From the NCBI GenBank assembly GCA_001563795.1, contig LKML01000007.1:1-43725 (forward strand): DNA of 43,725 bases. Reading direction: 5' to 3'. The DNA is from Haloferacaceae archaeon B1-Br10_E2g22. Its GTDB lineage: Archaea > Halobacteriota > Halobacteria > Halobacteriales > Haloferacaceae. The position numbers were made by a program, and so were the translations under genes. The notes below the pieces were generated by a model. It made no database searches. It was not told where the DNA came from and saw only the letters and a list, made by a program, of their open reading frames with translations. Of this stretch, positions 1 to 43,725 are shown one piece after another. Numbering within the stretch: position 1 is the first letter of the stretch; the number at the start of each line of letters is the position of its first letter.

Positions 1-219
1 CGCAACCACAACTATCCAGCCACCTAACATATTCCTGTAAATTATTTTTAGCAAGACTATCTATCACACGTGAATTTTTATACAATCACACCTTATCACC
101 AGCCGTCACGATGTGTCCTTATGATGACGTGCAGGTTTCTTTCCGAATCAGTGACACGCTAAATGCCACGCTCTTTCGGTCTTATCTATGGTCTTTTCTC
201 AGCAGTATCGTAGACCAAC

Positions 220-1482
220 GTGTCTGCAATACTACTGGATCGTGCATCCTACCGGCAACTTACACGCAGGTGGCTCATGGCCGGTAAGGCGGTGTGGCGG
301 CGATTTGTGAGGGACAACCGAGCCATCTCCGAGGTGGTTGGCTTTATTCTCATATTTGCACTATTAGTGTTGCTGCTCGCAGTCTATCAGGTTCAGATCG
401 TTCCCCAGCAAAACGCCCAAACCGAATTCGAACACTTCGAAGCCACCCAAGATGAGTTAGTTGATGTTCGAAACTCGATCTCGACCGCAGGCCAAACCGA
501 ACTGTCGCAGTTTCCGAGTCTAAAACTGGGCACAACGTACCAAACGCGGGTGCTGACGATCAATCCGCCCCCGGCAACCGGAACCGTACAGACGAGCGAG
601 TCGTACAACATCACAATCGCAAACGAAACCGACCAGACAAACGTCACGACACGGTTTGTCGAATACCAGCCAGGATACAATGAGCTCGTGGTGGGATCGA
701 TCAACCTCGAGCACTCACTTTTGTATCTCGATGAGCGCCAACGCGGCAACAACGTAACGATCATCGAAGAGCAAAACCTACTCAAAGACGGTACTGTCAG
801 ACTAACAGCGGTACAAAATACGTTTCAGGAAACAGGAACCGATCGTAACACCCTCGAGTTGTATCCACACACGGAGTTCACCGCAACTGAATTCCCGGAG
901 CCAGATGATGGTCGCCTCAATGTGAGCGTTCCAACCCGAGTGACTGATGACGAATACTGGGACGAAGCGTTGGCTGACAGTAGTGTGTATCAGGGTCTCG
1001 AGGCTGAAGAATACGACGGCGAGACACACGCGCTCAATTTGAGCATCCAAGAAACTAACCTAGAACTAAACACCGTCGGGATTGGCTCACAACCAAACGA
1101 AAACCCAGCAAAGAGCACAACCCAACACGCAGTCGCTGGCACTAACGGTTCTACAGGTACGTTTGACAAGCTAGTGGCCAGTATCGAAACGAGAGGAGAT
1201 GACAGACCAGATGAGGTAACAATAGACGACTTTGAGATCATGGATGGAAGCGAAACAACATTTACTGCCACAGAGGCCAGAGGAGATACAGCCGAAGTAA
1301 CTGTTTCAGATGCTACCGGAGAACCCATTGTCCTCGATTTGGGGGGGCATGGAAACAATCGCTTTCCTGTTACAGTTGTCGCCGATATTGCTGGCGGTGA
1401 GTGTCTTGAGGCAACGTTTGAGGATGCTGGAGAGACATCCAAATCACTCGAGGACGAAGACTGGGAAACCTGTGGGAGCTAA
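220..1482 (+). CDS. Type IV pilin-like / haloarchaeal surface protein (short paralogue)
   Basis: 420 aa ORF (GTG start); N-terminal RDNRAISEVVGFILIFALLVLLLAVYQ resembles the archaeal pilin/DUF7289-type hydrophobic segment; N-glycosylation sequons; paralogous to the next ORF. Confidence 0.75.
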   Translation: MSAILLDRASYRQLTRRWLMAGKAVWRRFVRDNRAISEVVGFILIFALLVLLLAVYQVQIVPQQNAQTEFEHFEATQDELVDVRNSISTAGQTELSQFPSLKLGTTYQTRVLTINPPPATGTVQTSESYNITIANETDQTNVTTRFVEYQPGYNELVVGSINLEHSLLYLDERQRGNNVTIIEEQNLLKDGTVRLTAVQNTFQETGTDRNTLELYPHTEFTATEFPEPDDGRLNVSVPTRVTDDEYWDEALADSSVYQGLEAEEYDGETHALNLSIQETNLELNTVGIGSQPNENPAKSTTQHAVAGTNGSTGTFDKLVASIETRGDDRPDEVTIDDFEIMDGSETTFTATEARGDTAEVTVSDATGEPIVLDLGGHGNNRFPVTVVADIAGGECLEATFEDAGETSKSLEDEDWETCGS

Positions 1483-1653
1483 TTTGAGAGCCTATACTGT
1501 AGCGATGGATACTGCACAGATCATACGCCGGGTCGTGGTCGAACCGATCAAAAAAAGAGTACTTCGCATTGCTTGCCATCCCCACAGTGGTCGCCCCACC
1601 AGGCGGGTACCACAAGCATTTTTCCAGTCTGTGGCTCGCGACGGTGATGCATA

Positions 1654-3978
1654 ATGAACCGTCGATCTACCTGCACATTTGCTGGAGATGACCGGGCAGT
1701 CTCTGTGGTTGTCGGCTCCATGCTTATGTTTGGACTCTTGATTCTCACATTGGCAGTGTATCAGGCCTCTATTGTGCCCGACCAACACGCCCAAGCCGAG
1801 TTAGAACACTTCGAGGCCACCCAAACTGAACTGGTCGAACTTCGAGACACGATCACTGCAGCGGGACACACCGGCCACTCGCAGTTTTCAAGTCTTCGGC
1901 TCGGGACAACTTACGACTCGGCGTTCCTCGCGATTAACCCGCCCCCGCCAGCAGGAACGATACAGACGACCGAGAAACATAATATTACGATTGCAAATCA
2001 AACCGACCAGACGAACGTCTCGACACGGTTTGTGGAGTACCAGCCGGGATACAGTGAGCTATCGATTGACCCGACACGACTCGAGCAGTCGGTGTTGTAC
2101 GTGGATGGACGAGACCGCGGTGACAACGTCAGTGTGATCGAAGACCAGACAATCGTCACCGATGAGACGGTCAGCATCACCGCGTTACAAAACGAGTTTC
2201 GACAGACAGACACAGGCCGTGTGAGCCTGGAACTGTATCCACTCAACGCAGTAGACGAAAGCGAACTCCCGGATCGAGACGGCGAGAACTTCACAGTGAC
2301 AGTTCCAACACGGTTAGATGACGACGACTACTGGGACGAAACGTTAGCTGATTCTACAGTCTATGAGGGCGTCGACACTGAAGAACACGGAACCGACACG
2401 CACGCATTGAATCTAAGCGTTGCTAAAAATAACCTCGAGTTGAACACTGTGGGGCTCCACTCAGCGCCAGCCGAGAGCCCAGCAAAGACCACAGGCCCAG
2501 CGGTTGTTACTGACGGGACGATATCTGTTGAGAGTATTGATGACGTAGACGAAAACGAAGACGATCAAACCCAAGAATTTGTGTTCACAGCAGAAACAGC
2601 GTTAGAAGAAGGAACCAACGTCAGTATCACTGTTTCAGAGCCAAATGATGCCGGTGTCGAGTATGAAGACGCAGCTATTGACATCGCCGAAGATACCGGT
2701 GAGGCAAGTAGCACTGATGATGGAGACACACTAGCGTTTGAAGCAGGCGAAGACATAGCTGAGGGACAATCCGTTACTGTCACCGTCGATGAACTCACTG
2801 TTGGACAAGACGCTGCGGGAGCATTCGGCGACATTAGTTTCACTCGAGAAGACAACGACGACACAGATACTGGTGCGTTCGAGGTCGTGGCTGAAAATAC
2901 AATCACTGCTGACAGTATTACAAACCTCATTGAAGGCCAAGACAACCAAGAGCAAGAATTTGAATTCACACTTGATGGAGAACTTCGAGAGGGTGAGAAC
3001 GTCAGCATCGATGTCTCAGAGCAAAATGGAAACCTGGTAGACTACCAAAATGCGACTATTGATACTGCTGGTGTCGGACAAGATGGTGCCGAAATCAACG
3101 ATGATGGCGATACAATACATTTCACATCGGGTAAAACAGATGGGGAGGTCTCTATTGTCATTGATGAGATTGATGTGAAAGAGAACACTGTAGGACAGGT
3201 TGACGATATCCGTTTCACTCGAGAAGACAGTGATGCATCAGACATAGGGTCATTCGAAATTACAGACACAATAACAGCCAACCGTATTGACAATCTATTA
3301 GCGGATGAAGACGACCAAGAACAGACATTTGAATTCACACTCGAGACCGATTTAGACACCAGCGAAAACGTCGCCATTGATCTTTCAGAACCAAATGGTT
3401 CAGGAGTAGACTACGAAAATGCCGAAGTTGACGATGACGACGACGGAGAAATCATAAACAACGGAGAGACCCTAGAGTTTGAACCAGAAAATCCAAGCGG
3501 AAATGAAGACGTTAGCATCACTGTTATGGATATTGACGTTGCAGATGGTGTTGTAGACGACTTCGATATTACATTTACTCGAAGTGATGATGGGTCAACC
3601 ACAGAGTCATTCGAGATCAGAGAGGATGCTGAAACTGGCGAATTCACCGCGCTAAACGTGGAGTTAAAAACCAACGAACAAGGCCCGCCAGGTTCGGCAC
3701 CTCGACCAGATGAAGTTGAAATACGTTCGTTTGAAATGACCTCTGGTGACACTGTTGAATTCACTGCAACAGAAGGCTCCTCCGAGAATTCCGCCAGCGA
3801 GGAGGATTCAGGTCCTTCAGGTAGCCCAGATACGCTTGATTTGGGTGGAAGTGGTGGAAATGAATATCCAATCATCGTAACTGCCAGTATTGACAGCGGA
3901 GAATGTCTCGAGGCAGAATTTGAAGACGATGGCGAGACATCACAATCGCTCGAGGACTGGAGTAGTTGCGATAGCTGA
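1654..3978 (+). CDS. Type IV pilin-like surface protein with internal tandem beta-rich repeats (long paralogue)
   Basis: 774 aa ORF; N-terminal DDRAVSVVVGSMLMFGLLILTLAVYQ; N- and C-terminal parts align with the 220..1482 product; three ~120 aa repeats in the middle. Confidence 0.78.
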   Translation: MNRRSTCTFAGDDRAVSVVVGSMLMFGLLILTLAVYQASIVPDQHAQAELEHFEATQTELVELRDTITAAGHTGHSQFSSLRLGTTYDSAFLAINPPPPAGTIQTTEKHNITIANQTDQTNVSTRFVEYQPGYSELSIDPTRLEQSVLYVDGRDRGDNVSVIEDQTIVTDETVSITALQNEFRQTDTGRVSLELYPLNAVDESELPDRDGENFTVTVPTRLDDDDYWDETLADSTVYEGVDTEEHGTDTHALNLSVAKNNLELNTVGLHSAPAESPAKTTGPAVVTDGTISVESIDDVDENEDDQTQEFVFTAETALEEGTNVSITVSEPNDAGVEYEDAAIDIAEDTGEASSTDDGDTLAFEAGEDIAEGQSVTVTVDELTVGQDAAGAFGDISFTREDNDDTDTGAFEVVAENTITADSITNLIEGQDNQEQEFEFTLDGELREGENVSIDVSEQNGNLVDYQNATIDTAGVGQDGAEINDDGDTIHFTSGKTDGEVSIVIDEIDVKENTVGQVDDIRFTREDSDASDIGSFEITDTITANRIDNLLADEDDQEQTFEFTLETDLDTSENVAIDLSEPNGSGVDYENAEVDDDDDGEIINNGETLEFEPENPSGNEDVSITVMDIDVADGVVDDFDITFTRSDDGSTTESFEIREDAETGEFTALNVELKTNEQGPPGSAPRPDEVEIRSFEMTSGDTVEFTATEGSSENSASEEDSGPSGSPDTLDLGGSGGNEYPIIVTASIDSGECLEAEFEDDGETSQSLEDWSSCDS
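2518..3624 (+). repeat. Three tandem ~119-127 aa protein repeats (about 2518-2898, 2899-3267, 3268-3624)
   Basis: Recurring pattern T-I-[ST]-x-x-x-I-x-x-[DE]-D-[DN]-Q-x-Q-x-F-x-F-T ... NV[SA]I-x-[VL]SE-x-N ... [VE][DE]Y-[EQ][DN]A ... [IF][TRS]FTR-[ES]D ... [AS]FE[IV]. Confidence 0.85.
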
Positions 3979-4016
3979 TCGAAACGTTCGCTGCAAAACT
4001 ACGAGTAGGCGAATGC

Positions 4017-4598
4017 CTATTCTTCGTCAATAACTTCCGGATCAGCAAACGCATCCTGCAAGCTGTCGAGCCCATTGAGCCATTCAGAGACAATCCACGA
4101 TTCGATCTCGTCGACCTCACTGCCGTCGAACTGCCCACCGTCAATAATCTGGGTGCCGGCCTGGACGAGATACGCAAGCGCGGCATCAACGTCTTCTTCC
4201 TCACTGGCAACCCCAATTGCCGCCTCGACGCACTCTGCGATCGAGTACTCCTCGACGGGCCCGCCGATGACGAACTCCTCGGCCGCATAGAAGACGGGCA
4301 CGAGGCTGGTCTGGACGCTGTCGATCAACAACAGCGCTTCCTCGCCGTCGAGTTCGGGTTCAGCCATTACGACCTCGTTGATAAATCCGAGTTTCTCGAG
4401 GGTCGTCTCCTCGCTGACACGCTCTTCTTGAAACGCGGAGATGACTTTCGCAATCGCGATGGTGGTATCGTTTTGGAGGTTGAAATACAGGCGGGCGAAC
4501 TCCTCGCTTTCGGGGTCTAGCTCTTCGTCTGCAACCCGTGTAAGCCAGTTTTGCCAGCGGTCTTCTGAATAAAACGTCTCTTCGGGCTCGTCTGTCAT
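4017..4598 (-). CDS. DUF2150-like haloarchaeal protein
   Basis: 193 aa acidic ORF; recognised family-like sequence (YSEDRWQNWLTRV...FARLYFNLQNDTTIAIAKVI). Confidence 0.7.
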   Translation of the reverse strand: MTDEPEETFYSEDRWQNWLTRVADEELDPESEEFARLYFNLQNDTTIAIAKVISAFQEERVSEETTLEKLGFINEVVMAEPELDGEEALLLIDSVQTSLVPVFYAAEEFVIGGPVEEYSIAECVEAAIGVASEEEDVDAALAYLVQAGTQIIDGGQFDGSEVDEIESWIVSEWLNGLDSLQDAFADPEVIDEE

Positions 4599-4713
4599 AC
4601 ATCATCTCTCTGGTGGGAGATTCAAATGCCTTTCTTATTGAACAACGGCCTGCGTGGGTATCTGAAACACACGAATTCATACCGCACAACAACCCATCTG
4701 TAGCTGGGTGCTA

Positions 4714-5559
4714 TCAGGACAGCGTTGCCTCAGTGTCAATCCCGTAGGTCTGTTTAGGTGTCTCTATGTGGGCTCGAGCAATCGCCTCATCGTAGCCGTT
4801 TTCGGCGAGCCACTGTACGCGCCGTGGGACGGTTTTCGGCCCTAACACCGCACCGGGCCGGTCAGGGTCGTCAATAAAATCGGTTTCCATCAGGAAGGAC
4901 TCGCCTGTCTCGGCGGCAGTCTGTATCCAATCTGTGTTGCTCATCACACTCGGGGTTGGCCCGGCGAGCCGTCCACCGGCGTAGTGTTTGACGACTCGAT
5001 GGGCCGCCAGCCCGCGATCTTCGGCCCATTCGGCAATTTCGGTGAGATCCTCGCTGGCTTCGGTGTGCAACTGAACTGCGCAGTCGGCTTTCGCACCCAG
5101 TGTGAAGGCGTGTTTCATGACGTCGTTCGAGGCCTCCCAGACTGCCTCGCTGACCTCGTAGTGCGGCCGGCCGGATTTCAGCCCCAGGGCGCGTCCTTCC
5201 TTGAGGTACTCTGCTGCGATCTCGAGGATGCCCTGCATACAGTCACGAGCCTCGGTAGGCGAACAGTCACGTTCGTCAGTAAGTCGGCTAAGTAGTCCTG
5301 GATGTGCTCCCAAAATCGCCCAGGCTTGGCCTGGGAGCCTCTCGGTTGCGTTCTCAACGATCTCGCAGGTTGTCTCGAATACCGGTCTGAAATCCTCGGG
5401 GTCGGTGCTCTCGACACCGAGTTTCCAAGACGGCTGGTTGACAATCAGTAGATGTGTGCCACCTACCCGAACGAAATCATCGACGGCGTCCATCCCGCGG
5501 CCGTCTTCGCAGTCGAGATGCAGGTGATTGTCGAGCACCGGCGTCTCCAAGTCGTCCAT
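4714..5559 (-). CDS. TatD/COG1099-like metal-dependent hydrolase (TIM barrel)
   Basis: 281 aa; DNHLHLDCEDGRG near the N-terminus, GAHPG, LHTEA, ETDFIDDP metal-ligand-type motifs. Confidence 0.82.
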   Translation of the reverse strand: MDDLETPVLDNHLHLDCEDGRGMDAVDDFVRVGGTHLLIVNQPSWKLGVESTDPEDFRPVFETTCEIVENATERLPGQAWAILGAHPGLLSRLTDERDCSPTEARDCMQGILEIAAEYLKEGRALGLKSGRPHYEVSEAVWEASNDVMKHAFTLGAKADCAVQLHTEASEDLTEIAEWAEDRGLAAHRVVKHYAGGRLAGPTPSVMSNTDWIQTAAETGESFLMETDFIDDPDRPGAVLGPKTVPRRVQWLAENGYDEAIARAHIETPKQTYGIDTEATLS

Positions 5560-5631
5560 GTGTTGAGATTCGGTCGGCGGTACAAAAGTCGGCGGGTCGA
5601 AATCGCAGTGCTGTCTCTCCGCAGCTATGGC

Positions 5632-6183
5632 TTACTCGAACGAAACCTCAACCGCCGTCTCGCTGTCTGTCAGGCTGGTTTCGGGCTGGGCGGCAAACCC
5701 CTCGTGAAGCCGGTCGTAAGTGTCGGTCACTGCCTCGACGATGACGGTGGTCTCGCCGACGGCAGGCATAAAGTTGGTATCGCCCTTCCAGCGCGGAACA
5801 ATGTGGGTGTGGATGTGGTCGCCAATCGAGCCGCCTGCTCCCTCGCCGAGATTCATTCCTGTATTGAATCCATCGGGATTGAGACCGGCGTTGAGGCTTC
5901 GGAGTGTAAGCTGTTTAACTCGGGCGTGATCCAACAATTCGGAGTCGTTCAGTTCCGCATAACTGTCGACGTGCCGACGGGGAATTACCATCGCGTGGCC
6001 AGGGTTGTAGGGGTAGTTGTTCAGCAGGACAAACGAGTGGTTGCTGCGGGCGACAACGAGATTCGAACGATCATCGTCTCCTTCGGCAAGCACACAGAAC
6101 GGACAGCCCTCGAGGTCTGCGTTTTTGTTATCGCGTTCGACCCACTCGATGCGCCAGGGCGCGAAAATCTGATCCATGCCCAA
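5632..6183 (-). CDS. HIT family hydrolase
   Basis: CPFCVLAEGDDD, NNYPYNPGHAMVIPRRHV and GDHIHTHIVPRW (histidine triad HxHxH). Confidence 0.92.
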   Translation of the reverse strand: MGMDQIFAPWRIEWVERDNKNADLEGCPFCVLAEGDDDRSNLVVARSNHSFVLLNNYPYNPGHAMVIPRRHVDSYAELNDSELLDHARVKQLTLRSLNAGLNPDGFNTGMNLGEGAGGSIGDHIHTHIVPRWKGDTNFMPAVGETTVIVEAVTDTYDRLHEGFAAQPETSLTDSETAVEVSFE

Positions 6184-6297
6184 TACAGTCCGCAGGTCGG
6201 TTTAGTCGTATCCGTCTTGTCGTACTGCCAGTCGGCCACAACATTCAGTACTGTTGGCTACTGGTTTTATTCACAATGGCGGCCAACCAGCAGATGC

Positions 6298-6498
6298 ATG
6301 GCCACAACGCCCTCCACCCCCGAGACCACCGTCGAGTACTGTTCGCAGTGTGGACGGGAGACCTCTCACGAGGTGAGCGTCGAGATCCGAACCGAAAGTA
6401 CGAAGCCTGAAAACGCGGAGTTCTCCCGAGAGCCCTACAGAGTAACGCGCTGTCTTGAGTGTGGGGCCGAAACGTCGCTGCGAATGAACAACGCCTGA
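6298..6498 (+). CDS. Small zinc-ribbon protein
   Basis: 66 aa from internal ATG; two CxxC pairs (YCSQCGRET...RCLECGAET). Confidence 0.6.
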   Translation: MATTPSTPETTVEYCSQCGRETSHEVSVEIRTESTKPENAEFSREPYRVTRCLECGAETSLRMNNA

Positions 6499-6506
6499 TC
6501 GCCTGC

Positions 6507-7412
6507 TCAGTCGAAGCGGTGGATACCCGCTGTCGTCACTTCACAGCCGCCTTCGGTGACGATCAGCGTGTGTTCGGCCTGACTGACGAGTTGGCCGTCG
6601 TCTTCTTTGAGTACTGGATAGCCTTTGATAAGATTCGCACGTTTGAGCCGCCGGAGTGCCATCTCCGAACGCGAACCCTCGAGCCATCGGGCCGCAAACG
6701 GGAGGTCATCGAACGCCTCGATTTCCTCGAGGACGTTTCGAGCCCGTCGGTCTCGGACGTTCCCCTCGGCGACCTGCTCGTAAATCTCCTCGGTCGCACC
6801 CTCGCGTACTTTCCCTGAGCCATCTGTGGCGAACGGCTCAATAGCGACCACGTCGCCGATTTCGAGTTCGACGGATCGCTCGACGGCGCGGTTTGGGATG
6901 TTCGGGCCCGTGTGAGCGTCGTACTGCTCGACACCATGGCCTGAGAGATTCAACACTGGCGTATAGCCGTAACCGTCGATCACCGATTCGATCTCCGCGC
7001 CAACTGCGCCGACTTCGACGCCAGGGCCGACTGCCGCAATGGCTGCCTCGAGCGCCTGCTCGGATGCTTCGACTAGCTCCGTGTTGTCGGTGAAATCAAC
7101 GGTCACTGCCGCATCCGCGATGTAGCCCTCAACGTGGACGCCGATATCCAGACACACCATCTCATCACCGAATACCGTGTCGTCATCGCGGGCGGGTGTT
7201 GCGTGTGAGGCCTCCTCGTCAATCGAGATGTTGACCGGGAAGGCCAAACCGGCTCCGGACTCATGGATCGCATCTTCGGCATATTCGGCGACCTCGAGTT
7301 GTGTGACTCCCGGCTCGATCATCTTTCGTGCCTCAGTCATCGTTTCGACGAGAATCTCGCCAGCCTCGCGGTAGCTATCGACTGCATCCTCTGCAAGCGG
7401 TCCAATGCTCAT
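6507..7412 (-). CDS. map: Methionine aminopeptidase (type II)
   Basis: MSIGPLAEDAV... FPVNISIDEEASHATP, GVHVEGYIADAAVTVDF, NLSGHGVEQYDAHTGPNIPN, VVAIEPFATDG; start placed at internal ATG. Confidence 0.92.
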   Translation of the reverse strand: MSIGPLAEDAVDSYREAGEILVETMTEARKMIEPGVTQLEVAEYAEDAIHESGAGLAFPVNISIDEEASHATPARDDDTVFGDEMVCLDIGVHVEGYIADAAVTVDFTDNTELVEASEQALEAAIAAVGPGVEVGAVGAEIESVIDGYGYTPVLNLSGHGVEQYDAHTGPNIPNRAVERSVELEIGDVVAIEPFATDGSGKVREGATEEIYEQVAEGNVRDRRARNVLEEIEAFDDLPFAARWLEGSRSEMALRRLKRANLIKGYPVLKEDDGQLVSQAEHTLIVTEGGCEVTTAGIHRFD

Positions 7413-7466
7413 ATCCGAGTCGTTAGGAGGTGACCTGCAAAGAGGTTCCGACCGCAATTGGGTCGA

Positions 7467-7835
7467 TTACAGTCTCGGGCCGGGTGGATACGGCGGCGAG
7501 TCGGCCGACCGAGTGGCCACAGAGGCTGATCGAGCCTCGGTTTCGGCCCAAGCAGTCTGTGTTGTTGGATCGATATGAATCCGTCCCGATCCCCACAGCG
7601 TAATTTCAATGCCAGCGTGATCGAACGTCAGCATCCACGAATCGGGGCTGTTCTCACAGTAGAGTCCCTCGAGCGTATCGGGATCGATACTATCAGCGAG
7701 CACAACATCCGGACTGACCGAAACACCGGCTGCCTCTATCGCCTCGAGGATGGCGATACTGGCGGGTTGAGTTGCTGGATCGAACGTCGCTCGATAGATT
7801 CTATCGTCGACGCTGGGGGAATCAACAACTGACAT
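7467..7835 (-). CDS. HalOD1-like output domain protein (stand-alone)
   Basis: 122 aa; 'PASIAILEAIEAAGVSVSPDV...SIDPDTLEGLY...LTFDHAGIEITLWGSGRIHI' resembles the halobacterial output domain. Confidence 0.6.
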   Translation of the reverse strand: MSVVDSPSVDDRIYRATFDPATQPASIAILEAIEAAGVSVSPDVVLADSIDPDTLEGLYCENSPDSWMLTFDHAGIEITLWGSGRIHIDPTTQTAWAETEARSASVATRSADSPPYPPGPRL

Positions 7836-8065
7836 GAGGATTCTATATTCCTATTATAGGTCAATGGCCTTAATACTCTCGACAAACATGTTGATTTCCA
7901 ATATTTCAGTCGGTTATGGACGGCTAAGGACGAGCGTGCTGTTCGTGCTCCTACAACCCGATAGCTACTGTCAGCCCGCAGCTTTGTGGTCTACTCGGCC
8001 CGGTTCTTCCAGCGGCATTGATAACGGCAGGACTTTTACGGTCGCCTGAAAATCCGTGAACGTCT

Positions 8066-9328
8066 ATGAGCTACGACCAGATCGATGTTCCCGAAGCAGG
8101 CGAGAAAATCACGCTTGCTGATGAGGAAACTGGGGAACTGAACGTACCGGAGACGCCAATTATTCCGATTATTTACGGCGATGGCATCGGCTCGGATGTC
8201 GGGCCGGCTGCCCAGAAAGTACTGGATGCTGCTGCCGAAGCAACCGGTCGTTCGATTGCGTGGATGCGACTGTACGCCGGCGGTTCTGCACGCGAGAAGT
8301 ACGACGAAAACCTCCCACAAGAGACTGTTGATGCGATCCGCGAACACCGTGTGGCAATCAAAGGGCCACTGACGACGCCTGTCGGGTCGGGCTTTCGGTC
8401 GCTGAACGTCGCACTCCGCAAAAAACTCGATTTATATGCGAACGTTCGACCGACCTACCATCTCGAGGGCGTTCCCTCGCCGGTCAAAAATCCGAGTGCG
8501 ATGGATATGGTCACCTTCCGGGAAAACACCGAAGACGTGTATGCTGGAATTGAGTGGGAAGCCGGTACCGATGAAGTCCAGCAAGTAAAGGAGTTTGTCG
8601 AAGACGAAATGGGTGCAACTGGCGTCATCCACGACGGGCCTGTCGGCATCGGAATTAAACCGATCACTGAGTTCGGTTCGAAACGCCTGATTCGAGAGGC
8701 AATCAACTACGCGATCGCAAACGGCCGACCAACAGTCACGCTCGTTCATAAGGGCAACATCATGAAGTTCACCGAGGGTGCGTTCCGTGATTGGGGCTAC
8801 GAACTCGCCGAAGAGGAGTACGGCGACAACGTGCTCACCGAAGACGAACTCTGGGAGGAACACGACGGCGAACAGCCAGAAGGCACCGTTGTTGTCCAAG
8901 ACCGCATCGCGGACAACATGCTCCAGCAGATTCTGACTCGCACTGACCAATATGATGTGATCGCAACGATGAACCTCAACGGCGATTACATGTCAGATGC
9001 AGCCGGCGCACAGATTGGTGGCCTCGGCATCGCACCGGGTGCAAACTACGGCCACGGTCGCTGTCTGGCCGAGCCAGTCCACGGCAGTGCGCCGAAATAC
9101 GCTGGCGAAAACAAAGTCAACCCGACCGCGATGATTCTTTCGGGCCGCGAGATGCTCGATTATCTCGGCTGGGACGACGCAGCCGAACTCGTTCGTGATG
9201 CAGTCGAGACGACAATCAGTGAGGGCAACGTCACCTACGATCTGCACCGACAGATCGAAGGTGGTACGAAACTCGCAACCACTGAGTTCGCCGAGGCAGT
9301 CGTCGAGAACATCGAACAGCTTTCGTAG
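8066..9328 (+). CDS. icd: Isocitrate dehydrogenase (NADP-type)
   Basis: 420 aa; IYGDGIGSDVGPAAQ, KGPLTTPVGSGFRSLNVALRKKLDLYANVRP, NLNGDYMSDAAGAQIGGLGIAPGAN, VHGSAPKYAGENKVNPTAMI. Confidence 0.95.
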   Translation: MSYDQIDVPEAGEKITLADEETGELNVPETPIIPIIYGDGIGSDVGPAAQKVLDAAAEATGRSIAWMRLYAGGSAREKYDENLPQETVDAIREHRVAIKGPLTTPVGSGFRSLNVALRKKLDLYANVRPTYHLEGVPSPVKNPSAMDMVTFRENTEDVYAGIEWEAGTDEVQQVKEFVEDEMGATGVIHDGPVGIGIKPITEFGSKRLIREAINYAIANGRPTVTLVHKGNIMKFTEGAFRDWGYELAEEEYGDNVLTEDELWEEHDGEQPEGTVVVQDRIADNMLQQILTRTDQYDVIATMNLNGDYMSDAAGAQIGGLGIAPGANYGHGRCLAEPVHGSAPKYAGENKVNPTAMILSGREMLDYLGWDDAAELVRDAVETTISEGNVTYDLHRQIEGGTKLATTEFAEAVVENIEQLS

Positions 9329-9329
9329 T

Positions 9330-9352
9330 AGTTCGTACGCTGCGGACGAACT
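9330..9352. terminator. Stem-loop immediately after icd
   Basis: AGTTCGT-N9-ACGAACT perfect 7-bp inverted repeat starting 1 nt after the icd stop codon. Confidence 0.4.
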
Positions 9353-9477
9353 CATCAGAACCATTCGAACCTCGACTATTGGTACAAAAGTAACACCCTC
9401 CTACCGGCAGTAGGACGCCACTACGCCTGTTTTTGAATGGAAAGAGACACATAGCCTCGAGCAGACAGTCAGTGTAG

Positions 9478-10452
9478 ATGTATTCGTGGATTGAGCGTCG
9501 ATTCCAGCGGAGCTACGAGCGATTGCTCCACCGAGAGATCGGCGACGGCCCCGCCCACGTTGCGATCATCCAAGACGGAAACCGACGGTATGCTCACAAG
9601 CACGGCCAAAACGCTCCCGATGGCCACCGAAAGGGTGCCGAAACCTCCGAACAGGTCTTGGAGTGGTGCGAAGAACTCGAGATCGAGGAGTTGACGCTGT
9701 ATGCCTTCTCGACGGAGAACTTCAAGCGTCCGCCAGACGAACAGGAGCCACTGTTCGATATCATCGAAGCAAAACTGTACGAACTTGCAGACAGCGACCG
9801 GGTACACGACACGGAGGTCTGTCTGCGAGCGATCGGCGATATCAACCGACTGCCCGAGCGCGTCCAGCGAGCAATCAACTACGCCGAACGGCAGACAGCC
9901 GACTACGATGCCTTCCGGCTCAATGTTGCGCTGGCCTACGGTGGCCGGAACGAACTGCTGCGGGCGGCCCGCGAGGTCACCACAAGTGTTGACCGTGGCG
10001 AGCTGTCGGCCGACGAAATCAACGTTTCGACAATCGAAGCACATCTGTATCGCCAGCCGATTCGCGACGTTGATCTCATTATTCGAACCGGTGGCGACGA
10101 GCGTACCTCGAACTTCTTGCCGTGGCATGCAAACGGCAACGAGGCTGCGGTCTACTTTTGTGCGCCGTACTGGCCGGAGTTTTCGAAAATCGATTTCTTA
10201 CGCGGCATCCGAACCTATGAGTCCCGAGAACAGTCCTGGCAACAGAGCAAAATCGAGCGCTCTGTGGCGTTGATTCGGACGCTTGGCAGCCTCGAACTCA
10301 CAGAGGCAAAACGGGTTGCAGGCCGACTCGCCGACCAACTGCCGCGGTCAGCAGCCGATCGCTTAGATGATGAACTCGCCAGACAGCAGCCACCTGGAGG
10401 CGACCAATCGCTGTCGGTTCCGGAGAACGCGGGTAACGAATCTGCTGACTAA
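9478..10452 (+). CDS. uppS: cis-Prenyltransferase (polyprenyl/undecaprenyl diphosphate synthase)
   Basis: HVAIIQDGNRRYA catalytic motif, YAFSTENFKRP, LIIRTGGDERTSNFLPW. Confidence 0.92.
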   Translation: MYSWIERRFQRSYERLLHREIGDGPAHVAIIQDGNRRYAHKHGQNAPDGHRKGAETSEQVLEWCEELEIEELTLYAFSTENFKRPPDEQEPLFDIIEAKLYELADSDRVHDTEVCLRAIGDINRLPERVQRAINYAERQTADYDAFRLNVALAYGGRNELLRAAREVTTSVDRGELSADEINVSTIEAHLYRQPIRDVDLIIRTGGDERTSNFLPWHANGNEAAVYFCAPYWPEFSKIDFLRGIRTYESREQSWQQSKIERSVALIRTLGSLELTEAKRVAGRLADQLPRSAADRLDDELARQQPPGGDQSLSVPENAGNESAD

Positions 10453-10455
10453 TCG

Positions 10456-11070
10456 TTAGCTGCCGAACCGTCGTTGGCGGTTTTCGTAATCGAGTAAGGC
10501 ACGCAGATAATCTCGCTTGCGGAAATCCCGCCAGTTGATATCAGTAAAGTACAGCTCAGAGTACACCGACTGCCAAATCATGAAATCCGAGAGTCGTTCG
10601 GCACCGGTTTTGATCACCAGATCCGGCTCTGCCCGAAACACTAACCGAGAATCAATATGCTCAGTCTCGATTGCGCTTGGCGACAACTCGCCACGATCGA
10701 CGGCTTCAGCCAACTGTCGAACCGTTTCGGTGAACTCCCGTTTGCCACCCAATCCAATCGAGATCTGGATCGGTTCGTCGGCCTGTTCGGTGTCGTCAGG
10801 CGCACGAACCGCAAGCGCTCGAGGCGCGTTGAGTTTGGCGAGTTCTCGTTCGAGTGTCGGGACGACGGCCTCATCGAGAACGCTCACAGACACCGTAATG
10901 CGTTCGGCGTCGTACTCGAAGGCCCACTCAAAAAACGCCGTGAGTGTCTCGTAGGCACCCTGCTCGAGCAAATCTCGCTCAGTAATGACGACGGCAATAT
11001 GTCGCGGTGGCTCTTGGCGGTGACGGCGGAGCCGAAATGCAAGATAGGCATCGTACAGCACTACCAACAC
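10456..11070 (-). CDS. cis-Prenyltransferase-like paralogue lacking the catalytic DGN motif
   Basis: C-terminal DLVIKTGAERLSDFMIWQSVYSELYFTDINWRDFRKRDYLRALLDYENRQRRFG retained; the HxAxxxDGNRR region is replaced by HIAVVITERDLLEQG. Confidence 0.85.
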   Translation of the reverse strand: MLVVLYDAYLAFRLRRHRQEPPRHIAVVITERDLLEQGAYETLTAFFEWAFEYDAERITVSVSVLDEAVVPTLERELAKLNAPRALAVRAPDDTEQADEPIQISIGLGGKREFTETVRQLAEAVDRGELSPSAIETEHIDSRLVFRAEPDLVIKTGAERLSDFMIWQSVYSELYFTDINWRDFRKRDYLRALLDYENRQRRFGS

Positions 11071-11164
11071 ATCAACGGCGAGCCGCCAAAAATCCCGCTG
11101 TCACCGTCCCACACGGTTTGGGCATGTCGGGGCTGTTAAGTGTGTCTCGGAGAGACCAACTGCT

Positions 11165-12478
11165 GTGACAGACCGGCTCCGACGTGCTGGCGGGTTCGCT
11201 GCAGTCGCTAGCCTCGCGTTGATGGCACCGGTGGCCGGGCCGCTGACCGCAGTGTTGTTCGGAGCGATTGGGTTGGCCGCAGCCCTATTTATCTCCGAGG
11301 GGCGTGTCTTTTCGCTGTTTGCCCGGCCAGGGGACTTCGAAGACGGTCGGCTCAACGGGTTGGCCGGCTTTTCGCTGGCGGCAGCGGCACTTGCCCTGTT
11401 GGTAACGCTCCCGCAGAGCCCGCTGCCGGTTGAAATCTTCGTGGCGACGGTGTACATCCTCGGCTTTGGGAACGTTGGAATGGAGGCCGTCCGCCGGCAG
11501 ACCACAGAGCCGTTTGTGGCTGTTGCCGGCTTTGTCGCCACAGGCTTTCTCGCCGGCATCGGCGGACAGTATCTCGCCGGTCTCCAACTCGGAGCGCCGC
11601 TCGAGTGGTCAGCGGTGACGTTTCTGTCGATTGTCGGTGCGTTGATCGCCGCGCTTCTCAGAGAGTTGCTCTATGAGCGTGATGACCCACTCGTCTTGTT
11701 GTCCGTTGGGCTTGTCCTGTGGCTGTTTGCGGAACTCGTTGTGACCGTCCCGCCGGTCGAACTCGTTGCCGCACTCGCAGTCACGGTGTTTCTTGGCGGA
11801 GTCTCCTATGGGCTTGGTACTGCCTCCGTCTCGGGGATGCTGACCGGCGTGCTGTTGGGTGTGTTGACGATTGTGCTCGGCGGGTTCGGCTGGTTTGCCG
11901 TTCTCATTGCGTTTTTCGCTATCGGTGGGCTCGCCTCGAAGTTCCGTTACGGAGACAAAAAACAGCGCGGGGTCGCCGAAGGCAACGAGGGTGCCCGTGG
12001 GTCGGGTAACGTGCTGGCAAACGCCGCCGTTGCACTCGGTGCAGTCTTCGGGTTCGCAGTAGTCGAGCCAACAAGCCAACTCGAGGTCGTGTTTATGTTC
12101 GTCTTTTGTGGCTCGCTTTCGACCGCACTTGGCGATACCCTATCCAGCGAGATCGGCGGGCTGTTCGACAATCCACGACTGATTACGTCGTTCGAACGCG
12201 TCGAACCCGGCACTGACGGTGCGGTCACGTGGCAGGGCGAACTTGCCGGCATCGCTGGGGCAACGCTGACGGGCCTGCTCTCGGTGACGGTGTTGCCGTT
12301 GGGTGCGATCTGGTCGGCCGCCGCCGTCGTCGCTGTTGGCGGGGTGATCGGCATGACCGTCGACAGCCTGCTGGGTGCAACCATAGAGGGTGGACGACTC
12401 GGCAACCAGTGGGTCAACTTTTTGGCAACGCTCAGCGGTGGCCTGGCAAGCGGTCTGCTTGCGGTCGTGATTCTCTGA
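11165..12478 (+). CDS. DUF92 family integral membrane protein
   Basis: 437 aa polytopic; KFRYGDKKQRGVAEGNEGARGSGNVLANA, LSTALGDTLSSEIG, DSLLGATIEGGRLGNQWVNFLATLSGGL. Confidence 0.85.
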   Translation: MTDRLRRAGGFAAVASLALMAPVAGPLTAVLFGAIGLAAALFISEGRVFSLFARPGDFEDGRLNGLAGFSLAAAALALLVTLPQSPLPVEIFVATVYILGFGNVGMEAVRRQTTEPFVAVAGFVATGFLAGIGGQYLAGLQLGAPLEWSAVTFLSIVGALIAALLRELLYERDDPLVLLSVGLVLWLFAELVVTVPPVELVAALAVTVFLGGVSYGLGTASVSGMLTGVLLGVLTIVLGGFGWFAVLIAFFAIGGLASKFRYGDKKQRGVAEGNEGARGSGNVLANAAVALGAVFGFAVVEPTSQLEVVFMFVFCGSLSTALGDTLSSEIGGLFDNPRLITSFERVEPGTDGAVTWQGELAGIAGATLTGLLSVTVLPLGAIWSAAAVVAVGGVIGMTVDSLLGATIEGGRLGNQWVNFLATLSGGLASGLLAVVIL

Positions 12479-12479
12479 G

Positions 12480-12950
12480 ATGTCACAGCCCATTGTGAGA
12501 CCGGCTCGACAGACCGACACCACACACCTCAAGGGTCTACAGCAACACCTCTCGGAGCCATCGCCGGCGTTGCTGTCGGCTGCTCTCGAGGTGCTGTCAG
12601 CCGAACCAGTAGGCCAGCCACTCCCAACGGACGAGATGTGGCGGCTGTTGGTCACGCCAGATGCCACTGACACGCCAGTCGGATATCTGCTTGTAGTCGA
12701 TGGTACACACCGTCATATTGCGGAACTCGTCGTTGCTCCTCGATTCCGTCGACAAAAACGGGCGACAGCTCTGCTTGGGTCGGTGTGTGCCTCGAGCAAC
12801 CGGCCTGTAACTGTCTGTGTAGCTGTCGAAAACGAAGCCGCACGGTTGCTCTACGAACACTGTGGGTTTTCTCGAGTCGCCCACAGCGCCTCGCAGTTCG
12901 AATCGGGCGATGGGCTCACCTTGCGATACGACCCGGCTACGAGTCGGTGA
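12480..12950 (+). CDS. GNAT family N-acetyltransferase
   Basis: HIAELVVAPRFRRQKRATALLGSV...VENEAARLLYEHCGFSRV. Confidence 0.85.
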   Translation: MSQPIVRPARQTDTTHLKGLQQHLSEPSPALLSAALEVLSAEPVGQPLPTDEMWRLLVTPDATDTPVGYLLVVDGTHRHIAELVVAPRFRRQKRATALLGSVCASSNRPVTVCVAVENEAARLLYEHCGFSRVAHSASQFESGDGLTLRYDPATSR

Positions 12951-12956
12951 CGGCGC

Positions 12957-14477
12957 TCAGGCAGTGACATCCGGTGTTTCGGCCCGAAGCTCTTCGGCGG
13001 TCAACACCCGTGTGCCAACCGGCTGTTTGACGAACTCGCCGCTCGAGCGGGCGACGATATGATCTACGCCGCGTTGGGCTGCAACGTCCAAAGCCGCCTG
13101 GCTGAGTTCGTCGTCGACGACGAGTGCAAACGGCGCGTCGCATTCCTCGAGCGTCTCTACGAGGGCATCGGGTTCGACGTCGGCCAGCGTGCTGAACGAC
13201 TCCGAGAGCACCCGACTGCGGCCTGTTTGGTTGTCGATAATCTCTCGGACGTGACTACGGAGTGTTGCCGGCGACTCATAGGCGGTGTCTCGAGTTGACG
13301 ACTCATCGGGGCTCTCCGTGTCCGGTTTAGACGACCCAGCGATGGATTCGGCTTCCCCGTTGTGGGAACTCTCTGGGGTTGCTTGTGAGTCGCCGACAGC
13401 CGTCGATCCGTCTGTCAAATCGGCTGCGTTCTCGCCAGTGCCAGTCGGAATCACCTCGAGTTCGGTGGCTGATTCGGCCGTCATAGACGACTCGGTCGGT
13501 GTTGGTTGCTGGGCCGACTCGGCTGCTGTTGATTGGTCAGTTGGGTCAGGTGATTCTGCGGCCGTTGGACGGCCAGCCGAGGTAGCAGCGTTGGTCGTTG
13601 ATTGGTGGTCGATGTCAGTCTCAGTGTGGCTTGTCTCGACCAAGCCGGTGACCGTCTCTCGAATGTTTTGTGTATCGCCAATCCGGTCGGCGGCGATTTT
13701 TTCGCGGAGCAGCGAGTGGACGGCCTTTCGTGGGAGGTCTTCGACCGAGGAACCTGCTGGCGCGAAGACGACGTACTCGACGTCGGCGACCTGAAGGAGT
13801 TCCCGCAGGATGAGTTCGCCACCCCGGTCGCCGTCGACGAAGACTGTCGTTGTGCGGTCGGTACTCAACTCTGCGATTGCTTCGGGGATGTTGGTTCCCT
13901 CAACACCGATAGCGTTTTTGATGCCGTATTTGAGCAGTTGTAACACATCGGCCCGCCCCTCGACAATAATCACTGCATCGGAGGTGGCAACGCTTGGGCC
14001 CGCCGGGAGCCCGGCATACTCGGTGATCGATTCGACTTCGACGGAGGCTCTGACGTCGGCCAGTAGCTCTTCGCTGGAGATGGCCGTCTCGTCGAATGCC
14101 GTCGCCAGCAGCTCTTTGGCACGATCGACAACCTCGCGACGCTTGGCCGCCCGCACGTCCTCGATTGATGTGACCTCGATCGTCGCCCGGCAGGGGCCGA
14201 CCCGCTCGATGGTCTCCAGGGAGGCCCCAAGTACGGCCGTTTCGGCTTTATCGAGACTTGTTGCAATCGTGAGTTCTCCAAACGACTGGCCGTTTTTGGA
14301 GCTGATCTCGACGTCGATGCGACCGACTTTCGAAGACTGCTGGAGGTCTCTGAGATCTAACTCATCGCCCAACAGGCCCTCGGTCTGGCCAAAGACAGCC
14401 CCGACGACGTCACTACGTTCGACAACACCGTCGGCGGCGATCTGGGCGTGAATGAGGTATTTGGCTGTATCGTCCAT
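12957..14477 (-). CDS. dnaG: Archaeal DnaG primase (TOPRIM)
   Basis: MDDTAKYLIHAQIAADGVVERSDVVGAVFGQTEGLLGDELDLRDLQ..., VIIVEGRADVLQLLKYGIKNAIGVEGTNIPEA, FVDGDRGGELILREL; start at internal ATG. Confidence 0.95.
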   Translation of the reverse strand: MDDTAKYLIHAQIAADGVVERSDVVGAVFGQTEGLLGDELDLRDLQQSSKVGRIDVEISSKNGQSFGELTIATSLDKAETAVLGASLETIERVGPCRATIEVTSIEDVRAAKRREVVDRAKELLATAFDETAISSEELLADVRASVEVESITEYAGLPAGPSVATSDAVIIVEGRADVLQLLKYGIKNAIGVEGTNIPEAIAELSTDRTTTVFVDGDRGGELILRELLQVADVEYVVFAPAGSSVEDLPRKAVHSLLREKIAADRIGDTQNIRETVTGLVETSHTETDIDHQSTTNAATSAGRPTAAESPDPTDQSTAAESAQQPTPTESSMTAESATELEVIPTGTGENAADLTDGSTAVGDSQATPESSHNGEAESIAGSSKPDTESPDESSTRDTAYESPATLRSHVREIIDNQTGRSRVLSESFSTLADVEPDALVETLEECDAPFALVVDDELSQAALDVAAQRGVDHIVARSSGEFVKQPVGTRVLTAEELRAETPDVTA

Positions 14478-14753
14478 ACTGTGTTCCCCTCTGGGACTGA
14501 CGGCCACCGGTTGCGGCGGATGAAACCCATGGCCAGGGTATACTATTTATAAATACTGGGCTCTCAAATAGCTGTCGTCGGATTGACCGTCGCCAGTTAT
14601 GTTGTTTAGTTATCAGAAAATGTCACAGTAGTCACCGAACAATAGCGACTCGAGTACGCTTACAGACTCTGTTTTTGAAGACGAAAATTCTTCAGTACTG
14701 CCGTCTGGATAGCGTTGGTAATGTTTAGGTAGCTCTGTCGGCAACCAGTGATA

Positions 14754-14969
14754 ATGACAGTGCGAATCCGAACGCTCGGGTGGGCGCTCGCGGCCACCGT
14801 GCTGGTCGTTTTTTCAGTGCCGTGGTTTTGGTGGGGTGACTCACGCACAGCCGTTGGTCTCCCGCTGTGGCTTTGGTGGCATATCGCCTGGATGGGCCTA
14901 GCAACAGTGGTGTTTTCGCTGTTCGTCAGAACTGATTGGGACCGGTACATGGGGGTCGATGATGTTTGA
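14754..14969 (+). CDS. DUF3311-like small membrane protein
   Basis: ~70 aa, two hydrophobic segments, overlaps the downstream SSS symporter start. Confidence 0.7.
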   Translation: MTVRIRTLGWALAATVLVVFSVPWFWWGDSRTAVGLPLWLWWHIAWMGLATVVFSLFVRTDWDRYMGVDDV

Positions 14970-16464
14970 GCTTTCCGTTCAGTTGGCAATCATCGTCGGC
15001 TATCTGGTTGTGGCACTCGGTATCGGTCTGATAGCCTATCGGGTCTCGACGAACGTTGCCGAGGACTACTATCTGGCCAACCGCTCGATTGGCACGCTCG
15101 TGTTGCTGTTTACCACGTTTGCCACCCTGCTTTCGGCGTTTACGTTCTTCGGGGGGCCGAACATTGCCTACGCACAAGGCCCCGAGTGGATTCTTGTCAT
15201 GGGCGTCATGGACGGGGTACTGTTTGCAATGTTGTGGTATCTCATCGGCTACAAACAGTGGCTTATCGGGCAAAAACAGGGGTATGTGACGCTCTCGGAG
15301 ATGCTAGGAGACCGCTTTGGCTCGCCCCGGCTTCGTGGGCTCGTCGCTGGCGTCAGCCTGTTTTGGCTGTTTCCGTACATTATGCTCCAGCAGATGGGCG
15401 CAGGCGAGGCGCTTTCTGGGTTGACCGAGGGAGTGATTCCGTACTGGGCCGGAGCCGCACTGATTACGGCGTTTATGATTCTGTATGTCGTCCTCGCCGG
15501 TATGCGCGGGGTCGCCTGGACCGATACGATCCAGGGGCTGTTTATGCTGTCTGTGGTTTGGATCGCCGTCGCCTGGGTGCTGTCGGCAGTCGGCGGCCCC
15601 AGCGGAGCCACCGCGGCACTCGGCGAGTCGAATCCGGAGTTTTTGGCACTCGGTAGTGCCTACTACACTCCCCAGTACATTATCTCGACGGCCGTCGTCA
15701 TTGCGTTCGGTGTGACGATGTTTCCTCAGATCAACCAGCGATTTTTCGTTGCTGGCTCCTCGAGGGTGCTCAAACGCTCGTTTGTTCTGTGGCCCGTGTT
15801 GGTTCTTCTGTTGTTCGTTCCTACCTTCCTTTTGGGGACGTGGGCCGCAGGCCTCGGCATTGAGGTTCCAGAGGGAGCTAACGTGCTTCCTGTTTTGCTT
15901 TCTGAGTACACTCCAATGTGGTTTGCCGCACTCGTTATCGCCGGCGCAATGGCGGCGATGATGTCGTCGTCGGATTCAATGTTGCTGTCTGGGTCGTCGT
16001 ACTTCATTCGGGATCTGTATCGGCCCTTTGTTGATCCAACACTGGGCGAAACGCGTGAGGCCTGGCTTGCCAGAGGCGGAGTGGCGGTGTTTGCGACGGC
16101 GACGTTTGTCGCCTCGCTTTCCCGACCCGGCACACTGATCGAGGTCGGAAACACCGCCTTCGGCGGCTTTGCACAGTTGACACTGCCGGTAATGGTTGCA
16201 CTCTACTGGCAGTCGACGACCCGCGACGGAATGGTTGCGGGTATCGTCGGCAGCCAACTGCTGTATCTCTCGCATGTGTTCGTTCCGACAGTGACCGTCG
16301 AACTCGGGGCCACAGCAGTACCGCTTTTCGCCCGTACCTACGGCGGTTGGGACGTTGCACTCGGCGGCATGCTGCTTGGTGCGCTGTTGACTATCAGCGT
16401 CTCGCTTTTGACAACCCCGGCTGCCGACGAAGAGGCCAGCCGGTTTGCGGTTAGTGCTGATTAA
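14959..16464 (+). CDS. Sodium:solute symporter (SSS family)
   Basis: 501 aa polytopic; EDYYLANRSIGTLVLLFTTFATLLSAFTFFGGPNIAYAQG, AAMMSSSDSMLLSGSSYFIRDLYRPFV. Confidence 0.92.
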   Translation: MMFELSVQLAIIVGYLVVALGIGLIAYRVSTNVAEDYYLANRSIGTLVLLFTTFATLLSAFTFFGGPNIAYAQGPEWILVMGVMDGVLFAMLWYLIGYKQWLIGQKQGYVTLSEMLGDRFGSPRLRGLVAGVSLFWLFPYIMLQQMGAGEALSGLTEGVIPYWAGAALITAFMILYVVLAGMRGVAWTDTIQGLFMLSVVWIAVAWVLSAVGGPSGATAALGESNPEFLALGSAYYTPQYIISTAVVIAFGVTMFPQINQRFFVAGSSRVLKRSFVLWPVLVLLLFVPTFLLGTWAAGLGIEVPEGANVLPVLLSEYTPMWFAALVIAGAMAAMMSSSDSMLLSGSSYFIRDLYRPFVDPTLGETREAWLARGGVAVFATATFVASLSRPGTLIEVGNTAFGGFAQLTLPVMVALYWQSTTRDGMVAGIVGSQLLYLSHVFVPTVTVELGATAVPLFARTYGGWDVALGGMLLGALLTISVSLLTTPAADEEASRFAVSAD

Positions 16465-16573
16465 AGTCACCTGCTGATTAGTCAGGCCAACCGGTCGAAC
16501 AGCCCGACTCTCAGCGTTGTGGCCAATCATAGCTATCTGTGGCCGACTGGTATGTATACGCAGTCTCCAAACA

Positions 16574-17809
16574 ATGAATCGCCGTGGCTTTCTTCAGTCC
16601 TCTGTTGTGTTCGGTGTCCCTGTGTTTGCGATACCAACTGCCAGCCAGCGGGCCGGCGGCTCACTCAACGAAACCCCCGCAGGAATCGAGGACTCGAGCA
16701 GTATACCACATGGTCAGTACATTCACGATCAGGCCCAGTATGACGATGGAACGACACCGTCGGAGCGACCAGCGTACGAACGAATCGCCGACGAAATAAT
16801 CTATGAGACACACACAACAATCCGTACCAGTCGGCTCCTCACCGAAAACCTCTATGACCGACTCCGCAGCCACGATCTTTGCTTGAACGACCTTAGTATT
16901 AGCAAACAGATAGATGGCTCCGAGATACGGCTGTTCGTCGAGTATCCGGATGATACTGCCGAAGACTGCCAGACAGTGATCGGGACTGCGCTCGAAGACT
17001 GGCAAGCAGTAGTCGAGACTGCTCTCGAAGAAAGCCACTCTGAACTCGGTGAGACACACCGCGAGCGACTCGACGACCTTGAGATCGAAATCGACCACCG
17101 CCAGCGGCCCACCGCCAGGCCCGAATATGGCTGTACGTCGACTGTCGGGCGGTTTGCCGACGCCCAGTACCGTGAAAACGGAATCGCAATGGGGGCTGCG
17201 GTCAGAAGCGAGACGCTCGGCGAAATCGCCTCGAGCGGATTTCGCGGCCTCCATGAGGGTCATGCAGTGGTCGTCACAACGGCTCATACCTTCGAAACCA
17301 GCGATGATCACGAGCCCAGTGAACTTCGCGGCGCAACACTGTATCAGTCCAGACGCCCCCACGCCATCGGGCGGTGTCACGCAGTGGGCCGAGACTACGG
17401 CCCGGGCGTCGATGCCGCAGCGGTTGCGGTCGATCAAGCTGAGTATCCAAGCCGCTTTCTGGCCGACCCAGGCGGCGACAGCTACTACGACGAACCGATT
17501 GTCGGGACTGCAAGTTGGCAACTGCTCGAGACGCATTTGGCCGAAGACCGGCCGATCTACAAACAGGGGGCGGTGACCGGCCGCTGTGAGGGTCGAATCC
17601 TCGAGTTGCGTGAGTTTTCTGGAGGGTATCGGGAGTTGGCTGTCGACATCCACAGCGATGGCGGCGATTCGGGCGGGCCCTACTTCGTCCGAAGCGAAGA
17701 AGGGCTGCTCGTGGCGGCGATTCATAAAGGCGTTCGAACCAACGGCACCGAACGGCGGGCAATCTTCGTTGAGTCGGTCTGTGAGAGTCTCGGTGTTGAT
17801 TTCTACTGA
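16574..17809 (+). CDS. Tat-exported trypsin-like (S1-type) serine protease
   Basis: MNRRGFLQSSVVFGVPVFAIPTA twin-arginine signal; VVVTTAHTF (His), GVDAAAVAVD (Asp), DIHSDGGDSGGPYF (Ser). Confidence 0.72.
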   Translation: MNRRGFLQSSVVFGVPVFAIPTASQRAGGSLNETPAGIEDSSSIPHGQYIHDQAQYDDGTTPSERPAYERIADEIIYETHTTIRTSRLLTENLYDRLRSHDLCLNDLSISKQIDGSEIRLFVEYPDDTAEDCQTVIGTALEDWQAVVETALEESHSELGETHRERLDDLEIEIDHRQRPTARPEYGCTSTVGRFADAQYRENGIAMGAAVRSETLGEIASSGFRGLHEGHAVVVTTAHTFETSDDHEPSELRGATLYQSRRPHAIGRCHAVGRDYGPGVDAAAVAVDQAEYPSRFLADPGGDSYYDEPIVGTASWQLLETHLAEDRPIYKQGAVTGRCEGRILELREFSGGYRELAVDIHSDGGDSGGPYFVRSEEGLLVAAIHKGVRTNGTERRAIFVESVCESLGVDFY

Positions 17810-17845
17810 GAGCTACTGTCTTAGGGGTGCAGTCCAACAAACAGT

Positions 17846-19216
17846 ATGGATGTTTTCTGGCACCAGCGAGATCTCCGAATCGCCGACAACCGCGGGCTGG
17901 CTGCGGCGACGGCCAACGACACCACACTTGCAGTGTATCTCCTCGATAACCGAGTTGTCGGTTCCATCGGCGAGCGCCAACGGGCCTTTCTGTATGCGGG
18001 TCTCCGCCAGCTTCGAGCCGAATACCGACATCACGGCTCGGATCTCGTGATTCGAGCGGGTGATCCTCTCGAGCAACTAACCGAACTCGTCGCCGCCTAC
18101 GACGCCGAGACCGTCTACTACAACACACACTACAATCCGGCTCGGCGAGCACGTCAGCGCCGCATCAACGATGCCCTGCCGACAAAGTCAGTGGGTGATC
18201 TCACGCTGGTCGATCCGGCCGTGTTGGACGCTTCGTACCGGAGCCACAGCCAGTTTTACAACGACTGGCAGACACTCGAAAAGCCAGCACCAGCCCGTCC
18301 CAACACCGAGGCACTGGCAACGGTCTCCGACGAAACGCCCGTTCCGCCGCTCGAGGCTGCTGTCGAACTCCCTGAAGCCGGCTACCAGGCGGCCAGAGAC
18401 CGGTACGACCAGTTTTTGGACGACGGCATCGAGACGTACAACGACACCCGCGACGACATGCATCTGGCCGTCGAACAGCCGATTGGTGCGGTCTCGAGGC
18501 TCTCGCCGTATCTTGCGGCTGGGATGATCGGGATTCGTGAGCTGTGGGCTGCTGCCACCGAGCGATACGAAACCGCAAACGCGGATTCTGTGCGGCGGAA
18601 CATCGAAAAGTTCCGCTATGAACTCTCATGGCGCGAACAGAACTACCACCTGTTGTACAACAACCCGAATTTGCCCACAGAAAACTACAAACAGATCCCC
18701 AACCCGATTGCCTGGGAGAACGACCCCGATCAGTTCGAAGCCTGGAAAGCAGGCCGGACGGGCTATCCACTCGTCGATGCTGGAATGCGTCAACTCGAGC
18801 AAGAAGGCTACATTCACAACCGACCGCGGCAGAACGTCGCGTCGTTTCTGACAAAGCATCTGTTGGTCGACTGGCGCAAGGGGGCTGACTACTTCGCCGA
18901 AAAACTGGTCGATTTCGATCCGGCGAACAACAGCGCCAGCTGGCAGTGGATCGCCTCGACGGGAACCGACAGCGTAGACGTGCGCATTTTCGATCCGGTC
19001 GCCCAGCTGTCGAAATACGACGATCAAGCAGTGTACATCAAAGCGTATGTTCCGGAGCTTCGTGATGTGGCCGCCGAGAAAATCGTCGACTGGCCGAATC
19101 TGTCGACCGCAGAGCGTGATGAACTGGCTCCAGAGTACCTCGAGCCGATTGTCGACCGGAATACGGCCTACGAGCGCGCCCAGCGTGTGTTTGAGCAGGC
19201 CCTTGGAAACCAATAA
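17846..19216 (+). CDS. phr: Deoxyribodipyrimidine photolyase
   Basis: MDVFWHQRDLRIADNRGL, LSPYLAAGMIGIRELW, KFRYELSWREQNYHLLYNNP, GYPLVDAGMRQLEQEGYIHNRPRQNVASFLTKHLLVDWRKGADYF, SWQWIASTGTDS. Confidence 0.95.
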   Translation: MDVFWHQRDLRIADNRGLAAATANDTTLAVYLLDNRVVGSIGERQRAFLYAGLRQLRAEYRHHGSDLVIRAGDPLEQLTELVAAYDAETVYYNTHYNPARRARQRRINDALPTKSVGDLTLVDPAVLDASYRSHSQFYNDWQTLEKPAPARPNTEALATVSDETPVPPLEAAVELPEAGYQAARDRYDQFLDDGIETYNDTRDDMHLAVEQPIGAVSRLSPYLAAGMIGIRELWAAATERYETANADSVRRNIEKFRYELSWREQNYHLLYNNPNLPTENYKQIPNPIAWENDPDQFEAWKAGRTGYPLVDAGMRQLEQEGYIHNRPRQNVASFLTKHLLVDWRKGADYFAEKLVDFDPANNSASWQWIASTGTDSVDVRIFDPVAQLSKYDDQAVYIKAYVPELRDVAAEKIVDWPNLSTAERDELAPEYLEPIVDRNTAYERAQRVFEQALGNQ

Positions 19217-19278
19217 CACGGGATCACAAGCCGCTTTGTCTGACGTATGTGGTCGTCAGAACGCTACGCTCGCGAGGA

Positions 19279-19302
19279 TGAGGTTACGGCCACCCGAAAG
19301 CC
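19279..19302 (-). repeat. Degenerate tRNA-Pro fragment (anticodon region)
   Basis: tgaggttacggccacccgaaAgcc matches 19488-19511 of the intact tRNA gene with one mismatch. Confidence 0.7.
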
Positions 19303-19338
19303 AACATACCCTCAGCTCAAACAGATTAGAAGGGGTAA

Positions 19339-19362
19339 AAGTGGGCCGGCTCAGATTCGAAC
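19339..19362 (-). repeat. tRNA-Pro 3'-end (T-arm/acceptor) fragment, 24-nt perfect direct repeat
   Basis: aagtgggccggctcagattcgaac identical to 19464-19487. Confidence 0.85.
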
Positions 19363-19414
19363 CACGGTCGGAGCGAAACGCCTCCCTGATTCGAATCTTC
19401 GCGTGTTCCATCCA

Positions 19415-19461
19415 CCCGCACCGCGAACCGCTCGCTAGGCTCGCGGTTGTTGCGGTGCGGG
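19415..19461. repeat. Long imperfect stem-loop
   Basis: CCCGCACCGC g AACCGC - tcgctaggctc - GCGGTT gtt GCGGTGCGGG. Confidence 0.7.
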
Positions 19462-19466
19462 AGAAG

Positions 19467-19539
19467 TGGGCCGGCTCAGATTCGAACTGAGGTTACGGCC
19501 ACCCGAAGGCCGAAGGATACCAAGCTACCCCACCGGCCC
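19467..19539 (-). tRNA. tRNA-Pro (anticodon CGG)
   Basis: RNA-sense GGGCCGG-TG-GGGTAGCTTGGTATCC-T-TCGGCC TTCGGGT GGCCG-TAAC-CTCAG TTCGAAT CTGAG-CCGGCCC-A: full cloverleaf with acceptor, anticodon and T stems paired. Confidence 0.93.
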
Positions 19540-19584
19540 GCACTCATACAGAGTGCATCACCGAGTTTAATGATTTTGATTGCC

Positions 19585-20181
19585 CTAGTAGTGTTGATAG
19601 CCCTCGGTGTCAAGCCAGTTGTGGCCCACTGTCATCGTCTGGTCGGCGTGCAGGATTTCGGGGCCGACGCTGAGTCGACGCTCCGCCGTGTCGGCCAAAA
19701 CCGCTGTCTCGCTGTCGGTGAACTCGAGGTGATCCGACAGTACGAACACCGGGTCAGCAGGGGGTTCGGCCGACACCAGTGGCTTGCCGTCTTCGTGGAG
19801 TTCGATAATCGTCCCCTCGCGGGCAACCGACTCCAGAGTCGAGTTAAATCCCATTCGGTACAACTCCACGCCGGGTGAGACCTCCGCAGGCTGGTGGCCG
19901 ATGGCGTTGGCAGTTGATTCGAGTGCGCCCTTGATGCGGGAGGCGACTGCGCGCTCGGTGGGATAGAGTCGTTTGGCCGTCGAGCCGTCGAATCGGATCG
20001 TATACTCGTCGTTGAGGACGAGATGGACGCGGCTGTCTTCGCGGATACCATGTGAGACGAACAGACCGGCGTTGACACAGCGACACAGCACGTCGAGCCG
20101 ACCGGCTCCGCCGGCCAGATCAGACAACGAAAATCCGGGGGTGGTCGGTGCCTCGTGGCCAAGGATAATGAACTGACGCAT
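19585..20181 (-). CDS. trmY: tRNA (pseudouridine(54)-N1)-methyltransferase
   Basis: MRQFIILGHEAPTTPGFSLSDLAGGAGRLDVLCRCVNAGLFVSHGIR...FVLSDHLEFT...SVGPEILHADQTMTVGHNWLD. Confidence 0.92.
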   Translation of the reverse strand: MRQFIILGHEAPTTPGFSLSDLAGGAGRLDVLCRCVNAGLFVSHGIREDSRVHLVLNDEYTIRFDGSTAKRLYPTERAVASRIKGALESTANAIGHQPAEVSPGVELYRMGFNSTLESVAREGTIIELHEDGKPLVSAEPPADPVFVLSDHLEFTDSETAVLADTAERRLSVGPEILHADQTMTVGHNWLDTEGYQHY

Positions 20182-20231
20182 ACCGCCGCTTGATCGGCGG
20201 GCGGCTTAGTTCGCTGTGGTTTCGGCTCCAA

Positions 20232-20489
20232 TCAGGTCGCCGCCGGCAGGTAGTAGTTGTCCTGGCGGTCGACCAACTCTTTCGACTGAAGGGTGTTCAA
20301 AATAGGGAGCAACGAGATGGTTTTCATCTCTAAGGATTGATTCAACTCTTCGAGCGTCGACTCGCCGCTGACCTGTAGATACAGGTAGACGAGCTTTGTG
20401 CCGTCCGACGACAGATCGGACGGAACCGACACCGAGTGGGGATTGACGCCACTGTACTGGTCTGATGTGGAGGATTCTGTGTTCGTCAT
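20232..20489 (-). CDS. Small winged-helix (MarR/TrmB-like) protein
   Basis: ~85 aa from internal ATG; LVYLYLQVSGESTLEELNQSLEMKTISLLPILNTLQSKELVDRQDNYYL. Confidence 0.6.
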   Translation of the reverse strand: MTNTESSTSDQYSGVNPHSVSVPSDLSSDGTKLVYLYLQVSGESTLEELNQSLEMKTISLLPILNTLQSKELVDRQDNYYLPAAT

Positions 20490-20689
20490 AGTGGAAAGAC
20501 GCCGGCAGGCCGGGTGTGCTGTCGCTGGCGGCTCCGAAGACATCACCGAACGCCAAGACCATGCCGGCCGGTTCACCTCTCAGGTCTACCCCCTCGGTAA
20601 TAGCTGTTATGTGGGGTATCGTCGCATGTCTATCAGGCACGTTAAATACCTAAAACAGCCTGCAACTGACGGTCTAGGTTAGTGTTCTG

Positions 20690-21163
20690 TCAGTCTGCAT
20701 AATTAACTTGGCTGTATGCTTCCAGTTCGTTGAGACAGCTGCTGGCGGTTCGCAACGTCCCGTCGGTCGAGTGGGGATAGACCGCACACAGCTCGCCGTC
20801 TTTGTAGACGGCGATACAGATGCTCGGCAGCGACAACACCCTGTAGGTCTCGTCGGTAATCTCACAGTCGACCGTCTGAATCTTAAACGCAGGATTGAGT
20901 CGTACTGGCTCGTCGTCGGCCCACTGCTGGAAGGCCTCGACATGCTCGAGTACCCGCTGGTAGTAGCTCGTCCCCTCGAGCGGCCCCCGGAGCCGGATCG
21001 CTTTGGTCCAGATGTGGATTTCATAGGCCGCGATTCGACCCTCAGCATCAAGTGTCTCGAGCTGTTCTATCACCACCTGTTTTTGTCTTTCACAGCCCAG
21101 CTCGGGATCTGCCCGGACGAACAACGTCACTGTGTAGTTCGTGTTCTCACTCTCGCTGATCAT
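20690..21163 (-). CDS. Uncharacterised haloarchaeal protein
   Basis: ~157 aa from internal ATG (MISESENTNYTVTLFVRADPELGCERQ...); coherent codon usage, no motif I can name. Confidence 0.55.
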   Translation of the reverse strand: MISESENTNYTVTLFVRADPELGCERQKQVVIEQLETLDAEGRIAAYEIHIWTKAIRLRGPLEGTSYYQRVLEHVEAFQQWADDEPVRLNPAFKIQTVDCEITDETYRVLSLPSICIAVYKDGELCAVYPHSTDGTLRTASSCLNELEAYSQVNYAD

Positions 21164-21300
21164 TATCTGAGCGGTACGCCCACCAGCGGTATATAATAAC
21201 GCACCGACCTCACAGCCGACGTTCTGTACGCTAAGACAGTTGGATGCCGAATAAAAGAAACTCACCGCAGTCGACGTCGCTGGTCTATCTGGTTCAACGA

Positions 21301-21519
21301 GAGAATCCCGTCCTTTAGGACGTCACCAGAACGCGAGCGTTCTGGCCACATCACGAAAATCTTTGATTTTCGAACGACACTCCCAGCACTCGTCGGTGTG
21401 TCAACCCGAGGTTCCCAAACCAACCGCCTAGTGCGGTGGGAAGCCTCGCCGTCGTCGGGCGTCGCCCGACTGCCTGAGGGATCTTCGATCCCTCTCCGTT
21501 TACGGCGAGGAGGATGTCA
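21301..21519. repeat. Hairpin cluster with IS200/IS605 right-end-like segments (putative mobile-element remnant or structured RNA)
   Basis: Six inverted repeats (21309-21322, 21326-21345, 21354-21372, 21423-21437, 21454-21470, 21476-21494) and an outer stem CCTCGCCGT(21444-21452)/ACGGCGAGG(21502-21510) followed by aggatgtcac. Confidence 0.75.
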
Positions 21520-22146
21520 CGCCTTCTCGACTGTTGGAACCGGATCAATGAGGACGACCGCTTCGCCCTTGATAAGTTGTTTGTCGTCGTCGTTGTGGAC
21601 GGTCGTCGAGAGGATGTATTTGTTGTCTTCGAGGTCGTCGACGACTTCAATGGTTGCGGTCAGCCGGTCGCCGATGAACGCGGGAGCCAGAAACGTCGTA
21701 TCTTGGGAAAGATAGATCGTCAATCCGGGAAGCCGTGCGAGCGCCGCGCTGATGAGCCCAGAAACCAGGGTGCCATGGACGATCCGGGTGCCGAATCGAC
21801 TTTCTTCGGCAAACTCGGCCTCGAGATGCAACCGGTTGGTGTCGCCCGAAATGTCAGCGAACGCACTCACGTCCTCGTCAGTCAGCGTTTTGGAAAACGT
21901 GATCCGATCCCCAACGGACAGTTCAGTGGGGTCGGCAGCCTCCGATTCGAGTTCCCACTCGGGGCGTGCGTAGGCGACAGACGGCCCGCCGCTGGTTCGG
22001 TCACTGTCGTCGAACCCCGAGGCAGCGAGTGCTGCGCGGTTGACTTCGACAGCACTTTTGACGAGATGGCCGGTTGCCCGTGCCCACGCATCTGCCATGT
22101 TGTACGGTACCGTTTCGATGCCCGTGCTAGATTCTTCACCATTCAT
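21517..22146 (-). CDS. phaJ: MaoC-like (R)-specific enoyl-CoA hydratase
   Basis: 209 aa; FADISGDTNRLHLEAEFAEESRFGTRIVHGTLVSGLISAALA hot-dog hydratase motif; next to the PHA genes. Confidence 0.8.
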   Translation of the reverse strand: MNGEESSTGIETVPYNMADAWARATGHLVKSAVEVNRAALAASGFDDSDRTSGGPSVAYARPEWELESEAADPTELSVGDRITFSKTLTDEDVSAFADISGDTNRLHLEAEFAEESRFGTRIVHGTLVSGLISAALARLPGLTIYLSQDTTFLAPAFIGDRLTATIEVVDDLEDNKYILSTTVHNDDDKQLIKGEAVVLIDPVPTVEKA

Positions 22147-22248
22147 GATTGGCTATAGGCGGCAGTCAGTGAGTACTTCCTTTAGGCGTTTCGGTCAGCA
22201 CTCGCTGGTCGGCTATCGATACGTCACCCCGTTATTTACCTTTTGTTG

Positions 22249-22269
22249 CCAGCAGATGGTATCTGTTGG
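22249..22269. promoter_or_regulatory. Candidate operator upstream of phaR
   Basis: CCAGCAGAT-ggt-ATCTGTTGG, 9-bp inverted repeat with one mismatch and 3-nt centre; a TATA-like cattaagta lies downstream before the phaR ATG. Confidence 0.45.
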
Positions 22270-22317
22270 TGAATGGCGACAAACATTAAGTAGGACTCGG
22301 CCGATTGTGCAAACGAG

Positions 22318-22641
22318 ATGACGAACGGCTCTGAAGAGATGATGTGGTCACCACTGCAGTTTGCAACACAACTGCAGGAGGCCAGCCAAGCGATGACAAC
22401 CCAACAGCTGCAGGCGGTCACCGAACTGCTGTCGTCTACAGACCCAACCCAGTTGGGATCTGACCCGACGGGGTTTGCTGCGATGGGCAGCCAGATGGCG
22501 ATGTTCAAAACCCGCGTCCAAAGCGGCGGCCGGATCAGCATTCCCGACGCCGAACGCGAAGTGTTGGATATCGACGACGGAGATATCGTCCAGACGTTCG
22601 TCATTCCACTCACTCAACCCTCCAGTGATTCAGATGAGTAA
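22318..22641 (+). CDS. phaR: AbrB-type regulator (PhaR-like)
   Basis: 107 aa; C-terminal RVQSGGRISIPDAEREVLDIDDGDIVQTFVIPL SpoVT/AbrB-like; first gene of a phaP-phaE-phaC cluster. Confidence 0.75.
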   Translation: MTNGSEEMMWSPLQFATQLQEASQAMTTQQLQAVTELLSSTDPTQLGSDPTGFAAMGSQMAMFKTRVQSGGRISIPDAEREVLDIDDGDIVQTFVIPLTQPSSDSDE

Positions 22642-23206
22642 CACACAGTCCCCCACAAACCCAATGGTATCGATGTTCGAACTCCAGCGACAATCAATCA
22701 AACAGGGCCATCAGTTCATGCAACAAAGCATGGACGCTCAAAAACAGCTCCCCCGTGTTATGGAAGACGCGATCGACTCCTCGCGGTCTGTCCAACAAAC
22801 CGGCCTCACCGCCAGCCGGAGTCTCGCCAAAGGAATGGTCGAGATGATGCAGGCATCCATTCCGAGCGAACAGCCATATATCGACGACGAAACCGACGCC
22901 GAAGAACGACAACATGCGGCCTTCGAAAGTCTCCATCAGGCACTCGACGACCAGTTCGAGGCCGTCGAAGAGATCAGCGACCAGTCCTGGGAGGCACTCG
23001 AAAGCCAACTCGAGGAAAACACCGACGCGTTTGTCGAGTTCGTCGACCAATCAAGCTCCTTTACCGAAGAGTCGGTGACCGCCTTCGTCGAGTCGCTCGA
23101 AGACGTACAATCGGATGTCGAAGAAATGGAGTTCGGCGTCGAAACCGGCGATCCGGTCGGGACGACACGGATGGACACCGACGTCGACGACGAGGAGATG
23201 GCCTGA
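22634..23206 (+). CDS. phaP: Haloarchaeal phasin
   Basis: ~190 aa acidic, helix-rich; MSNTQSPTNPMVSMFELQRQSIKQGHQFMQQSMDAQ; overlaps phaR and precedes phaE. Confidence 0.75.
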   Translation: MSNTQSPTNPMVSMFELQRQSIKQGHQFMQQSMDAQKQLPRVMEDAIDSSRSVQQTGLTASRSLAKGMVEMMQASIPSEQPYIDDETDAEERQHAAFESLHQALDDQFEAVEEISDQSWEALESQLEENTDAFVEFVDQSSSFTEESVTAFVESLEDVQSDVEEMEFGVETGDPVGTTRMDTDVDDEEMA

Positions 23207-23224
23207 TCGCCACACTGATTTCCG

Positions 23225-23779
23225 ATGTCAGATACTACCCAGACAGCGACCGGTGAGCCGTTCGGAGCGTACTTCGAGCAGTTGAACCAGTCGTTCGCCG
23301 AGGCCTTCGAGCAGAACATGCGAATGCAGACGGAGTTTCTTGATTCATGGCGCGAGTCGCTCGACGAAAGCAGTCTTGACGAACAGACCGTCGACGGAAT
23401 GGCCGGTGTTTCTCGAGCCTACGAGGTCTGGATGGAGGCAGCCGACGCCCAGCAAGAACTCATCACCGACTCGCTTCGCGGCGAAGACATCGAGCTAGAG
23501 ACGTTCCGAGATCTCTATGTCAATGCAGCCAACGAAGCGTTCAAAGAGGTGATGGGAACAACCGCGTTTGCTGCCGCAACTGGCCAAACTGTCGGTGAGA
23601 TGCTCGAGGCCAGCGAACAACTCGAAGCAATGAACCGCGAGACGCTGCAGTCAGTTGGCTTTGCGACAGAAGCCGACATTACAGAGGTCGGCGAGCGACT
23701 GGTCGAACTCGAACGGCGACAGCACACACTCGAAACGAAACTCGACCAGGTAATCGAGATGCTCGAAGACGACTCATGA
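23225..23779 (+). CDS. phaE: Class III PHA synthase subunit PhaE
   Basis: 184 aa; directly upstream of and overlapping phaC; helix-rich PhaE-like sequence. Confidence 0.85.
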
Positions 23780-25347
23780 ACCCGATTACTGCAACCGTTG
23801 ATGCCCAGCAACGCACCCTCGAGGCGACTATGGAGTACTTCGAGCGGGTGCCGAAACTCGCCGAACAGGTCGAACGCGTCGCCGACATCGAGGTTGGAAC
23901 CACGCCCAGCGAGGTCGTCTACAGCGAAAACAAACTTGAGTTGCTTCATTACACACCAGAAATGGCAGGGACCGATCCCGAGACGGCCCAGGACGTGCCA
24001 ATCCTGATCGTGTATGCGCTGATCAACAAACCCTACATCTTGGATCTCCAGGCCGACAGGAGCGTCGTCCGTCGGCTGCTCGAGGCCGGCTTCGAGGTGT
24101 ATCTGATTGACTGGGGCGAACCCTCACGGCTCGATGCGTCGCTGACGCTCGAAGACTACGTCTGCCGGTATACGGACAACTGCGTCGATGTCGTCCGCGA
24201 GCGGTCGGGCCAAGAATCAATCAATCTGCTTGGCTACTGTATGGGTGGTACGATGGGTGTGATGTACGCCTCACTGTTTCCCCAGAAGGTTCGGAATCTC
24301 GGGTTGATGGCCGCCGGGCTCTGTTTCGACGACACCGGTGGCGTCCTCGAACTCTGGGGCGAAAAACCGTACTACGACCCCCAGAACGTAACCGACAGCT
24401 TCGGCAACGTCCCGGCGGACTTTCTGGATGTGGGCTTTGCGCTGATGGATCCGGTCTCGAACTACGTCGGTAAGTATCTCCGCCTGTACGACAACGTCGA
24501 AGACGATGCGTTCGTCGAGAACTTCGCCCGCATGGAACGGTGGCTCGGCGAGGGAATCGACGTGGCGGGTGCGACCTACGAACAGTTCATCGAAGACATC
24601 TATCAGGACAACAAACTCGCACACAACGAGTTCTATCTTGGCGACGATCACGTCGATCTCAACGAGATCGAAATGCCAATTATCCAGATTGTCGGTCATT
24701 ACGACCACCTCATCCCGCCGGAATCGAGCACTGCGTTCAACGATCTGGTAGCGAGCGAAGATGTAACGACGTTCGATGCCAAAACCGGCCATATTGGGCT
24801 TTCTGTCTCCTCGAGTTCTCACGAGGAGTTGTGGCCCTCCGTCGCCGACTGGTTCGCTGAGCGATCAGACGAACCGGACGAGGAGGCTAATGACGCCGAA
24901 CTAGCAACTGCGGATGGTGCCGATTCGGACACCGAGTCTACAGGAGAGACTGCTGTTGAGGCAGAACCCGAACTCGAGGTCAGCGACGAACCGGAGGCAA
25001 AACTCGAACCCGAGGCTGCGGCTGAATCCGACCTCGAGTCCGAAACTGAAGCTGAAGCCGAAACGGAGGTTGTGAGCGATAGCGCAGAATCGGCTACTGA
25101 CGACACGAACTCGAGTCCGGACGAGCGCGAGGCCAGCGGCGAGCCAGGGTTTTCGAAAGGCTCCGAGCCGTTAGAATCAGTCTACGGCATCGGCCCACAC
25201 TACGCCGAACAGCTCCGTGAGGCAGGTATCGACAGCATCGATGCGCTCACAGAAGCCGACGCCGACACACTGGCCGACGCTGTCGGTGTCTCGGCCGACC
25301 GTGCGGCCGAATGGATCGAAAGTGCGATAGACCACAGAGAGTCCTAA
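23776..25347 (+). CDS. phaC: Class III PHA synthase subunit PhaC with acidic linker and C-terminal HhH-like domain
   Basis: [11 protein letters not shown] lipase-like box, [19 protein letters not shown]; extra C-terminal ~170 aa. Confidence 0.93.
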
Positions 25348-25538
25348 CAGAGCCTCTATTTGTTCGCTGAGTAGTTCGAATTCAATACTGTCGTTTCGGC
25401 CGCAACAAGATTTAATACCGATTTTGCCGCACAGTTCACACACGCGGTTGATACTGGTGTGTTCCCTCCACAGCAAAATACACACAGGCCGATTCAACTC
25501 CGGCAGTTGTCACACCCGGCGACCGCAGTCCCCGTATC

Positions 25539-26282
25539 ATGAAACTGGATTCTCAAACGTGTGTTGTAACCGGTTCTTCGCGCGGTATTGGCAGCGGAAT
25601 CGCAACCGAACTCGGCGCCCATGGCGCGAACGTCGTTGTTAACTACCGAACCTCCGAGCGAGAGGCATACGATGTGGTAGAAGAAATCGAAGCCGACGGC
25701 GGCACAGCGGTTGCCATCCAGGCAGACGTCACAGAAGGCGATGAAGTCGAGGCAATGGCCGACCGCGTGCGAAACGCCTTCGGATCGACTGACGTGTTGG
25801 TCAACAACGCCGGCATCACCATCGACAAGAAGTTCGAAGAGATGACTCGCAAAGAGTGGGATACGGTCATGGATGTCAACCTCGGCGGCGTCTACAACTG
25901 TACGAACGCCTTTTTCGATGATCTGAAAGCCGCCGACGAGGGTCGGCTGATCAACATTTCGAGCGTAGTTGGCCAACAGGGCAACTACGGCCAGGCGAAC
26001 TATGCGGCGACCAAAAGCGGGTTGTTCGGCTTTACCCGCACGATCGCCCTCGAGTTGGCCGACAGCGGCACAACCGCCAACTGCGTCTCGCCAGGATTCG
26101 TCCAGACGGATATGCTCGAGAAAGTTCCCGACCGCGTCCAGCATAAGATCCGCAAGCGAATCCCACTCGACCGGTTTGCCGATATCGAGGATGTCGCTGG
26201 CCTTGTGCGGTTTCTGGCCAGCGAAGACTCGAGTTACATGACCGGCCAGGTCTTTGGCGTCAACGGCGGCATGGAGTGGTAG
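25539..26282 (+). CDS. phaB: SDR family acetoacetyl-CoA/3-oxoacyl reductase
   Basis: VVTGSSRGIGSGIATEL, LVNNAGIT, NISSVVGQQGNYGQANYAATKSGLFGFTR; follows phaC. Confidence 0.85.
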   Translation: MKLDSQTCVVTGSSRGIGSGIATELGAHGANVVVNYRTSEREAYDVVEEIEADGGTAVAIQADVTEGDEVEAMADRVRNAFGSTDVLVNNAGITIDKKFEEMTRKEWDTVMDVNLGGVYNCTNAFFDDLKAADEGRLINISSVVGQQGNYGQANYAATKSGLFGFTRTIALELADSGTTANCVSPGFVQTDMLEKVPDRVQHKIRKRIPLDRFADIEDVAGLVRFLASEDSSYMTGQVFGVNGGMEW

Positions 26283-26323
26283 CGACGAAATCATACAAGT
26301 AGTCTGCTGACGTATACCACGGT

Positions 26324-26587
26324 ATGCCAACCATTAGCGTTGAACTCGACCCGGATCTTCATGCCTGGCTCGCCGAGCGTGCCGGTGGTCACAACAGAAC
26401 CGTCGCTGCGGAACTCAACGCACTCGCAGCCGCCGTGCGGGAAGGCTCTGCGGAACAAACCCCGCTTCCAGTGGGCATCTATGCCGAAGACGGGTTCGGC
26501 GAACTCGACGGTGAGGGGCTGGCCGGCGAAGATCCGGATCTGCCGGTGGGTGTGTTCGACGATTCGACCGTCAGCGACGAATCGTAG
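26324..26587 (+). CDS. Small ribbon-helix-helix-like protein
   Basis: 87 aa; MPTISVELDPDLHAWLAERAGGHNRTVAAELNALAAAVREG resembles an Arc/CopG-type N-terminus. Confidence 0.5.
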   Translation: MPTISVELDPDLHAWLAERAGGHNRTVAAELNALAAAVREGSAEQTPLPVGIYAEDGFGELDGEGLAGEDPDLPVGVFDDSTVSDES

Positions 26588-26645
26588 CCACTTGCAGTGA
26601 ATACGAAGTCGGTGTTTTCTTGTACGCTTCGGCCCAGTATATGGT

Positions 26646-26885
26646 ATGTCAAGTGGGGCCACTGGCGGCGATCAGACGCTCACCACCGCCGACCATCGTA
26701 TTTTGCAGTATCTCAGGGGCGGCCCGGAGTATCCCGCGTTAATCGCCTCACACACTGGGCTTCATATCCCACTGGTCGAGCGACGCTGCAAGCGACTCGA
26801 GGCCATCGGCTTGCTCGAACCCGTCAGCAACGAAGTCATTTATCGGCTCACAGATCGCGGTCGGCAGATTACTGACTCACCGTAG
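26646..26885 (+). CDS. Small winged-helix protein (PhiH1 repressor/PadR-like)
   Basis: 79 aa; LTTADHRILQYLRGGPEYPALIASHTGLHIPLVERRCKRLEAIGLLEPVSNEVIYRLTDRGRQ. Confidence 0.65.
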   Translation: MSSGATGGDQTLTTADHRILQYLRGGPEYPALIASHTGLHIPLVERRCKRLEAIGLLEPVSNEVIYRLTDRGRQITDSP

Positions 26886-26886
26886 T

Positions 26887-27093
26887 TCACTGTCGGCGCG
26901 GATCGTCCGAGACACCCCAGAGCACGCGGTAGGCGAGATACCCCAGCAGTGCCGAAAACAACAGCAATCCCATTGTTTCTGCGAATCTGACAGTCACCCA
27001 CAGCAAGCGGGTGAGCCAGCGAATGGCGATGAATCCGCCGTAGATCAACACTGCAACTGCGAGACCAGCCAGTAGCGCACGAAGCCGTTGCAT
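26887..27093 (-). CDS. Small membrane protein
   Basis: 68 aa, two hydrophobic segments. Confidence 0.5.
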   Translation of the reverse strand: MQRLRALLAGLAVAVLIYGGFIAIRWLTRLLWVTVRFAETMGLLLFSALLGYLAYRVLWGVSDDPRRQ

Positions 27094-27148
27094 GTGCTGT
27101 TTTGTGACTCACCGACCGAAAAGCCACTGAACCGTTGGGATCGGTCTC

Positions 27149-27958
27149 TCAGTCAGTCAGCCCGTAGCCGCGTTTAAACAGCGCGATGTCAGCGGCAATG
27201 ACGACGACAGTGGCTCCCGACAGCACTGCCAGCGAGACAAGCGGGTCTACCTCTGCGACACCCAGAAAGCCGTAGCGGACGCCGTTGACCATGTACACCA
27301 TCGGATTCAGAAGCGAGATATCTCGCAACAGCGGCGTCAGATCGTTCAGCGAGTAGAAGACGGCCCCAAAGAACACCAGCGGCCGCAGCAGAAACTGGTT
27401 CATCATCGTCAGATCGTCGAAATCATCTGCCACGAGCCCCCCGACGATGCCGAGACTCGCAAACAGGAGCGTGATCACGAGCATGAACGCAACCAAAAAC
27501 AGTGGTTCTTCGACCGGTACTGGTTGGTAGAGTCCGCTAATGATGACGAATCCCAACACCGCGATGAGCGTGCCGACAAGCACCCCACGCAAGGCTGAAG
27601 AAAGCAGATACGCCCAGACCATCTGTGCGTATGACAGCGGCGAGGTCAGCGTTTCATCAATGTATTCGTTCCAGCGGCCGTGAAAGATCGAAAACGAGGC
27701 GTTCTCGAAGGCGTTCGAGACCGCACCCAACACGACGAGACCAGGCAGAATGAACAGGATGTAGGGGACGCCGATGATCTCACCGACGCGCGTGCCGAGA
27801 ACGACGCCGAACACCGAAAAGTACAGCACGTTCGTAATAAACGGCGGAATGAACGTGTTTTTCGGCCGCCGTACATACCGCAGGATCTCACGTTTGACCA
27901 GTGTATAAAATCCCGTGGGAACGCCAATCGAGGCGGCCGCACGGTCGACGACACTCAT
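27149..27958 (-). CDS. ABC-2 type transporter permease
   Basis: 269 aa polytopic; overlaps the ATPase gene by 4 nt. Confidence 0.9.
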   Translation of the reverse strand: MSVVDRAAASIGVPTGFYTLVKREILRYVRRPKNTFIPPFITNVLYFSVFGVVLGTRVGEIIGVPYILFILPGLVVLGAVSNAFENASFSIFHGRWNEYIDETLTSPLSYAQMVWAYLLSSALRGVLVGTLIAVLGFVIISGLYQPVPVEEPLFLVAFMLVITLLFASLGIVGGLVADDFDDLTMMNQFLLRPLVFFGAVFYSLNDLTPLLRDISLLNPMVYMVNGVRYGFLGVAEVDPLVSLAVLSGATVVVIAADIALFKRGYGLTD

Positions 27959-28986
27959 TGGGCTCCTCCGTCTGAGGCGAGTTGCGGTTGGTTCGGACGC
28001 TTGTTTGTGTCGTCCTCGTTGGCTGCTTCTGTCATCTGTGTGTCGGAGCCGGCGTCCGATTCGTCAGTTCGGGTCATCTCAACGAAGATTTCCTCGAGAG
28101 AAGTGCGGGCAATCTCCAAATCTACAATCTCTAAGCCGGCCCGATCCAACTCGCGGACGAGTTCCGGTGCAACCAATCCACCTTCGTGAGCGGTGACCTC
28201 GAGTTGGTGGCCGTCGAGTTCGACCGACTCGAGGCGGTCGTCGTCTGCCAGCAGCTCCGGCACGGAAGCCGGCGGTGAGCGTAGTTCGACGATGATCCGG
28301 TCTGCACCGCGGCCTTTGAGTTCGTCCGGTGTGGCAACTGCTCGGACGCTGCCAGAATCCAAGATGGCGACCTCATCACAGAGACGTTCGGCCTCCTCGA
28401 TGTAGTGGGTCGTCAGCAAAATCGTCGTTCCCTGCTCGTTGAGCTCAGTGACGAGATCCCACAGATCTCGGCGGAGCTGAACGTCGACGCCTGCACTCGG
28501 TTCGTCGAGAATAAGCAGATCTGGATCGGTGATCAGTGCTCGAGCCAGCAGAAACCGGCGTTTCATCCCACCCGAAAGCCAGTCGAACCGCGTGTCTCGC
28601 TTGTCGTAGATGCCTACCTTTTCGAGTACCGCATCAGCGCGTTTGCGGGCTTCGTGGGCCGGAATTCCGTGGTAGCCGGCTTTATGCTCGAGGACTTCAC
28701 GAATCGGGAAAAACCGATCAACGTTGAACTCCTGAGGTGCGAGTCCGATAGCGTTTCGTGCCTCCTGATAGTCGGTCTCAACATCGTGGCCGAAGACGCG
28801 AGCAGTGCCGCCGGATCGTCTGACCAGCCCGACGAGAATACTGATGAACGTCGTTTTGCCCGCGCCGTTGGGCCCGAGCAGGCCGAAAAAGCTGCCCTCA
28901 GGGACTGTTAGCGAGACACCATCCAAAGCGGTTACATCTCCGTACTCCTTTCGCAACCCGTCGATTTCGAGGGCGGGCTGGTTCAT
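27955..28986 (-). CDS. ABC transporter ATP-binding protein
   Basis: LLGPNGAGKTTF (Walker A), WLSGGMKRR (signature), LLILDEPSAGVD (Walker B). Confidence 0.95.
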   Translation of the reverse strand: MNQPALEIDGLRKEYGDVTALDGVSLTVPEGSFFGLLGPNGAGKTTFISILVGLVRRSGGTARVFGHDVETDYQEARNAIGLAPQEFNVDRFFPIREVLEHKAGYHGIPAHEARKRADAVLEKVGIYDKRDTRFDWLSGGMKRRFLLARALITDPDLLILDEPSAGVDVQLRRDLWDLVTELNEQGTTILLTTHYIEEAERLCDEVAILDSGSVRAVATPDELKGRGADRIIVELRSPPASVPELLADDDRLESVELDGHQLEVTAHEGGLVAPELVRELDRAGLEIVDLEIARTSLEEIFVEMTRTDESDAGSDTQMTEAANEDDTNKRPNQPQLASDGGAQ

Positions 28987-29375
28987 TCAGTAGCCTCCTG
29001 GTCGTCGAGTTCGAGGGCGTGGTCGATCAACTCGAAGACTGCTGGGTCGGCCACACCGTAGTAGCTCCATTTGCCTTCTTTTCGCGTCGTGAGAAGCCCT
29101 GCCTCAGTGAGACAGCGGAGATGGCTGGCAACCGTCGACTGTGGTGCCTCGAGGGCAGTCTGTAGCTCACAGACACAACACTCGCCGTCTCTGAGCGTCC
29201 ACAACAGCCGAAGCCGCAGCGGGTTCGAGAGTGCGGTAAATATACACGAAACTGCCTGGGCCACAGCAGGATCACCGGCGCGCTCCCGCAGCGTTGCCGC
29301 ATACGTTTCAGGATTCGCAGAAAGTCGGTCGAGCGAGTCGGGAAAATCGGCTGCCGACACTGTCGAGTCTGTCAT
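28983..29375 (-). CDS. ArsR family winged-helix regulator
   Basis: 130 aa; FTALSNPLRLRLLWTLRDGECCVCELQTALEAPQSTVASHLRCLTEAGLLTTRKEGKWSYYGV; 4-nt overlap with the ABC ATPase gene. Confidence 0.9.
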   Translation of the reverse strand: MTDSTVSAADFPDSLDRLSANPETYAATLRERAGDPAVAQAVSCIFTALSNPLRLRLLWTLRDGECCVCELQTALEAPQSTVASHLRCLTEAGLLTTRKEGKWSYYGVADPAVFELIDHALELDDQEATE

Positions 29376-29394
29376 ATCGATACTGTTCGATATG
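29373..29394. promoter_or_regulatory. Candidate ArsR operator overlapping the regulator start codon
   Basis: CATATCGA-tactgt-TCGATATG, perfect 8-bp inverted repeat; includes the arsR-like ATG (minus strand). Confidence 0.65.
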
Positions 29395-29459
29395 AGTTTG
29401 CCGGCTAAAAACTGCGTGATCGAACCGCGCTGTGAGAGCCGCTTGGATGCATAGAGCGG

Positions 29460-31322
29460 CTACTCGAGATGGTGGTAATCGAGTTCGTAGTGGCCATCGA
29501 GTGCGGTTTGAACCGCCTGGCTCGGCTGGCCAACCGCACGTTTGTCAAGCGCCAGTTCGTTCTCGCTGTCGGAAACAGAGATGTTCTGTTGGAACTCGTC
29601 GTCAACATCAGGATAGTCTGCGCGGTAGTGGGCACCGCGGGATTCCGCACGCTCGAGTGCGCCGCGAAGCGTTGTTTCGGCGACTGTCAGCGAAAAGCCG
29701 ACATCAACTGCGAGTTCGAACGACCGACTGGTTCGGTCACCCGCCACCGCGAGATCCGCAACACGCTGTTGAAGCACCGCCAGTTTATCGAGTCCAGCCT
29801 GGAGTTCCTCGCCGGTACGGATAATCCCGGCGTGGTTCCACAGTAACGCACCGAGTTCCTCGAGCAGTGTTTCGGGTGTAGCCTCGCCGTCGGCATCCTC
29901 GAGACGTCTGAGCGCGGCGAACTCCTCGGCGGCCTGCGTACGCATCAGATCCGAAAGCGTGCGGTCTGTCTCGGCTATGGTCTTGCTGCCGCCGTCTGTG
30001 GCGACTCCGGCAGAGTTGATTTCGGCCGCGATATGTTGTCCAACCGGCTTGGCGATCGCCACCGTCTCGGCAAGCGAGTTACCACCGAGTCGGTTGGCTC
30101 CGTGGACGCCTGCGGTCGTCTCGCCGACTGCGTACAGTCCGTCGACGGCGGTTTCGCCCGTGTGCGGATCGATGTCAACTCCACCCATCGTGTAGTGGGC
30201 GGTGGGGGCGACCTCCATCGGGTCGGTAGTGATGTCGACGCCCAGCGAGGCGAAGCGTTCGACCATCCGTGGGAGTCGCTCGCGGATGTACTCATCATCA
30301 CGGTGGGAGATATCGAGATAGACGCCGCCGTTGTCGGTGCCGCGACCCTCACGAATCTCTTGGGCAATCGCACGGGCGACCACATCGCGGGCATCAAGTT
30401 CCATCTGGTCGGGCGAGTAGCGTTCCATGAACCGCTCGCCGTCGCTGTTGTATAGCCGACCACCCTCTCCACGGACAGCCTCGGTGACGAGTCGGCCGTC
30501 CCAGTCGTCGCCGTAGCGTGCGCCAACCATCCCGGTCGGATGGAACTGGATGAACTCCATATCGAGCAGTTCCGCACCCGCATCAAGCGCGAGAGCAGGG
30601 CCATCGCCGTTGTTCTCCTCGTCGCGCGAAGAATGACGGTTGTAGATCGCACTCGAGCCACCCGCCGCAAGGACAACGTGATCTGTGACAAACACCAAGA
30701 ACTCGCCGGTCTCCATATCAAAGCCCACCGCACCTGAGACCGTCTCACCATCCGACAGCAGGCGAGTGATCATCACGTTCTCGCGGTAGGGAATCGACAG
30801 CGACTGGGCTTTCTCGACCAGCGTATCGAGCATTGCCTCGCCGGTTCGATCACCGACGAAACAGGTTCGGCGGAACGATTGTGCGCCGAAGTAGCGCTGT
30901 TGGATTTTTCCGTCGTCGGTGCGGGCAAACGCCATGCCCCACTCGTCGAGTTCGCGGATGCGTTCGGGCATCTCACGAGCGACGAGTTCGACTGCCTCGG
31001 GGTCGTTTATGAAGTGGCCTTCCTCGAGCGTGTCGGCGGCATGAATTTCCCAGCTGTCTTCGGGATCACGGCTCCCAAGGGAGGCGTTGATTCCACCGGC
31101 AGCCCACGTCGTGTGGGCATCGCCGTAATCACGTTTGCCGATCACCAGCGGCTCAATGCCTTGCTGGCGGAGTTCGATGGCAACACGTGCGCCGGCTGCA
31201 CCGGCCCCAATGACGAGAGCGGGAACGTGTATTTCTTCGTAGTTGGCCTCGAGTTCGGTCGATATCGACTGGTCAGTTGCCGAGCTGTCGCTATAGCGTT
31301 TGCTGGTTGTATAGTGGCTCAT
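29460..31322 (-). CDS. FAD-dependent flavoprotein of the succinate dehydrogenase/fumarate reductase/L-aspartate oxidase family
   Basis: VPALVIGAGAAGARVAIELRQQG, HTTWAAGGINASLG, MEFIQFHPTGM, HYTMGGVDIDPHTGETAVDGLYAVGETTAGVHGANRLGGNSLAE. Confidence 0.85.
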   Translation of the reverse strand: MSHYTTSKRYSDSSATDQSISTELEANYEEIHVPALVIGAGAAGARVAIELRQQGIEPLVIGKRDYGDAHTTWAAGGINASLGSRDPEDSWEIHAADTLEEGHFINDPEAVELVAREMPERIRELDEWGMAFARTDDGKIQQRYFGAQSFRRTCFVGDRTGEAMLDTLVEKAQSLSIPYRENVMITRLLSDGETVSGAVGFDMETGEFLVFVTDHVVLAAGGSSAIYNRHSSRDEENNGDGPALALDAGAELLDMEFIQFHPTGMVGARYGDDWDGRLVTEAVRGEGGRLYNSDGERFMERYSPDQMELDARDVVARAIAQEIREGRGTDNGGVYLDISHRDDEYIRERLPRMVERFASLGVDITTDPMEVAPTAHYTMGGVDIDPHTGETAVDGLYAVGETTAGVHGANRLGGNSLAETVAIAKPVGQHIAAEINSAGVATDGGSKTIAETDRTLSDLMRTQAAEEFAALRRLEDADGEATPETLLEELGALLWNHAGIIRTGEELQAGLDKLAVLQQRVADLAVAGDRTSRSFELAVDVGFSLTVAETTLRGALERAESRGAHYRADYPDVDDEFQQNISVSDSENELALDKRAVGQPSQAVQTALDGHYELDYHHLE

Positions 31323-31538
31323 TGGTAGGGTGAAACGCCGATACGCCTCTAGGTGTAGAGAGGGTCTCAAGCCTCTTGAGGGCTTCGCGTGGTGTGATTA
31401 ATCCATATATAATTCTAATTGGATAAGGGCAAATTGTGTAGAAAACAATACCTGCTATCGGCGGCGCTCTCAGAACCGACCACGCTGTACAAACACCGAA
31501 AGGACAAGACAGTTATCGCCCCCGCCGAGTATCCGAGT

Positions 31539-32822
31539 ATGAGTCTCTTAGCCGACGCCCGGGCCGTCATCAACGCTGGCCCGGTCTGTGATAGCTGTCT
31601 GGGGCGGGTGTTTGCCGACCGGAGTTTCGGACTGTCGAACGCCGAACGTGGTCGTGGGCTCCGAACGGCGGTCGCTCTCGAAAAGGACGAACCGTACGAA
31701 TCAGTCGACCCCGAAGAGTGTTGGGTCTGTGAGGGCGAATGCGGTCGCTTCGATGAGTGGGCCGACCGCGCAGTTGCGGCTATCGGCGACTCTGAGTTCG
31801 AAAGCTACCAGGTCGGCACAAAAACCCCACCGCTGATCGAAGAAAACGACGAGTTGCTCCGAATGGACGCCGGCCTCGAGACGGATGCGGGCGAACTATT
31901 CAAATCGAATATGAACCGCGAGGTCGGCAAGCGGATCGGCCGACAAACCGGAACGGACGTCGAGTTCGGCCGTCCCGACGTACAGATCACGCTCGAACTC
32001 GACGGTGACCGCCTCGAGACGAAGCTTAACTCCGCGTTTGTGTACGGCCGTTACCGTAAACTCGAGCGCGATATCCCCCAAACCGAGTGGCCCTGCCGAG
32101 AATGTCACGCCAGCGGGTACAAAGGCAAGTTGTCCTGTGAGCACTGCGGCGGAACGGGCTATCTGTACCCCGAAAGCATCGAGCAGTTGACCGCTCCCGT
32201 GGTCATGGACGTCATGGACGGCACCGAAGCCACCTTCCACGGCGCGGGACGCGAAGACGTCGACGCCCGCATGCTGGGGACAGGTCGGCCCTTTGTAATT
32301 GAGGTCGAAGAGCCCTATCGCCGACGAATTGACACAGAGCGACTCGAGGGCGATATCAACGCCTTCGCCGAGGGGAAAGCCGAAGTCGAGGGGCTGCGGC
32401 TGGCCAGCTACGAGATGGTCGAACGCATCAAGGAGTTGGACGCTTCGAAAACCTACCGTGCGTTCGTCGAGTTCGCAGCCGAGGTGACTGACGCAGAGCT
32501 ACAGGAGGCGATTGAGACGCTAGATGGTGCGACAATCGAACAGTATACTCCCAAACGCGTCGACCACCGACGGGCAGGGCTCACCCGCGTTCGTGAGGTG
32601 TTCGCTGCGAGCGCGGAACTCGAGGACGCCCGTCACGCAGTCGTCGACATCCATGGTGAAGGTGGTCTCTACATCAAGGAACTCATCTCGGGTGACGACG
32701 GTCGAACCGAACCAAGCCTTGCTGACGTACTCGGTGTGAACGCAGTCGTCACTGACCTTGATGTCTTAGCTGTCGAAGGCGTCGACGAACCGTTCGAAAG
32801 AGAGGAGTTTTTCATCAGCTAA
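31539..32822 (+). CDS. pus10: tRNA pseudouridine(54/55) synthase Pus10
   Basis: VCDSCLGRVFADRSFGLSNAERGRGLR, THUMP-like middle, FHGAGREDVDARMLGTGRPFVIEVEEP. Confidence 0.93.
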   Translation: MSLLADARAVINAGPVCDSCLGRVFADRSFGLSNAERGRGLRTAVALEKDEPYESVDPEECWVCEGECGRFDEWADRAVAAIGDSEFESYQVGTKTPPLIEENDELLRMDAGLETDAGELFKSNMNREVGKRIGRQTGTDVEFGRPDVQITLELDGDRLETKLNSAFVYGRYRKLERDIPQTEWPCRECHASGYKGKLSCEHCGGTGYLYPESIEQLTAPVVMDVMDGTEATFHGAGREDVDARMLGTGRPFVIEVEEPYRRRIDTERLEGDINAFAEGKAEVEGLRLASYEMVERIKELDASKTYRAFVEFAAEVTDAELQEAIETLDGATIEQYTPKRVDHRRAGLTRVREVFAASAELEDARHAVVDIHGEGGLYIKELISGDDGRTEPSLADVLGVNAVVTDLDVLAVEGVDEPFEREEFFIS

Positions 32823-33481
32823 TGTCTGGGTACCGTATCGGCGTCGATGAGGCCGGCAAAGGCCCCGTCTTAGGGCCGATGGTTGCGGCCGCTGTCGGCG
32901 GCGAGACGAGTGAGTTGCCGGATGGAATCGCAGATTCAAAACGGCTCTCGGCGACCACACGTGAGTCGCTGGCCACCGAACTCCGGGAAAACCCTGCCTT
33001 CGCTATCGGCGTTGGCGTTGTTACCGTCGAGGAAATAGACGACCCTGAGACGGATATGAACCAGCTAACAGTCGCCGCACACGTTCGGGCGATCAAGCAG
33101 GTAGCGGAGGCAGGCGACCGGATTATTGTTGATGCCGGTGATGTCTCTGAAAGCCGGTTTGGCTGTCGCATCACCGAGGGCGTTTCGGCCGAAGATATTG
33201 ATGTCGACGTGACGGCCGAACACGGAGCGGACGACAGCTACACGCTGGTGGCTGCTGGGAGTATTATCGCGAAAGTCGAACGCGACCAGTGGATGAACAC
33301 AATTGGCATGCAGTACGACCAGCCGGTCGGGAGTGGCTATCCCAGCGATCCAACGACACGGGCGTTTCTCGCCGCGTACATCGAGACGCACAATGAGATC
33401 CCCGACTGCGCCCGCCGGTCGTGGTCGACGTGTAGGGATTTGTTGGCGGCTGCCGAACAGTCGGCTCTCGAGGAGTTCTAA
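32822..33481 (+). CDS. rnhB: Ribonuclease HII
   Basis: YRIGVDEAGKGPVLGPMVAAAV, DSKRLSATTRE, AGSIIAKVERD, GSGYPSDPTTRAFL. Confidence 0.95.
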   Translation: MSGYRIGVDEAGKGPVLGPMVAAAVGGETSELPDGIADSKRLSATTRESLATELRENPAFAIGVGVVTVEEIDDPETDMNQLTVAAHVRAIKQVAEAGDRIIVDAGDVSESRFGCRITEGVSAEDIDVDVTAEHGADDSYTLVAAGSIIAKVERDQWMNTIGMQYDQPVGSGYPSDPTTRAFLAAYIETHNEIPDCARRSWSTCRDLLAAAEQSALEEF

Positions 33482-33483
33482 GG

Positions 33484-33837
33484 TTAGTCGGCCCGCTGGC
33501 GGTGACGGTCGGCTGTGTTTGTGTCGGTCTCTGTGCGGTCGGCCGCAGAATCGGTATTTTCTGCCGACTCCGTTTGTCTCTCGATTGGTTCGTCTGATTC
33601 AGGCGGTCTCGGCAGTCGACTGATTGTCACAAACCCTACCAGGAGAGAGGCGAGTCCAACGATGAGAAACACGGTGGCCGAATCACCGGTCGTTCCAGCA
33701 CCGACAAACAACCCAATGAGCCCAACAGCAACAGCACACACACCGAAGATCGCCCGTGAAAGCCGTGAGATGAGCCTCGTGACTACCGCTCGAGGGCTGC
33801 GTATCGCAGCGTTATCTGCCCGTGAGTCGGATGCCAT
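33484..33837 (-). CDS. Small haloarchaeal membrane protein
   Basis: 117 aa, two hydrophobic segments and an acidic tail. Confidence 0.5.
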   Translation of the reverse strand: MASDSRADNAAIRSPRAVVTRLISRLSRAIFGVCAVAVGLIGLFVGAGTTGDSATVFLIVGLASLLVGFVTISRLPRPPESDEPIERQTESAENTDSAADRTETDTNTADRHRQRAD

Positions 33838-33981
33838 CTATATCTTCTTTGTGTACCAGATAGAAAACCTATCGGTTCTGTATGCCGCCTGTCAGACGAT
33901 ATGGCTTCTCTACGCACGAATAGCGCCACAACAGCGTTGATTGGCTAAAAAATGATTTCGAACCGAGAGTTCCGTCGGCGA

Positions 33982-35550
33982 TCAGCGTTCGGTCAGCAGC
34001 CGCCGGAGGATGTCACCGTAAGCCGGACGGGTGATTAACACACCGACGAGCACACCGAGGATCGTGAAGATGGCAAAGCCACTGAGATCACCGAGTTGAA
34101 GCGCAAACAGCGGCGACATGGCGATAATCGTCGTCGCAGCGGCGACCCCGATCACCCAGAAGGCCTTCTTGAACCGTGAGTCGAAGACCTTCCGACTCGA
34201 GACGTCACCTTCGGACATCACCTCGTCGGCGATGATGATCAAATCATCCACCCCCGTACCGATCACCGCAATGAAGCCTGCAAGCACAGCCAGATCCAGC
34301 GGATAGCCCAGATACGCCGCAAAGCCGAGCAGGATAATCACCTCCGAGAAGGCGGTGACGATCATCGGCAGAGCGACTTTCGGCTCGCGGTATCGCAGAA
34401 AGACGACACCCGAGACTGTTAGTACCGACAGAATCCCGACGAGCAGCGCATTGGTTCGGAAGTTCTCACCCTGTGTCGGCGAAATGAACGAAGTGGTGCC
34501 ACCGAGCACATCGAGTTCGGCCGGTAGCGCCCCGGCACGCAGGTTAATCGAGATGCGCTGGGCCTCATCGAACGAGGTGGTCGTTAGGATGAAATTCGGA
34601 TCCTGAGCCCATGAACCGTCAGCCATGCTTTGGGCGAGATCAGGGTTCATTCCGAAGGAGTTGACAACCTCATCATCGACGACAAGCAACAGACACGGAT
34701 CTGTGGTTTCGGGATCCTCGTCGTAGGTACACCGTGAACCTCCCTCAGTTGCGAGGCCAGTGTCGACTGCCTTCTGTTGGAACTCCTCGGCAGAGTCCTC
34801 GCGGACGGTCACCGGTACGTGTGGGCCGCTTTGGTCGTTTTGGGTCGCAGTACTGATACTCTGGAAGTCATCGCGTGTCAGCGCCGCGCGTTCGGTCGTG
34901 TAGTTGCCATCATCGCCGGGATGGTAGATATCGACTCGAACGTTGCCGCGTTCCTGGAGGAGGTCGATAACGTCTTGTCGGCCCTCACCGGGCACCTCTA
35001 CGAGGATGAAAAACTCCCCGGTGGCGGTCGAAACCTCCTGGACTGTACTTCCCGACAGTCCGGCCTGATTGACCTGGCCTTCGATCACTTCGATGGCCTC
35101 CGCACGGGTTGCAGCAGTGACGCCGTCTCTGATCTCGTCGTACTCATAGCCCGAGGCGTCCATCGCTTCGGCGAACTCCGATTCAGAGACATCTGGATCA
35201 ACAACCTCAACGGTGCCAGGTTCGTCTTCGAACTCTTGGCGAGCGATTACGTCAGTCGTATCCGTATCGGGTAATTCATCTGCGACTGCAGCAGCTACGG
35301 CGGCTTCGTTGTCAGCGGCAAACTCGACGTCTTCGGCAGTCATACCGATCAATGGCGCACGGATTCGTGTACCGCCAGCCAGATCAAGGCCATAGACGAG
35401 ATTGGTAAATCCTTCTGCCTGCTGGGATTCGTTTCCGAGTTCGTCGTCATCGGGTGCGCCAATCGTCGGCGAGAACAGTGCGAAACACGCTGCCAGTACG
35501 ATGACTATCAGCATCACCAGCCGCCAGTTTTCTTTGAGTGTCGCGATCAT
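33982..35550 (-). CDS. secD: Protein-export membrane protein SecD
   Basis: LVYGLDLAGGTRIRAPL, GFIAVIGTGVDDLIIIADEV; 4-nt overlap with secF. Confidence 0.93.
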   Translation of the reverse strand: MIATLKENWRLVMLIVIVLAACFALFSPTIGAPDDDELGNESQQAEGFTNLVYGLDLAGGTRIRAPLIGMTAEDVEFAADNEAAVAAAVADELPDTDTTDVIARQEFEDEPGTVEVVDPDVSESEFAEAMDASGYEYDEIRDGVTAATRAEAIEVIEGQVNQAGLSGSTVQEVSTATGEFFILVEVPGEGRQDVIDLLQERGNVRVDIYHPGDDGNYTTERAALTRDDFQSISTATQNDQSGPHVPVTVREDSAEEFQQKAVDTGLATEGGSRCTYDEDPETTDPCLLLVVDDEVVNSFGMNPDLAQSMADGSWAQDPNFILTTTSFDEAQRISINLRAGALPAELDVLGGTTSFISPTQGENFRTNALLVGILSVLTVSGVVFLRYREPKVALPMIVTAFSEVIILLGFAAYLGYPLDLAVLAGFIAVIGTGVDDLIIIADEVMSEGDVSSRKVFDSRFKKAFWVIGVAAATTIIAMSPLFALQLGDLSGFAIFTILGVLVGVLITRPAYGDILRRLLTER

Positions 35551-36416
35551 CGTTTGACTCCCTCGTGGACGTACCATCGAAGCAGCGAGACGTTCAACAG
35601 ATACGTGTTCATCAGATCAGCCATCAGTCCGATCACCAGTATCAGTCCGATGGCAGTCATGATCTGGATACCGAAGATGTAGGCTAACACAGTCATGACG
35701 GCCATCGCCGACATCGAGGTGAGCGTCATCGTCACACCGGTTCGCATCGCACGGTGTGTCGACTCATAGAAGTCTCCGGTTCGTCTGAGCACGCTGTTGT
35801 TTAACAGGATGTCCGAATCGACGCTATATCCGATCAACATCAACAGCGCAGCGACAGTTCCGAGTGTGAGATCAATGCCGAGAAGATTCATCATCGCCAG
35901 TGGAATCATGATATCGGAAAACGCCGAGGCGACCACCGCAATCGACGGGACGAACGTCCGGAACATCGCAAATACAAGCAGACTCATGCCAGCAAATGCG
36001 ATGGCAACGCCGCCGAGTGCAAGCAGTTGGGTATCAGACCCAAACGCTGGTGAGACCTGATCAATCGTCAATATCTCAAAGCCAGCGTCATTCGCTTCGG
36101 ATTCTAACTGTGTTGAATCGACTTCACCATCTCCAAAGGAGACGAGATACGACCCATCAGCCGGAATCTGCTGGACGGACTGTGGTTCGGCACTGAACGC
36201 CTCGTCAATCTGTTCGCGTGGATTATCCCCCTCTACTTCGATTTGAAGCTCCGTGCCTCCTGTAAACTCCAGTCCTAAATTCGCTGGAGCACCCGTCATC
36301 ACGTACCAGCCGAAAATCACCAACAGCGAAACTGCAAGCACCGCCAGCGGCACAGCCACCAACTGACGGTTCGAATACTGGGTGTAGTCGACTTCCGGTA
36401 CAGCGATATCAACCAT
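35547..36416 (-). CDS. secF: Protein-export membrane protein SecF
   Basis: LGLEFTGGTELQIEV, LMLIGYSVDSDILLNNSVLRR. Confidence 0.93.
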   Translation of the reverse strand: MVDIAVPEVDYTQYSNRQLVAVPLAVLAVSLLVIFGWYVMTGAPANLGLEFTGGTELQIEVEGDNPREQIDEAFSAEPQSVQQIPADGSYLVSFGDGEVDSTQLESEANDAGFEILTIDQVSPAFGSDTQLLALGGVAIAFAGMSLLVFAMFRTFVPSIAVVASAFSDIMIPLAMMNLLGIDLTLGTVAALLMLIGYSVDSDILLNNSVLRRTGDFYESTHRAMRTGVTMTLTSMSAMAVMTVLAYIFGIQIMTAIGLILVIGLMADLMNTYLLNVSLLRWYVHEGVKR

Positions 36417-36499
36417 ACGGTGTGCTCAGACAGGCCGTTGGATAAGCTTTCTCATGTCCGTGACTATGACAGTCCGGTACGCCCCAACGACCGACGGAA

Positions 36500-36979
36500 C
36501 TACGGCAGGTACCGAATACTTACAACGCCTGGCTCGGAGCGAATCTCGACCCGGTTGACGCCCAACCGTGCGGCCCGCGAGAGCGTCCCCTCGCGGTCGT
36601 CGAGAACGCTGTCAACGGCCGCTTCGGTTCCGTCTTCTGGAACGGTCACGACGTGTATCTCACCAATGCCTGCGCGTGGTTCACGCGTCAACTCACCCAC
36701 TGGCTGGTCGGCTGCGATCTCACGTTCATAGCTTGTCGGCGGTTCCTCGCTGTGTTCGACCGACAAGGGCCGACGCGCCTCGAGTTCGATGAGTTGCCAT
36801 GACACCTCGAGCGGTGGGTCCGGCGAGACAGTGCCCTCAACAGCGTCATCGACCTCGACGCCCGGATTCGAGGCGAGCGTATGTACCTGTCCGTCCGCAA
36901 CGTCTTTCAGAATCGCCGACTCGTCGTCGGCGTGGGTAACCAGAAACGTGCCGTCTTTCTGACTCACAGAGGGTGTCAT
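36500..36979 (-). CDS. Haloarchaeal DUF5812-like protein
   Basis: ~159 aa from internal ATG; KDGTFLVTHADDESAILKDVADGQVHTLASNPGVEVDDAVEGTV. Confidence 0.6.
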   Translation of the reverse strand: MTPSVSQKDGTFLVTHADDESAILKDVADGQVHTLASNPGVEVDDAVEGTVSPDPPLEVSWQLIELEARRPLSVEHSEEPPTSYEREIAADQPVGELTREPRAGIGEIHVVTVPEDGTEAAVDSVLDDREGTLSRAARLGVNRVEIRSEPGVVSIRYLP

Positions 36980-37024
36980 TACCAACTGATTGGCCTGAAA
37001 GGGTTTCGGCGTTTCGTCACGGAC

Positions 37025-37561
37025 TCACCGCGAAAGCAAATAGTGAGCGAGACCCATCCCAGCCAGCATGATCGCTGGTGGGGCGATAGCCGCAGGCTGT
37101 GGCAGTGCGTACAGTACCGAAACGAGAGGCCCAGAGATGCCGCTGGCCGGAGGCCGCTCGATGGTCTCGCCGTCGAGTTCGAAGCTTTCGGGCATCGAGA
37201 TGATTGCAGCCACATAGAGTGATACCAGAAACGCCACCCCGGTGAGTGCGATGATCGTATCGTAGCGTGGATGATAGCCCAGGCCTTTGCGGTGCTTTCG
37301 AGCGACAAGCAGAACCGGTGCGATCAGTGGGCCAGCCGCAAACAACCCAACGACCACAATGAACGTCCGTGAAAGCGTCAGCGAGCCACCGGGCGAGCCA
37401 GCGGTCTCGGCGATCCACACAATGAGGCTGAACGTAAACAGGATGCCGACGAACGCTGCGGCGAGCGTGCCGAACACTACGTACAGTTTGAACAGCAGCG
37501 AATCGCCTTCTCGAAAGGCGTAGGGAAACGCCCCAAACACCCCACGGTAGCCGTCTGCCAT
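37025..37561 (-). CDS. Haloarchaeal multi-pass membrane protein of unknown function
   Basis: 178 aa, about four hydrophobic segments. Confidence 0.6.
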   Translation of the reverse strand: MADGYRGVFGAFPYAFREGDSLLFKLYVVFGTLAAAFVGILFTFSLIVWIAETAGSPGGSLTLSRTFIVVVGLFAAGPLIAPVLLVARKHRKGLGYHPRYDTIIALTGVAFLVSLYVAAIISMPESFELDGETIERPPASGISGPLVSVLYALPQPAAIAPPAIMLAGMGLAHYLLSR

Positions 37562-37727
37562 TGGTGGGCCTACGTCGTCGACTGAATTAACGCCATTGGA
37601 ACGGACTCGCCAGCAGTGGCGGTTTCAGATGTGCCTCGAGAAGGCCGTCCACCACGCCGTCTCAGGGGATCCACTGTCACGGACTCGACGAAAGCGCGTT
37701 TTTACAGGTATTTCAAGGCGGATGCCA

Positions 37728-37847
37728 CGGGGTCGTCCGGAAATCTTTGATTTCCGTGATGTGGCCAGAAATCAGAGATTTCTGGCTGCCTGCCAGACTG
37801 CGTCTGGCAATGACGAGACGCAAAGCGTCTCGAACCACTTGACCCCG
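37728..37847. repeat. Four-hairpin element bounded by CGGGGTC/GACCCCG
   Basis: Triloop hairpins at 37738-37756, 37765-37785, 37791-37809 and 37814-37832 inside a 7-bp outer stem (37728-37734 with 37841-37847). Confidence 0.8.
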
Positions 37848-37897
37848 AGGTTGTTGACGTCATCTACAAGCCACTCTCCCCACACACCCCTTATGTG

Positions 37898-37918
37898 GGT
37901 TGGTCACATACACCAACC
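37898..37918. promoter_or_regulatory. Palindrome just upstream of the acetamidase start
   Basis: GGTTGGT-cacatac-ACCAACC perfect 7-bp inverted repeat ending 2 nt before ATG 37921. Confidence 0.5.
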
Positions 37919-37920
37919 TG

Positions 37921-39225
37921 ATGTCTCAACAGATTCAACAGGAACTCGAGGTCGATCAGTTTACCCGTGGATTAGTCGGCCCCGACCAGGAGTGGGCGGG
38001 CACCGTCGCCGACGGCGGTACGGTTCGAACCCATACGCCTGCTGGCTGCTGGGGGCCGATGATCACTCCTTCGTTTCGTGGCGGCCATGAGGTCACTCGA
38101 CCGATCCGTGTCGAAAACGCCGAAGTCGGTGATGCGCTCGTCGTCAAAATCAAAGACGTACAGGTGACAAGCATTGCCACCAGCACCGGCAGTATGGCCG
38201 AACGAAGCGAAGCCTTCGGCGACGATCCGTTCATCGACCACCAGTGTCCAGAGTGTGGCACCGAATGGCCCAAGACGGTCGTCGAGGGAACTGGCGAAGA
38301 CGCAATTCGATGCGCCGAATGTGGAGCCAACGCCTCTTCGTTCGGGTTTGAGTACGGGTATACGGTTGTTTTCGACGAGGATCGAACCGTTGGGCTGACT
38401 GTCGGCGCTGAGGGAGCCGACCAACTGGCCGAAAACGCCGACGAGAACATGGCACTGCCCGAAAACTCCCGGCAGCATCCGATCTTGCTGTACAAGCCGG
38501 ATGAGATTCCTGGCACACTCGGGCATCTCGCACCGTTTATCGGCAACATCGGCACTACCCCAGCAGTCGAACTGCCGGATTCACACAACGCCGGTGATTT
38601 CGGTCAGTTCCTTATTGGAGCCGAACATGCGTGGGGAATCACAGATGAAAGCGAACTCGAGGCACGTACTGACGGCCATCTCGACTCCAACGACGTCCGA
38701 CCAGGCGCGACGCTCATCTGTCCGGTTCGAGTCGACGGCGGTGGGCTCTATGTTGGTGACCTCCACGCCAACCAGGGCGACGGCGAACTGTCGTTGCACA
38801 CAACAGACGTCAGTGGGACAACCGAACTCGAAGTCGAGGTGATCAAAAACCTCGAGATGGACGGACCGCTGCTTTTGCCGAACGAATCCGACCTCCCAAA
38901 CATCGCGAAACCCTACTCCGAGGACGAACGCGAAGCGGGCGACGCGCTGGCCGGGCAGTACGGGGTTGAGACCGTATCGGATGCACTGCCGCTGCAGATT
39001 ATCGGCTCAGGAGCGACCATTAACGAAGCAACTGACAACGCCTTCGAGCGGGCTGGATCGCTGTTTGAGATGACCGAAGGAGAAGTTCGAGCCCGCTGTA
39101 CGTTCACCGGCGGCGTCGAAATCGCTCGCCTGCCGGGAGTCGTCCAGCTTTCGATGCTCGTCCCGACCGAGATTCTCGAAGACCTCGGGCTCACGTCAGT
39201 CGTCCGCGAACAGTACAATCTGTAA
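37921..39225 (+). CDS. Acetamidase/formamidase family protein with embedded zinc ribbon
   Basis: THTPAGCWGPMITP, PIRVENAEVGDALVVKIKDV, ...DLHANQGDGELS; CPECGTEWP...RCAECGA insertion; start at ATG after the listed TTG-initiated ORF start. Confidence 0.85.
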   Translation: MSQQIQQELEVDQFTRGLVGPDQEWAGTVADGGTVRTHTPAGCWGPMITPSFRGGHEVTRPIRVENAEVGDALVVKIKDVQVTSIATSTGSMAERSEAFGDDPFIDHQCPECGTEWPKTVVEGTGEDAIRCAECGANASSFGFEYGYTVVFDEDRTVGLTVGAEGADQLAENADENMALPENSRQHPILLYKPDEIPGTLGHLAPFIGNIGTTPAVELPDSHNAGDFGQFLIGAEHAWGITDESELEARTDGHLDSNDVRPGATLICPVRVDGGGLYVGDLHANQGDGELSLHTTDVSGTTELEVEVIKNLEMDGPLLLPNESDLPNIAKPYSEDEREAGDALAGQYGVETVSDALPLQIIGSGATINEATDNAFERAGSLFEMTEGEVRARCTFTGGVEIARLPGVVQLSMLVPTEILEDLGLTSVVREQYNL

Positions 39226-39264
39226 GTTCGGTCGCTGTCTTTTTCTTGGGCGGCCGGCCTTTCG

Positions 39265-39531
39265 TTACCCACCCTGTGCGGCCGGAATCAGCGACATTTC
39301 GGTCGTCGGCAGACACTCCGTCTCCGGGTCGGCTCTGTCGCCGTCGACGAGCACACGGACACTTCCCCGGAGCGTTCCGTCTTCGTCGAACAGTTGTGTG
39401 CGGGCTCGAGGATACTGCTCGACAAACTGCTCGAGGACGGCCTGAACTGACTCGCCGTCGTCGGCAGTCGAAATCGAGACTGTTTTGCTGCCAGTGACGC
39501 CCCGAAGCGGTCCGTGGACTGTTAGTTCCAT
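39265..39531 (-). CDS. Ubiquitin-like small archaeal modifier (SAMP/MoaD-like)
   Basis: 88 aa from internal ATG; MELTVHGPLRGVTG...VRVLVDGDRADPETECLPTTEMSLIPAAQGG, ends in diglycine. Confidence 0.75.
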   Translation of the reverse strand: MELTVHGPLRGVTGSKTVSISTADDGESVQAVLEQFVEQYPRARTQLFDEDGTLRGSVRVLVDGDRADPETECLPTTEMSLIPAAQGG

Positions 39532-39662
39532 ATCGACTCGTTGGTGTCGTACTGCATTGGTATTGTGTTCTGTGACAAAACCAATATCCAGTGAGGCTGT
39601 GGTTCGTCGCGTGCCGAAACCCGACGGCAACGATTTTATCATAGCCGACCGCTCGTTGTGGT

Positions 39663-40955
39663 ATGTATCTGGATATTGGCAACGTCCTCGAGACGTCGCC
39701 AGGCATTACCGAAGAGACGCTCGAGCGTCTCGACGAACGCGTCGAGATCGCCCACGAACGAATTGCTGCCGGTATGGAAGCCGAAGAACACGGCTATGCC
39801 GCGCTCTCTCTCCCAGAGACCGTCGATACTGAGGAAATACGGGCTGCTGTCGAGCCGTTTGGCACGCCCGAGGCCGTCCTGACTGTTGGCATCGGCGGTA
39901 GCGCGCTGGGCGCGGCGACGATCTCGGCCGCCCTTTCCGACCAGACAGACGTAGAAGCACACTTTTTGGATAACGTCGATCCCGAAGACACCGCCGCGTT
40001 GCTCGAGTCACTCCCACTCGAAGAGACTGTTGTCAACGTCGTCTCACGGTCGGGAACGACTGCCGAAACGCTGGCGAACTTCCTGGTCGTACGCCAGGCG
40101 ATGGAGGATGCGGGCGTCGATTGGACCGAACAGGCGTTCGTGACAACTGGCGAGGAGGGTAATCTCCGGAATCTGGCCGACAAACACGACCTGCCGTCAC
40201 TCAAGGTACCTGACGGTGTCCCAGGGCGATTTTCGGCGCTTTCTACGGTGGGATTGGCCTGCGGGGCGCTGCAAGGACTCGACATTGAGAGCGTTGTAGC
40301 GGGAGCCGCCAGCGAGAAAGCCAAACTCTCTGGGTCGCTACAGAACTCGCCCGGCTACGCCTACGGTGCGGTTTGCTACAGTCTCGCCGAACGCGGCGCG
40401 CTGACGAACGCGATGATGCCGTATGCCGAATCCCTCGAGTATTTCGCCGAGTGGTTCGCCCAACTGTGGGCCGAAAGCTTAGGTAAGGAAGGACTCGGCC
40501 AGACGCCAGCCCGCGCGCTGGGGGCGACCGACCAACACTCTCAGTTGCAGTTGTATCGCGCTGGCCCCCGCGACAAACTCGTTACGCTCGTTCGACCGCG
40601 CGAGCGTGAAGATATCGACATCCCAGAGACGGACTTAGAGGGACTGTCGTATCTTGGCGGGGCCGGCCTCGGGGAGTTGCTGGACGCAGAGTTCGAGGCC
40701 ACAGAGGCAAGCCTGGCCGTCGAGGGCATCCCCAACATCCGGATTGAACTCGACCGCATAGATGCCCACGGCATCGGCGAACTCCTCTATGGCATGGAGG
40801 CCGCCACCGTGATGTACGGCGAGTTGGCCGGTGTTTCGACGTTCACCCAGCCTGCGGTCGAGTGGGGCAAAAAGGCCGCCCGTGGACTGCTTGGTGGCGG
40901 CGAGTTCGCCGAGGCTGATGCCGTCGCTGACAAACTCGAGTTCACAATCGAATAA
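39663..40955 (+). CDS. pgi: Glucose-6-phosphate isomerase
   Basis: 430 aa; VGIGGSALGAATI, VVSRSGTTAETLANFLV, LGATDQHSQLQLYRAGP. Confidence 0.93.
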   Translation: MYLDIGNVLETSPGITEETLERLDERVEIAHERIAAGMEAEEHGYAALSLPETVDTEEIRAAVEPFGTPEAVLTVGIGGSALGAATISAALSDQTDVEAHFLDNVDPEDTAALLESLPLEETVVNVVSRSGTTAETLANFLVVRQAMEDAGVDWTEQAFVTTGEEGNLRNLADKHDLPSLKVPDGVPGRFSALSTVGLACGALQGLDIESVVAGAASEKAKLSGSLQNSPGYAYGAVCYSLAERGALTNAMMPYAESLEYFAEWFAQLWAESLGKEGLGQTPARALGATDQHSQLQLYRAGPRDKLVTLVRPREREDIDIPETDLEGLSYLGGAGLGELLDAEFEATEASLAVEGIPNIRIELDRIDAHGIGELLYGMEAATVMYGELAGVSTFTQPAVEWGKKAARGLLGGGEFAEADAVADKLEFTIE

Positions 40956-41035
40956 CACACAACCCAGATTATCGTTCTCATGTGCCGCCGACAATCGGTG
41001 TGTCTAACACGGACCGGGCGGTAGTAGTCGTACTG

Positions 41036-41779
41036 ATGGAGCAGTCATCGGAACCGTCACTGGTCGGCCAGCGAATCCAACACGTCGGCGAAGTGATCGT
41101 CATCATCGTCATCGCCTACATCTGTGCCAGTCTTGCGATCAGCCTGCTCGAGCCGCTGGTCGGCAGACTCACCGTAGCCGTCGCCTGGGATAACACGACG
41201 ATGATCGTCCAGACGGTGATCCAGTTTACGGTGATGATGGGTGTGGTCGTCTGTTATGCCTGGCTTCTCGACACAGCTGCGTTGGTTCCGATTCGAGCAC
41301 CTGACCGACGAGCAGTAGGATTCATCGTTGGTGGAACGATTCTTCTTCTCGGCTGTCAGTTCATTATAAACCGGCTGCTCCAGTGGATGGATTTTGCACC
41401 GGGAGCCAATCAGGCTGTGTTGGCCGGCGTTGGCGATCCAACCTACTTTCTGGTAATGATTCCGGTCTCGCTGCTGTTTGTCGGTCCGGCCGAAGAACTA
41501 CTGTTTCGTGGAGCCGTCCAGGGTCGACTTCGGGAGTCGTGGGGCATGTGGCCTGCGATCGTGACCGCAACCGTTCTTTTCGGATTGGCGCATATTCCAG
41601 CCATCACCGGCGGTTTCGGAGCCCAACTTTCCTATGCACTGCTGGTCGGCGTGTTGGGATTGCTGTTGGGCTATCTGTATGAGTACACCCAAAACATTCT
41701 CGTCCCATCGCTGATTCACGGCGCGTACAATGCGACGCTGTTCGGCTTGCTATACATCACTGAAACCGGCCTGATATAA
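41036..41779 (+). CDS. CPBP family intramembrane metalloprotease
   Basis: GPAEELLFRGAVQGRLRESWG, LFGLAHIPA, ILVPSLIHGAYN motifs. Confidence 0.9.
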   Translation: MEQSSEPSLVGQRIQHVGEVIVIIVIAYICASLAISLLEPLVGRLTVAVAWDNTTMIVQTVIQFTVMMGVVVCYAWLLDTAALVPIRAPDRRAVGFIVGGTILLLGCQFIINRLLQWMDFAPGANQAVLAGVGDPTYFLVMIPVSLLFVGPAEELLFRGAVQGRLRESWGMWPAIVTATVLFGLAHIPAITGGFGAQLSYALLVGVLGLLLGYLYEYTQNILVPSLIHGAYNATLFGLLYITETGLI

Positions 41780-41782
41780 GCT

Positions 41783-42241
41783 TCAAGCCGGATTTTTTCG
41801 CGACAGGTCGCTGCCACAGATCGGACAGCGGTCGTGGTGCTCATCAAAGGTTCGGCCGCAGCCGACACACTGGAACTGCCAGTCGCGTTGTTCGGTGATC
41901 CCATCGCGGGCGATCACTTCGACGTCGACGTTGAGCCGTTCGGCGACGTTCTGCATGGCATAATCGTCAGTGACGAGTGTGCCGTCAAGTTCGAACGCAG
42001 CCGCAACAAGCAGCAGGTCAGTCTCCGAAAGCTCTTCGGCGTCGCCGGTTTCGCTGGCTGCGCGGGTGATTCGCTCGACGGTACCCTCAGAGGGAATATG
42101 GATGTGCATTCCCGCGCCCTCTTCGGCATCGAACCGGAAGGCGTGTTCGCCCTCGAGTTCTTCGTGAACTTGGGGAACTGAAGCCGTATCCTCGTCAGTA
42201 TGGTACTCGTGAATAAACGCCGACGTATCGAGAATATGCAT
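41783..42241 (-). CDS. nob1: rRNA maturation endonuclease Nob1 (PIN + zinc ribbon)
   Basis: MHILDTSAFIHEY, LVTDDYAMQNVAERL, QCVGCGRTFDEHHDRCPICGSDL. Confidence 0.92.
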   Translation of the reverse strand: MHILDTSAFIHEYHTDEDTASVPQVHEELEGEHAFRFDAEEGAGMHIHIPSEGTVERITRAASETGDAEELSETDLLLVAAAFELDGTLVTDDYAMQNVAERLNVDVEVIARDGITEQRDWQFQCVGCGRTFDEHHDRCPICGSDLSRKNPA

Positions 42242-42244
42242 TCG

Positions 42245-42490
42245 TTAACGAGAAACGACAATGTAGTCTTTGACGGCCTGGACGCTGTTGATCGGGATCT
42301 CGAGCCGACCTGCTTCGTCGTCATCGAACCCCGAAGAATGCGGCGAAATTCCTTCGTTGGGGACGACAAGCAGGTTCTGAAGCCCACCGGTTTTCATCTC
42401 CATTGTAATGTTGTACAGGTCTCCGAGTTCGGTGCCGTCTGCCCCCATTACTGCTTTGCCAGAGAGGTTTTCGGCAAGTATGTCTACCAT
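42245..42490 (-). CDS. PRC-barrel domain protein
   Basis: MVDILAENLSGKAVMGADGTELGDLYNITMEMKTGGLQNLLV. Confidence 0.88.
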   Translation of the reverse strand: MVDILAENLSGKAVMGADGTELGDLYNITMEMKTGGLQNLLVVPNEGISPHSSGFDDDEAGRLEIPINSVQAVKDYIVVSR

Positions 42491-42611
42491 ACATCCGATA
42501 CTCGGGCCGAATTATATAAACGCCACGGGGAGCGTCTGACGAGCGGCTGTCAGCCTCCTCAGTGACTGTCGCAAAGAACTATACTCTTTGGAAACCTATC
42601 TTCGGCTGTTC

Positions 42612-43725
42612 GTGGCCGTCAATGTACTCACTGTTACGGCAATTATTCTCGCTCTCGGGATCGCAGCCCAAGTCCTCGCCAAGCGGCTTAAAATACCGAG
42701 TGTGCTGTTTCTCATTCTGATCGGTGTCGCACTCGGCCCATCGGTGCTTGGAGTTGTCACACCCGAGACGTTCGGCGGCGGACTGTCGACGGTCGTTGGC
42801 CTCAGCGTGGCGATTATTGTCTTCGATGGAGCCTTTCAACTCCGGCGTGAAAAACTCGAACTCGCCCCGAAGGCAATCACCGGATTGATGACAATCGGAG
42901 CAGCGTTGATGTTTTTCGGCACCGCCTTCGCCGTTCGGTTTTTTCTTGAGACTGACTGGGGTGTCTCCCTTCTGGTCGGCGCGCTGTTGATTGCGACGGG
43001 GCCGACAGTCATCACGCCGATTTTCGAAGTTATCACTGTCCGCGAGCATCTCGAGACAACCTTCGAGGCCGAAGGCATTTTTAATGATGTGACTGCCGCC
43101 ATTCTGGCGATTGTTGTCTTTGAGACGCTGGTCGTCGAGTCGACGCCGACCGCAATCCCGGGTGACTTCCTGTTGCGGCTGGTAATCGGCGTCGGCGTTG
43201 GCGTCACCGTTGCAGTCGGCATTCGAACGCTGCTTACCCGGATGGCGATTCCAGCGGACGACGCCCCGCGTGTCGCCCGCCTCGTTGTGCTTGCGGCCGT
43301 CATACTCGCGTATGGAGCCTCGGAAGCTCTTTTCACCGAAACCGGGGTTGCAGCGGTTGCGGCTGCCGGACTCGTGTTGGGGAACATGGAACTGCCACAC
43401 CGCGAGTCGATCCACGAGTTCAACCGAGATCTGACGCTGATCGTGTTGGCAATCGTCTTTATCTCGCTGGCTGCACTGATCGATTTCGACGCGTTGTTCG
43501 GCCTTGGCCTCGCTGGGCTGGCGGTTGTTGTCATCGTCACACTCGTCATCCGGCCGATTGCGGTCGCGCTGTCGGCCCGCGACCGGCAGTTCACCCGAAA
43601 CGAAAAGCTGTTTTTGAGTTTCGTCGGCCCCCGCGGGATTATCCCCGCCAGCATTGCGACGCTGTTTGCAATCGAACTCCAGGCCGCCGGCCAGTTCGAC
43701 GAAGCCCAGGTGTTGGCCGGCACCG
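42612..43725 (+). CDS. Cation:proton antiporter (CPA1/NhaP-like), 3' end outside window
   Basis: Own translation from GTG 42612: VAVNVLTVTAIILALGIAAQVLAKRLKIPSVLFLILIGVALGPSVLG..., polytopic, open to the window end; not in the supplied ORF list because it lacks a stop. Confidence 0.85.
   Translation, partial: MAVNVLTVTAIILALGIAAQVLAKRLKIPSVLFLILIGVALGPSVLGVVTPETFGGGLSTVVGLSVAIIVFDGAFQLRREKLELAPKAITGLMTIGAALMFFGTAFAVRFFLETDWGVSLLVGALLIATGPTVITPIFEVITVREHLETTFEAEGIFNDVTAAILAIVVFETLVVESTPTAIPGDFLLRLVIGVGVGVTVAVGIRTLLTRMAIPADDAPRVARLVVLAAVILAYGASEALFTETGVAAVAAAGLVLGNMELPHRESIHEFNRDLTLIVLAIVFISLAALIDFDALFGLGLAGLAVVVIVTLVIRPIAVALSARDRQFTRNEKLFLSFVGPRGIIPASIATLFAIELQAAGQFDEAQVLAGT

Follow-up and report, generated by a model that had tools for sequence, protein, structure and literature searches.

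Background

Among the repeats described so far, the SMR-A elements of Haloquadratum walsbyi (HqIRS42, HqIRS43, and HqIRS55) are nearest to those analysed here. They are about 110 bp long, have inverted ends, and do not duplicate their target (PMC3119063). A related transposon is not known for SMR-A, and its mobilisation has been called 'enigmatic' (Dyall-Smith et al., PMC3119063). SMR-A shows a strong preference for the near-terminal palindromes of IS605-type elements and of PATEs, the palindrome-associated transposable elements, which are derived from IS605 and are devoid of inverted terminal repeats (PMC3119063).

The nearest architecture is that of the bacterial REPIN/REP dimers. The RAYT-associated REPINs and BIMEs (PMC3116915) are, like the haloarchaeal element described below, short and gene-less and consist of two inverted hairpins with conserved unpaired feet, and compensatory changes have been reported for their stems as well (PMC3116915). 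However, the haloarchaeal foot is TSGTN (TGGTT or TCGTN) and not GTAG, and positive genomes contain 1-19 exact copies and not hundreds. In addition, the Y1 proteins of Archaea belong to the IS200 subclass only (PMC6006769), and thus no RAYT partner is known for the haloarchaeal element. The CGTC-tagged REP dimers (PMC3733652) are also head-to-head dimers with stems of 8-9 bp and no known transposase, and some of them are inserted within palindromes (PMC3733652). In contrast to the haloarchaeal copies, they were reported from Bacteria only and have loops of 4-5 nt instead of 3 nt. The haloarchaeal tail is TSATSA and not CCA, and the tag TCGTN is only partly similar to theirs.

Results

Two copies in different host elements

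The window analysed is a stretch of 43,725 nucleotides from the Haloferacaceae archaeon B1-Br10_E2g22 (contig LKML01000007.1). A sequence-only reading had reported a hairpin core shared by two places in opposite orientation, and both stretches were found where it had placed them, with the letters it had quoted. The linker TTCTGGCCACATCACG is indeed identical in both; these 16 bases occur at seven exact places in the host assembly and at one further place with one mismatch. The stems of both copies are fully paired despite their differences (A:T to G:C in the second hairpin, ACG/CGT versus AATC/GATT in the first), and the loops of the second hairpin are ttt and aaa, respectively. The opposite orientation reflects no more than two separate insertions. 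What had escaped this reading is that copy B has four hairpins, and that copy A has been truncated to a remnant of two hairpins, which lies within a PATE-like element. BLAST searches with the two neighbourhoods against the host assembly revealed two kinds of repeat. The features are, in window coordinates:

21285..21520, plus strand: element A, about 236 bp, PATE-like with IS200/IS605 (TnpB-type) ends, CTATCTGGTTCAACGAGAGAATCCCG... and ...CCTCGCCG[hairpins]CGGCGAGGAGGATGTCAC
21310..21321, plus strand: near-terminal palindrome of element A, GTCCTTTAGGAC, with the truncated array fused to it (read directly)
21326..21345, plus strand: remnant CCAGAACGCGAGCGTTCTGG of an inner (H3-type) hairpin of the truncated array (direct reading, fold)
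21354..21372, plus strand: H4 hairpin of copy A, CGAAAATC-TTT-GATTTTCG (direct reading, fold)
21373..21377, plus strand: conserved foot NACGA, the end of the element; the next base is C (junction consensus of 186 copies)
21443..21520, plus strand: IS605/TnpB-type right-end structure GCCTCGCCG...CGGCGAGG-AGGATGTCAC (also present at several further loci in the host assembly)
37711..37858, no strand assigned: PATE-like host element of copy B, approximate extent with inferred boundaries (outer flanks common to L072, L171, and others)
37725..37732, no strand assigned: left arm CCACGGGG of the target palindrome, a near-terminal PATE palindrome (intact and empty as CCTCGGGGTCAAGCCCCGAGG in 84 genomes)
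37733..37837, minus strand: element B, complete four-hairpin mobile element of 105 bp, TGGTT...GGACGA, inserted at G^C (repeat copies, single-stranded DNA fold)
37738..37756, minus strand: H4 hairpin of copy B, CGGAAATC-AAA-GATTTCCG (direct reading, fold)
37764..37786, minus strand: H3 hairpin of copy B, GCCAGAAATC-TCT-GATTTCTGGC (direct reading, fold)
37791..37809, minus strand: H2 hairpin of copy B, TGCCAGAC-GCA-GTCTGGCA (direct reading, fold)
37814..37832, minus strand: H1 hairpin of copy B, CGAGACGC-TTT-GCGTCTCG (direct reading, fold)
37838..37850, no strand assigned: loop remainder and right arm CTTGACCCCGAGG of the target palindrome (intact and empty in 84 genomes)

Element A has IS605-type near-terminal palindromes as found in PATEs and does not contain a transposase gene, for which its 236 bp are too short. 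Its ends, CTATCT..CAACGAGAGAATCCCG and CGGCGAGGAGGATGTCAC, correspond to the ends of IS200/IS605-type elements from haloarchaea, and both are common to many other repeats of the host assembly, which contains copies of element A at C5:64-299 (90%) and on C110 (82%). A gene for a MaoC-type dehydratase (21517-22146, minus strand) shares its 3' end with the right end of element A, whose insertion may thus have changed the stop codon of this gene. Four long copies of element B are present in the host assembly (90-100%), and one in Halonotius pteroides (84%). As single-stranded DNA, the complete 105-nt copy B folds into four hairpins on either strand (z about -8.5 against dinucleotide shuffles), and its array lies inside the palindrome CCACGGGG...CCCCGAGG. 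PATE-type ends are present on element A as well as on the element that houses copy B. The hairpin array itself is a separate insert within PATEs, which have no inverted terminal repeats.

A class-wide family

A degenerate pattern covering the two outer hairpins and their linker has exact matches in 164 of 294 haloarchaeal genomes, which represent 60 of 78 genera, and a reversed control pattern has none. Together with the fold of copy B (z = -8.5) this excludes chance. At least 445 exact two-hairpin copies were counted in these 164 genomes. The dispersed family that had been suspected from two copies is therefore class-wide, and its empty sites and junctions indicate that it is mobile. A few haloarchaeal megaplasmids carry copies; no match was found in phages, and in viral contigs the core pattern did not match at all and the linker pattern matched a single contig.

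The consensus of the element is TSGTN-[CG-hairpin-CG]-TSATSA-[CG-hairpin-CG]-NACGA, where conservation is partly imposed by the search patterns, in which the linkers, the outer two to four base pairs, and the base that follows the right end were fixed. Most sampled copies belong to a short form of 54-66 bp with two hairpins around the centre TCATCA. The long form of 104-117 bp has two extra inner hairpins between the outer pair; the pattern for it matched in 22 genomes, including Halorubrum and its relatives, and it is this form (105 bp in copy B) that compares with the about 110 bp of SMR-A. The reverse complement of TCATCA is TGATGA, so that the element consists of two like half-units (TSGTN-hairpin-TSATSA) placed head to head. 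Its ends, T-S-GTN-CG and CG-NAC-S-A, followed by the hairpins, are prominent inverted terminal repeats, as also reported for SMR-A. A seemingly solitary half-unit without a partner, perhaps the remnant of a single hairpin, was seen at L106:7659.

Insertion sites

Junctions were analysed in 186 copies extracted with their flanks. The element lies between G and C at 178 of these junctions, where the C was imposed by most of the searches and the G was not, and target duplications are absent as in SMR-A. Joining the flanks of the PATE copies predicts the empty site CCTCGGGGTCAAG^CCCCGAGG, and exactly this intact palindrome is present in 84 of the 294 genomes. A second empty/filled pair is provided by the tnpB-derived site ACGGCGGTGTGG^CCC, which is empty in the host assembly (L006) and filled in L135. 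The junction is followed by CNNCG at 156 of the 186 sites compared with 14% of nearby G^C positions, and at 43 of 56 non-redundant sites, resulting in the target consensus G^CNNCG.

With first-guess boundaries, complementarity of the flanks gave no clear signal outside PATEs. Once T...A with G^C had been adopted as the corrected boundaries, part of the sites showed hairpin targeting: the junction is found at the tip of a hairpin with a stem of at least 7 bp at 20% of the non-redundant sites, but only at 3.3% of random GC sites and in 3.5% of mixed flanks (e.g. GCGGCG^C-TTC-GCGCCGC and GAGGGAC^C-TTC-GGTCCCTC). About 80% of the non-redundant sites have no long hairpin at the insertion point, and hairpin targeting is therefore a preference at most. 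As in the window, the element favours near-terminal palindromes that belong to IS200/IS605-type elements (PATEs), which resembles SMR-A. The class CCTCGGGGTCAAG^CCCCGAGG accounts for 60-71 of the 186 copies according to two classifiers, and other sites are used too.

The same core with the same boundaries is also found in quite different contexts, and the same PATE end commonly occurs without the array. In Halorubrum (L088, L089, L102-L163) the array lies inside another conserved repeat (GCAAGCACCGCA...GAGGAGCG^CAGCGAG...CTCGCGGCTGGGGCTTTGGAGGTGTTC), which looks like another mobile element. At L303, L185, L307, L190, and L193, which represent several genera, insertions hit perfect simple hairpins at the tip, which reads TTC or TTG. 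It seems that the element lands recurrently on the hairpin tips of other repeats. At L025 (G000:C107:23649-23700, minus strand) we observed an IS605-type remnant of about 52 bp that consists only of both ends directly fused (GTGACATCCTCCTCGCGGTAAACGGCGGGATTCTCGCTTTGAGGAAAGATAG), and resembles the core-deleted PATEs of 52 bp reported in Haloquadratum.

Covariation and loops

In 38 distinct 54-bp copies, 98.7% of the cells are paired, changes on both sides affect 77 cells compared with 26.7+/-5.0 in shuffled data, and the covariation score is 0.350 compared with 0.136. The long form agrees with the short form. Covariation, from which the sequence-only reading had argued that pairing is selected, is therefore real. 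The inference of selection, however, goes too far, because there is no excess of G.U, because the signal is strand-symmetric, and because homologous insertions can differ wholesale in their stems. Mismatches over all distinct hairpins comprise 23 G.T, 17 A.C, and 13 others in 1,927 cells. A C-G pair closes every one of the 199 triloops (61% of background hairpins in the same loci), and 115 of them are GNA or TNC loops (31% in the background). C-GNA-G loops form unusually stable mini-hairpins in DNA, for example GCGAAGC.

The count of each triloop correlates with that of its reverse complement (r=0.976) but not with that of the reversed (about -0.07) or the complemented loop (-0.08). This symmetry is present within H1 alone and within H4 alone, and is therefore not caused by the orientation of the element. 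It supports the earlier proposal, made from the ttt and aaa loops, that the centre of a palindrome had flipped, and is stronger evidence for flipping than the flips themselves. The latter account for 13 of 61 loop-only differences among otherwise identical copies (11.6% expected) and for 13 of 29 where all three loop bases differ, which is suggestive only.

At the well-supported orthologous site L155/L212, whose flanks are 86-88% identical, the tops of two hairpins differ wholesale and are almost fully paired in both genomes, and the linkers are identical. Similarly, at the homologous site L159/L330/L165 one genome has the long form and the others have short forms with other stem tops. Such changes fit hairpin-templated copying or conversion between copies. 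Given the about equally rare G.T and A.C mismatches, the C-G closing pairs, and the loop symmetry, pairing is kept at the level of the DNA. The data argue against selection on RNA. Selection on folded DNA would look similar to hairpin-templated correction or conversion, and the two are inseparable here.

Mobilising enzyme

Neither a mobilising gene nor an element with a gene between its two ends was found. A script left 54 of 472 half-units without a partner; the ones inspected by eye were for the most part diverged, truncated, or edge copies, and none of them enclosed a gene between its halves. Given the clean junctions and the hairpins, a Y1 (IS200-type) transposase is an obvious candidate. 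As an obligate helper it was rejected: with a search for generic Y1_Tnp only, copies are present in 118 of 203 genomes with and in 46 of 91 genomes without detectable Y1 (p=0.25), and one Y1-negative genome holds 11 copies. On a Haloferax larsenii plasmid (L380), a short-form copy (3001-3083) and an IS200/IS605 tnpA gene (4631-5083) are about 1.5 kb apart, which is proximity only.

Discussion

Comparing the sequences suggests, with a probability of about 0.74, that the repeats belong to a mobile DNA element of Halobacteria which is non-autonomous, carries no gene, and would move as folded DNA. Because many copies lie inside the palindromes of PATEs or of tnpB right ends, and because the omega-RNAs of H. 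salinarum have a right-end hairpin (PMC12558985), the array could instead be a functional part of IS200/IS605 ends, either an omega-RNA scaffold or a TnpA-binding hairpin, and move only together with them. This is unlikely given that the core and its boundaries are retained in contexts as different as the Halorubrum repeat and simple hairpins, and that PATE ends without the array are common; the intact empty palindromes weaken it further, and an excess of G.U is missing. It is very unlikely that the array is a structured non-coding or cis-regulatory RNA with pairing under selection. Such an RNA would agree with the strong covariation, the conserved linkers, and the stable RNA fold, but not with G.T and A.C mismatches being equally rare and loops being as frequent as their reverse complements. 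Moreover, an Rfam search of the window at gathering score yielded no match, and the copies are inserted in transposon palindromes and not in a fixed gene context.

It is known that perfect stems can arise and be mended by template switching (PMC8794818), and template-switch correction or conversion between copies can produce the same covariation without selection. Accordingly, the repeats could be the same dispersed family with purely mutational covariation (template-switch correction, conversion), no current selection, and a mobility that is long extinct. The wholesale replacement of stems at the homologous site L155/L212, the flipped loops, and the near absence of G.U intermediates would all be explained in this way. 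The linkers and feet, however, are near-identical across genera, and the broad empty/filled polymorphism suggests continued activity, which makes this reading rather doubtful.

For the mobile element, the data show the family, its boundaries, the empty sites, the target consensus, the lack of a target duplication, and the strand symmetry; a jump at the level of strains was not observed. The unit consists of two head-to-head hairpins, each with an unpaired foot TSGTN, around the shared centre TCATCA, with two further hairpins between them in the long form. It inserts cleanly between the G and the C of G^CNNCG and prefers hairpins that are already there, at their tip or next to it, and this preference accounts for the many copies in near-terminal palindromes of PATEs and IS200/IS605-type elements. 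Movement may proceed via a folded single-stranded (or cruciform) form that is recognised by its shape and feet, and that is mobilised by a candidate enzyme supplied in trans. Stem tops and loops might be exchanged block by block, through hairpin-templated copying or through conversion between copies, and the stems would thereby remain perfectly paired. It is possible, and proposed here only tentatively, that Archaea possess REPIN-like mobile hairpin pairs of their own, which would spread without RAYT through an activity that, recognising DNA in its folded form, joins the pairs into G^CNNCG at the tips of hairpins. Their perfect and rapidly changing stems would be maintained by hairpin-templated copying of DNA, and covariation as in RNA would arise without RNA.

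The element is probably of the same kind as SMR-A, to which it is likened by the published description and not by sequence. In contrast to SMR-A it is class-wide and mostly present in the two-hairpin form, and the insertion base pair, the target consensus, and the hairpin architecture are defined here. Also, the stems of the haloarchaeal copies are strongly diverged, in contrast to the similarity of more than 95% among SMR copies of the same type (PMC3119063).

Conclusions

Judged from its copies and junctions, the hairpin element is real, widespread, and mobile, and represents what is probably a class-wide extension of SMR-A with defined ends, target, and evolutionary mode. For an element type whose mobilisation counted as enigmatic in 2011 (PMC3119063), the unit is thereby defined, the junctions are exact, and both a consensus of the target and a census across the class are available. 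This makes it testable which enzyme moves the element and whether the hairpins are needed. Stems that covary perfectly in their hundreds, with loops that are strand-symmetric and without a preference for G.U, point to processes acting on DNA hairpins, and covariation alone is therefore no proof of a functional RNA.
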